This document shows, one piece after another, positions 1-44,098 of a stretch of 44,098 nucleotides of DNA. The stretch is from a virus. The position numbers and the translations under genes are program-made. Numbering within the stretch: position 1 is the stretch's first letter; each line of letters starts with the position of its first letter. The stretch spans positions 1 through 44,098 of the IMG/VR virus record IMGVR_UViG_3300024265_000103. One strand, written 5' to 3'. Below the pieces are notes generated by a model, which did no database searches, was not told the DNA's origin, and was given only the letters and a program-made list of their open reading frames with translations.

Positions 1-1181
1 ATTGGATAGGCACTCCTGTCACAGTTTTAGAAAGTAGAACTCCTTACAAAATTCCAAGAGACATAACAGTTGTTATTAATTGGGACATATTGAAAAATTG
101 GTACAAATATCTTTTAAGTAGAAACTTTAAAACTTTAATTGGAGATGAAAGTCAGGCTCTTGGTAGTTTATATACGTCCAGAACCATAGCCTTTAGAACT
201 CTCAGTAAGAGTTTATCTTATGTAATTCCTATGTCCGGAAGTCCCATTAGATCCAAGAGAAGTCAAATATTTCCTACTCTCAATATTTTGGATCCTATAC
301 TATATGATTCTCCTACAGCATTTGAAAAACGATACTGTGAGACAATGCCTACAGAGTTTGGAAGTATTGAAGTAGCCTGTGACAAACATACTTCTGAGTT
401 ATATGAAATTATGACTCAAGTTATGTTCCGGAAAGAAAAAAGAGAAGTTTTAAAAGATCTTCCTCCTCTTCTTCCAATTACAATTGTTCCTATGCCGGTT
501 TCAGAAATAGATTATTTTGCTATGGAAGATGAAGCAATTGAGGCAATGGCGGCAGCTCAATCTAAATCTGAAGAAGATGTAGCTTTAGAAAAATTATTCT
601 GGTCAGTCTTTTATCTTAAGAAAGACATGGTAATAGACTGGATAAAAGATTTTCTTGATTCAGAAAGAAAACTTATAGTATATGCTTATCATAGAGATGT
701 TATTAAATATCTCCGGAAACAATTTCCCCGGATTTCAGTATATATTGATGGAAGTGTTTCCGCAAGCCAACGTGTAAAAGTAAAAAAAGATTTCCTTGGT
801 AATAAACAATTATTGATAATGCAGATCTTGTCTGCAGTAGGAATAGACGGGCTGCAGACAGTGTGCTCAGATATAGCCGCTGTAGAGCTTCCCTGGGCCT
901 TTACTGATATGGATCAGGGAATTGGTAGATTGGATCGTCCAGGACAATTGGAGCCTGTGAGCGTCAGCTATTTACTTTCTCCCGGAACTACGGATGATCA
1001 CATACATAGAGTTTTAAAGCGATCAGAGAAAACTTTCAGAGATATTATTGAAGGAAAATCAACTAAAGAATTTAATGCTCGTGGTAATTTTTTGAAGTTA
1101 TTAAAAGAAAAATATAAAGCAAGAAAGGAATTAAATAATGAAACAACAAGCAGTAGAATTAGAAATCATAGAACAAGATAA
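1..1181 (+). CDS. SNF2-family DNA helicase/translocase, C-terminal part (5' end outside window)
   Basis: The frame is open from base 3, so the N-terminus lies beyond the left edge and no start should be assigned here. Visible superfamily 2 features, in order: a Walker B-like LIGDESQ (DESQ in place of the usual DEAH/DEGH), motif III-like PMSGSPI, the SNF2-type link around RYCE, and a motif VI QGIGRLDRPGQ with its arginine finger. These define the end of RecA-like lobe 1 and all of lobe 2. SNF2 proteins use ATP to translocate on dsDNA and remodel protein-DNA complexes; in phages they sit with replication and recombination genes, as here. Walker A is outside the window. The family is clear; the exact role is not. 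Confidence 0.85.
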   Translation, partial: WIGTPVTVLESRTPYKIPRDITVVINWDILKNWYKYLLSRNFKTLIGDESQALGSLYTSRTIAFRTLSKSLSYVIPMSGSPIRSKRSQIFPTLNILDPILYDSPTAFEKRYCETMPTEFGSIEVACDKHTSELYEIMTQVMFRKEKREVLKDLPPLLPITIVPMPVSEIDYFAMEDEAIEAMAAAQSKSEEDVALEKLFWSVFYLKKDMVIDWIKDFLDSERKLIVYAYHRDVIKYLRKQFPRISVYIDGSVSASQRVKVKKDFLGNKQLLIMQILSAVGIDGLQTVCSDIAAVELPWAFTDMDQGIGRLDRPGQLEPVSVSYLLSPGTTDDHIHRVLKRSEKTFRDIIEGKSTKEFNARGNFLKLLKEKYKARKELNNETTSSRIRNHRTR

Positions 1182-1335
1182 TGATGTGATTATATTTAAT
1201 ATTGTATTTGTAAACACAGGAGAGATACGTCAGAAAAGAAGATCCAGAGAATGGGTAATGAAAAGAATATTCAATTCTGAATTAAAAACCTGGAAAAATC
1301 GATGGGGTGATATTTTGGATTTATTGGAGGATTGA
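1138..1335 (+). CDS. hypothetical small protein, 65 aa
   Basis: It starts inside the end of the helicase gene (44-base overlap in another frame) after the ribosome site AAAGGA at about 9 bases. Its stop abuts the next start. The protein is charged, with a short beta-rich N-terminus and a basic patch (QKRRSRE). No family is recognised. Position and coupling suggest a real early accessory gene. Confidence 0.6.
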   Translation: MKQQAVELEIIEQDNDVIIFNIVFVNTGEIRQKRRSREWVMKRIFNSELKTWKNRWGDILDLLED

Positions 1336-1539
1336 ATGGATAAAATATTGATAATCATTTTACTTGGTGTGCATTTTATAATGACTATAAATTTAACTGT
1401 TTACTTATTTATGGATCATTTGAAAATTGTGGGAAAAGGGGCTTATTGGGATATACCATTAGTAATTGTAATCTCAAATCTTTGGTTAATTTATTGGTGC
1501 TGGTTTGTATATGCTGATGTTAGACCATCGGGGAATTGA
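1336..1539 (+). CDS. small membrane protein with two transmembrane segments, 67 aa
   Basis: The start directly follows the previous stop and has a strong GGAGG site 6 bases upstream. Two hydrophobic stretches, roughly residues 3-25 and 38-60, are separated by a short polar loop (DHLKIVGKG), so a hairpin inner-membrane protein is predicted. The second helix is tryptophan-rich (LWLIYWCWF). No known family is recognised. Small early phage membrane proteins often modify the host envelope or exclude other phages, but nothing here shows a specific job. Confidence 0.65.
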   Translation: MDKILIIILLGVHFIMTINLTVYLFMDHLKIVGKGAYWDIPLVIVISNLWLIYWCWFVYADVRPSGN

Positions 1540-1824
1540 ATGAATAAAATAAATGAAGTATTTGAAGAATACTATAGTGGTATGACCGATATAGAGAGAA
1601 AGTATTTTAAAACTCATGGTAGATATTTTAAAACTGATATAGTAATAGCTTTTGGTGGATTTAAAGAGGCTTTGCATTATACTGATTTTGAAAACAAGAA
1701 ATTAAGGGATGCAATAATAGAACTTGAAAAGCAACTTGATAAAACACGAAGGGATACACCATGGGGAGTAGCCCGATATGACATGGATGCAATTATTAAA
1801 GAAGCTTTAAAGGAGGAGAAATAA
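1540..1824 (+). CDS. hypothetical protein, 94 aa
   Basis: It begins directly at the end of the membrane protein gene, with GGGGAA upstream, and ends on the A of the next ATG (TAATG). The C-terminal half looks like a short amphipathic helix or coiled coil (residues about 47-70, ELEKQLDKTRRD). No family is recognised. Tight coupling on both sides supports expression. Confidence 0.6.
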   Translation: MNKINEVFEEYYSGMTDIERKYFKTHGRYFKTDIVIAFGGFKEALHYTDFENKKLRDAIIELEKQLDKTRRDTPWGVARYDMDAIIKEALKEEK

Positions 1825-1946
1825 TGATTTCAGCATGGTGGTTATTAATGTTAATTCCATTCGGATTTTTTATGTTTTTCTTAGGTGTTGCGATGTGCAA
1901 TAATTCGAGGGATAGTAGGATTAAAGAAGGAAGTGATTATGGATGA
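1824..1946 (+). CDS. very small single-pass membrane protein, 40 aa
   Basis: The frame opens with ATG at 1824, overlapping the previous stop by one base (TAATG), behind a near-consensus AGGAGGAG. The translation starts MISAWWLLMLIPFGFFMFFL, one continuous hydrophobic helix, followed by a polar, charged tail (NNSRDSRIKEG). It ends at 1946, overlapping the next gene by 8 bases. It is short, but the ribosome site and the coherent membrane helix argue for a real gene. Function is unknown. Confidence 0.6.
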   Translation: MISAWWLLMLIPFGFFMFFLGVAMCNNSRDSRIKEGSDYG

Positions 1947-2193
1947 AAAAATCCCTTGTCCAGTAGATCCTTATTGCCAAAACTGGGATTCATTTAATGT
2001 ATATTGTCCGGAGGGTGGCTGCAGAGAATCCGATTATAAAACTATTACAGCAGCTGACATTCCTTTTTATACAAATAAACGAATCATGGAAAGTGAAGTA
2101 AGGATAGCTCAAACAAAAGAAAGAGAACGTAGAAAAAAATTAAATTTAATAAAAAATACCTGGGCTCCAGATAAAGTGAGTTGTAATGGCTAA
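1939..2193 (+). CDS. small cysteine-containing protein, 84 aa
   Basis: The start chosen is ATG 1939 behind AAGAAGGAAG; an earlier in-frame ATG at 1885 lies inside the membrane-protein gene and lacks a good site. The N-terminus carries four cysteines (PCPVDPYC, then YCPEGGC) within residues 5-30, a likely zinc-binding knuckle. The rest is a basic, probably helical tail (KERERRKKLN). It overlaps its neighbours at both ends. No named family is recognised; nucleic-acid binding is a guess from the zinc knuckle and the basic tail. Confidence 0.6.
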   Translation: MDEKIPCPVDPYCQNWDSFNVYCPEGGCRESDYKTITAADIPFYTNKRIMESEVRIAQTKERERRKKLNLIKNTWAPDKVSCNG

Positions 2194-2539
2194 AGAAAAA
2201 TGGAAAAAAATCACTAATTCTATTTACTCTGTTTCTTCACATGGAAGAATTAAAAATAGTAAAAATGGACATATTAAAAAATTATGGAAACATTATAAAG
2301 GTCATTTAAAAATTGGTATAGGAATCAATGGAAGACGTAAAAATTTTTTTGTTCATAGATTGGTAGCAATAGCCTTTATCCCTAATCCTGGTAATCTTCC
2401 TTTAGTAGATCATCTGGATGAGGATAAAGCAAATCCTCATATGGATAATTTAGAATGGGTATCTCATTCTGAAAATACTCAGAGATATTATAATAGAAAA
2501 AGAATTAAAGAAGGAGTTTTAAATGGTAACATATTGTAA
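2186..2539 (+). CDS. HNH homing endonuclease with NUMOD4-like N-terminus, 117 aa
   Basis: The N-terminus (WKKITNSIYSVSSHGRIKN) is the NUMOD4 pattern of phage homing endonucleases: aromatic/polar, then Y-x-V-S-x-x-G-R-I-K-N. The HNH_3 core follows at about residues 56-98: VHRLVAIAFIPNP, VDHLDEDKANPHMDNLEW and SENT. The conserved histidines of VHR and DH and the asparagine of MDNLEW are present. Such enzymes nick or cut DNA to spread their own gene. This one is free-standing among small genes and does not obviously interrupt anything. It is full length for the class. Confidence 0.85.
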   Translation: MAKEKWKKITNSIYSVSSHGRIKNSKNGHIKKLWKHYKGHLKIGIGINGRRKNFFVHRLVAIAFIPNPGNLPLVDHLDEDKANPHMDNLEWVSHSENTQRYYNRKRIKEGVLNGNIL

Positions 2540-2714
2540 AGATTGCAAGCATGTACTTAAGCAAAGAAGAGATTGGTTGTGTGGAGATACAGGTAGGGCA
2601 AGTTGCTTGGGAGTACCAATATATCTCACTTGTGTTCAAGTGAATGATGATACTACATGTAGTCGATTTAAACCAAAATGGCTTTATAAATTATTAAAAA
2701 GGATAAAAAAATGA
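2523..2714 (+). CDS. small cysteine-rich phage protein, 63 aa
   Basis: It overlaps the HNH gene by 17 bases, with AAGGAG upstream. Cysteines occur as YCKDCKH near the start, then at WLCGD, SCLG, LTCVQ and TTCSRF, six in all, a pattern seen in small phage proteins with a CxxCK opening that probably bind a metal. The C-terminus is basic (KLLKRIKK). The molecular role is unknown. Confidence 0.6.
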   Translation: MVTYCKDCKHVLKQRRDWLCGDTGRASCLGVPIYLTCVQVNDDTTCSRFKPKWLYKLLKRIKK

Positions 2715-3130
2715 ATAAGTTTAAAAATATTGATGCTTATCGATTAGTCACATATTATTGCCGGAGATGTAATAAAACAGAATATGTTTGGAATTCAAAT
2801 GATATGGTAATTCCAAACCAAATACAATGTATTGAATGTGATTATCCTACACCAAAAGTCACAAGGCATCGGGGCAAATATCTTGGACCACAAATTCAAG
2901 AACTTACTCCATTAGGAATCAGATGGTTTGTAACTGAATCAAAAGAATTGTATATAAAAAGAATTAAGCAGCAGATAGCTGATATGGGAAATGAGTTGTT
3001 TCAGGATACTACCAGAGAGATTGTGGAAGCTTCTCTAATTTCAGCCTATCTTCCTGGAACGGTTCATCTTGTGGATCCTCTTACTCTTAATTTTGAAGAA
3101 CAAATAGAAGTTTTGCTACATACTAAATAG
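2711..3130 (+). CDS. zinc-ribbon-like hypothetical protein, 139 aa
   Basis: Two CxxC pairs at residues about 17-42 (YCRRCNK and QCIECDY) form a rubredoxin-type zinc ribbon. The remaining ~90 residues are mixed alpha/beta with no recognised signature. The gene overlaps the preceding one by four bases (ATGA) and has AAAAAGGAT upstream. It lies just before the replicative helicase, so a replication or transcription accessory role is possible but unproven. Confidence 0.6.
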   Translation: MNKFKNIDAYRLVTYYCRRCNKTEYVWNSNDMVIPNQIQCIECDYPTPKVTRHRGKYLGPQIQELTPLGIRWFVTESKELYIKRIKQQIADMGNELFQDTTREIVEASLISAYLPGTVHLVDPLTLNFEEQIEVLLHTK

Positions 3131-3149
3131 TGTAAAGGATTGAAACTTA

Positions 3150-4550
3150 ATGGAAATTGAAAGGGATGATCTATCTTCTTATGACCAGGAAAAAACATTT
3201 CTTGGTCAACTTATAACTAATACTGAAATCTTAAAAAGAGTTTTTCCAGTATTGGATCCTGAGTTAATGTCAAATGAATACAGTAGGATTCTTACTCGTT
3301 GGATCAGAGATTATTATGCTGAAACAGAAAGAGCTCCTGGAAAAGATATAGAGAGTATTTACATCAAGAATAGAAGTCTTATCCGTGATAAAGATATCCG
3401 AAAAAATGTATCTACTATGCTTAAACGTTTAGCTAAAAATTGGAAAATGTATAATACTTCTAATCCTGAATACAATGCAAAGGTGATAACTGAGCATTTC
3501 CGGATGCAAAGTCTCGTGCGTTTATCTGAGAAAATTCAAGATAGTGTAGATATGGGAGATTTTTCTGAAGCTGAATCTACTATAGCTGGATATAATAGAA
3601 TTGAAATTGTAGGAAGTCAGGCTGTTGATCTATTTAAAGACTCTCATATCATTTCTGATGCCTTTAATGATCACACTGAAGTAGTGCTTAGATTACCTGG
3701 AAAACTGGGAGAAGCTCTTGGTCCTTTTAATAGAGGAGAGCTTACAGGTATTGTGGCCCCTACAAAGGGTGGGAAATCATGGTTCAAATTATTTTGTGCT
3801 CAGAGAACTGCCTTAAATGAGCTTAAAGTAATTATATTCAATTTTGAAATAACACAACGAATGTATTTAAGAAGAGCATGGCAAGGTCATTTAGGATCTC
3901 ACAGAAATGGTGGTGTTATAGAAATGCCTTATCTTGAGGGTAATGAGATTAAATATAGAGATAGAACATTACCTACACCTAATTACAGTAGAATGGCTAT
4001 TTTGAAAGAGCAGAAAAAAATGAAGACCATGCTAAATGGGGGTGGCTTAAAAATTGTTACTATTCCCAGAGGAAAAGCTACTCTAACTAAAATGGAACAA
4101 GAACTATCTTATCAAGAAAAAGAAGGATTCCTTCCTGATTTAATAATCGTGGATTATGCTGATATTCTTCGAAGTGGAAGAAAGTTTGATCGGGAACAAA
4201 AAGAAGAAAATTTTGTATGGGAAGCTTTAGCAGGTATGGCTGTAGAAAGAAATGCACACATTATGACTTCCACCCAGGGTAATAGGAAATCATTTGATGG
4301 TCAAAAATATGGTATAGAGGGTCTTGGTGGGTTCTATGATAAACTTTCCCATGCTGGTAAGATCTTTGGTATAGTAGTAGGAGCTGAAGAAAGAGCTCAT
4401 GGTCTTTCCCGTATTCAGTACTGGTATGAAAGAGATGGACTGGGAAGCTTTCGAGAAGTAACAGTTTTAACTGGTTTCAGCATTGGTAGGATGTACTTAG
4501 ACAGTATCTTCACAGATGAAATTGAAGGTATTGAAGATGATGATGAATAG
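3150..4550 (+). CDS. DnaB-like replicative DNA helicase, 466 aa
   Basis: RecA-fold hexameric helicase that would unwind the fork 5' to 3'. An N-terminal DnaB-like helical domain (residues 1-150, opening SYDQEKTFLGQLI) is followed by the ATPase core: Walker A in APTKGGKSW near residue 203 and Walker B in LIIVDYADIL near 330. The helicase-typical STQGNR follows. The length matches DnaB (about 450-470 aa). AAAGGA precedes ATG 3150. The acidic C-terminus (EIEGIEDDDE) could be a protein-interaction tail. No primase was found in the window, so priming may rely on the host or on a gene outside. Confidence 0.9.
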   Translation: MEIERDDLSSYDQEKTFLGQLITNTEILKRVFPVLDPELMSNEYSRILTRWIRDYYAETERAPGKDIESIYIKNRSLIRDKDIRKNVSTMLKRLAKNWKMYNTSNPEYNAKVITEHFRMQSLVRLSEKIQDSVDMGDFSEAESTIAGYNRIEIVGSQAVDLFKDSHIISDAFNDHTEVVLRLPGKLGEALGPFNRGELTGIVAPTKGGKSWFKLFCAQRTALNELKVIIFNFEITQRMYLRRAWQGHLGSHRNGGVIEMPYLEGNEIKYRDRTLPTPNYSRMAILKEQKKMKTMLNGGGLKIVTIPRGKATLTKMEQELSYQEKEGFLPDLIIVDYADILRSGRKFDREQKEENFVWEALAGMAVERNAHIMTSTQGNRKSFDGQKYGIEGLGGFYDKLSHAGKIFGIVVGAEERAHGLSRIQYWYERDGLGSFREVTVLTGFSIGRMYLDSIFTDEIEGIEDDDE

Positions 4551-4595
4551 AGACCGTTTTAAACTGTAATCACCATAATCAAGGGGAGAGGGTTT

Positions 4596-5330
4596 ATGAA
4601 TATTGAAAAATACAGGTTTCCATTATTTTTACTTATTCTATTGGGATTTATTTTTTTAGGGTCTTTTACGCAATTATTTTGGACCACTATGAAAGCAGAT
4701 CAAATAAAGTATGCAAAAGACATTGCACAATTAAATACAGAACTTAAAAATACTGAATCAGATTTAACTGTGCTAAAAGATTGGTATACCTATATGCCTA
4801 CACCGGATAGACTTTATGGAAGCCCAATAGTTTTAAATGAATTCAGAGGATATACTAGTCCCTTTGGAATCAGATTGGATCCTACTAAAGATAATGTCGG
4901 AGGTATGAGTCAAACTAATCATACTGGACAGGATATGATTGGTGAAAGATTAAAATTAGTAGGTAATAAAATAAAAGGAACTCCGGATGCATTGGTTCAA
5001 TCTATTGGAAAAGGAATAATAAAGATTAAATATTATTCTAAGGGTTGGCATAAAATAAGTGGTAAAATGAAATATTTTAAAGGTCATGATATTTTTGATG
5101 GATATGTAGTGATAGTTCATCCAAACGGTGATGAATCTGAATATGGTCATTTAGGTGAAATTTATGTGTATGAAAATCAACAAGTTGATATAGGTACTCC
5201 TCTAGGAAGAATAAGTCAAAAATTAAATGGAAAAACTACTGGTCCTCATGTGCATTTTGCATTACGTGATAAAAATGGAAAATATCTATCACCTTTCAGA
5301 TATATAAAAATGCCAAAGGAGATATTGTGA
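4596..5330 (+). CDS. membrane-anchored M23 (LytM-type) metallopeptidase, 244 aa
   Basis: Residues 9-31 are one hydrophobic helix after a short basic N-terminus (signal anchor), then a short coiled-coil stalk (about 35-62), then an M23 domain with all zinc and catalytic motifs: HTGQDM (HxxxD), SEYGHL and GPHVHF (HxH). M23 enzymes cleave peptidoglycan cross-bridges. The protein probably sits in the inner membrane facing the cell wall. It lies in the replication operon, not with lysis or tail genes, which is odd; it might act in lysis, in host-wall remodelling or in excluding other phages. The start follows AAGGGGAGAGGG; the 45 bases before it hold no gene. Confidence 0.88.
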   Translation: MNIEKYRFPLFLLILLGFIFLGSFTQLFWTTMKADQIKYAKDIAQLNTELKNTESDLTVLKDWYTYMPTPDRLYGSPIVLNEFRGYTSPFGIRLDPTKDNVGGMSQTNHTGQDMIGERLKLVGNKIKGTPDALVQSIGKGIIKIKYYSKGWHKISGKMKYFKGHDIFDGYVVIVHPNGDESEYGHLGEIYVYENQQVDIGTPLGRISQKLNGKTTGPHVHFALRDKNGKYLSPFRYIKMPKEIL

Positions 5331-5785
5331 GTAAATATGCAAAAAGTACAACCGTAAGCCCTGAAAAATCTCAGGCAGAGATTCAAAGTACACTCAGAAA
5401 ATATGGAGCAGACCGTTTTGGAACTATGGAAGAAAAAACAAAAGCTCATGTTATGTTTTCATATTCCGGATTATCAATACAAATTTCAATTATATTACCT
5501 GAAAGATCTGAATTTATAAAAACTGAAACCGGTAAATCCAGAACAAAGTCAGCAATCGATAATCAATTAGATCAGGAGATTCGACAAAGATGGAGAGTTC
5601 TACTGCTTGCTATTAAAGCAAAGCTTGAAGCTATTGAATGTGGTATATCTACTATTGAAGAAGAATTCATGGCATTTATTGTGATGCCTGATGGATTATC
5701 TTTATCCAGTCATATTTTACCTAAACTTCAGACTATGGTAAAAACTGGTAAAATGCCTAAGTTGCTTTCTTATGGAGGAGAGTAA
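5327..5785 (+). CDS. conserved phage hypothetical protein, 152 aa
   Basis: GTG start overlapping the peptidase stop (GTGA) behind AAAGGAG. The sequence KYAKSTTVSPEKSQAEI, then YGADRFG, then RQRWRVLLLAIKAKLEAIE and EEEFMAFIVMPDG, matches a widespread family found in phages and genomic islands whose function is unknown. All of its landmarks are present, so the gene looks intact. In other phages it often lies near replication or nucleotide genes, as here. Confidence 0.75.
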   Translation: MSKYAKSTTVSPEKSQAEIQSTLRKYGADRFGTMEEKTKAHVMFSYSGLSIQISIILPERSEFIKTETGKSRTKSAIDNQLDQEIRQRWRVLLLAIKAKLEAIECGISTIEEEFMAFIVMPDGLSLSSHILPKLQTMVKTGKMPKLLSYGGE

Positions 5786-5982
5786 TGTTTGAAAATATAA
5801 CTGATGAAATGATACGTCAGACAGCAGAAAAAATATCAGAAGTATGTTTCAACACTATTGAAGAACAACATCCAAACTGGGATGCTGCTACAGCATTAAC
5901 TATAATAACTGGTATTCTTACATCTAAAATTGCTTATCAGCAATTACAAATAAAAGAACTTGCCAAAAGGATTGAAGGATGA
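5785..5982 (+). CDS. hypothetical helical protein, 65 aa
   Basis: TAATG overlap with the gene before it, GGAGGAG upstream, four-base overlap with dut after it. The sequence is predicted to be mostly helical and soluble. No family is recognised. Its place between two conserved genes supports it as a true gene. Confidence 0.55.
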   Translation: MFENITDEMIRQTAEKISEVCFNTIEEQHPNWDAATALTIITGILTSKIAYQQLQIKELAKRIEG

Positions 5983-6461
5983 AATACAATTTCAAAGCTG
6001 AAACCCCTACTGCTAAACTGCCAACCAGACACACCAAAGTATCTGCAGGTGTAGATTTTTATTCTGATGAAACAGTTTATATTCCCAAAAGAGAATCAAG
6101 AAATGTTTCTACTGGTATCTCTTGGAATCCTATGGAAATAATTACCACTGAAACAATACTTCTTCCCAGAAAGATTGTATGTTTAATTATTCAATCCCGA
6201 TCTGGGGTAGCTTTCAAAATAAGTCTTGAGGCTTCAAATGCAGGTGTGATTGATCAGGATTATGTTTCTACAAAAGATAACAAAGCTATTATACATGTCA
6301 AACTTTATAATAATGGAGAACGTAATCTAAGAATTGATAAAGGGGATAAAATCTGCCAGGGAGTTCCACAATTTATTCCTTATTTTGATGATGTGGAAAC
6401 ACTTGATGATAATCGAAATGGTTTGGGATTTGGCAGCTCAGATGAAAAGGAAAATAAATGA
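5979..6461 (+). CDS. dut: dUTP diphosphatase (trimeric dUTPase), 160 aa
   Basis: Hydrolyses dUTP to dUMP and pyrophosphate, keeping uracil out of new DNA and supplying dUMP to the ThyX encoded 0.7 kb downstream. All five dUTPase motifs can be read: SAGVDFYS (1), QSRSGVAFK (2, here RSGVA rather than RSSLA), NAGVIDQDY (3, with the catalytic aspartate), GDKICQG (4) and RNGLGFGSS (5). The length is normal for trimeric dUTPases. It overlaps both neighbours by four bases, in an operon with MazG-like and ThyX genes. Confidence 0.93.
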   Translation: MKYNFKAETPTAKLPTRHTKVSAGVDFYSDETVYIPKRESRNVSTGISWNPMEIITTETILLPRKIVCLIIQSRSGVAFKISLEASNAGVIDQDYVSTKDNKAIIHVKLYNNGERNLRIDKGDKICQGVPQFIPYFDDVETLDDNRNGLGFGSSDEKENK

Positions 6462-6694
6462 GTAAAAAAGAAGCAGTACATCATCCGGACCATTATAATA
6501 AAGGTGGAATTGAAGTTATTGATTTTATTGATGCTTGGAACATGAATTTTGAAAGAGGATCAGCTGTTAAATATATTGCAAGAGCAGGAGTAAAAGATCC
6601 AGAAAAAGAAATTGAAGATCTTGAAAAAGCAGAATGGTATATTAATCATGAAATTATAAGATTAGTGGAAAAAAGGAAAAAAGATGGATCTTAA
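6458..6694 (+). CDS. DUF3310 protein, 78 aa
   Basis: Matches the short phage family DUF3310: HHPDHYNKGGIEVIDFIDAW, then GSAVKYIARAGVKD, then EDLEKAEWYI. In other phages this domain stands alone or is fused to nucleotide-metabolism genes and is sometimes labelled nucleotide-kinase-like without firm proof. It overlaps dut and the MazG-like gene, so it is part of the dNTP block. Domain call is secure; the reaction is unknown. Confidence 0.85.
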   Translation: MSKKEAVHHPDHYNKGGIEVIDFIDAWNMNFERGSAVKYIARAGVKDPEKEIEDLEKAEWYINHEIIRLVEKRKKDGS

Positions 6695-7007
6695 AATATT
6701 ACAGGCTGAAGTTTATAAATGGGCTCATTATAATTTTCCAACTAACAGAAAACCACATAAAAGTCTTTTGGGTGTAATGGAAGAACTTGGAGAATTAGCA
6801 CATGCTCAACTTAAAGAAGAGCAAAATATTCGTATAAATGAAAACCATATAGAAAACGCTAAAGATGCTATAGGAGATATAATTATATTTCTTGCTGATT
6901 ATTGTGGAGATAAAAATTTTGATCTTGACAAAATTATTACAGATGTTTGGTCTGAAGTTAAAAAAAGAGATTGGATAAAATATCCGGTGAATGGAGTAAG
7001 TGAATGA
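6684..7007 (+). CDS. MazG-like nucleotide pyrophosphohydrolase, 107 aa
   Basis: All-alpha NTP pyrophosphatase family. The metal-binding signature is visible: GVMEELGELAHA (ExxE) around residues 30-41 and DAIGDIIIFLADY (ExxD-type second half) around 58-72. Family members hydrolyse (d)NTPs, or in some phages ppGpp, to monophosphates. The C-terminal W-x-x-V-x-x-R-D-W is typical of the phage subgroup. It overlaps DUF3310 by 11 bases and shares the operon with dut and thyX. Confidence 0.82.
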   Translation: MDLKILQAEVYKWAHYNFPTNRKPHKSLLGVMEELGELAHAQLKEEQNIRINENHIENAKDAIGDIIIFLADYCGDKNFDLDKIITDVWSEVKKRDWIKYPVNGVSE

Positions 7008-7132
7008 AAAATATTACAATTATTGCAGAACTGGTAGAAATAACACGTTTAATGATAAATAGTGAACCTTCAAATTATATTTTAAAAAAAATAAACAAAC
7101 TAATAGAAAATTTAAGAGAGGAGATTAAGTAA
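7004..7132 (+). CDS. hypothetical very small protein, 42 aa
   Basis: ATG 7004 overlaps the MazG-like stop (ATGA) with GGAG upstream; TAA ends on the first A of the thyX start (TAATG). The product (MKNITIIAELVEITR...) looks like two short amphipathic helices. It contains GAGAGGAG, which also serves as the thyX ribosome site, so it could alternatively be a translated leader for thyX. Confidence 0.5.
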   Translation: MKNITIIAELVEITRLMINSEPSNYILKKINKLIENLREEIK

Positions 7133-7788
7133 TGAAGATAATAAATCAGAGCCATGAAATTTTAACAGACATAGATGTAATTGAAGACATCGTATATGCA
7201 ATAGAAGTTGCAGGTAGAACCTGTTATAAATCTGAAGATAAAATAACCTATGATTCAGCAGATAAGTTTTGCAGAATGCTGATTAAAAAAGGTCACCATG
7301 CAATGATTGAACACGGTAGTATAACAGTAAAGTTTATTACTGATCGGGGTGTCACTCATGAACTTGTGAGACATAGAATTGCATCATTTGCTCAGGAGTC
7401 AACCAGATATGTAAAGTATGATGGTGACACTGAATTCATAAGACCTGTTTTTGATTGGGCTCAAGAAAAGGCTCCTCCTTCACGTAAATATTCAACATGG
7501 ATAAATGCTATGTCTGGTGCTGAATTAAATTATCAAGATATGATCAAAGAAGGATGCTCTCCACAAGAAGCAAGATCTGTTCTTCCTAATTCATTAAAGA
7601 CTGAAATTATAGTTACTGCAAACGTGAGAGAGTGGAGGCATATCTTCGATCTTAGAACAAGTCCAGCAGCTCATCCTCAAATAAGAAGACTAATGATTCC
7701 GCTTTTAAGAGAATTAAGAAAAATTGCACCCCCTTTATTTGATGATCTTGAAGCAGGATTTCCTCCTCTATATGGAGAATCCAAATGA
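7132..7788 (+). CDS. thyX: FAD-dependent thymidylate synthase ThyX, 218 aa
   Basis: Makes dTMP from dUMP using methylene-tetrahydrofolate, NADPH and FAD. The ThyX signature RHRxxSxxxxSxR is present as RHRIASFAQESTR near residues 79-91, flanked by the conserved ELV before and RYVKY after. LPNSLKTEI and the AHPQIR region near the C-terminus match the rest of the fold, and the length is typical. The strong GAGGAG site and TAATG overlap support the start. With dUTPase and MazG it forms a phage dTTP supply pathway. Confidence 0.95.
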   Translation: MKIINQSHEILTDIDVIEDIVYAIEVAGRTCYKSEDKITYDSADKFCRMLIKKGHHAMIEHGSITVKFITDRGVTHELVRHRIASFAQESTRYVKYDGDTEFIRPVFDWAQEKAPPSRKYSTWINAMSGAELNYQDMIKEGCSPQEARSVLPNSLKTEIIVTANVREWRHIFDLRTSPAAHPQIRRLMIPLLRELRKIAPPLFDDLEAGFPPLYGESK

Positions 7789-7916
7789 GTACAGCAACAA
7801 TAATTATGAACGGACTTATCAGAATTGTTATTGTTTTATGTGTTACTGGTCTTCTTATTAGATTATTAGAAATAGCAGATAAATATTTTAATAAAGGAGA
7901 TGGAGATAATGAATAG
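7785..7916 (+). CDS. small single-pass membrane protein, 43 aa
   Basis: ATG 7785 overlaps the thyX stop (ATGA), GGAG lies 8 bases upstream, and the end overlaps the next gene by 8 bases. Residues about 6-28 form one hydrophobic helix (IIMNGLIRIVIVLCVTGLLI), followed by a charged tail (ADKYFNKGDGDNE). Function unknown. Confidence 0.55.
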   Translation: MSTATIIMNGLIRIVIVLCVTGLLIRLLEIADKYFNKGDGDNE

Positions 7917-8145
7917 AGAAACAGGTGAGATAAAAAGGTTTGCAGAGAATGAAGCTGTTCCAAATATGTTTTATGGGATTCAAGAAGAGCAAATGACTGA
8001 CAAACAAAAAGTTGAAATGGCTGTAAGTAAATATGATAATAAATCTGAACTTGGAAAAATATTTACAGGTAATAGAGCTGAACGCAGAAAACTTGAAAGA
8101 ATGGTGAAAAAAGAACTTAAAAGGAAAAAAAATGAAAAAATATAA
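7909..8145 (+). CDS. hypothetical basic-tailed protein, 78 aa
   Basis: ATG 7909 is preferred over an in-frame ATG at 7900 because AAAGGAG sits 9 bases before 7909 but directly abuts 7900. The opening MNRETGEIKRF is common in small phage proteins. The last 30 residues are strongly basic (RAERRKLERMVKKELKRKK), suggesting contact with nucleic acid. It overlaps the next gene by 14 bases. No family recognised. Confidence 0.6.
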   Translation: MNRETGEIKRFAENEAVPNMFYGIQEEQMTDKQKVEMAVSKYDNKSELGKIFTGNRAERRKLERMVKKELKRKKNEKI

Positions 8146-8350
8146 ATATAAATTAAAACCCTGTAAGCATGGCGGCTTTTTTATATACAGCAAACAGAAG
8201 TTTAAATGGAAATTAGCTAGGGGATATTTATCCGGACATTTCCCAATAATAGAACATGCTATTGATGCTATCAAACTTAAGCATGTGAATGAAAAAGGAA
8301 ATATTAAAATATCAATAAGTTCTAAATATACAGTGATAAGGGATAAATAA
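8132..8350 (+). CDS. hypothetical basic protein, 72 aa
   Basis: Follows AAAAGGA and ends one base into the clamp gene start (TAATG). The protein is lysine- and aromatic-rich (KYKYKLKPCKHGGFFIYSKQ) with one central H-x(n)-H region. No domain is recognised. Coupling to the sliding-clamp gene suggests replication timing, not function. Confidence 0.55.
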   Translation: MKKYKYKLKPCKHGGFFIYSKQKFKWKLARGYLSGHFPIIEHAIDAIKLKHVNEKGNIKISISSKYTVIRDK

Positions 8351-9444
8351 TGGAATGTAAACGTAAAGATTTATTGGCTGCAGTAGAAAGAGTTATGCCT
8401 GGAGTTGGAAGTGAAAGAGCTCTTCTTGAAGGAGTTCAGACTATTGTTTTTACTGCTTCAGGACTCCATACTTATAATGCCAGAGTTTGTGTTACCTGTC
8501 CTTTTTCAACAGAAGACATAGCTGGTAGTGTCTCCGGAGACAAACTTCATAAATTATTGAAGAAAGGTAAATCAGAAGATTTAATTCTCTCAATAACAGA
8601 AGATGCTTTGGAAATAAAAGCTGGGAAAACTACAGCTTCTTTAACATTTTTTAAAGCTGAAATTGTGCAGAAAAAAATAGCTACTATCCACAGCTTAATA
8701 CCTTCAGAAGATCTCCCAAGAGATTTCCGGAAAGCATTAAGTTGTTGTGGTATTAAAGGTAATATTACTAAATGGTCCGGAGTATATTTTAAAGACTATA
8801 TGGTTTATGGAACCAATCAGGTTGTTAGTAATTTCTTTAATATTTCTCATTCTATGGGAGAGTTTTGGATCAGTCAAAAAAATGTTGAAACTATTCTTAA
8901 AATTAAAACTGGACTGAAAGCTTATGATGTATCTGGAAAAGAATCTGCTGAATGGTTTCATCTCATAGATGAAGATGGTACTATTTTCAGTTTTATTCTT
9001 CAGGATACTGCAACATTTACAGGAGCACTTAATTTCTTACTGGCTCAGGAAGAAGAGGAAGATAATAAAAAATATTTTAATACTAAAATACCTAAAGGAT
9101 TTCTTTCTGCAGTTGATGAATGCTCTGTTTTAAGTAGTAAATCAGATGATGCAAAAAAACAGTTTATCAGAGTTACTTTTAGTGAAGATGAATTACTGTT
9201 TGCTGCAGATAGTAAAAATGGAAAAGTAACCTCTTCAGTAGAATGGACTTCTCCCTTAGTAGCTTTTGATAAAATTGAAGAGGGACGTTACTATGTTGAT
9301 TACCTGAAAGATGCCTCTGAAAAGTGTAAGAGGATTATGATTAAACCTATGAAATTAGCAAAAAATAAAGTCTATCCTCTTATTATCATGACCACCCCAG
9401 GATTCAAATCTATGATTTGTCCTCTGTTTGAAAAAGAAGTTTGA
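8350..9444 (+). CDS. DNA polymerase sliding clamp (beta/DnaN-like), 364 aa
   Basis: The length equals bacterial DnaN (about 366 aa). The layout fits three clamp subdomains: residues 1-115 (open with MECKRKDLLAAVERVMPGVG and contain VSGDKLHKLLKKG, the DnaN position of the first helices), 120-245, and 250-364 ending in a short beta tail (GFKSMICPLFEKEV). Direct identity to DnaN is low, so the call rests on length, helix/strand rhythm and context. The window also encodes a family A polymerase and a clamp-loader ATPase, which would need a clamp. A ring around DNA giving processivity is the expected role. Confidence 0.72.
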   Translation: MECKRKDLLAAVERVMPGVGSERALLEGVQTIVFTASGLHTYNARVCVTCPFSTEDIAGSVSGDKLHKLLKKGKSEDLILSITEDALEIKAGKTTASLTFFKAEIVQKKIATIHSLIPSEDLPRDFRKALSCCGIKGNITKWSGVYFKDYMVYGTNQVVSNFFNISHSMGEFWISQKNVETILKIKTGLKAYDVSGKESAEWFHLIDEDGTIFSFILQDTATFTGALNFLLAQEEEEDNKKYFNTKIPKGFLSAVDECSVLSSKSDDAKKQFIRVTFSEDELLFAADSKNGKVTSSVEWTSPLVAFDKIEEGRYYVDYLKDASEKCKRIMIKPMKLAKNKVYPLIIMTTPGFKSMICPLFEKEV

Positions 9445-9445
9445 T

Positions 9446-9625
9446 ATGATTACCTCAGAAATAATTAAAGAAGCTATGAAAACATTTGGTGGTGTATGTC
9501 CTTTTGACTCTGATGATTGTCCTGGTGGGGAATGTGTTATGGGATGTATGACTCTTAAAAAATGCAATCAATGTGAATGTTCAAAAAAATATAGAGAAAA
9601 ACTGGAGAGACAAAATGGATTATGA
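9446..9625 (+). CDS. small cysteine-rich protein, 59 aa
   Basis: ATG 9446 lies just after the clamp stop; an in-frame TTG at 9428 inside the clamp gene is less likely. Seven cysteines fall in 34 residues (VCPFDSDDCPGGECVMGC, then KKCNQCECS), suggesting one or two metal sites. The C-terminus is basic. No family recognised. Overlaps the next gene by 11 bases. Confidence 0.55.
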   Translation: MITSEIIKEAMKTFGGVCPFDSDDCPGGECVMGCMTLKKCNQCECSKKYREKLERQNGL

Positions 9626-9791
9626 TTGGGAAGAATGGAGAGATACTTTAGATGAAATGCTTTTGGATCCGGCTTATGAATATGCTGACAGTACTCTACA
9701 AGGTATTTTAAAATGGGTTAATGAGAACGAACATATTACTGATAGTCAGGTAATGGCTATTACTAATATTAAGGAAGGGGCCAGAGAATAA
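9615..9791 (+). CDS. hypothetical acidic protein, 58 aa
   Basis: The start ATG 9615 has GGAGAG upstream; the in-frame ATG at 9573 does not. The sequence opens MDYDWEEWRDTLDEMLLD, is acidic, and is probably alpha-helical throughout. It ends directly before the YopX-like gene. No family recognised. Confidence 0.55.
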   Translation: MDYDWEEWRDTLDEMLLDPAYEYADSTLQGILKWVNENEHITDSQVMAITNIKEGARE

Positions 9792-10199
9792 ATGAAAATA
9801 TATCGAGGAAAAAGAATTGATAATGATGAATGGATTTATGGGTATTATGTTCGAATAGATAATGATCATTATATTTATTTTACAAAATCAGTTTGTATTG
9901 AAAAAGAAACTAATTCTTATGAGAATGAATTAGACCATGTTTCAGTATATCCTGAAACTGTAGGGCAACAAATTGGTATGAATGATAATGCTGGTACAGA
10001 AGTATATGAAGGTGATGAAATTCAACATTATTATGAAGAATCCTTTTTTAAGGGAGTAATAAAAGGCACTATTCTTTGGGATGATTCTGATTGTTGTTTT
10101 ATGGTTCAATATGATTCTGTGTCAATGCCTGTGGCTGTTTTGGATTTAAGAGAAAACAGTGATAATGATTTTTTTGTAAGAGGGAATATATATGAATAA
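9792..10199 (+). CDS. YopX-family protein, 135 aa
   Basis: Shows the YopX layout: a start with KIYRGKRIDNDEWIYGYYV, then the V-x-P-E-T-V-G-Q-Q-I-G-M-x-D turn, EVYEGDEI, and a terminal RGNIYE. YopX domains are common in phages of low-GC hosts; they are beta-rich and of unknown function. AAGGAAGGGG upstream supports the start; the end overlaps the next gene by eight bases. Confidence 0.85.
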   Translation: MKIYRGKRIDNDEWIYGYYVRIDNDHYIYFTKSVCIEKETNSYENELDHVSVYPETVGQQIGMNDNAGTEVYEGDEIQHYYEESFFKGVIKGTILWDDSDCCFMVQYDSVSMPVAVLDLRENSDNDFFVRGNIYE

Positions 10200-10473
10200 T
10201 ACAATACCAGAAATGGCAGATCTTAGGGGTAAATATTGGGAACAACCTAATAGAGATGATATTTTAATTGATGATGAAAGTGCTTTAATGAATAAGGAAT
10301 CATTTAAAAAATTAAAAGAATATTCAACGTCAATTCCTTCAGGCAAATATCCTGGTAAAATGTGGAAAAGTAATTGTGGTAAAGAATTAGGGTACTTAGT
10401 TTGGTTTTCAGTAAGTGAAGATCCAAAGTTTTTAGATATAAATCATAGAAACATTATAATTGTAGAGGAATAA
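10192..10473 (+). CDS. hypothetical protein, 93 aa
   Basis: AGAGGGAA precedes ATG 10192, which overlaps the YopX-like gene. The protein is mixed alpha/beta with KYPGKMWKSNCGKELGYLVW in the middle and a hydrophobic strand at the end (RNIIIVEE). No family recognised. It lies two bases before the polymerase gene. Confidence 0.55.
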   Translation: MNNTIPEMADLRGKYWEQPNRDDILIDDESALMNKESFKKLKEYSTSIPSGKYPGKMWKSNCGKELGYLVWFSVSEDPKFLDINHRNIIIVEE

Positions 10474-10475
10474 TA

Positions 10476-13148
10476 ATGGAATCATCTTTTTTTGACTTTG
10501 GTGAAGTAGTAGAAGAAAATCCTTTCTCCACTAAAGTAAATGCTTGTGCGACATGTCCCAAACGTGTAGAAGTTAAAACCCCTATAATGAAATTTGCTGG
10601 AAAGGGTCAACGTAAAATCTTAATAATAAATGGATCTCCCAGTAAAAAAGCTGATAAAGAAGGTAAACCTTTTTATGATAAATCCGGAAAGTTTTTTAGA
10701 GAAACTCTTATGGAGCTTGGTCTTAATTTAGGTAGGGATACTATTTATGGTTATGCTGTGAGCTGTCATATTCCTATGAAGAATAAAAAATCCAATGTAA
10801 GTGATGCTGATATTGGAAGGTGTCATAATATTCTTACAGCAAAAATAAATGAATTCAGGCCACATGTAATAATCACATTAGGAATAGCTGCAGCTGCCAG
10901 TGTGATAAGAACCAGAGCTGCAGGTAGACTTACCGGTATTAAAATGACTGCTTACTATGGTGAGCAGATTCCAGATCAGGATTGGAAAATACACATATGT
11001 CCTACATGGAGTCCTGAAGAAGTTAGAAAATCTGTAGATTTCAAAGGAAAAATAGATCCAGTTATACTTAAACTTTGGAAAAGAGATTTAAGAAAAGCAA
11101 TCAATTTAATTAATAAACCTTTTTACACGCATAATTATAATAGTGAAGTATTTGCATTGCATACATTGAAAGAATCTTTAGATATGCTGGATACTATTTA
11201 TAAATCCTGGACTTGTCTTACTTTTGATTATGAAACAACAGGTCTTAAACCTCATAGAGAAGGTCATTATATTGATTGCGTGGGATTTTCTAATGGTATA
11301 CTTGGAGTTGGGATGCCTTACTTCAGCCATCCTGATTTTCATAAAAAAATGAAACTTATTTTGCGAAGTACAAAGATTAAAAAAATAGCTCATAATGCTA
11401 AGTTTGAAGATACCTGGTCTCATATACGTGGAATTAAACAACATGTTCAAAATATGTATTGGTGTACTATGCTTGGAGCTCACTGTCTACATAACAAAAA
11501 AAATGTTGGAGCTAAATATCTTATCTTTTGTAAATTAGGAATTCTTAATTATGATTCTGAAGTAGATAAGTATTTAAAAGCTACTGAAGAAGAAGAATTG
11601 AAATATGGCAAAAATGCTATTAATCAAATTCATCTGGCAGACACTCATGAAAAACTCATGTATGTAGCAAGAGATGCTCATTTAGAATATAAATTATTTG
11701 AGCACCAGGATTCCAGATTAAAAGGAAATTTAAGAAAAGGTTTTTTGTTTCTTCACAAAGGTACCATGGCTCATGGAATCATGGAAGCTGCTGGTTTTAA
11801 AATTGACATGGAAAAAGCTGAACTTAATACAGGTTTTATGAAAGCAAAAGTAGATGGTCTCTGGGATAGAATATTAGAAATGCCGGAAACTAAAAATTGG
11901 GATCGAAAAATACAAGGAAAAGGATTTCAATATCATATCTATGATAGATTAAAGTTTGATGTTCCTGTAGGAATGTCAGATGATTTAAAACCTGGGAACA
12001 GGCCAGAAAATGAGGAAGCTCTCCTTAGTCTTAAAAATGATTTCATTGATACTATTGTAAAAATAAGAAAACAGAAAAAAATATATGATACTCTAAATAA
12101 ATATACTACAGAAGCCTGTAACGGAATGATACATCCTATGTTTTCCACTCATAACGTCCAGACATTCCGTTCAGGCTGTTCTAATCCCAATATCCAAAAT
12201 CCCTTTAAAAGAAATAAAAAAGCAAAAACTATGCTGCGAACAGCATTAAGACCTTCCCCAGGAAATGAAATATGGGAATGGGATTATAAGATGCTGGAGG
12301 TTGTAATTGCCGGTTGCGTATTTAAAGATCCTGCCTGGCTTGCCTATTGTTTTAAACAAGATACTGCAGATATGCATAAAGATGTATCTTTTGAAATGCT
12401 TTTTCTTGATGATGAGATATATGATGCATGGATGGAAGTTATTGATCCTCTTAATGGTTTAAAAGTAGCCAAAACAGTACGGCAAGCCAGTAAAAACGGT
12501 TACGTATTTCCTTCTGTATATGGTGCTGGTCTTGAAAAAACAGCCAGTGGTGTATGGAAGCAGATTCCGGAAATAGTAAAGAAACATTTATCTAAAATTG
12601 GAATGCCTAATGAAGTAGGTGGTCGTCAGAAAGGATCCCCCATTAATTCATATGCTCGTTTCAAAGAATGGATGAGAATATATATCGATTATTACTGGAA
12701 TGAAAAGTACCCTACTTATAAAGCCAATAGAGATGTCATGTATAAAAAATATTTAAGAGATGGTTATGTAGACATGCTGACAGGCTTTAGATACTGGGGG
12801 CCCATGAGTTTTAATAACTTCTGTAATGGACCAGTACAGGGACCTGCCAGTCATATCAAATTATGGACCATGGAAAAAACCCAGAAAGAAGCTAAAAAAT
12901 TAGGACTCAGATCAAAACAAATTTATGAAATTCATGACAGTATAGGTTGGGACGGTGTTCCGGAAGAAAGAGAAATTGTTGATGAATTAATGTTTAAGTA
13001 TGGAACTCTCTATGTTAGAGAACATTGGGATTGGATTATTTCTCCTTCAACGCTTGAAAAAGAAGTCAGTGGTATTGATGGTACCTGGAATGATATGAAA
13101 GAACTTAAAGAAGAAAAATGGATTAAAGATGAATGGAGAAATATGTGA
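10476..13148 (+). CDS. family A DNA polymerase with 3'-5' exonuclease and N-terminal uracil-DNA-glycosylase-fold domain, 890 aa
   Basis: Three domains in one chain. Residues 20-215 resemble family 4 UDG: four cysteines (C24, C27, C97, C116) at the iron-sulphur positions and GKPFYDKSGKFFRETL where UDGs have G-x-P-F-x-G-x-A-G. But the catalytic GEAPG is NGSPS and the HPA motif is CPTWSP, so base removal is doubtful. Residues about 245-430 are a DnaQ-like exonuclease: FDYETTG, AHNAKFED, YVARDAHLEY. Residues about 440-890 are the polymerase: FRSGCSNPNIQNP, motif A EWDYKMLE (usually DYSQIE), motif B RQASKNGYVFPSVYG, motif C IHDS. It is the main replicase candidate. AGAGGAA supports the start. Confidence 0.92.
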   Translation: MESSFFDFGEVVEENPFSTKVNACATCPKRVEVKTPIMKFAGKGQRKILIINGSPSKKADKEGKPFYDKSGKFFRETLMELGLNLGRDTIYGYAVSCHIPMKNKKSNVSDADIGRCHNILTAKINEFRPHVIITLGIAAAASVIRTRAAGRLTGIKMTAYYGEQIPDQDWKIHICPTWSPEEVRKSVDFKGKIDPVILKLWKRDLRKAINLINKPFYTHNYNSEVFALHTLKESLDMLDTIYKSWTCLTFDYETTGLKPHREGHYIDCVGFSNGILGVGMPYFSHPDFHKKMKLILRSTKIKKIAHNAKFEDTWSHIRGIKQHVQNMYWCTMLGAHCLHNKKNVGAKYLIFCKLGILNYDSEVDKYLKATEEEELKYGKNAINQIHLADTHEKLMYVARDAHLEYKLFEHQDSRLKGNLRKGFLFLHKGTMAHGIMEAAGFKIDMEKAELNTGFMKAKVDGLWDRILEMPETKNWDRKIQGKGFQYHIYDRLKFDVPVGMSDDLKPGNRPENEEALLSLKNDFIDTIVKIRKQKKIYDTLNKYTTEACNGMIHPMFSTHNVQTFRSGCSNPNIQNPFKRNKKAKTMLRTALRPSPGNEIWEWDYKMLEVVIAGCVFKDPAWLAYCFKQDTADMHKDVSFEMLFLDDEIYDAWMEVIDPLNGLKVAKTVRQASKNGYVFPSVYGAGLEKTASGVWKQIPEIVKKHLSKIGMPNEVGGRQKGSPINSYARFKEWMRIYIDYYWNEKYPTYKANRDVMYKKYLRDGYVDMLTGFRYWGPMSFNNFCNGPVQGPASHIKLWTMEKTQKEAKKLGLRSKQIYEIHDSIGWDGVPEEREIVDELMFKYGTLYVREHWDWIISPSTLEKEVSGIDGTWNDMKELKEEKWIKDEWRNM

Positions 13149-13363
13149 ATTTAAGTGATTATGAATTTGAAAAAATTACAAATAAGATACAACAAGAAAA
13201 TTTTCCAAATTTTATAATAAAAGGAAAAAAGATAAAAGGACGTTCTTATATTTGTAATCATTGTAACACAAAATCTATTGGACCAAAAGGTATCTCAAAG
13301 TGGATGTGTAATGTGTGTGGAGAATATAATACAGTTTCTATTCCACCAATAAATAAAATATAA
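13145..13363 (+). CDS. zinc-ribbon protein, 72 aa
   Basis: GTG 13145 is preferred: GGAG is 6 bases upstream and it overlaps the polymerase stop as GTGA, like other junctions here. ATG 13133 (76 aa) in the same frame is the alternative. Two CxxC pairs (YICNHCNTK and WMCNVCGEY) in the second half make a zinc ribbon. The N-terminal half is helical. Function unknown. Confidence 0.6.
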   Translation: MNLSDYEFEKITNKIQQENFPNFIIKGKKIKGRSYICNHCNTKSIGPKGISKWMCNVCGEYNTVSIPPINKI

Positions 13364-13378
13364 TAAGAGGATAAATGT

Positions 13379-13522
13379 ATGAGTTTTGAAGACACACCAG
13401 AAGATGAAAGAGAAGGATATCCTTGTCCTAATTGTGAACATGGATCTGTTACACTTAATTTTGATGAAACAAAATGGGAATGTGACACTTGTAATTTTGA
13501 ACGGGAAACTGTAAATGACTGA
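13379..13522 (+). CDS. minimal zinc-ribbon protein, 47 aa
   Basis: ATG 13379 follows AAGAGGAT. The 47-residue product has YPCPNCEHG and WECDTCNFE, the CxxC-x(n)-CxxC of a zinc ribbon, with an acidic opening (SFEDTPEDEREG). It is the second zinc ribbon in a row and overlaps the next gene by eight bases. It may bind nucleic acid or a polymerase, but there is no direct evidence. Confidence 0.6.
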   Translation: MSFEDTPEDEREGYPCPNCEHGSVTLNFDETKWECDTCNFERETVND

Positions 13523-13727
13523 AGAAGCTTATAAAAATATAATTGTGAGAGCTGTTACACTTGAAGATAACATTGTACTTGATATAATTTCTAAAATGCT
13601 ATTCGAAAGTGAACAAGCTAAACAAGAATTGCGAACCAAAGGATATGGTTGGATTGGATTAAGTTTATTACTTACTGTTCAACAAGAAGTTCCTAATATA
13701 AGGAATACAGATGAAATTCCCCACTAA
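13515..13727 (+). CDS. hypothetical protein, 70 aa
   Basis: Overlaps the zinc-ribbon gene by 8 bases and the methylase gene by 17. The ribosome site is weak (GGGAAAC). Predicted mostly helical, opening MTEEAYKNIIVRAVTLEDN. No family recognised; could be translated by coupling. Confidence 0.5.
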   Translation: MTEEAYKNIIVRAVTLEDNIVLDIISKMLFESEQAKQELRTKGYGWIGLSLLLTVQQEVPNIRNTDEIPH

Positions 13728-14322
13728 AAAATATGATGTAATCTATGTAGATCCTCCCTGGCCTTATGATTTAGTAGGGAAAAACTTTGATTCTCAGTTT
13801 TCCGGATCCAAAGATAATTATAAAGCAGTTGAATCTGCAGAAGATCACTATCCAGTAATGACTTTAAAGGCTATTAAAGAACTTCCTATTCAGGATATAG
13901 CTGAAAATAACTCTGTGTGTTACTTGTGGATAACCGGTCCTCATTTGGCTTATGGTGCTGAAGTTTTAAAAGCTTGGGGCTTCACTTATTCTACTGTAGC
14001 CTTTGTATGGTACAAAGAAGCTGTAAATCCGGGATTTTATACAATGAGCTCATGTGAGTATTGCCTTGTGGGTAAACGGGGAAGTATTCCAAAACCCAGA
14101 GGTTCCAGGAATGAACAGCAATTCCTTGCAGAAACAAGAACTCATCATTCAACTAAACCTGCAGAAATAAGAAATAGGATAACCAGAATGCATCCTACTC
14201 AAAAAAGAATAGAACTTTTTGCCAGAGTACGTGTTCATGGATGGTATGCATGGGGATTAGATCTTCCTCCGGAGACACTGCCGGGAGTAGCTTATCTTTC
14301 TGGCCCTATTCTTTTTGATTAA
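13711..14322 (+). CDS. MT-A70 family adenine-N6 DNA methyltransferase, 203 aa
   Basis: The catalytic DPPW is at residues 14-17 (VIYVDPPWPY), followed by the family pattern: YPVMTLKAIKELPI, NSVCYLWITGPHLAYGAEVLKAWGF, then VWYKE, the EYCLVGKRG strand and the S-adenosylmethionine-related HPTQKRIELFARV. MT-A70 phage enzymes methylate adenine in DNA at short motifs, often to avoid host restriction. No target-recognition insert or restriction partner is seen, so it is an orphan. AAGGAAT is upstream. Confidence 0.92.
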   Translation: MKFPTKKYDVIYVDPPWPYDLVGKNFDSQFSGSKDNYKAVESAEDHYPVMTLKAIKELPIQDIAENNSVCYLWITGPHLAYGAEVLKAWGFTYSTVAFVWYKEAVNPGFYTMSSCEYCLVGKRGSIPKPRGSRNEQQFLAETRTHHSTKPAEIRNRITRMHPTQKRIELFARVRVHGWYAWGLDLPPETLPGVAYLSGPILFD

Positions 14323-14338
14323 ATAAAAGGAGATATAT

Positions 14339-15220
14339 ATGAAAGAATTTTATCAAGATTGGAATCTCAATAATAAATCATACCGATTAATCGAAAATAT
14401 AAATATGATTCTTGCTGAATATGAAGAACAAGGTTACAAGCTTACATTAAGACAACTCTTTTATCAACTTGTTAAACAAAATATCATCCCTAGTACTATA
14501 AAAGAATATGCTAAATTAGGCACTGTTGTTAGTAAAGGGCGTTTAGCCGGTATGATAGATTGGTATATGATTGAAGACAGAGGTAGAATTCCGGTTGATA
14601 GAACTCATTGGGATAATCCTACAGAAATATTAGAAATGGCAATGAAAACCTACTATCGATCAAGATGGGAAACTCAAACTTATTATGTAGAAGTAATGAG
14701 TGAAAAAGACGCTGTTTCTAATATTATACAACCTGTGTGTCGTAGATGGGATGTAACTTTCACTGCTAATAAAGGATATTCTTCTTTATCTGCTTTATAT
14801 GAAGCATCATTAAGAATGAAAAAAGCATTTTATAATAGAAAAACATCTGTACTTATTTATCTTGGGGATCATGATCCCTCTGGAATGGATATGACTCGTG
14901 ATATTGAAAATCGCCTTTATATGTTTCTTAAAAACGCAAGTCCTACTGTAATTAGAATAGCTTTAAATATGGATCAAGTAATAGAGTATAATCCTCCTGA
15001 AAATCCAGCTAAAACCACAGATTCAAGATTTCAAAAGTATGCTGATGAATTTGGTGAATCTTCCTGGGAACTTGATGCTTTGGAACCTAAAGTATTAGAA
15101 GATTTAGTAGAAAAAGAAATTACTAGATTGATTGATTTTGATGCCTGGAAAGAAGTAGAGGAATTAGAACATGAACATAAAGAAAAACTCCAGACAGTAG
15201 CTGATGAATTTGAGGATTAA
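14339..15220 (+). CDS. Spo11/topoisomerase VI subunit A-like protein (Toprim), possible Mini-A, 293 aa
   Basis: The N-terminal domain carries TLRQLFYQL (R38, Y42), which resembles the 5Y-CAP catalytic R-x-x-x-Y of Spo11/Topo VI-A, then GRLAGMIDWYMIEDRGR. A Toprim domain follows: VEVMSEKDA (E122), the glycine turn NKGYSS, and YLGDHDPSGMDM (D177, D179). This is the order found in Topo VI-A. The length (293) is less than Topo VI-A (about 370) and no B-subunit ATPase is seen, which matches the 'Mini-A' group described from mobile elements. Toprim is secure; strand breakage through Y42 is inference. AAAGGAG precedes the start. RNase M5 or a primase fits less well. Confidence 0.7.
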   Translation: MKEFYQDWNLNNKSYRLIENINMILAEYEEQGYKLTLRQLFYQLVKQNIIPSTIKEYAKLGTVVSKGRLAGMIDWYMIEDRGRIPVDRTHWDNPTEILEMAMKTYYRSRWETQTYYVEVMSEKDAVSNIIQPVCRRWDVTFTANKGYSSLSALYEASLRMKKAFYNRKTSVLIYLGDHDPSGMDMTRDIENRLYMFLKNASPTVIRIALNMDQVIEYNPPENPAKTTDSRFQKYADEFGESSWELDALEPKVLEDLVEKEITRLIDFDAWKEVEELEHEHKEKLQTVADEFED

Positions 15221-15269
15221 GTAAGTCCGTAATAGAGTATAAAATCTATAATTATAAAGAGGATGCAAT

Positions 15270-15704
15270 ATGAATAAAAAAGAAATGGATGCTGAATTAT
15301 TAAAAATCACAAAGGAAACTTTAGCTCCTAGATTGCAAGAAAAAGAAGATGCTATAAAAAAAATTGATAATCTCTCTATAATGAATAAAGTATATAAGTA
15401 TGGATCTGCATCAGATTTCCTTCATATGATAACTAAACAAGCTCATCCTTTGAACAAAAAGAAAGCTGTGAGATTTATAAAACAAGGTGAAGACTTATAT
15501 TTTAATATGGGAGACTGGCTTAAACCTTATCAAAATAAACTTTTTGAAAAATTAGTGAAAGGTACTATCCAACCTCCAGCCAATAAAAGACTTGATCAAT
15601 TATGGATGTGGATAGCAGCTTGGCAAACTATTGAAAATGCTGTTAGAGCAAGCACAGCTCCAATTGAAGTAGTAAAAATATGGCAATCTGGGAGGCTTTT
15701 TTAA
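15270..15704 (+). CDS. hypothetical helical protein, 144 aa
   Basis: AGAGGATG precedes ATG 15270; the stop overlaps the clamp-loader start (TAATG). The protein is largely alpha-helical with a tryptophan-rich section near the end (QLWMWIAAWQTIENAVRAS). The 49 bases before it hold no gene. Coupling to the clamp loader makes a role as its small subunit possible, but no homology supports this. Confidence 0.6.
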   Translation: MNKKEMDAELLKITKETLAPRLQEKEDAIKKIDNLSIMNKVYKYGSASDFLHMITKQAHPLNKKKAVRFIKQGEDLYFNMGDWLKPYQNKLFEKLVKGTIQPPANKRLDQLWMWIAAWQTIENAVRASTAPIEVVKIWQSGRLF

Positions 15705-16633
15705 TGGGTTATACTAAAAAATATAGACCTACTACTTTCAAAGATGTAATTGGAAATGGACCTCAAGTTGTTGCTCTGGAAAAAAGTGTTGAAAAAGATA
15801 ATCCTATTCAGGCTTATATCATTGTAGGACCTCATGGAGTAGGTAAAACCACCTTAGCAAGAGTAGCTTGTAAAGCTTTAGAAATAGATCCTTACAATAT
15901 TACAGAAATGAATCTAGCTCAGGATGGTTTAAAAGCTGATTCTAAAAATATCATTGAAGAATGCAATGTTGTCAGTCACGGTAACAGGGGATGGATTCTT
16001 GATGAAATGCAGGATTCCAGTAAAGCTTTTCAGAATGGTATCAGAAAATTATTAGAAGAACCCTCTCCTTGTGATTTCTTTTTTATCTGCACCACTAATC
16101 CAAAAAAAATTATTGATGAAATCAAAGGCAGATGCACACCTATTAAACTTAATTTAGTGAAAGATTCTTCCATTAAAAAATTACTTAAAAAGATCTGCAG
16201 AGAAGAGAATTTCATTCTGGATCCTGAAGTATTAGAAATGCTCACAGAAGCTGCTGACGGTCATGTGCGTGATGCTGTTAAGTTATTGGATACTGTATCC
16301 GGAATGGAAGAAGAATACATTCAGGAGTACCTTGAGAGCAATGTAGCAGGACTTAGTGAAGACATCCCAGAAGTAATAAACTTCTGTAGGATGTACTTTA
16401 CCGGTAGTTCCGGAAAATCTTTAAAACTACTTAGTGCTCTTAAGAAAGAAAGAATTGAACCTGAAACAATAAGAAGAACTATTTTAAATTATGGTTGTTC
16501 TATTATGTTAAGAGATGGGTCAAAGGCTTCTGCAATTGCTGAAATGTTGGAATGGTTTGAAGAGCCTCTGTTCGATACTGGAACAGCATGGCCTTTATTG
16601 ATAACAAGAACTGTGAGAAGTCTTACAGATTAA
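15704..16633 (+). CDS. clamp-loader AAA+ ATPase (DnaX/RFC-small-subunit-like), 309 aa
   Basis: Opens MGYTKKYRPTTFKDVIGN, the classic start of DnaX and RFC small subunits. Walker A is VGPHGVGKTT (about 42-51), Walker B is WILDEMQDS (about 95-103), sensor 1 is ICTTNP, followed by EIKGRCTPI (the SRC/GRC arginine motif), then a helical lid and collar. It would open the sliding clamp and load it at primed sites. ATG 15704 is chosen because GGGAGG lies ahead of it and it overlaps the previous stop; an in-frame upstream start at 15680 is less likely. Only one loader-like subunit was found, so it may form a homo-oligomer. Confidence 0.88.
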   Translation: MGYTKKYRPTTFKDVIGNGPQVVALEKSVEKDNPIQAYIIVGPHGVGKTTLARVACKALEIDPYNITEMNLAQDGLKADSKNIIEECNVVSHGNRGWILDEMQDSSKAFQNGIRKLLEEPSPCDFFFICTTNPKKIIDEIKGRCTPIKLNLVKDSSIKKLLKKICREENFILDPEVLEMLTEAADGHVRDAVKLLDTVSGMEEEYIQEYLESNVAGLSEDIPEVINFCRMYFTGSSGKSLKLLSALKKERIEPETIRRTILNYGCSIMLRDGSKASAIAEMLEWFEEPLFDTGTAWPLLITRTVRSLTD

Positions 16634-16647
16634 AATGGAGGAAATAG

Positions 16648-17613
16648 ATGGTAGAGATTAATCGGGACTTAAGAGCCGATAAGCAGATCAATAAAAATTT
16701 GCTGGATGTAGAAGCAGAGATGCAGCCTTATGTTTATGGTGAATGGGCTATGCTTGTAGTTAATGCAAAAGAAGATGTTGATAAAGCAAAATTGAATCTG
16801 GATAAAGTAAGAGCTGAAAGATTTATGTTTCATAAAACACCAGATGAACCTGGAGGAAAGGTTCCCACAGATAAATTGGCTGAAAGTCTTACGGTTATTG
16901 ATGAAGAAGTAATGGAAGCACAGAAAGTTTTTATTACTACTAATAAAGCTCATGGTTACTGTCGTGTAGCTGAAGAAGCTATGCAGCAGAAAAGAAGCAT
17001 GATTAAAATCCTCACTGAATTACACACTACTAAATATTTTCTTAAAGAAGAAGTAAGTGCTGATGTTCGTGAAAATAAAAAGAAAACCAAAGATGCTGCA
17101 ATTGAGGCTATGGATCTGAGTATTTCTGAAATGAATAAGAAGCGCAAGAAGAAAAAGAAACTTTCTAAACCTGAACCAGTAATTATTGATGATAATGAAG
17201 AGGAGGAAGAGGAAGAAATTGATGATAACGATGAAGAACTCTATGATGAAAATGATGGTATTGGTACTTCTGATCCGGAACTTGAAGAAGATGAAGATCT
17301 TGATGTAGATATGGATGAAGAAGAGGAAGAAGTTGTTGTTCCTCCCAAAACCAAAAGATCTGTAAAAACAGGTACTGCAGCCGGAAAACTTAAAGCTCAA
17401 AAACCTACTAAAAGAAAAATCAAAGAACAGGCTGAGATCAATCAGGTGGAAGGGAAAAAAATTCAGAAAAAAATAGCTGATAAGAAAAAAGCTGAAAAAC
17501 CTGAAGGTAAATGCCCTGCTGGTTATTCTTTTGGTAAATCTTTCGGATTAGAACCTGAATGTGATGACTGTGAAATAGATAATGATTGCTTTAAAGCAAG
17601 ACCTAAAAATTAA
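16648..17613 (+). CDS. acidic protein with C-terminal Cys module shared with the SSB, 321 aa
   Basis: Residues 1-160 are helical and charged; about 175-230 are an acidic low-complexity linker (runs of E and D); 230-280 are lysine-rich; the last 35 residues form a Cys module, CPAGYSFGKSFG then PECDDCEIDNDC. Nearly the same module ends the next protein. Such modules end several phage DNA-metabolism proteins and probably bind zinc. A recombination or replication mediator role next to the SSB is inference. GGAGG supports the start. Confidence 0.65.
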   Translation: MVEINRDLRADKQINKNLLDVEAEMQPYVYGEWAMLVVNAKEDVDKAKLNLDKVRAERFMFHKTPDEPGGKVPTDKLAESLTVIDEEVMEAQKVFITTNKAHGYCRVAEEAMQQKRSMIKILTELHTTKYFLKEEVSADVRENKKKTKDAAIEAMDLSISEMNKKRKKKKKLSKPEPVIIDDNEEEEEEEIDDNDEELYDENDGIGTSDPELEEDEDLDVDMDEEEEEVVVPPKTKRSVKTGTAAGKLKAQKPTKRKIKEQAEINQVEGKKIQKKIADKKKAEKPEGKCPAGYSFGKSFGLEPECDDCEIDNDCFKARPKN

Positions 17614-17627
17614 AGGAGTAGTAAATT

Positions 17628-18803
17628 ATGGCTACAAAAAAGAAAAAATCAAGAAAAGTAGGATCTGAAAGGGTTGAATCCCATGTTAATACCAATAATG
17701 CCAGGGGAATGTCTTCTTATACTGGAGTTTTTGATTTTAAAAAATTGAAGAAAAAACCTGAAGTATTCAAAGTTACAAGAGGTAAATCAAACAGATTTAA
17801 TATCATTCCCTTTGAAATTAAATCTGATTTATTCCCAAAGGTAGCTTCCGGAGATCTGGAAGTGGGTGATCTGCATTATTCAATGGAATATTATGTTCAT
17901 AAGAATGTGAACAAAACAAAAGATATTCTTTGCCTCCAGAAAAATTATGGAAAACCCTGTGCCTTATGTGATGCTTCCAGAGAATTATGGGATGAATACA
18001 ATGAATCCGGCAGTGAAAAAACTAAAAAACTGGCTATTAATTTGGGAGCCAAAAGAAGAGCTGTTTACAATGTCAAACCTGTGACAGGTGAAGACAAAGG
18101 TAAAATCATGTTCTTTGATGCTTCCACCTTTATATTTGGTGATGAACTTGCAGATGCTGCAAAAGAATGTGCTGATGGTGAGGGTGTTATTGCCTTTTAT
18201 GAAGTTGAAGATGAAGGTAAGATTGTTAAGTTTCTCGTTCCGGAAGATAAAAAGAAACAGTTCAAACAGTTTTCTTTTATTGACAGGAAAAAACCTGTTC
18301 CGGATTCTGATATTGATAAAGCTTTTTCCTGGGATGAAGCTCTTGTACTTATGACTAATAAGGAAATCAAAGAATTCTACTTCGGTGAAGATGATGAAGT
18401 CAGTGATGATGAAGATGAAGAAGAACTTGATGATGAAGAAGAGGAGGAAGAAGAAGGTGACGAACCTGATGATGATGACTCTGATGAAGATGATGACGAG
18501 GAAGAAGACGAAGAAGATGATGCTGACGATGATGATTCTGATGGAGAAGATGACGAGGACGATGATGAGGATGATGACGAAGAAGAAGAACCTGTAGTTG
18601 CCAAAAAAAAAGTAAAAAAGAGCAACAAGAAGAAGACTTCCTCGACGACATCCCATTCTAAATCATCTCCCAAAAAGAAATCTTCTAAAAGTAAATGTCC
18701 TGAAGATTTTAAGTTTGGCCCTGATTATGGAAAACATCCGGAATGTGATGACTGCGATTTGGAAATGGCCTGTTATAAAGCCAAAAAAGCCAAAAAGAAA
18801 TAA
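17628..18803 (+). CDS. gp32-like single-stranded DNA-binding protein with long acidic tail, 391 aa
   Basis: Basic N-terminal arm (MATKKKKSRK), then an OB-type core with a His-Cys3 zinc site: H91, C102, C111, C114 (spacing close to T4 gp32 H64/C77/C87/C90). From about residue 250, some 70 residues are almost pure D/E, like the gp32 C-terminal recruiting tail but much longer. A Cys module, CPEDFKFGPDYG then PECDDCDLEMAC, ends the protein. It should coat ssDNA at forks and recombination intermediates and recruit partners through its acidic tail. AAAGGAG lies upstream; an intrinsic terminator lies just downstream, fitting a strongly expressed gene. Confidence 0.85.
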   Translation: MATKKKKSRKVGSERVESHVNTNNARGMSSYTGVFDFKKLKKKPEVFKVTRGKSNRFNIIPFEIKSDLFPKVASGDLEVGDLHYSMEYYVHKNVNKTKDILCLQKNYGKPCALCDASRELWDEYNESGSEKTKKLAINLGAKRRAVYNVKPVTGEDKGKIMFFDASTFIFGDELADAAKECADGEGVIAFYEVEDEGKIVKFLVPEDKKKQFKQFSFIDRKKPVPDSDIDKAFSWDEALVLMTNKEIKEFYFGEDDEVSDDEDEEELDDEEEEEEEGDEPDDDDSDEDDDEEEDEEDDADDDDSDGEDDEDDDEDDDEEEEPVVAKKKVKKSNKKKTSSTTSHSKSSPKKKSSKSKCPEDFKFGPDYGKHPECDDCDLEMACYKAKKAKKK

Positions 18804-18823
18804 TCACATATTTGCAAAAACAG

Positions 18824-18849
18824 AGCCCTCTGTAAAGGGGGCTTTTTTT
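18824..18849 (+). terminator. intrinsic terminator after the SSB gene
   Basis: AGCCCTCT pairs with AGGGGGCT (8 pairs including one G-T) around a GTAA tetraloop, followed by seven T. It begins 21 bases after the SSB stop and ends 13 bases before the next start. This is the only clear intrinsic terminator in the + strand operon; it probably trims transcription of downstream recombination genes. Confidence 0.9.
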
Positions 18850-18862
18850 GAAGGAATAAATT

Positions 18863-19159
18863 ATGAAAGAAAAAGAATTAAGAGAAGCTGCAATTTGCGG
18901 AATATGCAATAAACCTATTGGAGCTTCTGGTGTTCCTTTGTTTTATCGTGTTCGAATTGAACGTTATGGTTTAAATGCTAAGGCATTACAACGGCAGCAG
19001 GGTTTAACTATGGTACTAGGAGGACATGCTCCTTTAGCTGCTGTGATGGGTCCTAATGAAGATATGGCTGATAAGATATTCAGTGCAGAAGTTACTGTCT
19101 GTGAAACTTGTTCTTCTGAAAAACCAATTAGAATTACTGTTTTGGCAATGAGGAAATAA
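18863..19159 (+). CDS. hypothetical protein with two CxxC pairs, 98 aa
   Basis: AAGGAA precedes ATG 18863. CGICNKPIG near the start and VCETCSS near residue 80 can form one zinc site that closes the domain. Between them is RYGLNAKALQRQQGLTMVLG. This pattern is seen in small phage proteins of unknown role. It is the first gene after the terminator. Confidence 0.65.
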   Translation: MKEKELREAAICGICNKPIGASGVPLFYRVRIERYGLNAKALQRQQGLTMVLGGHAPLAAVMGPNEDMADKIFSAEVTVCETCSSEKPIRITVLAMRK

Positions 19160-19162
19160 AAT

Positions 19163-19543
19163 ATGCCATCTGAGGTATACTTAAAGACTGGTGAAGCTTT
19201 AGCAATGATTAAACGATTTGAATTAGAATATTCTATTCAAACCTTAAGATTACAACCGTTTGCCTGGAAGAATCCTAAAGATAAGCATTGGTATTTTAAA
19301 CGAGATCAGCTAATTCAATTCTTAAAAATAAGAAAAGGAACTTCCAAATGGAAAATAATTCCTTTCCCTAAAGATAAAAATCGTACACGAATGTGGAGAA
19401 TTATTGCTATGAATCGTTTAAGAGTAAGTATCTATCAAGGAAAGGATGTAATTCATCATGAAGATTATAACACCCTCAAAGAGCTCCTGGATCGAAAACC
19501 AGGTAAACTCAGCAATAAAGAAGGATATAAAAATGAAAACTGA
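19163..19543 (+). CDS. helix-turn-helix (MerR/excisionase-like) protein, 126 aa
   Basis: Opens VYLKTGEALAMIKRF, then TLRLQPFAWKNPKDKHWYFKRDQL, the pattern of MerR-like 'helix_turn_helix_17' excisionase folds: a first helix, a recognition helix, a beta wing, and a Y-x-F-x-R-D-x-L-x-x-F end. It may bind DNA as a regulator; no integrase is seen. It overlaps the recombinase gene by 11 bases. The fold call is moderate. Confidence 0.6.
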   Translation: MPSEVYLKTGEALAMIKRFELEYSIQTLRLQPFAWKNPKDKHWYFKRDQLIQFLKIRKGTSKWKIIPFPKDKNRTRMWRIIAMNRLRVSIYQGKDVIHHEDYNTLKELLDRKPGKLSNKEGYKNEN

Positions 19544-20765
19544 ATTTGCCAGAACTGGCTGCCATCTACTTGATTTATATTTTGGAGGAGGCAGAGGACT
19601 TGGAATTCCCTATGGAATAGCTATCAATCTATGTGGAGATACTGGTAGTGGTAAATCCATGCTCGGAAATGAAATGATTGCTGCAGAACATCACCATAGA
19701 AAAGATAAGTTTGATTGGCAATATGAAGATGGTGAAAATGGAAATAATTTTGATACTACTGAATTGTATGGTGTAGATATTATGGGAGGCAATCTTTTAC
19801 TTGAACACACAAAAAAACTCCCTATTAGACCTAAAACAGTAGAAGATATGGATGCCAGACTTTCTATCTTTCTTGGAATGCTTCCCAAAAAGCATTTTGG
19901 AATTTATTTTATGGACAGTTTAGATTCTATCTCTGATGAAGATAAAATGAGTCGTTCAAAAAAAAGAAAAGAAGAATATGAGAAAGGTAAAACTTTTGAT
20001 GAAGGTACTTATGGGATGGCTTCTGCAAAGTTCTTAAGTCAGGAATTCTTCCGAACTCAAACAGCTAAACTACAAGGTAGTAAAGTTATATTGGGTATCG
20101 TCAGTCAGGTTCGGGAAAAAATAGGAGCTAAACAATATCAGAAAAAATTAAAAACTTCTGGAGGAAAAGCTAAAAAACACTGGATGGATATAGAAGTGTG
20201 GTTCACTCCTATTAAAGATCTTAAAAATGAAGGTAGTGATCTTGTAAATGGTATCTTTGTAGAAGTAGAAGGTCTTAAGTCCCGTGATGGCAGAATGAAA
20301 AGAAAAGCTCGTTTCCTTTATTATACTGACTATGGTATTGATGATGTTGGAACCAGTCTTACTTTTCTTTATGATATTAGAAGTAAAGACAAAGGTGAGT
20401 ATCGAAAAACTATTGCTAACAATATTCCCTGGGAAGTTGCAGATAAACCCAAATTAGATCTTGCTGGTGTAGTAGAATGGTTAAATTTAAATGAAGGTAT
20501 TAAAAAGAAATATCAAACTTTTAGAAAAAAAATAGATGGTAAAAGAGCTGTTAAACTTAGTATTGTAATGAAATTTATAACTGTCTTTCCTAAATTAAAA
20601 TTGATTTTTGATGATCATTTTGGAGCTCCTATTGATTTCAATACTCTCAGACTTCAAATAATGAAGGATCCTATATTAAAAAAAGAACTTGATAAAAAAG
20701 TTACTGATAAATGGGAAGCTATTGAAGCTGCTGCTAAAAGCGGCCTTGGGAGAAAATACGAATGA
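19533..20765 (+). CDS. RecA/UvsX-like recombinase, 410 aa
   Basis: ATG 19533 is chosen: AAGGA is 8-9 bases upstream, while in-frame ATG 19458 lies deep in the previous gene. Residues 1-40 read TGCHLLDLYFGGGRGLGIPYG then LCGDTGSGKSM (Walker A, about 33-41), the RecA-core opening. Walker B-like YFMDSLDSI is at about 122-130 and VILGIVSQVREKIG corresponds to RecA/UvsX L1-region strands. The length exceeds RecA (about 350) and equals UvsX (about 390). It should form filaments on ssDNA for recombination-dependent replication with the SSB, RuvC-like and SbcCD proteins encoded nearby. Confidence 0.85.
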   Translation: MKTEFARTGCHLLDLYFGGGRGLGIPYGIAINLCGDTGSGKSMLGNEMIAAEHHHRKDKFDWQYEDGENGNNFDTTELYGVDIMGGNLLLEHTKKLPIRPKTVEDMDARLSIFLGMLPKKHFGIYFMDSLDSISDEDKMSRSKKRKEEYEKGKTFDEGTYGMASAKFLSQEFFRTQTAKLQGSKVILGIVSQVREKIGAKQYQKKLKTSGGKAKKHWMDIEVWFTPIKDLKNEGSDLVNGIFVEVEGLKSRDGRMKRKARFLYYTDYGIDDVGTSLTFLYDIRSKDKGEYRKTIANNIPWEVADKPKLDLAGVVEWLNLNEGIKKKYQTFRKKIDGKRAVKLSIVMKFITVFPKLKLIFDDHFGAPIDFNTLRLQIMKDPILKKELDKKVTDKWEAIEAAAKSGLGRKYE

Positions 20766-20995
20766 AAGATCTTAGACAATTAATGAAAGAAAACAATGTG
20801 ACTGACACACAAATGTATGCTAAATATCAGTCATTTACAATTCATATGAATAGAAATCGTAATTTCAGCATGTCTCTTAGAATGGCTTTTAATGATAGAG
20901 AACAATTTGTTCTGGCTGCTTTAGGTTTAAATTATCTGAATGATGCTCTGATGCATAAAATGGAAGACCCTAAGCAAAGAAGGTTATTCAATTGA
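20762..20995 (+). CDS. hypothetical protein, 77 aa
   Basis: Overlaps the recombinase stop (ATGA), GGGAG is upstream, and its stop overlaps the TTG start of the RuvC-like gene. The product is helical, rich in M, N and R. No family recognised. Held between two recombination genes. Confidence 0.55.
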   Translation: MKDLRQLMKENNVTDTQMYAKYQSFTIHMNRNRNFSMSLRMAFNDREQFVLAALGLNYLNDALMHKMEDPKQRRLFN

Positions 20996-21510
20996 TTATT
21001 ATAGGTATAGATCCTGGTGTAGCTGGGGCAATCGCTGCTATCCAACATAAAGAAGTTCTTGAAGTTCATGATCTGCCTCTATTAACTACTTTTAAAACTA
21101 CAAAAACTAAAAGTGGAAAACAAAAAAAGAATAATCAATTAGATATTGAAGAGTTCTTTATTATGTATAAAGACATGGTAAGAGCATGGAGACCAGAATT
21201 AGTAATAATAGAAAAAGTAACTTCTATGCCTGGAGATGGTGCTGTAAGTGCTTTTGCCTTTGGACAGACATTTGGAAGAATTGAAAGTATTATAAGAACT
21301 ACTGGAGGAAGCAGAATTCATTATACTACTCCTCCTGTATGGAAAAAACACCATAAATTACTGAAGAAAGGAAAACAGGCTGCTGTTGAATTATGCCGGC
21401 TTCATTATCCTGATATGATAAGTATTTTTTTAAAAACAAAAGATGGCAGAGCTGATGCTGTACTTATAGCTGAATATGGGAGGTACTTATGCTTAAGTCA
21501 CTTAGATTAG
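20992..21510 (+). CDS. RuvC-like Holliday junction resolvase, 172 aa
   Basis: RNase H-fold resolvase with the four acidic residues of RuvC: D7 in IIIGIDPG, a glutamate in VIIEKV (about 73), and two aspartates in KDGRADAVLIAEY (about 146-150). The length matches RuvC (about 170). TTG start, overlapping the previous stop as TTGA, behind AAGAAGG. Would cut four-way junctions made by the RecA-like protein so DNA can be packaged. Confidence 0.9.
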   Translation: MIIIGIDPGVAGAIAAIQHKEVLEVHDLPLLTTFKTTKTKSGKQKKNNQLDIEEFFIMYKDMVRAWRPELVIIEKVTSMPGDGAVSAFAFGQTFGRIESIIRTTGGSRIHYTTPPVWKKHHKLLKKGKQAAVELCRLHYPDMISIFLKTKDGRADAVLIAEYGRYLCLSHLD

Positions 21511-22739
21511 TTAATTTTCAAGCTCATATTGATTCTTTCATTGAATTGGATGAGGGGATAACGAGTTTAACCGGAGAATCTCACGAAGGTAAAACAGCCA
21601 TCATGAGAGGATTGAATTGGGCTGTTAATAATGAACCTGCAGGAACCGGCTTTATATCCTATTGGGCCAAACATCAAACTAAAAAAGGAATGACTGTAAT
21701 TGATCGATCTTGTAAAGTTGAATGTATTCGGGAAGATGGTTCTATTCTTATTCGGGAAAGATCTCTCAGTTTCAATGGTTATCGAATTAATGGTAAAGAT
21801 CTGGCGAGAGCTGGTGTAGGAGTCCCTGATGAAGTTAAAAAATGGTTTAACATGGGTGAAGTCAATATTCAGAATCAGCATGATAGTCTTTTCTTGCTTC
21901 ATTCAGGCGGTAAAGGAGGCCAGGAAGTTGCAAGATTCCTTAACTCGGTTGTCAAACTGGATGAAATCCCAAGAGCTTTAACTGCTGTAGAAAGTAAAAA
22001 AAGATCTATTAAAAAATTAAGAGAAGCTGAAACTGAGAAAATTACTTCTTGTGAAAGAGATATTAAATCTCTAGGCTGGATTTTGAAAGCTGAACCAGTA
22101 TTTAAACGTTTGGAAAAAGTAGAGAAAGATATTGAAGATTTGGAAGATAAAGAAAACACCATAATCGAAGAAATTGATAAGTATAATGGTTTAAAAGATG
22201 TTCTTGAATTATTTAAATGGACTAAAAATACTTCTCCTTTAGTAGAAAGGTGGTTATCTCTCTATAATAAAGAAGCTCATATACTTGATAATCAAAAGTC
22301 TATAAACATTTCTCTCACTTCTTTTTATAAAAATCAATCAATCTTAGTAGTACATCAGGATTGGCTTCCAGAAGCTGAAAAAGCTATTTCTAAGATAAAA
22401 GAAATTGAAAATGATATAGGTTTTTCTACACTCCATATCCAAAATATTGAACAGCAAATAATAAAACATGATACTGCAATTCTTTTTCTTGAAAATAATC
22501 AACCTTGGTTGGAAAATACTGCTGATAAAATTATGCAATTAGAAATGTTGGATGACACTATTGGAGAATTAGAAAATAAAGAATTAAATATTTCTAATGA
22601 GATCACTCTTTTTGAAAGACATGAGGCATCATTAAAAGAATGGAGCACCATGCTGCAAAAAGATGAAAAGAGACTCCCTGCTATTTGCCCTCTTTGCAAA
22701 TCATCATGGAAAGGGGATAAACATGAAAATAGCCGTTAG
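21489..22739 (+). CDS. SbcC/Rad50 N-terminal half, ending at the zinc hook, 416 aa
   Basis: Opens LKSLRLVNFQAHIDSFIELDEGITSLTGE, the SbcC/Rad50 start, with Walker A GESHEGKT (29-36) and the Q-loop region INIQNQHDSLFLL (as VNIQNQHDS). Residues about 175-395 are coiled coil. It then stops 13 residues after the hook CPLC (C400, C403). Lacking signature motif and Walker B, it cannot be an ATPase alone; those lie in the gene at 24046-24669. With SbcD it would form an Mre11-Rad50-type DNA end-processing nuclease. Start supported by GGGAGG; overlaps the RuvC-like gene by 22 bases. Confidence 0.9.
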   Translation: MLKSLRLVNFQAHIDSFIELDEGITSLTGESHEGKTAIMRGLNWAVNNEPAGTGFISYWAKHQTKKGMTVIDRSCKVECIREDGSILIRERSLSFNGYRINGKDLARAGVGVPDEVKKWFNMGEVNIQNQHDSLFLLHSGGKGGQEVARFLNSVVKLDEIPRALTAVESKKRSIKKLREAETEKITSCERDIKSLGWILKAEPVFKRLEKVEKDIEDLEDKENTIIEEIDKYNGLKDVLELFKWTKNTSPLVERWLSLYNKEAHILDNQKSINISLTSFYKNQSILVVHQDWLPEAEKAISKIKEIENDIGFSTLHIQNIEQQIIKHDTAILFLENNQPWLENTADKIMQLEMLDDTIGELENKELNISNEITLFERHEASLKEWSTMLQKDEKRLPAICPLCKSSWKGDKHENSR

Positions 22740-23598
22740 TGCCGATTTCCATCTCCGGAGAGACCGGCCTAGAGTAAGAACAGATGAAGATTGGATCCTC
22801 TCTCAAAAAAATAATGTGGTAGAACTCTTCAGGAAATGTCGAGATCTAAATGTTGATAAATTGCTTTTAGTTGGTGATATACTTGATTCCTCTAATCAAC
22901 CTCCCTGGGTAGTAAATATTATTCCGGAAGCTATGGACACTGTAAAAGCAGAGGGACCTTGGTCAGTGGAGGTTCATATTATCCCAGGAAACCATGATTT
23001 ACAGCATCACCAGTACGCTAATCTTCATAACAGCAGTATAGGGAACTTAATGAGAATGAAGGGCGTGGTGCCCCATGGTGTGAATAAGAAGTTTGAAAAT
23101 ACTGATTTTCTTGAAGAATTTGGAATTGTGATTATTCATCGATTAATCATGCCTGATGCAAATGAAAGTCTGGCCCGATTAGCAAATGCGGAAATAGCTG
23201 CCGATATCATGGAATCATTTCCTACTGCTGAATTTATACTCACTGGAGATTATCATAAACATTATGTAGAAATATACGAAGATACTATTCTTTTCAATCC
23301 TGGATGTCTAAACCGGCAAAGTGCTGATGAGAAAAATTATGAAGTAGGTTTCTATGCTTTTGATACTGAAGATAGCAGTTATGGGTTTTTCCCATTAGAA
23401 AGTGATGATGTGACCTTGATAGATGATTCATATCTGGTAGAGCAACATGCTCGTGAGGATTCCCTTACAGCATATGCAGAACAATTAGCAAGTTCCAAAG
23501 GTCTGTCTTTTGATCTCTGGGAAGTCGTGAAAAAACTGTCAGTGAACAGTTCAAAACTTGTAAAAAATATATTAGAGGAGATAAGAACTAATGTCTAA
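22723..23598 (+). CDS. sbcD: SbcD/Mre11-like nuclease, 291 aa
   Basis: Calcineurin-like phosphoesterase with all metal motifs: ADFHLRRD (DxH, D8/H10), LLVGDILDSS (GDxxD), IPGNHDLQHH (GNHD) and LTGDYHKH (GDxH), plus NPGCLNRQS. ATG 22723 is preferred, with AAAGGGG ahead; in-frame ATG 22663 lies inside the SbcC half and would add a poor N-terminus. It overlaps the SbcC-N stop by 17 bases. This Mn-dependent nuclease cuts DNA ends and hairpins when coupled to the SbcC ATPase. Confidence 0.92.
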   Translation: MKIAVSADFHLRRDRPRVRTDEDWILSQKNNVVELFRKCRDLNVDKLLLVGDILDSSNQPPWVVNIIPEAMDTVKAEGPWSVEVHIIPGNHDLQHHQYANLHNSSIGNLMRMKGVVPHGVNKKFENTDFLEEFGIVIIHRLIMPDANESLARLANAEIAADIMESFPTAEFILTGDYHKHYVEIYEDTILFNPGCLNRQSADEKNYEVGFYAFDTEDSSYGFFPLESDDVTLIDDSYLVEQHAREDSLTAYAEQLASSKGLSFDLWEVVKKLSVNSSKLVKNILEEIRTNV

Positions 23599-23890
23599 AG
23601 AAATGACTATTGAACAAGTAGAAGCTTTACAGGCTAAAATAGCTGAATTAACCACAGAATGTGCAGAAACTGAAGGAGCTATTAAGCAAATTAAAGCCCA
23701 ATGGAAATCTGAATACAAATGTGATACTAAAGAAGAGATGGAAGCATTACAGAAAGAAACTGCAGAACGTATTTCAATGCTCCAGGTGAAACGAGAAACA
23801 CTCACAGCTAAAATTCAAGAACTTCTTCCGGAAGAAATTCTTAATGCTATAATAGATGATGACGAAGACGAAGAAGATGAAGATTACTGA
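23591..23890 (+). CDS. coiled-coil protein with acidic tail, 99 aa
   Basis: Residues 5-80 are heptad-like (EQVEALQAKIAELTTEC, then EEMEALQKETAERISML), then a D/E tail. GAGGAG upstream; overlaps sbcD by 8 bases. It lies between sbcD and SbcC-C, so it might pair with the split coiled coils, which is speculation. Confidence 0.65.
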   Translation: MSKEMTIEQVEALQAKIAELTTECAETEGAIKQIKAQWKSEYKCDTKEEMEALQKETAERISMLQVKRETLTAKIQELLPEEILNAIIDDDEDEEDEDY

Positions 23891-24053
23891 GTTAGATGTG
23901 GCTTTAGAAGCTATAAAAGACATAGCTAATAAATTGAATATGCCAATAGAAAGTGTAAAAAATGTACTTATTAAATTATCACAAAGAGGAATATCTGGTG
24001 CTAAAGGTGGTAAACTTTTACGTGATAAACTAAAGGAATTGCGAAATGAATAA
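23877..24053 (+). CDS. hypothetical small protein, 58 aa
   Basis: Starts MKITELDVALEAIKDIANKL with a weak GAAGAAG site inside the acidic end of the previous gene; an in-frame ATG at 23856 is the alternative. Looks like three short helices with a basic end (KLLRDKLKELRNE). Overlaps the SbcC-C gene by 8 bases. Could be a small helix-turn-helix; not certain. Confidence 0.5.
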   Translation: MKITELDVALEAIKDIANKLNMPIESVKNVLIKLSQRGISGAKGGKLLRDKLKELRNE

Positions 24054-24669
24054 TACAGCATTAAGAAACATACTGGATAAGAAAAAATATCTCCTGGAAG
24101 AAACAGAAATATCTCTGGAACAGGCTGAACTAAAAAAAGTAAAACTGAGTAAAAAATTAGAAGCTGTGGAAAAAGCTCAGTTAATTATCCAAACAGCTGC
24201 TCATCAAATTGAAAGAAGTATTGCTTATCATCTTTCAGATCTGGTTAATACTCCTCTACAGGCTTTGTTTCCGGGAAATGTATTTGATATCGACTTTACC
24301 ACAAAGAACAACAATAGCCATGCTGCTATCACTGTGGAGAAAGGTGGAAGCAAACAAGCTCCCCTGGATTCTGCAGGTGGTGGACTCGCTGACGTAGTGG
24401 CTTTAGGATTGAGATTAGCTGTATGGAGCATGGGAAAAACAGCTAATTTATTATGTTTGGATGAGCCGGCAAAAAATCTTGATGTGGTCCGGTCTCCTAT
24501 CATGACTCAATTACTAAAAGACATCAGTGATCAATTGGAAGTACAGGTATTATTAAGTACTCATAAAGAGGATCAGATTGACAGTGCTGATCGGGTATAC
24601 AAAATAGTTCAGAAATTCAATAAAAAACTGGGATATAAAGTTTCCAGAGTTAATTTAGTAAGGAGTTAA
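24046..24669 (+). CDS. SbcC/Rad50 C-terminal half with signature motif and Walker B, 207 aa
   Basis: Starts with a coiled coil (residues 5-60), then the C-terminal ATPase lobe: signature-like LDSAGGGLADVVALGLRLA (about 106-124), Walker B plus D-loop LLCLDEPAKNLD (about 135-146) and H-loop LLSTHKED (about 168-175). It has no Walker A. These are the parts missing from the protein at 21489-22739, so the two halves should assemble into one ATPase head. AAAGGAA precedes the start. It may be shorter than an intact half because its coil is short compared with the N-half coil. Confidence 0.88.
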   Translation: MNNTALRNILDKKKYLLEETEISLEQAELKKVKLSKKLEAVEKAQLIIQTAAHQIERSIAYHLSDLVNTPLQALFPGNVFDIDFTTKNNNSHAAITVEKGGSKQAPLDSAGGGLADVVALGLRLAVWSMGKTANLLCLDEPAKNLDVVRSPIMTQLLKDISDQLEVQVLLSTHKEDQIDSADRVYKIVQKFNKKLGYKVSRVNLVRS

Positions 24670-24671
24670 GT

Positions 24672-25055
24672 ATGAATTGGTTAATATTATTATTTGCATT
24701 AGAGTTAAGTTTTATACCTAATTATGAAAGTTTAAATGCTATTTATCCACATATTGAAGTAAATGTAAATGAAAATATTGAATATACATTATTAGAAGCT
24801 GAAATAATAATAGGGAATATATTTTTTATTGGTGGAACAACAAAGACAAATATTCAACTTACAAATGTTAATACTTATCTTCTTCATTTCGAACCAGATT
24901 ATTTATTTAATGCAGGATTAAAATTTGGAATTTTAAAAATAGGATACAGACAGTTATGTTTATATCCTATACAACCTTATGAAATTATATACCAACCAAA
25001 GGATAGTAATAAAGGATATAAAGAATTCTATATAAGAATAAGTAATAAATATTAA
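24672..25055 (+). CDS. hypothetical, possibly exported protein, 127 aa
   Basis: AAGGAG precedes ATG 24672. The N-terminus MNWLILLFALELSF is hydrophobic like a short signal peptide without a basic n-region, followed by a beta-rich body with alternating hydrophobics (NIFFIGGTTKTNIQLT). Might be a small beta-sandwich or outer-membrane type protein. Last + strand gene before the convergent junction. No family recognised. Confidence 0.6.
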   Translation: MNWLILLFALELSFIPNYESLNAIYPHIEVNVNENIEYTLLEAEIIIGNIFFIGGTTKTNIQLTNVNTYLLHFEPDYLFNAGLKFGILKIGYRQLCLYPIQPYEIIYQPKDSNKGYKEFYIRISNKY

Positions 25056-25076
25056 CTATACTTCATATTTTCATTT

Positions 25077-26594
25077 TTACTTAAAACGATTTACCATACC
25101 TCCCCCATCTTCAGCAGAACCACCATCTATTATATCAAATTCTTCTATTATCCATACCTTATTAGCTGAAGTTTTGTTTATATAAAAAGTCAACCATGGA
25201 TCTGTACTATGTCCAACTACCATATAAAATCCATCTTCACTAAAAATAGCTCCTTCTGCATTGCCTGTAGGAGGTGTAACAGGATCAGTTAATTTAACAA
25301 AAGTATCTCCAAATCGCTGATATACTGTGACGTATGGAGATGCACCATGTGACACAGTTAAAAATAAATCATTACGAGAAAAACTTGTACGGAACCCTGC
25401 ACCTGCAGGTAGAGATACTGGAGGAGTTAATGCTACCCACGTATTACCATTACGTTTCAAAATATTGATATTTGGTAAAACTGATACACCACAGGCAACA
25501 TAATCACCATTATGAGAAAAAGCTACCCCTCGAATTGTTGATGCTTGTGTTGGAAATGCCATCTGTTTAAGAGCTCCTCCTTCTAATTTATACATATAAG
25601 CATATGGTGAAGACTGTGTTCCTATTAATATAAAATTATTATCTGATGAAAAACCAACACTTATACCATTACTGGCAGGAAGACTTGAAGGATTTGAAAG
25701 TTTTGTAAAAACATCCCCAGAACGAGAATATACCGTAAGATATGGTGTACCTTGATGAGCTACTGCTAAATAATTACCGTCATGTGAAAATGCACAATCG
25801 TGTGCTTGATCAGGAGGCAAACCTCCTGTAGGATCTGCTACTTTTGCAAAAGCATCACCAGACCTCTTATAAATCTGTATAAAAGGTGATTGAACACTGC
25901 TTATAGCTAAGTAAGCAGCATCCCTTGTAAAGGAGGCTCCTTTTGCAGCATTAGTGGGTAAATCTCCTGTAGGATCTGAAAGTTTTGTAAAAGTATCACC
26001 AGCCCGTTTATATATATGAACATAAGGTGTACTACTTGCTGCAGCACCCAAATAAATACCATCATATGAAAATGTCACTCCATTACAAGTGGCTCCAGGT
26101 TTAGTCCCCGGATCAGATAATTTAAGTATACTTCCTGCTTGATAATTCTGTACTCCTTTATAAACTAATACCAATCTGTCTCTAGGATATAAACTTAAAT
26201 ATCCAGCACTTCCTTTTATAGTAAAATATTTTGTTTTATATTCTATAATATGCTCTGCATCTGTTTGTATTACTGTAGCATATCCCTCTGATAAAATATC
26301 AATTGCATCACCTTCAACTGGATTTGCAGGTAAAGTTAATTCATAATCACCAGATATTAAATATTTTTTTCCGAAAACCAAAGTTGTATCTGCTGTAATA
26401 ATTTCTCTAGGCCCGGTAGCAAACAATGCAATGATCCCTACAAGCCAATTTTTAAAAGCAAGCCAATTCCAATGTCTATCAATCAGAGCTGGAGTGCTTT
26501 CATTTGGTAATACTGTGTAAATTACTGCATCATCCGGAAGTACTACAGGATCTACTACATCATAATCTTCAATTCTTTTAAATCCACCAGCCAT
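25077..26594 (-). CDS. tail tip protein with seven-repeat beta-propeller, 505 aa
   Basis: Residues 1-155 are a beta-rich attachment domain. From 158 to about 480 there are seven repeats of 44-47 residues with the pattern K-L-[ST]-x-P ... F-S-x-D-G-x-Y-L ... S-P-Y-x-x-[VI]-Y-x-R-x-G-D-x-F. Repeats start near 158, 204, 251, 298, 344, 388 and 434. Seven such units predict a closed WD40/lactonase-like propeller. It is the last gene of the late operon after baseplate and fibre genes, the usual site for a receptor-binding protein. A short acidic Gly-rich tail ends in VNRFK. TAGGAG supports the start. Receptor binding is inference. Confidence 0.8.
   Translation of the reverse strand: MAGGFKRIEDYDVVDPVVLPDDAVIYTVLPNESTPALIDRHWNWLAFKNWLVGIIALFATGPREIITADTTLVFGKKYLISGDYELTLPANPVEGDAIDILSEGYATVIQTDAEHIIEYKTKYFTIKGSAGYLSLYPRDRLVLVYKGVQNYQAGSILKLSDPGTKPGATCNGVTFSYDGIYLGAAASSTPYVHIYKRAGDTFTKLSDPTGDLPTNAAKGASFTRDAAYLAISSVQSPFIQIYKRSGDAFAKVADPTGGLPPDQAHDCAFSHDGNYLAVAHQGTPYLTVYSRSGDVFTKLSNPSSLPASNGISVGFSSDNNFILIGTQSSPYAYMYKLEGGALKQMAFPTQASTIRGVAFSHNGDYVACGVSVLPNINILKRNGNTWVALTPPVSLPAGAGFRTSFSRNDLFLTVSHGASPYVTVYQRFGDTFVKLTDPVTPPTGNAEGAIFSEDGFYMVVGHSTDPWLTFYINKTSANKVWIIEEFDIIDGGSAEDGGGMVNRFK
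25155..26123 (-). repeat. seven tandem 44-47-residue protein repeats
   Basis: The coding region of propeller blades 1 to 7. Each unit has an FS-x-D/N-G strand, a P-Y/F-x-x-x-Y strand, and a GDxF strand leading to the next unit. Blade 5 is shortest (44 residues) and most divergent. Confidence 0.8.
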
Positions 26595-26607
26595 ACTAAA
26601 CTCCTAT

Positions 26608-27147
26608 TTAAACATCATGATCAATAAGGGGATAGTTATTCTCCCCTACAATGAAATCATCATTATGATCTACAAGATAATTTCCTTCATGCACATCAGG
26701 CCATAATAACACAAAAACGCCTGAAGGTGTGAGTGCTTCTAATTCTGTTTGAGAAATAACAGCATCTGTAGTTATTGTAAACCCGGCAGGATAACCAGGA
26801 ACAAACGTAGTATAAGTTGCTTCATACAATACAAACAATATTCTTTTTATTTCTGGAAGAGTTCCAGAGATAGATAACGATATTTTCACATTAATACGAT
26901 GTCTATAATCTGTATCATTATCATTCTCTCTGGCCTCATCCCAAACAACTCCAATTATCGTCAATTCAGCCCCTGTAGCTGTCGGAAGTACAAAACGGTC
27001 CCTTATTTCCAGTACAGCAGTCTGAAGAGGCAGAGCAGCAGCTGTCATAGCTGTAAGGAGCTTTTGAAGATCTTCACTATCTTTAAAACGTTCTACAAGA
27101 AGTGATACAGCTATTGTAGGATAATCAATAGGAATTATTTCTGCCAT
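26608..27147 (-). CDS. DUF2612 baseplate protein, free-standing copy, 179 aa
   Basis: Opens IDYPTIAVSLLVERFKDSED, then LQTAVLEIRDRFVLPTATG, ELTIIGVVWDEAR, the YRHRINVKISLSISG turn and an end with a phage DUF2612 feel. The N-terminal 150 residues closely match the start of the protein at 27879-29567, so this is a paralogue. DUF2612 proteins lie between baseplate J and tail fibres and probably serve as wedge or fibre adaptors. AGAGG lies ahead of ATG 27147. The last ~30 residues (VDHNDDFIVGENNYPLIDHDV in part) have no partner in the copy. Confidence 0.82.
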   Translation of the reverse strand: MAEIIPIDYPTIAVSLLVERFKDSEDLQKLLTAMTAAALPLQTAVLEIRDRFVLPTATGAELTIIGVVWDEARENDNDTDYRHRINVKISLSISGTLPEIKRILFVLYEATYTTFVPGYPAGFTITTDAVISQTELEALTPSGVFVLLWPDVHEGNYLVDHNDDFIVGENNYPLIDHDV

Positions 27148-27156
27148 TTTATACCT

Positions 27157-27549
27157 CTATGTCAATGAAATATCTAAATTACCTATTGCAAACTCAATTA
27201 TATCACCATCAGTCATTGGTTTACTTGTATCAAGATCACCCCACATCAGCATATTACCACCAGAGATTGCATCAAATAATGCAAATGCTACAACCGTTCC
27301 CCAATCTGCTGTTGACTGTACAAATGTAATCTTTGCTGAATTAGCTGTTACTCCACCGGAAGAAACATCCCAATCTTCTGCAATCATACGAGCATAACTT
27401 CCACCAGTCACTTCTGTTCCACCACCTGCATCAGTAGGTGCTACTGTGAATAATGCACAATATATATTTGTTGGTACTACAAAAGCAGCTATCTTTAATA
27501 TGTGATCTAATACCTTATCTTCTGTGTAATCACTAAATGAACCTGCCAT
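27157..27549 (-). CDS. tail fibre/appendage protein, 130 aa
   Basis: Matches a common short phage family that opens MAGSFSDYTEDKVLDHIL and has CALFTVAPTDAGGGTEV, YARMIAEDW, then FVQSTADWGTVVAFALFDA and GGNMLMWG. The family is annotated as tail fibre or virion appendage in other phages; the fold is all-beta. AAAGGAG supports the start. Likely part of the fibre/baseplate rim. Confidence 0.75.
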   Translation of the reverse strand: MAGSFSDYTEDKVLDHILKIAAFVVPTNIYCALFTVAPTDAGGGTEVTGGSYARMIAEDWDVSSGGVTANSAKITFVQSTADWGTVVAFALFDAISGGNMLMWGDLDTSKPMTDGDIIEFAIGNLDISLT

Positions 27550-27866
27550 TACTTAACTCCTTTTTCAGTTACATATTCAAATAACTGTGTTAATTCCAAA
27601 ACTGATGTTGCCGGATCAACTTGGTACTTGTCCCATTCTCCAAGAATCAATGCCCAAACATCATCTTTACTTTTTCCAATTGTTGCTACATATCCTGGAG
27701 TCCCTTTTTTAAAACCTACACTAAATTCAATCCAATCATCAAGTCCCGTTGCTACTATTGTGCCAGTAGTCGGTAACACTTTAAACTTTAAATCAACAAA
27801 ATATAATTCAAAATTATGTATTAACCAAACAAATGTGAGTGTTAAGTCATTTACTAAATCTATCAT
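27549..27866 (-). CDS. hypothetical virion-region protein, 105 aa
   Basis: ATG 27866 follows GGGAG; its stop overlaps the next gene's start by one base. The sequence is beta-rich and later helical (DVWALILGEWDKY). No family recognised. Position between fibre genes suggests a fibre accessory or chaperone. Confidence 0.6.
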   Translation of the reverse strand: MIDLVNDLTLTFVWLIHNFELYFVDLKFKVLPTTGTIVATGLDDWIEFSVGFKKGTPGYVATIGKSKDDVWALILGEWDKYQVDPATSVLELTQLFEYVTEKGVK

Positions 27867-27878
27867 ATTCTTTCTCCC

Positions 27879-29567
27879 TTAATCTTTTTTCAAGAACATA
27901 AGTTCCTGATATGGTGGTATGTTATCTACTGTACTTTCTGTATGATACATTGTGTGTCTATGTCCAGAAGAAACAGCAGCAGCATAAGCTGAACCACCAC
28001 TATTACAAGCTATTTCTCCATTTCTATAACCAGTAACATTAGTACTTACATGATTATGAGTATTTGCTCCACCAGTAGCACCAGCAATTGACTTACCCTG
28101 TATCCATTTACCATCTGCTGCTGAAAATGCACTCCAACCATCAGGTATTACAGATCCTTTAAAAAATGCACATATTCCAGATGGTAACTCACCAGTTTCT
28201 GAATCTGGTTTAACAGGAATAAGCCCATGCCATAATGGATAATTTTCACCACCAACATGTGTATGAGTATTTGAATGTGAGTGGTTCCCTGGACTCACTC
28301 CTTTATTGCCACCAGAAGAGTCAGCACTGTTGTCAGTAGTAATAGATGGGGTAACAGCATTAGTACTACCTGAATGTACGTGCGAATGATCTGCATTTCC
28401 ACCTGTAGGTGTTGCCTCAGGTGCTAAATCACATTTATACATTTTATCAATTGCAGCACTTAATGCACTCCAACCTGATGGAGCTGACCCTCCATCATAA
28501 AATAAGAACATTGAAGTTTTTATTGCGTCCCCATCAGTAACAGGTAATACTTTTAAATATTCTGGCTCATTATTTACTGAAGGATGTGTATGATTTATAG
28601 TGTGAGTATGAGATCTAGCACCAATTACCCTGTTTTCGCCACTGCCAGATTGCTTATTATTTGAAAGCCCACCAGAACTGCCGCTAAATGTACCATGGTC
28701 ATGTGTTTCAGATCCACCAGTAGATCCTTCTGAACTATGTACTTTCGGATATTTACCAATCAAATCAAGAGCAACATCAGAACCATCAACTTTATTCCAA
28801 CCACTTACATCAGTTGAAACAGTAGCAAATGCAATTAGATTCTCTTCAAAGGACCCTGATACATCAGCAGCACCACTAACACTAGATACAGAATCACATG
28901 ATCCTATTACTTCATGTGGTATAGTTGCTGATGCCTCAACAACACTTACACTATCAGCAGATCCTTCTATAGATCTTAATACTGTCATTGTACCCTGAAC
29001 AAACGGTACAGTAGAAACAGAAGCAGACAAACCTCTTGCTTTAAAAGAAACATTAGCAGCACCACTTACAGCAGATATTCCTACTACAGATCCTCCCATT
29101 ACAAACCCAGTTTCCAAAAGAGCTTGTACTCCTGAAGCAGTAAAAGTATTTAACATAATCTGAGTAATAACAGCATCACTATAAACGGCATAACCAGCAG
29201 GATATTGAGTGACATAATCTACATAAGTAGCTCCAAAAAAAGTATAGAGTACTTTTTTTATTTCAGAAATAGTGCCTGAAATTGATAAAACAGCTTTAAC
29301 AGAAATTTTATCCCGATATTCATTATCCGTTTCTATTACATCTAATTTTCGGGAAACATCCCAGACATTACCTATTATCGTTAGTTCCGGACCTTCAGCT
29401 GTTTCTAATACAAATAACTCATCTATCTCAAAAACAGCTGTCTGAAGATCCATAGCAACTTCTGCTGTTATCACTAAAAGTTTTTGAATATCTTCACTAT
29501 CTTTGAATCTCTCAATTAAAAGAGAAAGAGCAATTGTGGGATAATCAATAGCTGAAAGCTCTGCCAT
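27879..29567 (-). CDS. DUF2612 baseplate domain fused to His-rich tail fibre, 562 aa
   Basis: Residues 1-153 are a DUF2612 module paralogous to the protein at 26608-27147. Residues 158-240 are a Ser/Ala/Val linker of short degenerate repeats. Residues 255-562 hold three copies of a fibre unit (about 255-342, 355-451, 465-562): P-x-G-W, then TGG-x(3)-H-x-H, then a second H-x-H cluster, and a [PN]-x-Y-L-x-x-L-x-P/F closing strand. Such HxH clusters bind metal ions on the axis of trimeric fibres, as in the T4 long-fibre tip. It is likely a trimeric fibre anchored in the baseplate. AAGGA precedes ATG 29567. Confidence 0.82.
   Translation of the reverse strand: MAELSAIDYPTIALSLLIERFKDSEDIQKLLVITAEVAMDLQTAVFEIDELFVLETAEGPELTIIGNVWDVSRKLDVIETDNEYRDKISVKAVLSISGTISEIKKVLYTFFGATYVDYVTQYPAGYAVYSDAVITQIMLNTFTASGVQALLETGFVMGGSVVGISAVSGAANVSFKARGLSASVSTVPFVQGTMTVLRSIEGSADSVSVVEASATIPHEVIGSCDSVSSVSGAADVSGSFEENLIAFATVSTDVSGWNKVDGSDVALDLIGKYPKVHSSEGSTGGSETHDHGTFSGSSGGLSNNKQSGSGENRVIGARSHTHTINHTHPSVNNEPEYLKVLPVTDGDAIKTSMFLFYDGGSAPSGWSALSAAIDKMYKCDLAPEATPTGGNADHSHVHSGSTNAVTPSITTDNSADSSGGNKGVSPGNHSHSNTHTHVGGENYPLWHGLIPVKPDSETGELPSGICAFFKGSVIPDGWSAFSAADGKWIQGKSIAGATGGANTHNHVSTNVTGYRNGEIACNSGGSAYAAAVSSGHRHTMYHTESTVDNIPPYQELMFLKKD
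27882..28805 (-). repeat. three His-rich fibre units
   Basis: Encodes residues 255-562. TGG is at about 283, 388 and 498; paired histidines at 289/291, 394-398 and 504/506; second clusters (320-328, 429-437, 536-542). The copies differ in the loop between the two His clusters. Confidence 0.7.
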
Positions 29568-31013
29568 TTATGGTCCTTCTATTATTGTTATACGGGTTAA
29601 AACTATTTCCGCACTTTCTCTATTAAGAACAATAATATCATCTTCAGCATATACAGGCGTTCCTCCAGGAGTTGCAGTATCATCGATTTCAATTGTTAAA
29701 TCTCCTGATCCTGGAACCTCATATACAGGAATAGAAAGTCTTAATCTGATAACATCAGTTCCCTGTTTAAGATTTTCTTCTGCCCAAGCTACAATTGCAG
29801 CTTTAACCTGATCATCACCATCAGAAGGATAGACTTCTTCAGTATTGGGTATTCTGGTGATTCTAACCCATATATAAATAGGCGTAGGTCTACTGAAATC
29901 AATTATAGTCACAGTACTATCAATAGGGTCTATAGCTGTACCAGAAGCATTCAAACCATATATTTCAACACCAGCCGGTGCATTATCATAAATAGCCTGA
30001 GCAATTTCATCTTCATTACCTCCTAAAACAACTACTTCAAAAGATTTTGCAGGTATTCCAGAAGAATCCACCACCAAAGTTCTATTACTAAAAACAGAAA
30101 CTGCACTAACATTATCTACTTTTTCTACAGCAATTCTTATAGCATTATCTGTACCCTTTCCAGAAATAAGTTCTTCCCTGCGTCTTATTCTTAGAACAGG
30201 ATCTGCTTCTTTTTCTGCTCCAGTTTCTCCTGCAGATGGATTATTGACAGAAGACCATCCGGAAATCGGAGTAACTATCTCTGTTAAAGAATTTGCTGGT
30301 GCTGTGATTATTCCAGCTATATTAGATTGAAAATTTCCAGCAGAAGCCTGTTCATTTAAAGTCCAAAGAGAATTATAATCAAATGAAAAATCAATATTAG
30401 CAAATATCTCTAAAGTACCATCTACTAAAGTTCCTGTTACTACATTTGGAAGCTCTGCTATCATAGCTGTAATTATCTCATCTACTGTAGGATCAGCATC
30501 TGCAATGACAGAATAAACTATACTATTGATTGTAATAGTATAATCATCATCCTCACTAGGATCATCTGGTGTTAATACTACTTTCCTGGCAATAGCTTTT
30601 GTTATGACAATCCCATCCACTAAAGCAAAATAAAGATCTTCTGATGGAGAAAAGGCAGGTGCTAATGTGATTCTATTTTCATCAGCTGCTAAAATTGTAC
30701 CTTCATCACCATAACAAAGTACATCCTGAACAAAAGTAAATCCTGCATCATTTCTTTTTGTACCGGTTTCAGCACTAATTCTATCCAAACTAACACCTGT
30801 AGCTGAATCAGGATCCCTTGCCAAATATACTTCTTCTGTAATTTCATCCTGATCTGCCATTATTTTAGCTGTGATAGCTGTTATCTGTCCAAATGGACCA
30901 CTGGGATCTAAATCTACATCATCTCCAAACTCTTCTTTAAAAAGATCTTCTACTTTTATTTTCCATTCTGCTAATGATTCTTTTTGATAACCAGAATCTG
31001 TAAATATACCCAT
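29568..31013 (-). CDS. baseplate J-like protein (T4 gp6-type wedge), 481 aa
   Basis: Opens GIFTDSGYQKESLAEWKIKV then DLDPSGPFGQITAI, and later SLDRISAETGTKRN, the usual Baseplate_J N-terminus. VNNPSAGETGAEKEADPVLRIRR and the C-terminal EENLKQGTDVIRLRLSIPVYEVPG match too. An inserted beta domain (about 155-240, TITINSIVYSV) decorates it. ATG 31013 sits 7 bases after AGGAGG and overlaps the previous stop (TGATG); a TTG one codon earlier is less likely. Forms the baseplate wedge with the gp25-like protein. Confidence 0.9.
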   Translation of the reverse strand: MGIFTDSGYQKESLAEWKIKVEDLFKEEFGDDVDLDPSGPFGQITAITAKIMADQDEITEEVYLARDPDSATGVSLDRISAETGTKRNDAGFTFVQDVLCYGDEGTILAADENRITLAPAFSPSEDLYFALVDGIVITKAIARKVVLTPDDPSEDDDYTITINSIVYSVIADADPTVDEIITAMIAELPNVVTGTLVDGTLEIFANIDFSFDYNSLWTLNEQASAGNFQSNIAGIITAPANSLTEIVTPISGWSSVNNPSAGETGAEKEADPVLRIRRREELISGKGTDNAIRIAVEKVDNVSAVSVFSNRTLVVDSSGIPAKSFEVVVLGGNEDEIAQAIYDNAPAGVEIYGLNASGTAIDPIDSTVTIIDFSRPTPIYIWVRITRIPNTEEVYPSDGDDQVKAAIVAWAEENLKQGTDVIRLRLSIPVYEVPGSGDLTIEIDDTATPGGTPVYAEDDIIVLNRESAEIVLTRITIIEGP

Positions 31014-31378
31014 CAAGAAACCTCCTTTTCTACACCACCAGAAATTAAACCCAGTGTTGTATCTGCTTCAAACGTAATCTTATAAGCTCTTGTAGCTCCT
31101 ATGTACTCTCCAGAGTAAGAAACAATTGAATTTACATCTTCTGTTTCTAAAAGAGTATTTTTAAAAAAAGAATCTACCAGTGATTTATCATTTGTTTTAA
31201 CAAACACTTGAGAAATATAAGGTATTCCTTGCGTTTTATCTAAAAAATAATCACCTTTAAGCATAAGTAATCTACTTTCACATAATTGAGCAAGTGCTCC
31301 ATTTTCTGAAATTAAAACCAGATTTCTCTTAGCTAGCACAATATCATTTGTCAAAGGATCAATATATAAATTTTTCAC
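31013..31378 (-). CDS. gp25-like/baseplate W-type protein, 121 aa
   Basis: GTG 31378 overlaps the previous stop (GTGA) behind AAAGGTGAG. The protein opens VKNLYIDPLTNDIVLA, then NGALAQLCESRLLMLKGDYFL and GIPYISQVF, the pattern of gp25-like/DUF2634-type proteins that start sheath assembly at the baseplate. Its position between the spike and baseplate J is canonical. A longer frame adds 41 residues from the overlapping gene and should be ignored. Confidence 0.75.
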   Translation of the reverse strand: MKNLYIDPLTNDIVLAKRNLVLISENGALAQLCESRLLMLKGDYFLDKTQGIPYISQVFVKTNDKSLVDSFFKNTLLETEDVNSIVSYSGEYIGATRAYKITFEADTTLGLISGGVEKEVS

Positions 31379-32007
31379 TCTGCACTCACCTTTACACTTT
31401 GCAGTGTCGTTAAAGAAGTTTTTGCAGTTGTTGCTGCTGCCTGTAAAGCTGTTAAAATAGCAGCATTTTGACCTGCAGTACCAGCTGGTAACGTCATCCA
31501 ACTATCACTTAATAAAGTAGTTAATAATGTATCAAGAACATCACCTTTTACAAATGGTGAATCTCCAGAACCTATAGTCATTTTACCATTTTTATCTATA
31601 TACATTTTCAATGCTGATTCAATAACTTTAGGAGAAAGCCCTACAATAGCCATAGCATCTGTTTCAGAAAAACGATGTTTTCCTTCCGGAGAAACTTGTT
31701 TATCTCCTTCTGAATTAACCCAAGCACCAAGTGCTACTTCAGAAAAAACTAAAAGAACCCCATCTCCTTTTTGCACTTCCCAAGATAATTCAAAAGCTTG
31801 TCCTGAAGGAAAAATAACTGGAACACCAGGAATCACTGGTAAAGCTACTTCCGTATTTTTTACTGTTATTTTACTCAAAAGAGGTAACACTTCAGCAGTA
31901 TGAGTAACTTCATCATATTTTTCTATCTTCCCTGGGATAGCTGTGTGAACATCTTCTAACTTAGAGTTTAACCATATTGTCATAGCCTCTACTAAATCTG
32001 TTCTCAT
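31375..32007 (-). CDS. gp138-type baseplate spike protein, 210 aa
   Basis: Opens with helical residues, then HTAIPGKIEKYDEVTHTAEVLPL, VIPGVPVIFPSG and EVQKGDGVLLVFSE, the gp138 N-terminal OB domain of phage spikes. A short beta region (MYIDKNGKMTIGSGD) and a helical C-terminus follow; no long needle. It would trimerise at the tail centre to pierce the outer layers. ATG 32007 overlaps the hub stop; AAGGGG ahead. Confidence 0.82.
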   Translation of the reverse strand: MRTDLVEAMTIWLNSKLEDVHTAIPGKIEKYDEVTHTAEVLPLLSKITVKNTEVALPVIPGVPVIFPSGQAFELSWEVQKGDGVLLVFSEVALGAWVNSEGDKQVSPEGKHRFSETDAMAIVGLSPKVIESALKMYIDKNGKMTIGSGDSPFVKGDVLDTLLTTLLSDSWMTLPAGTAGQNAAILTALQAAATTAKTSLTTLQSVKVSAE

Positions 32008-32852
32008 GACACCCCTTCTCCCATAGATATGAAAGTTCCTCCATAATTATTACCTGAAAATGATATTTTTTCAAGAATAAAAGTTCCAATAACAGTACTC
32101 TTATCTAAAACCACAACTCCATTAGGATTTAATTGAGGATTTAAAAGACATTTAAAAGACATTCTTAATGGAAATTCTTCTTCGGGATTACCGGCTTTAC
32201 TTGAATCTGTCAATTTAGCTGATCCTATCAATCCTGTCTCCGGAGTTAAATAAACCACTTTAAATCGTGTATCTGCAGTGTTTCTTTTGAAAACTACTAC
32301 TGTGGTATTATCAATAAACAGATCCATTCCATTAGCATTTAAAATATCTTTACATCTGGCAAGTGCTGTTTTAGCAGATCCAGAATAAGAAAAACCATTA
32401 GATAACTTAACACGTTTAGCTATTTCAAATCCATAATTTGAAAGTCCCAAAGCTGCAGCTATGTCTTTTAAAGGTGTAATTACAGCTGTATCTCTTTTAT
32501 AAGATAAAGCAACTGTAATATATGCAAGATCTCTATTAGCATTTTGAATACTTCCAGCAATAAGATCCACAACACGATTAGATCCTGCTTTATAAGAAAC
32601 ACTTTCTGTAATTTGACCTACATAAATAACACCTATCCCCTCATCTTCATAACCAGCTGAGATAGTAACACTGGCTCCTTTTTTTAAAAACTTTTCTTGT
32701 GTAGCAACTGAAGGGTTATATATTTTTAATTGAACTGAATTAGCTGAAAAATCAATGGATCTTTCAATTTGAAAATCAATATTCAAATCTGATATAAGAA
32801 TTCCAGTGTTTTCAAATCCAATTTTCACAGTTAGAATTCTATTGAAAGCCAT
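32004..32852 (-). CDS. baseplate hub protein (gp27/gpD-like), 282 aa
   Basis: ATG 32852 is chosen (MAFNRILTVKIGF) with GGAAGG 6 bases ahead; longer in-frame starts to 32924 fall in the previous gene. The body shows IDFQIERSIDFSANSVQLKIYNPS then ITISAGY-type strands, the layout of hub proteins of the DUF/late-control D group (first tube-like barrel). It should form the trimer on which the spike sits. No lysozyme motif seen. Confidence 0.75.
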   Translation of the reverse strand: MAFNRILTVKIGFENTGILISDLNIDFQIERSIDFSANSVQLKIYNPSVATQEKFLKKGASVTISAGYEDEGIGVIYVGQITESVSYKAGSNRVVDLIAGSIQNANRDLAYITVALSYKRDTAVITPLKDIAAALGLSNYGFEIAKRVKLSNGFSYSGSAKTALARCKDILNANGMDLFIDNTTVVVFKRNTADTRFKVVYLTPETGLIGSAKLTDSSKAGNPEEEFPLRMSFKCLLNPQLNPNGVVVLDKSTVIGTFILEKISFSGNNYGGTFISMGEGVS

Positions 32853-33192
32853 TTGCATCCTTCCAGATATCAAACTCTTCATCAGAAAGATAAAACAAAT
32901 TATGACCATTTCCAAAACTATCATAAGTTATTTCTGGCCCTAAAGCTGAATCCTGTAAGAAAATTAAAAATTGACCAGTTAAACTTGTAGAGAATTGATA
33001 AAGCAAAGGATAATTAGCAACTACTTTAATTCCATTCAAAGTTATCTCAGATTCTATTTCTATATATGAATTAAGCATCCAATATTCACTTTTAGTATTC
33101 CAGGCAAATCTGAGGCTGATTTCAATACCATCAAGTGTAACTCTTTCTGTAATATCTGATGATTGATTTTGAAAAATAGGTATTTTAAGCAT
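32839..33192 (-). CDS. baseplate/tail protein, DUF6983-like, 117 aa
   Basis: The pattern TERVTLDGIEISLRFAWNTKSE, then WMLNSY, then PLLYQFSTSLTGQFL resembles small phage proteins (DUF6983 group) seen between Dit-like and hub genes, sometimes called baseplate plug proteins. Strong GGGGAGGAG ahead. Naming is by pattern and position, not by search. Confidence 0.6.
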   Translation of the reverse strand: MLKIPIFQNQSSDITERVTLDGIEISLRFAWNTKSEYWMLNSYIEIESEITLNGIKVVANYPLLYQFSTSLTGQFLIFLQDSALGPEITYDSFGNGHNLFYLSDEEFDIWKDANGFQ

Positions 33193-33783
33193 TTAACGTG
33201 CTCCTCCCCTCAGATAATTAGATTTTGCAGTATAAGTTTCACTCTCAGGAGCTTGTGTGCCTATATCAGCCGGAGGAGAAGCTTGCTGACTCTCCGGAGT
33301 TTCTAATTCAGTTATAACAATATTGGCATCTATTGATACTTTTTTAAGTCTTATAATTCTAAATTCTGTGAATGATACTTCAAAAGTACCTGCTTCACCA
33401 GTTCCTTCCCCTCTGGAAATACCTACTTTAGTAATAGCACTATCTTCATACACCTCTAAATCAGTTACTAAAGTTACTAATTCTTTAGCTTTCCATAACT
33501 GCTTAAAAAGATCATATACATCCTGCACTCTATTTGTGACCAACTCTCCTATTTTTAAACTATAATTTGAGATCAAAAATGAAGTAGATCCGGAACGTAA
33601 CTTATTCTCAATATGATCTGAGATAGGGGATCCTTCTTCTACTGGATGACTGGCTACTTCATTATCAAGAGAATGTGATTCTGATAATTGAAGATCAAAT
33701 ACTAAACTAAAAGAATCACTTTTAATGGATTTACTTCTTTTTCGTCCTCCAAATAACATAGCTGGAACCTTTAAATTAGCCAT
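33193..33783 (-). CDS. Dit-like baseplate/tail protein, 196 aa
   Basis: Residues 35-60 read HSLDNEVASHPVEEGSPISDHI, the typical Dit-like start (V-x-x-H-P-V-x-x-G-x-x-I-x-D-H), followed by a beta barrel-like stretch and a disordered proline/serine end (about 160-196). Sits next to the tape measure, as Dit genes do. Would bind the tube end and start the baseplate. AGGGAT upstream, one-base overlap with the tape-measure stop. Confidence 0.75.
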   Translation of the reverse strand: MANLKVPAMLFGGRKRSKSIKSDSFSLVFDLQLSESHSLDNEVASHPVEEGSPISDHIENKLRSGSTSFLISNYSLKIGELVTNRVQDVYDLFKQLWKAKELVTLVTDLEVYEDSAITKVGISRGEGTGEAGTFEVSFTEFRIIRLKKVSIDANIVITELETPESQQASPPADIGTQAPESETYTAKSNYLRGGAR

Positions 33784-36035
33784 TAAATCCCTGCCTCTAC
33801 AAGTATTTTTTTAACCTCAATAGCTACTGCTGATCTGGCTGCAGCCGCTACTGCAGGTGCATTATTAGTGTCTACTCCATTTATTGTAATTGGAGATTCC
33901 ACAGCAATATTTGTTGTTGAAGTAGTGGAAGTTCCCCTAGCTCCATCTCCAGTTATAGAATCAGAAGGTTTTGTAGTAGTCATTCCATATTTATCTAACC
34001 CTTCTACATGTTTAAACTTATCAAAAAATTTAGAAATATTATCGATAATACTTTGAATCCATCTAGCTATAGCCCCAATAGGACCTTCAGCTTCAGTAAT
34101 CCATGTCAAAAAACCTTTGGTATCTCTTAATAATTGATTAAATTTATCAAGCATCCATTCAAAAGGACCTACAAAAATATCCAGAAAAACATCTCCAATA
34201 GTATTAATAGTATCTAAAAGCCATTTAAATAACATCCCAATAGGAGTCAAAACAGCCATAACAGCTCTAAAGACTACTACAAGAGGACGTAAAAGCAAAC
34301 CTATTGTATTTATAATTGGAGGTAAAACATCAGCTGCAAATCTCACAAATTCTTCGAATAGTTTATTAAGTCCAGAATTTTTCATAAACTTAACTGCAGT
34401 AGCTCCCATCCTGGATCTATATTGTTTAACAGCTCCGCTTAATCCTCGGAAAGCAAATCCTGCCATCTTAGCAGCTGTGCCTCCTGCTCTTTCTAATTCA
34501 TCATTAAATTGAGCTACAGCTTCTGCACTACCTGTAATAACAGGTGAAAGAGCTTGCCAGGTTCTTTCATCTAAACTCGCCAAAAATGCTTTTTTAGCTA
34601 CAGCATCCATGTTTTCCATAGCCATTAAAAAAGCATCAATATTTTGAATATTACCAGTTTCATCTACAAAATCACCAATAGCTACTCCACCTGCAGCCAT
34701 AGCTTTTGCCATTTTTTCTGAAGGATTAACTAAATCCTTTATGGCATTACGAACCATAGTACCGGCTCTTTCACCTCTGACACCATTATTAGCAAGTACA
34801 CCTAACCATGCACTCAAGTTTTCAACACTGAGCCCTGCAAGTCTACCAGCAGGTCCTATTTTAGATATGGCAGCTCCTAATTGTACAATATCAGTATTTG
34901 CATTAGCAGCAGTAAAAGCCATGATATCATTTATACGAGCAAGATCTTCTACCTGTAAAGCATTGGAAGACATAATATTTGTAGCAATATCTGCTGCAGT
35001 AGCAAGATTCATCTCACCTGCAGCTGCTAATTGAAGTGTTCCCGGTAAAGCAGCCATTGTTTCTTTAACAGAAAGACCAGCCATTGCTAAAAACTTCTGA
35101 GCTTCTGCAGATTCTTTTACTGTGAAAATACTTGCTTCACCAGCTCTTAATGCTGAAGCTTCTAATTGATTCATTTCTTTAGCAGAAGCTAAAGTTACTT
35201 TTTGAACACCCTTCATAGCTGTTTCAAATGCAATGAATTGTCTGGTGGCTGAAGCAATTGCTTTAATAGCTTTAACTACTGCAAAAATTGCTCCCACCAC
35301 TAAAGCTAAAGCTGCAACTGCTCCTAATGCAAATGATGGTATTTTAGCCAAAGCATTTCCCAGAAAAGGTATATTAGCTGCAGCTCCTTTTATCCCTTTG
35401 CCAAATTGAGTTAATTTAGGATTGAAAAATCCCCCTACTTTTTGAAAACCAGCTATCATTCCTTTAAGAAATTTATTGTTACCAGCCATTACAGATGCTA
35501 CAATACTATTCCAGGTTTTGGTGATCCAGACTTTTAATTTTAATAGATTAGCTCTTACAAGAGGACCTATTTTAGTTAATCCTACTTTTGTAGCTCTCCA
35601 AATTCCAGCCATATGGCTTTTAAAATTAGTCCATAATTTCTTCCAACCTGTATTCATTAAATGCATCCAGGAACGTACAGAACTTCTAATACGAGTTATA
35701 AGAAGACCAAACCTATTCATTGGAAGCATGATGCCTGTAATGGAATTACTTAACCCTTTAAAGACACCTCCAAAAGGAAGCTTATTTAAAATCTGAAATG
35801 TATTTTTAAAACCATTAAGAAAAACACGGGTCCGGTTAAATGTTGTAATAAATCCGGACATGCTGTTAAACCATTGGTTAGGGATTCCCTTTTTTAATTG
35901 ATCTTGAAATTTATTCCAGGAGTTATCTGCTCCTTTCATATTTTCTTTAGCTTCATTTATTTTTTTGGAAAATTTATGAACTTTAGAAGTGTCAGCTTTG
36001 AAAGAAAACTTTGATATAAATTCTTCAATAACCAC
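33783..36035 (-). CDS. tail tape measure protein, 750 aa
   Basis: GTG start with GGGGAG 5 bases ahead. The N-terminal coiled coil (1-60) is followed by basic amphipathic segments, a hydrophobic span (ALGAVAALALVVGAIFAVV, about 235-255), the TP901-type tape-measure core (EAQKFLAMAGLSVKETM, LAAAGEMNLATAADIATNIM, LAGLSVENLSAWLGVLANNG), a second hydrophobic region (about 590-630) and a glycine/threonine-rich end. Length rules of thumb of 1.5 A per residue give a tail of about 110 nm. It is the scaffold for tube length and is released at injection. Confidence 0.92.
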   Translation of the reverse strand: MVIEEFISKFSFKADTSKVHKFSKKINEAKENMKGADNSWNKFQDQLKKGIPNQWFNSMSGFITTFNRTRVFLNGFKNTFQILNKLPFGGVFKGLSNSITGIMLPMNRFGLLITRIRSSVRSWMHLMNTGWKKLWTNFKSHMAGIWRATKVGLTKIGPLVRANLLKLKVWITKTWNSIVASVMAGNNKFLKGMIAGFQKVGGFFNPKLTQFGKGIKGAAANIPFLGNALAKIPSFALGAVAALALVVGAIFAVVKAIKAIASATRQFIAFETAMKGVQKVTLASAKEMNQLEASALRAGEASIFTVKESAEAQKFLAMAGLSVKETMAALPGTLQLAAAGEMNLATAADIATNIMSSNALQVEDLARINDIMAFTAANANTDIVQLGAAISKIGPAGRLAGLSVENLSAWLGVLANNGVRGERAGTMVRNAIKDLVNPSEKMAKAMAAGGVAIGDFVDETGNIQNIDAFLMAMENMDAVAKKAFLASLDERTWQALSPVITGSAEAVAQFNDELERAGGTAAKMAGFAFRGLSGAVKQYRSRMGATAVKFMKNSGLNKLFEEFVRFAADVLPPIINTIGLLLRPLVVVFRAVMAVLTPIGMLFKWLLDTINTIGDVFLDIFVGPFEWMLDKFNQLLRDTKGFLTWITEAEGPIGAIARWIQSIIDNISKFFDKFKHVEGLDKYGMTTTKPSDSITGDGARGTSTTSTTNIAVESPITINGVDTNNAPAVAAAARSAVAIEVKKILVEAGI

Positions 36036-36045
36036 TGTACTCCCC

Positions 36046-36716
36046 TTATTTACCAGTTTTATCTTGCTTTATAGATTCTAAACCTTTTTTAGCAGTCTGA
36101 TAATCCTGTTCCATATCTAATAAAGCATTTACTTTAAAAACATCATCTAAAGACCATTCTGTCTCTATCTGGTGTCTACTGATCTGAAAATTAGATTCTT
36201 TTATTATTCTCCAAACTAACCACTCAGATTCAAAATCTTTTTCTAAAGTTCCTACTTCACCTAAATCTTTTAAGTCTCTTCTTCTGTCTCTTCTTCCCCT
36301 GGAATAGTAAGGATTGTGCTCATTAACTCTCCAATATCTCCCTCCAGGTCCCTTATTAAAGGGAAGCGATTATGCCTCATTACATCAAAGGCAACTGTAA
36401 ATATAGCATCAGGATCTAATCCAGTAAATGCCCCATTAAAAGAGGCTTCTGAATCAATTTGAAAAGGTGCCTTTCCTGCAGGGATAACCTGCACACATGA
36501 AAAAATCTGAAGCCAAAGGGTATTCAGATCTTTATCTTCTAAAGTACTTAGTGCCGGTCCTAGAGCTGCAAATACCTCTGTTTGAGAATCTGCACTAAAA
36601 GCTGTTCCGATAATCCCAGTCAATTTTTTTAGAACAGCCATGGCTGTGAGAGGGGAAAGAGTTCCAATGTGAAACTCTGTTCCCTCCACAGTTACAGTTT
36701 TTGTGGTTTTAATCAT
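36046..36716 (-). CDS. tail assembly chaperone, long frameshifted form (gpGT-like)
   Basis: The frame -1 to the chaperone is open from a stop near 36377 down to TAA 36046-36048 and has no ATG, GTG or TTG before a late internal ATG. Its translation is protein-like: DLKDLGEVGTLEKDF, SEWLVWRIIKESNFQI, then WSLDDVFKVNALLDM and a lysine-rich end, stopping 11 bases before the tape-measure GTG. It can only be made in full by a -1 shift out of the chaperone, as in lambda G/GT. The only canonical heptamer in the overlap is at 36357-36363. Coordinates span both frames; the joint is inferred. Confidence 0.7.
36270..36716 (-). CDS. tail assembly chaperone, short form, 148 aa
   Basis: Lies between tube and tape-measure genes, the usual chaperone place. 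Opens IKTTKTVTVEGTEFHIGTLSP, has a helical middle and an acidic end (GEEETEEET). Size and position match gpG-like proteins that bind and solubilise the tape measure. Start preceded by a run of GGAA repeats. The stop is bypassed in the long form. Confidence 0.78.
   Translation of the reverse strand: MIKTTKTVTVEGTEFHIGTLSPLTAMAVLKKLTGIIGTAFSADSQTEVFAALGPALSTLEDKDLNTLWLQIFSCVQVIPAGKAPFQIDSEASFNGAFTGLDPDAIFTVAFDVMRHNRFPLIRDLEGDIGELMSTILTIPGEEETEEET
36357..36363 (-). promoter_or_regulatory. -1 ribosomal frameshift slippery heptamer C_CCT_TTA
   Basis: On the - strand the bases are CCCTTTA, split in the chaperone frame as C CCT TTA (Pro-Leu of RFPLIRD). This fits the X_XXY_YYZ rule, and its -1 frame leads into the open frame ending at 36046. 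AATAAGGG follows at once and could pair with CCCTT. No other X_XXY_YYZ site was found in the overlap. Confidence 0.55.
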
Positions 36717-36742
36717 TTCCTTCCTTCCTTCCTTTAATGATT
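36711..36742 (-). promoter_or_regulatory. tandem GGAA ribosome site inside an inverted repeat over the chaperone start
   Basis: On the - strand AATCATT, then AAAGGAAGGAAGGAAGGA, then AATGATT with the ATG start inside. The 7-base arms (36736-36742 and 36711-36717) are perfect complements and would put the start codon in a stem and the repeated ribosome site in the loop. Confidence 0.5.
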
Positions 36743-36746
36743 ATAT

Positions 36747-37184
36747 TTATAAAATATTAGTCCCGATATGTGTAATACCAGGTCCTGTATCAATCACCCA
36801 TTCTCTTGTTACAGCTGAACTCGAAACTTCAAGATCCGGAGTTTTCTTTATCCACGCCTGTGGAAAAGCAGCTAAAGTTGTACCATTCAAATCTTTCATA
36901 AGAAAAGGTACTTTCCCAAGATTAGCCAATTTATCAGCTTCATGCAGAGCCATTAGCAATTCATTTGCTAAACTGGTTCCCAGCAATGTTAAAGTGATCA
37001 TTGCATCGTACACATTTTTTGCATACCTCTCTATAGAACCATCAGCTCCTCTTACTTTTTCATAGAAATCATCTTCAGTAGCAATAGTAAGAAATGTGTC
37101 AGGGGCATAACCTGTTACCAAAATAGGTCCCATAGTGACGATAACTAATTTAGGATCAATAGTTCTTACAATAGGATCAAGCAT
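36747..37184 (-). CDS. tail tube protein, DUF3277 type, 145 aa
   Basis: Reads as the DUF3277 family: DPKLVIVTMGPILVTGYAPDTFLTIATED, then GADGSIERYAKNVYDAMITLTLLGTSLANELLMAL and PFLMKDLNGTTLAAFPQAWI. This family forms the tube of myophages with DUF3383 sheaths, encoded just upstream here. GGGAGG supports the start. Length is typical (about 145). Confidence 0.88.
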   Translation of the reverse strand: MLDPIVRTIDPKLVIVTMGPILVTGYAPDTFLTIATEDDFYEKVRGADGSIERYAKNVYDAMITLTLLGTSLANELLMALHEADKLANLGKVPFLMKDLNGTTLAAFPQAWIKKTPDLEVSSSAVTREWVIDTGPGITHIGTNIL

Positions 37185-37199
37185 TGTTTTCCTCCCTTA

Positions 37200-39035
37200 T
37201 TAAATTGATAGTGTTCCGGTGATAGCAACTTTCTGAATTGCACCCTGGTAACTACTATTAAATGAAACACCATCGAGAAAGCGAATTACTCTATCAGCAG
37301 GATCAGTTTCAACTCTCTTAGGTATCACTATTGTGGTATCTTCTGCATTAAGAAGATCAACTTCAGCTCTGGACATTACACCTCTGATAGCATTCTCAAC
37401 CAAAGTAATTCCAGCATCTGTGAATGGTACTTTTCTGTTATTCAACAGAGATGCAAAAACAGCAGTTTGCATTTCTGCTTCCAACCAGTGCGTTCCTCTG
37501 ATGATATCAATATATTCACCACCAATCACTTTACCATCCAAAGTTATCGGTACACCACCAGTTTTTACATAAACATTTGCATTATTATTTTTAGCAAATA
37601 TTTCCTGACCCGTACCTATCTCATCAGATACAGTAACACTTTTCAGAGACTTAAAAGCCCAGGTTTGACTTGCCGGATCATAAGGCAATGCTTCTCCAAT
37701 CCATGCAATAAAGGAAAACTCTACTACAGAAGTGCTTATTCCATTCTGATCCTGAGCTAACTCATTGTAAATAATGACCGTATGATCATATCCTAAAGCT
37801 TTTAATTGAGTAGCTAAATCATCTGTTCCCGGTGTATTACCAAGAGCTGTTCCCAATGTAGAAATTCCACCATTCAAGTAAGAGGATCCTGTAAGATCAG
37901 TTCCAGGTCCAGAAACAACAGCTGAAATAACTATACTTGAAGAATTACCTGTAGTATCACTGGTAAAAACCATTCTACTGTCAGTATAAGCTACTGTAAC
38001 ACCAGTTACTCCTGCAGCTGTAATAGCTGCTTCCAATGCTGTAGCAACTGCAGCCATATCAGCAGGTAGACTTGCATCAGTTCCTTCTGTCTCATCTCCA
38101 CCATCAAAATAAGCAGCTGCAGTTAAATCAGTTCCTGCAGGTGCTGCTGCTATTTCTACTAAAAGACTTGAACTAGCTCCCGTACTGTCGCTTCCGAAAA
38201 TAAATCTTCCGGAATCAGAATCATAAACTACAGTTACAGCTTCTAAGCCAGTTTCACCTCTTACTGCAGTCTGAAGAAGAGTTGCCATACCTGCCCAGGT
38301 AGTTCCTGTAGTTAAGTTAATAGCTGCTACAGGTATTGCTGATCCACCATCTAATGTAACATCAAATTCACCATCCGTCACAAGTTGAAAAGCCGCCATT
38401 TTACCAGCTACAATGCCTGTAACCCATAAACCTGCAGTAGCTCCCGATGACATATTAATACCATCTACTTCAACAGCAGCAGCTCCATCTTTTGCAATCA
38501 TGAATTCACCATCAGTAATTGCCTGAAAAGCAGCTAAAGTTCCTAATGCTCCACTGGTAAAAAAACCAGCAGCCAAAGCTACTTGAATTCCTATGATTGC
38601 TTTTTCTGCAGAAGTATAGCCAAATATTTTCACTTGAGTTTCAGCCCATGCTGCAACTTCTAAAATATCTGCTTCTGTAGATGATTTGATTGTAAAAGCA
38701 TACCAATCAGTATAAACAGCATTGATAGCATTCAAAGCTGCCGTCCAATTAGCATCTCCTGCATCTTTTCTTCCCACCATGAATGTTCCAGGATTAGGAT
38801 TCTGACTGAAATAAGCCACAGCAGCCCGATATTCCAAATCAGTGATAGCCCATCCATCCTCTGTCATAGCTGTTGTGTGTGGATATAATTGATACCTATT
38901 ACCCCCCAACATAGGGTTATTCAAACTTCCAGGGGTAAACTCAGAAATAATTGCACCACTTCCAAATCCTAACTGCGTAGGATATCGTGTTTCACGAGTA
39001 ATATTTACCGCTACAATGTCTTTAACTTCAGACAT
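37200..39035 (-). CDS. contractile tail sheath protein, DUF3383 type, 611 aa, with inserted repeats
   Basis: N-terminus (IVAVNITRETRYPTQLGFG) and C-terminus (AEVDLLNAEDTTIVIPKRVE, then FNSSYQGAIQKVAITGTLSI) are DUF3383. Residues 166-390 are an insertion with partial duplication: FQ-[AL]-[IV]-TDGEF units at 170 and 216, then two copies of V-T-V-x-Y-x-D-S-x-R-x-x-F-x-S-D-x-T-G-x-S-S-S ... GTDLT-x-x-x-Y-x-x-GG (about 267-313 and 346-390). The insert probably projects from the sheath surface. The AGGAGGT ribosome site is perfect. Its presence makes this phage a myovirus. Confidence 0.9.
   Translation of the reverse strand: MSEVKDIVAVNITRETRYPTQLGFGSGAIISEFTPGSLNNPMLGGNRYQLYPHTTAMTEDGWAITDLEYRAAVAYFSQNPNPGTFMVGRKDAGDANWTAALNAINAVYTDWYAFTIKSSTEADILEVAAWAETQVKIFGYTSAEKAIIGIQVALAAGFFTSGALGTLAAFQAITDGEFMIAKDGAAAVEVDGINMSSGATAGLWVTGIVAGKMAAFQLVTDGEFDVTLDGGSAIPVAAINLTTGTTWAGMATLLQTAVRGETGLEAVTVVYDSDSGRFIFGSDSTGASSSLLVEIAAAPAGTDLTAAAYFDGGDETEGTDASLPADMAAVATALEAAITAAGVTGVTVAYTDSRMVFTSDTTGNSSSIVISAVVSGPGTDLTGSSYLNGGISTLGTALGNTPGTDDLATQLKALGYDHTVIIYNELAQDQNGISTSVVEFSFIAWIGEALPYDPASQTWAFKSLKSVTVSDEIGTGQEIFAKNNNANVYVKTGGVPITLDGKVIGGEYIDIIRGTHWLEAEMQTAVFASLLNNRKVPFTDAGITLVENAIRGVMSRAEVDLLNAEDTTIVIPKRVETDPADRVIRFLDGVSFNSSYQGAIQKVAITGTLSI
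37866..38540 (-). repeat. internal duplicated modules in the tail sheath
   Basis: Encodes residues 166-390: module A twice (about 166-211 and 212-257), module B twice (about 258-313 and 335-390). B copies share TG-x-S-S-S, GTDLT and a closing Y-x-x-GG. Divergent enough to be old. Confidence 0.65.
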
Positions 39036-39057
39036 AATAACCTCCTAAACGTTATTT

Positions 39058-39645
39058 TTATGGAGTCACTGAATCTTTAGTGATCTCCAAAATTCTAGTT
39101 TCACTACCATCTTCATTATCAATTGCTCCAGCAATATTCACATCTTCTATCCATGGTAACTCTTCTCTCATACTATCATAAAAGGAAAAGACCGGAGATA
39201 CAATACTTTCTTTATGCGGTTTATTATTAATTCGAAAAGGAATAGATGTTATTGGTATCTCCACATCTTTGATTCCTAAACCTAAAGCCGATAAAAATTC
39301 AGTAACATAAACAGTTTCTAAAGCTGATAATACTATTTTTAAGAACTCTCCATCTCCATTAACTTGCCTGATTTCTACTTCACCTTCATATGGAGTAAAT
39401 CTTACCAAATAAGGAAGATCTACCAATGGAGGATCTTCTGTACTTGGATCATGAATATCTCCGGAAGTAGAAGCTCCTGTTTTCTTTAAAATTGTAGGAG
39501 TATAACCTATTACAATATAAGGATCATCTGTTACCGGTAATGCTAACCCAGTATCTGATTGAAAAAGTTTAACTGTTAATTCTTCAGCAGTAAATATTAG
39601 AGAGAGCAAATCATAGACATGTTCATACAATTCATCTAATGTCAT
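39058..39645 (-). CDS. tail terminator/neck protein, LIC_12616-like, 195 aa
   Basis: The order HVYDLLSLIF, then DPYIVIGYTP, LPYLVRFTPYEG and EVEIRQVNGDGEFLKIVLSALET is that of the LIC_12616-like neck proteins. They cap the tube and sheath below the head. It directly precedes the sheath gene in the operon. GAGAGG and overlap with the previous stop support the start. Confidence 0.72.
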   Translation of the reverse strand: MTLDELYEHVYDLLSLIFTAEELTVKLFQSDTGLALPVTDDPYIVIGYTPTILKKTGASTSGDIHDPSTEDPPLVDLPYLVRFTPYEGEVEIRQVNGDGEFLKIVLSALETVYVTEFLSALGLGIKDVEIPITSIPFRINNKPHKESIVSPVFSFYDSMREELPWIEDVNIAGAIDNEDGSETRILEITKDSVTP

Positions 39646-40001
39646 GCATCAACCTCTCTCCATACAATTATATAACGATAATAACTTAAATCTGCAAAAG
39701 GGCCCTTCTGATCACTCCAATCAAGCTCTTTGATACATTCATACCAGTTATCATGGTAAAGTACGTAGGTGCCCTTAGTAGAGGCGTTTGGAGTAGGAAT
39801 ATTGAGTTTCTCTTCCGAAAAAACAACCATTAAACCGGAAGTAAGAACCCCCTCAGTTTGTTCTACTGTAACCTGACCTTTATAAGGCTGAATATTTCCT
39901 TGGAAAGTTGTTATAGGTGCAGAGTCAGTTAAAGGTTTCCCTTTTACAAAGCTCTGATTTACTTCTTTTCTTTGAATTGTGGTTTTATAAAATAAAGACA
40001 T
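39642..40001 (-). CDS. head-tail connector/neck hypothetical, 119 aa
   Basis: A beta-rich protein with TFQGNIQPYKGQVTVEQTEG, GTYVLYHDNWYECIKELDW and YYRYIIVWREV, a pattern common for small neck (stopper-like) proteins at this position. AAGGTGG precedes ATG 40001. The assignment is from location and size, not firm homology. Confidence 0.6.
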   Translation of the reverse strand: MSLFYKTTIQRKEVNQSFVKGKPLTDSAPITTFQGNIQPYKGQVTVEQTEGVLTSGLMVVFSEEKLNIPTPNASTKGTYVLYHDNWYECIKELDWSDQKGPFADLSYYRYIIVWREVDA

Positions 40002-40477
40002 TACATCACCACCTTATGTGTGATTTTACTTCTCATTTTATTAGTATCTAATAAAGGAGTGCTATTAGGTGTTACTGCTCTACCACTGGGACGGACTTTA
40101 TAATTTTCAGAAAGAGGAGCAAATGTTCGTTTTATAAATTGATCTTTTAAAAATTGAGTATATCGCTTCCCTAATAAATTATAAATTTCTTTCCGAGACA
40201 TATTACCTTTCAAAAGTTCACTATATAAAAATTTCATATATTGTGCTACTTCAGATTTTCGATCATTTAAAGTAGTTTTAAATACTGGACGAGATGGTAA
40301 ATGAGCTTTTGCAGAACCTTTTTCAAAATGAGCCATTCGCATAGCAAAGTTTTTATCCATATTTTTGCCAGCTCCTTTTGAAAAGAGACCTACCTCTACA
40401 TGATCTTTAGTCATTTTATCAATATTTTTAATTATAGCTTGAAGGGAATCACCTTTTTGAACTACTTTAAAACTCAT
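40001..40477 (-). CDS. HK97 gp10-like/virion morphogenesis neck protein, 158 aa
   Basis: Opens with a helix, then HVEVGLFSKGAG, MRMAHFEKGSAKAHLPSRPVF, a helical core and PLLDTNKMRSKITHKVV. The P-x-R-P-F region and the LxDTxxxxxxIxxxV end are the mark of gp10-like head-tail proteins. GGGAG upstream. Confidence 0.72.
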   Translation of the reverse strand: MSFKVVQKGDSLQAIIKNIDKMTKDHVEVGLFSKGAGKNMDKNFAMRMAHFEKGSAKAHLPSRPVFKTTLNDRKSEVAQYMKFLYSELLKGNMSRKEIYNLLGKRYTQFLKDQFIKRTFAPLSENYKVRPSGRAVTPNSTPLLDTNKMRSKITHKVVM

Positions 40478-40480
40478 TAG

Positions 40481-40888
40481 TTAACTCCCAGATACCATTA
40501 AAGCAGAAGCTCCAATAACACTCATAGAAGTATTAGACATTGACATTAACTGTAAAAGTAATTGTCCATATGAAGTAGTAGCCAATAATTTTAAACCGGC
40601 ACTAACCCCTCCACCAGCAAATTGTGGAGTACTGGGATAGAAAGACTCAGATAAATCCTGCTGTCTTCTACTGGCCTGAGCACCACGTTTACTTGAAGAT
40701 GTACTATACAACTCCGGTTTAGAAAGAGTTATATCATGGGCAGCTCTCAATGACACAGCTAATTCATACTTGGTACCATAATAAGCAGATGAGGTTTTTA
40801 ACCGAGCTAATGCAATATAAGTTTCTATATCAACATCATCTTTAATACCTGGATATGTTTGAACTATTTGTGAAGCTGAGAGTCCCAT
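40481..40888 (-). CDS. head-tail connector, DUF4054 type, 135 aa
   Basis: Shows the DUF4054 order: TYPGIKDDVD, helical AYYGTKYELAVSLRAAHDITL, then SFYPSTPQ and ATTSYGQLLLQLMSMS. This family is the adaptor fitted to the portal in related myophages. The AGAGGT site is good. One gene separates it from the capsid gene group. Confidence 0.85.
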   Translation of the reverse strand: MGLSASQIVQTYPGIKDDVDIETYIALARLKTSSAYYGTKYELAVSLRAAHDITLSKPELYSTSSSKRGAQASRRQQDLSESFYPSTPQFAGGGVSAGLKLLATTSYGQLLLQLMSMSNTSMSVIGASALMVSGS

Positions 40889-40898
40889 TATTTACCTC

Positions 40899-41351
40899 TT
40901 ATTCTTCTTCATCTTTTTTTGGGTTTTTGATTAACTCTCTCTGATCATCAATCACACCCTTAAGGAAATCATTTCCTTTTCTACGCCATTGAGTCAAAAG
41001 TTTTAAATCAAAAGTATTCTTTACAAGAGCTTCCTGCTCTTCACTTTCAAGTTCTCCAAACTTTTTTTCAGTTTCAATAGCTATCACTTTATCTTTGGCA
41101 TCTTTCTTTTCTACAGCATATTTTACAACAATATACTCTGCCTCAAGATAATACTTAATTTTCTTAAGTTCTCTCACCTGATTCCATGTTTCATCAGGCA
41201 TTTCATTTATCCCTGGAATAAGTGTTATAGTTTTCTGTTTTCGATGAGAAGCATTTCTTCCAGCATTAACACCTTTCTGGCCCTTAACCTTTTTCGTAGG
41301 TATAGGTAATGTCAAAACACCGGCATTAGGTTTCTTAAAATCAATAATCAT
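40899..41351 (-). CDS. hypothetical head-region protein, 150 aa
   Basis: ATG 41351 (MIIDFKKPNAGVLTLPIP) with AAGGAAGG is preferred to an in-frame ATG at 41378 in the hairpin. The first third is beta-like; the rest is helical and lysine/glutamate-rich with a KNPKKDEEE end. No family recognised. Located just after the capsid hairpin, likely a head accessory. Confidence 0.6.
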   Translation of the reverse strand: MIIDFKKPNAGVLTLPIPTKKVKGQKGVNAGRNASHRKQKTITLIPGINEMPDETWNQVRELKKIKYYLEAEYIVVKYAVEKKDAKDKVIAIETEKKFGELESEEQEALVKNTFDLKLLTQWRRKGNDFLKGVIDDQRELIKNPKKDEEE

Positions 41352-41374
41352 AAATACCTTCCTTGTGTAAATGA

Positions 41375-41401
41375 GCACACCCTACAAATAGCAGGGTGTG
41401 C
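41375..41401 (-). terminator. strong hairpin after the major capsid gene (weak U-tract)
   Basis: GCACACCCT and AGGGTGTGC form a perfect 9-bp stem with a 9-base loop, beginning 7 bases past the capsid stop on the - strand. It is followed by TCATTTAC instead of a full U-run, so it may be a partial terminator or an RNA-stabilising end that raises capsid level over the downstream genes. Confidence 0.6.
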
Positions 41402-41407
41402 ATCCTC

Positions 41408-42325
41408 TTATATGTTATCGGCAAAAATAACACTCTGAGGGTAATAAATTATAATTCCACCATGTTCAGCCCATACAGGAATCACATAAGTGAAAGGAGT
41501 TTCCTGAAATTCTCTTTCCTGTTTGGTAGGAACTGGGAACAACTGTGTAAGGTGATCAGCATCACGCACATACGCAATCATTCTATCAGAACTACCATCA
41601 CCTACTCCCTCCAAATCAGGAATAGACAGAACAGTTACATCAGGATTATTTCTTTTGAAATACTCCATAATAGTAAGATCTGAAGCAGTTGAAAACTGAA
41701 TATCTTTAATCAGCTCAAACTGTTCTGTAGGAAGAAGAAGAGTATCAGGTTTTTCAATCTGTTTGGTGTTGATGTAAGGAGTCTTAACCATAGCTCGCAT
41801 ATCTGCATAAATTTCAGCAGGAGTTTTTGTACTCCATTCCGGATCATTTGTGGCACCATCAGGTGTTGCATACTCCTGAATACCAGGATAATCAAGAAAA
41901 CCCTGAAGATTTCTTTTAACATCACCATTCCAGATAATGTAATCAACCTTTTCAGCTACTGCTCTGAAAGCAGCATCTGCTCTTCCGGATTTAAGATTAA
42001 CACCAGCTCTCATGGCTTTTTTGATCTCAAAGATCGAATAACCATAAGATGACGCAAGTCGTTTAATGTGGGCAGAAACCTCTGTACCAAACATATCAGC
42101 ACGAGGAATACTTCCACCATAGTCTCCAATAAAAGAGGCTACACCGATTCGTGAGTAACTTCGGTATGTTACTGTTTCAATTCCCTCTCCCCTTACTTCA
42201 GGGTCTACAGGAATTAGAGAAGCTCCATAAAGGAGTTTATTCTTCTCATTGTACTGAGATCTTTTTATGATCTCAAGCTGCCGTGTAAAAAAAAGCAGCT
42301 GGCTACTATCTAATCTTTCGGGCAT
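41408..42325 (-). CDS. major capsid protein, DUF2184 type, 305 aa
   Basis: HK97-fold DUF2184 family. It opens with a helix, then SLIPVDPEVRGEGIETVTYRS, GDYGGSIPRADMF, SYGYSIFEIKKAMRAGVNL, VDYIIWNGD and the later PDTLLLPTEQF, then VIPVWAEHGGIIIYYPQSV. Length (305) is usual. It forms the icosahedral shell. AAGGAG gives a good start. Followed by a strong hairpin, consistent with high expression. Confidence 0.9.
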   Translation of the reverse strand: MPERLDSSQLLFFTRQLEIIKRSQYNEKNKLLYGASLIPVDPEVRGEGIETVTYRSYSRIGVASFIGDYGGSIPRADMFGTEVSAHIKRLASSYGYSIFEIKKAMRAGVNLKSGRADAAFRAVAEKVDYIIWNGDVKRNLQGFLDYPGIQEYATPDGATNDPEWSTKTPAEIYADMRAMVKTPYINTKQIEKPDTLLLPTEQFELIKDIQFSTASDLTIMEYFKRNNPDVTVLSIPDLEGVGDGSSDRMIAYVRDADHLTQLFPVPTKQEREFQETPFTYVIPVWAEHGGIIIYYPQSVIFADNI

Positions 42326-42334
42326 ATTATCTCC

Positions 42335-43096
42335 TTAGCTCACTGCTTTCTTCATATTATCGATTCGAATAACTGCCAAATTCTGCACACCATCTGCTAC
42401 AAAAGCAAAGGCGGCATTCAATGCCAAGTTACTTCCAACTGTTCCGGTGAACTTACCAGCATCTGCACCGGATTTAATAACATAAACCGGTTCATTTACT
42501 GTCACATTAGCAATATCATCTACGATGACAACTGCATAACCGTCCACCAAAGCCTCAAGAGCCTCTCCATCTTCATAACCTTCGTCACTAAGAAGAGTTG
42601 CTGTAGGAGCTTTCTGTGCTTTAACTACAGGACCAAGAACAACCATTTCAGCTGACTGAGAAAGAACAGGAGTACCTACAGGAGGTGTTGAACCTGTTAC
42701 TACAGTAGAAGCAGAAGTTGTTTCTCCAGGAGTGATAATGGTAAATACCCTACCAGTTACCGAAACCTGCCATTCAGAGTTAAGAGCCTGAAGAGCTACA
42801 AGCATAAGCTGCATTGTAGTATCATGATCAGTAAGAAAAGCTTGTTCAGCCATAACCAAACCATTAACAGTGAAGTTAATAGTAACAGCATTACCAGCAG
42901 TGAAATCAATATCGTAAGTCATTACAACTTTATCGATATGAATATTCATAGCACTATCAGGATCACCCTTATACCCAAAAGCACACATGCCGAACTTAAT
43001 CAGTTCACGGGCTACAAATGATTCTGTAACAGCTCCTATCTGAGCCCCAAACAAATTACCAGCAGAGAGCTGGCTAATATTTCCATACATAGACAT
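42335..43096 (-). CDS. head decoration/structural cement-like protein, 253 aa
   Basis: N-terminus with GNISQLSAGNLFGAQIGAV and a C-terminus VYVIKSGADAGKFTGTVGSN then VADGVQNLAVIRID resemble phage head-decoration (cement) proteins encoded between the protease and the capsid gene. Residues 55-130 form an extra beta module (DIDFTAGNAVTINFTVNG) like those in the sheath and baseplate J. AGGGGGG lies ahead. Would sit on the capsid surface. Confidence 0.72.
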   Translation of the reverse strand: MSMYGNISQLSAGNLFGAQIGAVTESFVARELIKFGMCAFGYKGDPDSAMNIHIDKVVMTYDIDFTAGNAVTINFTVNGLVMAEQAFLTDHDTTMQLMLVALQALNSEWQVSVTGRVFTIITPGETTSASTVVTGSTPPVGTPVLSQSAEMVVLGPVVKAQKAPTATLLSDEGYEDGEALEALVDGYAVVIVDDIANVTVNEPVYVIKSGADAGKFTGTVGSNLALNAAFAFVADGVQNLAVIRIDNMKKAVS

Positions 43097-43683
43097 TAGG
43101 CCCCCCTCTTTTTCTTACTGATATTAACGAGCTGTAACCAATTTTCCGCATCGGTTTTAATCTCGCCCTCAACCAGTTTGAGCTCACCATCCTTGTGATC
43201 AGCTCCAGCAGTAAGATTGTCGTCCAGGGTATCATCTGCTTCATCTAAGTTTGTCACTGCTGCATCAAACATAGCTTCAACATATGCATCATCCTTTTCA
43301 TCCAAAACTACTTTGGGAAAAGCTTTTGCGATAATGGCTTTTTTCTTAGCCATCACATCCATCTTGTCGGCATCTTCAATACCGGCTTTTATTACTGCAG
43401 CATCCAACTTACTTCTGGCTTCGAAAAGACCATCAAGCTGATCTAACTGAATAGCATTCTTCAGTTTTTCTTCTGCAGTGTCGAGTTTTGCCTGTACTGC
43501 GTCTCTTTCTCCCTCACGGGCACTAAGATCTGCAGTAACTGTATCTAATTTCTTAGTCACAGTTTCAAGCTCCACATTGCTCTTTTTAAGAGCTTCGTCA
43601 ATTTTGAAATAATGAGCGATTACCGGGGCTTCTGCTTGGTATTCGACATTATCAATCTTGACGACTTTTAAATTTTCGGGCAT
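43096..43683 (-). CDS. possible nested scaffold protein from internal start, 195 aa
   Basis: In frame within the DUF2213 gene, GAGGGGGAG stands 3-8 bases before ATG 43683. The internal product begins MPENLKVVKIDNVEY, just after the protease domain and before the coiled coil, and would be 195 residues. This mirrors the nested scaffold of lambda (Nu3 within C). It rests only on the ribosome site and domain border. Confidence 0.45.
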   Translation of the reverse strand: MPENLKVVKIDNVEYQAEAPVIAHYFKIDEALKKSNVELETVTKKLDTVTADLSAREGERDAVQAKLDTAEEKLKNAIQLDQLDGLFEARSKLDAAVIKAGIEDADKMDVMAKKKAIIAKAFPKVVLDEKDDAYVEAMFDAAVTNLDEADDTLDDNLTAGADHKDGELKLVEGEIKTDAENWLQLVNISKKKRGA

Positions 43684-44098
43684 ATTCTCCCCCTCGTTTA
43701 TATTTACAGGAGGATTAACTCCTGCAGTATCCTTAATAACAATCGGCTTAGTAGTTCCAGGAGGAGCCTGATAAGCATCAACTCGCATTACAGCAGCATC
43801 CCCTGCTCTTCCTCTATCAACTACAGCCACATGATTATATCTTATTTTTGTTTGTTTTGCATTATAAGGAGCACCATTGTAAACACCAGATTGCATAACA
43901 ATATCACTTCTATATCCGGCAGAAATGGCTCTCTTCCCATCCTGAACATCATCAATAGCATCTTTTACAGATATAGTAAGATTACTGGCTACTCGACCTC
44001 CAAACTGATCCACTATAATCTCTTCTCCAAGATGTCCTACCATTACAGTTTTAACATTCTCAGGAGTTACTAAAACATCCGGATGATCAAGTGACAAC
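43096..44098 (-). CDS. prohead protease/scaffold, DUF2213 type (5' end outside window)
   Basis: The frame runs to the right edge, so the true start is beyond 44,098; a TTG near the edge should not be read as a start. Residues about 45-105 from the edge hold GYRSDIVMQSGVYNGAPYNA then IRYNHVAVVDRGRAGDAAVMR, the DUF2213 protease core with its histidine and serine region. Residues after 140 are a coiled coil (ELETVTKKLDTVTADLSARE) with an acidic/lysine end, the scaffold part. Would guide shell assembly and cleave head proteins. Confidence 0.85.
   Translation of the reverse strand, partial: LSLDHPDVLVTPENVKTVMVGHLGEEIIVDQFGGRVASNLTISVKDAIDDVQDGKRAISAGYRSDIVMQSGVYNGAPYNAKQTKIRYNHVAVVDRGRAGDAAVMRVDAYQAPPGTTKPIVIKDTAGVNPPVNINEGENMPENLKVVKIDNVEYQAEAPVIAHYFKIDEALKKSNVELETVTKKLDTVTADLSAREGERDAVQAKLDTAEEKLKNAIQLDQLDGLFEARSKLDAAVIKAGIEDADKMDVMAKKKAIIAKAFPKVVLDEKDDAYVEAMFDAAVTNLDEADDTLDDNLTAGADHKDGELKLVEGEIKTDAENWLQLVNISKKKRGA

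Follow-up and report, generated by a model that had tools for sequence, protein, structure and literature searches.

The window analysed here, which is the entire IMG/VR viral record IMGVR_UViG_3300024265_000103 (44,098 bases, and possibly less than the full viral genome), carries a gene that, judged by homology and by a predicted structure, encodes a full-length Mini-A protein. Mini-A proteins are small relatives, carried by phages and plasmids, of Topo VI-A (the DNA-cutting subunit of topoisomerase VI) and of the meiotic enzyme Spo11. Sequence comparison and modelling establish its family identity, both of its domains and its conserved catalytic residues; neither an ATPase partner nor a fixed neighbouring gene was detected for the family. 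Taken as a whole, we consider it likely that Mini-A is a homodimeric homologue of Topo VI-A and Spo11 which, lacking a B subunit, would manage the DNA topology or integrity of the element that carries it. The family has been named before and occurs widely; the window gene is an ordinary further member of it.

A phage gene of the Mini-A family

PHROG scans revealed baseplate wedge and tape measure genes in the record, which thus derives from a tailed phage. The mini-A gene begins 16 bases past an MT-A70-type methyltransferase gene, its start codon is ATG and a good ribosome-binding site lies upstream (aaaaggagatatatatg). The open reading frame and its residues R38, Y42, E122, D177 and D179 were found on the + strand exactly where an earlier sequence-only reading had put them (Table 1).

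Table 1. Coordinates of the mini-A gene and of its predicted domains and residues in the window
Feature	Position	Strand	Basis
mini-A gene, 293-aa Topo VI-A/Spo11-like protein	14339..15220	+	Open reading frame; phrog_6247; identity to NP1 protein
Winged-helix domain, about residues 8-82	14360..14584	+	Modelled alone; best match 1d3y Top6A
Toprim domain, about residues 105-264	14651..15130	+	1d3y match; profile-profile comparison with Top6A
R38, counterpart of the clasp residue R102 in M. mazei Top6A	14450..14452	+	Invariant in 176 homologues; on invariant R of 32 Top6A
Y42, predicted catalytic tyrosine, equivalent to M. mazei Y106 and M. jannaschii Top6A residue 103	14462..14464	+	Invariant in 176 homologues; on invariant Y of 32 Top6A; structural offset of 61 to 1d3y
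E122, Toprim metal-site glutamate, equivalent to M. mazei Top6A E202	14702..14704	+	Conservation and Top6A alignment
D177-x-D179, Toprim DxD motif inside GDHDPSG	14867..14875	+	Conservation and Top6A alignment
E244, probable counterpart of E342, the fourth acidic and clasp residue in M. mazei Top6A	15068..15070	+	Kept in 174/176 homologues; L-INS-i alignment

That reading had further proposed a lone protein resembling Spo11 and Topo VI-A, possibly a Mini-A, a proposal borne out by the homologies given here together with the two domains and the catalytic residues. Phrog_6247, a family that bears the annotation 'DNA topoisomerase', covers residues 1-293 with a score of 353.6 bits, and gp49 of phage NP1 is 41.7% identical to the window protein over 100% of its length. 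The NP1 Mini-A is the example drawn in a 2021 review, where Mini-A proteins are described as homologues of Top6A that archaeal viruses and bacteriophages carry in truncated form (PMC7614492). A gene annotated 'Topo Mini-A' on the plasmid of an uncultured archaeon is 32.4% identical to ours (E 3e-22), and related genes also occur on plasmids of 8.8 kb and 15 kb. Credit for the family reportedly goes to Takahashi et al. in 2020. Homologues were present in 76 of 50,697 phage records, with 69 of them covering at least 80% of the length and many already annotated as DNA topoisomerase, while scans of viral contigs and of genome contigs yielded at least 585 confirmed relatives and 219 relatives, respectively. 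The Mini-A reading frame of locus L071 reaches 658 aa; the roughly 337 extra residues that precede its Mini-A part may be fused to it or may simply come from an upstream frame that happens to be open.

When the window protein was searched as a single sequence, neither Pfam nor NCBIfam returned a match and phmmer against the PDB gave noise only; such searches being uninformative, profiles and structure were needed. The Pfam family of the Top6A/Spo11 Toprim, PF21180, did not match the window protein either; it matched 2 of 22 relatives weakly (0.009) and the Mini-A of locus L187 at 5e-4.

ATPase partner and neighbouring genes

Topoisomerase VI is defined by its Top6B ATPase partner, and none was found for the window protein. 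The sequence-only reading had noted the missing B subunit, and a search for GHKL ATPases (HATPase_c) across all 44,098 bases indeed came back empty. Since the record may be incomplete, this absence is weak evidence when taken alone and the relatives provide a stronger case. No HATPase_c domain was detected in 13 relatives or in an overlapping set of 57 records, so that the 60 distinct Mini-A records, the window and 59 others, contain none, although the viral contigs among them may be incomplete. Of the 60, 14 are phages or plasmids from GenBank, most of them with complete genomes, and the same search was positive in 14 of 14 control genomes. The lack of a B subunit is therefore the rule in the Mini-A family.

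A dedicated partner of another kind was sought among the neighbouring genes. When the proteins encoded up to about 9 kb from each of 83 viral Mini-A genes were clustered, DnaB-like helicases, integrases and primase-like proteins emerged as the commonest clusters, each present in 9 of the 83 loci and at varied positions. Likewise, no PHROG family occurred more than 4 times among 119 immediate neighbours. These counts rule out a partner gene conserved by neighbourhood. SbcCD can also be discarded as an obligate companion, since 6 of the 57 Mini-A records scanned have an SbcD-like gene, a raw count given without a background rate.

These figures bear on the role that the sequence-only reading had suggested for the protein, that of starting recombination-dependent replication together with SbcCD. 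The neighbourhood it relied on is real: a UvsX/RecA-like recombinase gene lies at 19458-20765, and the stretch 21489-24669 holds SbcC/SbcD-like genes. The role nevertheless finds no support as a family trait: SbcD-like genes are scarce, no neighbour is fixed, and the SbcCD/UvsX setting is thus particular to the phage of the window. In its explicit form, this alternative makes Mini-A a Spo11-like enzyme which would introduce lasting protein-bound breaks; SbcCD would then strip off the protein and the UvsX-like recombinase would use the freed ends for recombination-dependent replication. UvsX-, gp32-, RuvC-, SbcC- and SbcD-like genes do form one gene cluster with mini-A, the catalytic core is common to Spo11 (8urq, Z 9.1 for the Toprim region), and recombination genes stand beside some relatives, namely a Sak4-like gene in NP1 and RecE- and Erf-like genes elsewhere. 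Yet none of these recombination genes is a fixed neighbour of Mini-A, the SbcD-like gene is confined to the small share of records given above, and the 8.8-kb plasmid has no recombination gene annotated beside its Mini-A. We consequently regard such a break-maker as unlikely. The combination of no conserved neighbour with related genes residing on plasmids as small as 8.8 kb and 15 kb argues that Mini-A acts alone; it probably does so, or else works with host factors.

Other genes of the window deserve mention. SbcC/Rad50 seems to be split: one gene (21489-22739) encodes an N-terminal half that contains AAA_23 and ends at a CPLC hook-like motif, another (24046-24669) encodes a C-terminal half bearing the signature and Walker B motifs, and the SbcD-like gene (22663-23598) sits between the two. 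At 10476-13148, a family A DNA polymerase that includes a 3'-5' exonuclease carries a uracil-DNA glycosylase domain at its N-terminal end. A processivity-factor-like protein (phrog_947, 8350-9444) and a DnaX-like clamp loader (15680-16633) are encoded alongside the UvsX-like and gp32-like proteins. Directly downstream of mini-A, a 144-aa gene (15270-15704) had no convincing match in Pfam or PHROGs, and two adjoining proteins encoded at 16648-18803 bear long acidic D/E stretches, the second being gp32-like.

Domain structure and catalytic residues

The AlphaFold2 model of the window protein has a mean pLDDT of 93.4 and a pTM of 0.85. When the whole model was compared with the PDB by Foldseek, M. 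mazei Topo VI-A ranked first, weakly (E 1.4e-3, TM 0.35), presumably on account of a differing orientation of the two domains. The winged helix was also modelled alone (pLDDT 85.3). Foldseek retrieved 1d3y weakly with it (E 4.2), and a second structural aligner gave as best match the same structure, M. jannaschii Top6A, with Z 8.3 and an rmsd of 2.2 Å over 69 residues, followed by M. mazei Top6A at Z 7.6. Residues 11-82 superpose on 1d3y residues 72-143, which brings Y42 onto residue 103, the catalytic tyrosine of M. jannaschii Top6A. A search of viral predicted structures with Foldseek gave nothing interpretable.

Profile-profile comparison with Top6A aligned the Toprim only (E 1.3e-4, probability 53%) and supports the link for that domain. 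Forcing the alignment to be global yielded nonsense and was discarded. A profile search of PDB sequences retrieved 1d3y only, with a non-significant E of 0.38, and set TLRqlyY opposite TLREAYY.

Solely based on its Toprim, the protein could equally be a metal-dependent nuclease of the JetD/Toprim type, in which bent DNA would be hydrolysed by the Toprim alone and Y42 would be structural. The Toprim region matches 1d3y with Z 11.4 (147 residues, 3.6 Å) and JetD-type nucleases with Z 10.6-10.7, and as differences in Z below 1 were counted as ties, this domain cannot separate Top6A from JetD. Furthermore, DUF2399/JetD profiles pick up 5 of 22 homologues, with E of about 1e-3 to 1e-4, the window protein itself giving 0 matches. 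Against this reading, Top6A is the best winged-helix match in the domain search, so the best match is not a Toprim family devoid of the winged-helix tyrosine, and R38 and Y42, at Top6A positions, are invariant in 176 homologues. A JetD-type activity is thus quite improbable, and a Topo VI-A-like enzyme remains the reading we favour.

Among these 176 distinct homologues Y42, part of the segment that the sequence-only reading likened to the catalytic tyrosine region of Spo11/Topo VI-A, never varies, and neither do R38, E122, G146, S149, G176, D177, P180 and G182; D179 is kept in 175 of 176 (99.4%). Most loci were fetched with the pattern GD[HY]DPSG, so the figures for the GDxDPSG part, D177 and D179 included, carry a selection bias from which those for R38, Y42 and E122 are free. 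A first set of 22 sequences, gathered mainly by plain tblastn, shows the same residue conservation. The single D179 exception, an N, belongs to the Mini-A of Haloarcula virus HCIV-1 (locus L009, 3989-5017). In terms of aligned sequences, the R38/Y42/E122/D177/D179 pattern is far beyond chance. That Mini-A might be a catalytically silent DNA-binding relic, by analogy with the many Topo VIII proteins reported in variable states of inactivation (PMC7614492), is most improbable given that all catalytic residues persist in 176 diverse homologues, bar one D to N.

Free alignment with 32 archaeal Top6A sequences placed R38, Y42, E122, K123, G146, D177, D179, G182, D228 and R230 on identical Top6A residues. 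Thirteen columns were both conserved and identical in Mini-A and Top6A, versus 2-6 in seven controls prepared by an identical recipe with Top6A reversed or its columns shuffled. Because such controls can also strike single catalytic columns by chance, the argument for Top6A rests on the number of columns and on its agreement with the structure. In M. mazei Top6A, the tyrosine is Y106, the Toprim tetrad comprises E202, the 254/256 pair and E342, and R102 and E342 form a clasp (PMC13040014). The PDB chain sequence of this protein places R102 and Y106 within 'LRELYY', so that R38 corresponds to R102 and Y42 to Y106, and E342 is the first E of 'AEQQAF'. E244, in 'WELDAL', falls on the invariant Top6A glutamate in the L-INS-i alignment but not in the E-INS-i one; it is probably the equivalent of E342.

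Proposed mechanism and comparison with known systems

The trans active site, the clasp and the sensitivity to bending are known from M. mazei Topo VI. In that enzyme the winged helices are pulled inward for cleavage by the ATPase subunit and restrained from moving in by the R102-E342 clasp (PMC13040014). By analogy, Mini-A would most likely form a homodimer whose two Y42 residues each attack a different strand of a bent duplex gripped by the paired Toprim domains. As in Topo VI and Spo11, the active site would be assembled in trans from Y42 of one subunit and from E122, D177, D179 and Mg2+ of the partner's Toprim, and the product would be a transient, reversible 5'-phosphotyrosyl double-strand break made independently of ATP. 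R38 and probably E244 would act as a clasp keeping the tyrosine away until bent, crossed or supercoiled DNA is bound. Its task would probably be to relax or unlink the DNA of the carrying element as this replicates, either unaided or together with host factors.

Alignment with Top6A suggests that the clasp appears to be kept, as R38 and probably E244, despite the absent ATPase subunit, which leads us to infer that either the shape of the DNA or a host factor controls Mini-A. Conversely, Topo VI needs its ATPase subunit for the movement of the winged helices, and a B-less Mini-A might for this reason be inactive or need an unrecognised partner. Reviews list the function of Mini-A as unknown and no archaeal Mini-A as characterised (PMC8084294, PMC8185306), and our literature search, made mostly without subscription papers, met no description of a Mini-A biochemical activity (PMC8185306, PMC7614492 and PMC8084294 included). 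A bolder version of the proposal sees in Mini-A a homodimeric type IIB cleavage enzyme that is self-sufficient and independent of ATP, with an R38-E244 clasp that DNA bending or crossing, in place of an ATPase subunit, would free; the way cleavage is controlled in Topo VI and Spo11 would then be older than the B subunit or able to do without it. This version is put forward tentatively and strikes us as rather doubtful.

The window protein shares with NP1 gp49 its length, two-domain layout, catalytic residues and lack of a B subunit. No feature was found to distinguish it from other Mini-A proteins, which are carried by phages, archaeal viruses and plasmids in general; S52 stands where 170 of 176 have N. 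With Top6A it has in common, in the same order, a winged helix with RxxYY, a Toprim with E and DxD and a probable fourth acidic residue. The catalytic tyrosine is residue 42 in the window protein and lies at about 96-111 in archaeal Top6A, indicating that the N-terminal segment of Top6A is missing (about 55-70 residues fewer); the stretch from DxD to the last glutamate is also about 24 residues shorter, and Top6B is absent. Spo11, a Topo VI-A relative that breaks DNA without strand passage and works with a B-like partner complex, has the catalytic core in common with Mini-A but no close sequence match. JetD, the Wadjet nuclease, has a Toprim fold that matches nearly as well as that of Top6A, whereas the winged-helix tyrosine motif is invariant in Mini-A; no JetABC partners were recognised among the genes scanned. 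Topo VIII, which like Mini-A resides on mobile elements and is listed as type IIB as well, carries a B ATPase part that the window Mini-A lacks.

Mini-A is the Topo VI-A/Spo11 cutting module at its smallest, and it is common in phages. The useful points of the comparison are the firm catalytic assignment, the clasp residues that seem to have been retained, and the lack of a fixed partner in the many genomes compared. If Mini-A does cut DNA alone, it would show how the module is kept under control in the absence of an ATPase, which bears on the origin of Spo11.

Follow-up and report, generated by a model that had tools for sequence, protein, structure and literature searches.

Rad50 and SbcC are treated as one chain in which up and down coil strands join at the hook. 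SbcCD (SbcC: TIGR00618) and the archaeal and eukaryotic Rad50-Mre11 complexes share with the locus described here the ABC motifs, a far-end CxxC hook, and an SbcD/Mre11 gene in the operon. A recombination SbcCD is likewise phage-encoded in T4, as gp46/gp47; the 560-aa gp46 of T4 is a single chain in which CPTC lies midway, at residue 288, between near-equal arms with a period of about 3.5. In the Pyrococcus Rad50 catalytic domain (1f2t, 1ii8, 3qkr), separate N-lobe and C-lobe chains form one head; these two-chain entries represent a laboratory construct made from a one-chain protein. Mre11/Rad50 fusions with SbcD ahead of SbcC, including fusions from Anaerostipes and Bacillus phage 0305phi8-36 without one P-loop segment, are described in Yoshida et al. 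2011 (PMC3175470). A description of a split SbcC/Rad50 was not found in the open-access literature.

The window was the whole of a 44,098-nt stretch of viral DNA (IMGVR_UViG_3300024265_000103). Within it, SbcC/Rad50 was divided into two genes just past the hook motif, with SbcD and two small genes between the halves (Table 1). The preliminary description had claimed this five-gene layout with intact halves; all five ORFs were confirmed, coupled by overlaps of 22 nt (RuvC/N-half), 17 nt (N-half/SbcD), 8 nt (SbcD/99-aa) and 8 nt (65-aa/C-half). Its division of motifs also held: the 416-aa N-half has Walker A and ends 13 residues past CPLC, and the 207-aa C-half has a signature and Walker B and no Walker A. 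The SbcD start is most likely the ATG at 22723, 17 nt within the N-half gene. The listed start of the SbcD ORF, 22663, is merely its first ATG. The 65-aa gene was rejected as a core component because it is missing from one relative (L003) and is weakly constrained among close relatives (dN/dS 0.45). The locus probably encodes a working split SbcCD with the 99-aa small protein as a subunit (probability about 0.86), a reading based, at the sequence level, on how the motifs are divided and where the split falls, on the arm repeats, on the association of the genes, and on natural fusions and selection.

Table 1. Features of the split SbcC/Rad50 locus and neighbouring recombination genes (positions within the window).
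Feature	Position	Strand	Description
N-half of split SbcC/Rad50	21489..22739	+	416 aa; ABC N-lobe, long arm, C-terminal zinc-hook motif
Walker A GESHEGKT of N-half	21573..21596	+	residues G29 to T36
N-half arm, residues 159-391	21963..22661	+	about five predicted 47/48-residue helical repeats
CPLC half-hook of N-half	22686..22697	+	residues 400-403, 13 residues before C-end
SbcD/Mre11 nuclease	22723..23598	+	291 aa; motifs DxH, GDxxD, GNHD, GDYH
Small coiled-coil subunit	23591..23890	+	99 aa; conserved partner gene 5' of C-half
65-aa accessory gene	23856..24053	+	not conserved
C-half of split SbcC/Rad50	24046..24669	+	207 aa; short coil and ABC C-lobe
ABC signature SAGGG of C-half	24370..24384	+	xGGGx replacing LSGGE
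Walker B LLCLDE of C-half	24448..24465	+	D139, E140
H-loop histidine H173 of C-half	24562..24564	+	within STHKED
RuvC-like Holliday junction resolvase (context)	20992..21510	+	phrog_1770 4e-27; overlaps N-half start
UvsX/RecA-like recombinase (context)	19458..20765	+	phrog_97 4e-15

The N-half matched the AAA_23 (1e-9) and phrog_16465 (3e-17) profiles, the C-half matched phrog_15167 (4e-20), and SbcD matched phrog_100 (4e-11). No NCBIfam model, those for SbcC and Rad50 included, attained its cut-off for either half. Profile comparison, which had been proposed with the preliminary description, led each half to its corresponding Rad50 lobe among the solved structures in the PDB (N-lobe 8e-16, C-lobe 8e-13), and Mre11-Rad50 was the top return of a Foldseek search with the N-half model. 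The N-half carries the Walker A and Q-loop of an N-lobe, and the C-half the Walker B and H-loop of a C-lobe. Residues G29, G34, K35, Q130 (Q-loop), C400 and C403 were invariant across 21 aligned N-halves, as were D139, E140 and H173 in the C-half alignment. Walker B was found in all 85 of 85 C-halves and an xGGGx signature in 77 of these. The xGGGx motif aligned ungapped onto the LSGGE of Rad50 with glycine in place of the signature serine; an LSGGE-type signature with serine is lacking from the C-half. The SbcD of this phage has GDYH, versus GHxH in most. Either this motif or the signature glycine could alter activity.

AF2 predicted helices at residues 159-194, 197-242 and 249-391 of the phage's N-half. 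AF2 also broke helices about once per repeat, and proline and glycine are concentrated in a single place along the repeat unit. AF2 confidence for the N-half was moderate (pLDDT 72 and 70; pTM 0.35 and 0.29), so that any arm geometry read from these models is provisional. The repeat signal peaked at lag 47 in the family and at lag 48 in the phage's own arm (z 3.5-3.7), where it was weaker than in the relatives (period 3.41). The hydrophobic period was 3.37 in N-half arms versus 3.51 in SbcC/SMC control arms. Arm length ranged from 136 to 356 residues, a 2.6-fold span in steps of about 47 residues, with classes at about 250, 297 and 343 residues among the relatives, while the C-half remained constant (rho 0.02 between the two lengths). 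The earlier claim of a changed head-to-hook geometry was upheld. Equal up and down strands with heptad periodicity were not found, and the predicted arm differs from the heptad coil of Rad50. The CPLC at residue 400, at the arm tip, is a predicted zinc hook. Matches of the arm to leucine-rich-repeat and designed-coil PDB entries were put down to leucine spacing and rejected as homology.

A count of relatives, also proposed earlier, returned about 90 further loci split just past the hook, on phages, prophages and chromosomes and at identities down to about 20%. A CxxC lay close to the C-end in 91 of 92 N-halves. Among 53 tabulated loci, the N-half and C-half co-occurred as separate genes in 51 (the other two were contig-edge stretches), and SbcD accompanied both in 50. 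The chromosomal order recA-sbcD-N-small-C-rny was present in 21 of 51 loci. The two genes were separate in all arm-bearing relatives; one chain with a mid-coil hook was not seen among these. Profiles were required for finding relatives, as tblastn with the phage's own proteins was too insensitive against annotated phages, returning three weak records for the N-half and no match for the C-half. One locus from the N-half scan (L006) was a tape-measure coil and was discarded as a false match. In Deferribacterota beyond one MAG, just SMC- and RecN-sized one-chain matches were prominent.

Within 398 Bacillota species genomes, the split form and full-length SbcC were found together in three versus 25.6 expected (Fisher p 3e-12), and the split form was the sole SbcC detected in about one in seven sampled species. 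The split form replaces one-chain SbcC in the Bacillota that carry it. Since it recurs in many unrelated phages and is the sole SbcC detected in these bacteria, it represents an ancient and functional version of a universal enzyme of DNA repair, apparently undescribed.

The small coil is the obligate third piece of the split SbcC. It occurred in the identical set of 61 of the 398 Bacillota genomes as the C-half, the two genes adjoining each other, and none of 61 strong matches was fused to the N-half or C-half. The 99-aa protein of the phage was tied to the small proteins of relatives by position and shape, its profile score being not significant. Fusions of the other components did occur. SbcD was fused to the N-half (D+N) in Bacillus sp. 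M6-12 (L046), and a single D+N+C chain, without arm or hook, was found in three genomes (L075-L077) from which the small protein was missing. The D+N+C chains were nested inside the split clade in a C-half tree with no full-length SbcC as outgroup; they are the only one-chain relatives and are re-fusions. Both kinds of fusion support a composite head with SbcD, and the D+N+C chain links the N-half and C-half in one head. The D+N fusion is also without one P-loop segment, like the Anaerostipes and 0305phi8-36 fusions, for which the available part of the article reports no separate C-half or small protein (PMC3175470).

A split gene by itself could suggest that a normal one-chain sbcC had recently broken apart or begun to decay. 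The preliminary description had instead favoured a working split, and distribution and selection bore this out, leaving breakage ruled out with next to no probability. The split point is shared by the roughly 90 loci in spite of their divergence, and in comparison with two close relatives the gene order was kept and the N-half, SbcD, 99-aa and C-half genes were under purifying selection (dN/dS 0.04-0.28). The relatives examined included no one-chain form that retained arm and hook, nor any intact single SbcC that would imply recent breakage, and no full-length SbcC lay elsewhere in the record, which spans only 44 kb. It is also highly improbable that the locus is a defence system of the Lamassu or MADS kind and not a recombination complex. 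The PADLOC LmuB and mad3 profiles do match the halves, but these matches reflect a shared SMC-like ATPase. A one-chain ATPase in an effector operon was not what was found; the chains are split, SbcD has intact main motifs, the neighbours are recombination genes (UvsX/RuvC here, recA on chromosomes), and the split form excludes SbcC.

Two further alternatives concern the arm. The small protein and the short coil of the C-half might together be the missing return strand, pairing with the N-arm and restoring a two-stranded coil. The small protein is a coiled coil, obligate, adjoins the C-half and is absent with the armless re-fused form, and in two loci with short arms (L044, 136 residues; L041, 149) the C-half coil plus small protein approximates the arm length. 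However, small proteins are mostly 77-99 aa with no positive correlation to the arm, and the arm period is unlike that of a heptad pair. Because the arm shifts by single units while the C-half is constant, the C-half cannot be the return strand, and the near-constant lengths of both leave that role unsupported for the small protein. The earlier suggestion that the 99-aa protein supplies a partner was supported as to partnership and unsupported as to a strand running along the arm; the return strand is judged quite improbable. An arm folded back into helical hairpins or a bundle, short and compact with the hook closer to the heads, is unlikely, though it would fit the once-per-repeat helix breaks and the local enrichment of proline and glycine. 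AF2 keeps the last and longest helix of the phage's arm as one, and relatives differ by single units; were the chain to reverse at every unit, each added unit would move the hook to the opposite end.

In the favoured reading of a working split SbcCD, the N-half and C-half would be two lobes of one noncovalent ABC head, and two such composite heads with bound SbcD would form the usual ATP-clamped nuclease. The arm would come from the N-half alone, and with the CxxC half-hook at the chain end, two N-halves are predicted to join by zinc at the tip. No strand would return from hook to head; the N-arms would most likely lie side by side, the hook closing the tip, and this parallel pairing is proposed tentatively, at somewhat less than even odds. 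The small protein would most likely be a staple at the arm base, fastening the C-half to the N-half and so substituting for the covalent loop that was lost. We infer this assembly, the arm pairing, the small-protein role and the nuclease activity. In the phage, the complex probably acts in recombination and replication alongside the adjacent UvsX-like and RuvC-like genes. A broader possibility, put forward with similar reserve, is a second Rad50 architecture, with SbcD, in which two over-wound N-arms of 47-residue units would pair in parallel and close at the zinc hook while the small staple holds a detachable C-lobe; this form would be phage-mobile and would have replaced one-chain SbcC across a large share of the Bacillota.

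The split family indicates that Rad50/SbcC also exists in nature with separable lobes, an additional subunit and an arm running in one direction only, both on phages and in many bacteria where no other SbcC was detected. Its naturally divided heads could be used to dissect ATP clamping and its range of arm lengths to test the purpose of arm and hook, and the family may explain Bacillota apparently without SbcC in profile-based surveys. PHROG 16465 (exonuclease), 15167 (ATPase) and 18563 (unknown) correspond to the N-half, C-half and small protein, as separate families not joined as a split SbcC. The same three proteins occur in Bacillus phage vB_BboS-125, in which SbcD is unannotated. Compared with SbcCD and Rad50, the split form consists of two polypeptides and a small subunit, has its hook at the chain end with no return coil and an arm of 47-residue units with a period of 3.37, and carries xGGGx, not LSGGE.

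The window came from a contractile-tailed phage (44 kb viral record) encoding its own DNA polymerase, clamp, DnaB-like helicase, UvsX-like recombinase and RuvC-like resolvase. The N-half gene lay directly downstream of the resolvase gene, and each gene from the N-half through the C-half started inside the gene preceding it. The preliminary description had SbcC split after the zinc hook; this was borne out by the distribution of motifs between the halves and by profile searches, in which the N-half matched the Rad50 N-lobe (E 8e-16) and the C-half the Rad50 C-lobe (E 8e-13). Mre11-Rad50 structures were the first structural matches to an AF2 model of the N-half. The window SbcD carried GDYH where most relatives had GHxH; GDxH also occurred in SbcD of L004, L010, L041 and L044, within the N-D-s-C order (6/83; D, SbcD; s, small coiled-coil protein).

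Locations of split SbcC genes and other features (window positions unless a locus is named)
Feature	Location	Remarks
N-half	21489-22739	Walker A, Q-loop; C-end 13 residues past CPLC
SbcD	22723-23598	
99-aa coiled-coil protein	23591-23890	
65-aa gene	23856-24053	between small coil and C-half; weak likeness to part of tape-measure proteins
C-half	24046-24669	signature, Walker B, H-loop; without Walker A
Adjoining acidic proteins	16648-17613, 17628-18803	long acidic stretches; common C-terminal cysteine motif (CPxxxxFG...ECDDC...C)
Tail-end protein	25077-26594 (-), L003:8013-9545 (-)	many beta-propeller-like repeats (FSYDGxYLAV...P(F/Y)xTIYKRxGDxFTKL)
SbcD of vB_BboS-125	L007:9226-10206	326-aa ORF, unannotated in NC_048735.1
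SbcD/N-half fusion of Bacillus sp. M6-12	L046:4614-7313	
D-N-C one-chain genes	L075:3652-5754, L076:3764-5818, L077:4083-6170	adjoin AddB-like gene
AP2-domain gene (annotated in L007) or similar	L007:7386-7958, L014:6062-6601, L029:6059-6760, L038:5811-6320	between N-half and small coil, several Bacilli phages/prophages

The earlier reading of a working split, not decay, held. The N-half, SbcD, small coil and C-half were kept in two related contigs, L003 and L004, with dN/dS of 0.22-0.28, 0.09-0.12, 0.08-0.18 and 0.04-0.09, respectively; values of 0.04-0.28 speak against decay of these genes. The 65-aa gene was lost in L003 and weakly constrained (dN/dS 0.45).

The split SbcC is a family, not a one-off oddity. 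In a count of relatives, the halves occupied separate genes in 51 of 53 loci tabulated (the other two were contig-edge stretches), SbcD was also present in 50 of the 53, and 91 of 92 N-halves carried CxxC at 3-28 residues from their end. Bacillus phage vB_BboS-125 had the same plan as the window at 22-25% identity, with an N-half ending nine residues after CPLC, a small coil, a C-half and SbcD. Scans yielded about 35 further viral contigs, some of them near-copies, and other carriers included a 485 kb metagenomic phage, a Deferribacterales MAG and Bacilli. In PHROGs the three pieces stand as unrelated families (16465, 15167, 18563). The window order, N-D-s-C, recurred in a Microcystis phage; N-s-C-D was found mostly in Bacilli phages and D-N-s-C mostly in chromosomes. 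The four loci tallied as N-D-C had a small coiled-coil ORF between D and C, below the profile threshold. Genome G112 held two split systems on different contigs (L141 on C33, L164 on C63), of which one had the N-s-C-D order and the other D-N-s-C.

C-half and small-coil profiles were searched separately in 398 Bacillota species genomes. Once one fragment at a contig end and three fused proteins of one chain were excluded, the two profiles picked out an identical set of 61 genomes (E <= 1e-10 for the small coil), with the small coil directly upstream of the C-half. The small coil is an obligate companion of the C-half. The window 99-aa protein had the same place and shape (a helix of about 45 residues, a turn and a shorter helix); it was not matched by the Bacillota profile, and position and shape are what tie it to the family. 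Full-length SbcC (TIGR00618, E <= 1e-20) was present in 167 of the 398 genomes and accompanied the split form in 3 of 61 against 25.6 expected (Fisher p 3e-12, uncorrected for species kinship). The split form replaces one-chain SbcC in these Bacillota. The order recA-D-N-s-C-rny, a chromosomal housekeeping place, was found in 21 of 51 loci examined; the three Bacilli checked in which the split form lay elsewhere had a host SbcC as well.

Natural fusions link SbcD to the N-half, and the N-half to the C-half, apparently in one head. Bacillus sp. M6-12 encoded SbcD and N-half as one 899-aa chain, followed by a small coil and a C-half in its own gene. Three genomes joined SbcD, N-lobe and C-half in a single 684-700-aa chain that had neither arm nor hook and no accompanying small coil. 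These chains were nested within the split clade (support 98/93) and are therefore probably re-fusions that lost arm and small coil, which suggests that loss of the arm brings with it loss of the small coil.

When 51 arms were each compared with themselves, the mean z at lag 47 was 5.7, whereas SbcC and SMC control arms gave -0.4; in well-behaved members the units were spaced exactly 47 apart. The hydrophobic period was 3.37 (74/79 within 3.33-3.39), whereas controls had a period of 3.51 and T4 gp46 one of about 3.5; the window arm fitted more loosely (lag 48, period 3.41). In an AF2 model of a relative, the first part of the arm helix broke about once per 47 residues. Arm lengths were stepwise (about 136-149, 180, 241-259, 281-307 and 340-356), C-halves stayed near 207-227 aa, start-site extensions aside, and the two lengths were not correlated.

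In the assembly that we infer, N-half and C-half would form one ABC head, as separate chains can (Pyrococcus crystals 1f2t, 1ii8 and 3qkr were deposited as two chains), and two heads would clamp on ATP, driving SbcD as in Rad50-Mre11. The arm would require no return strand from the C-half. Because arm length changes by single units, parallel pairing of two N-arms with the zinc hook at the tip appears the best fit (probability about 0.4). Folding of the N-arm back into hairpins is a somewhat less likely alternative, as is a strand along the arm supplied by the small protein. The small coil would most simply be a staple at the arm base.

No description of split SbcC was found in the open-access literature searched; the closest earlier remark found there concerned two SbcD/SbcC fusions without one P-loop segment (PMC3175470). 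The split system departs from usual SbcC/Rad50, a single chain with a mid-coil hook, and lacks its matching heptad strands and LSGGE serine, with scores below the curated SbcC/Rad50 cut-offs. It is nevertheless predicted to work like SbcC/Rad50.
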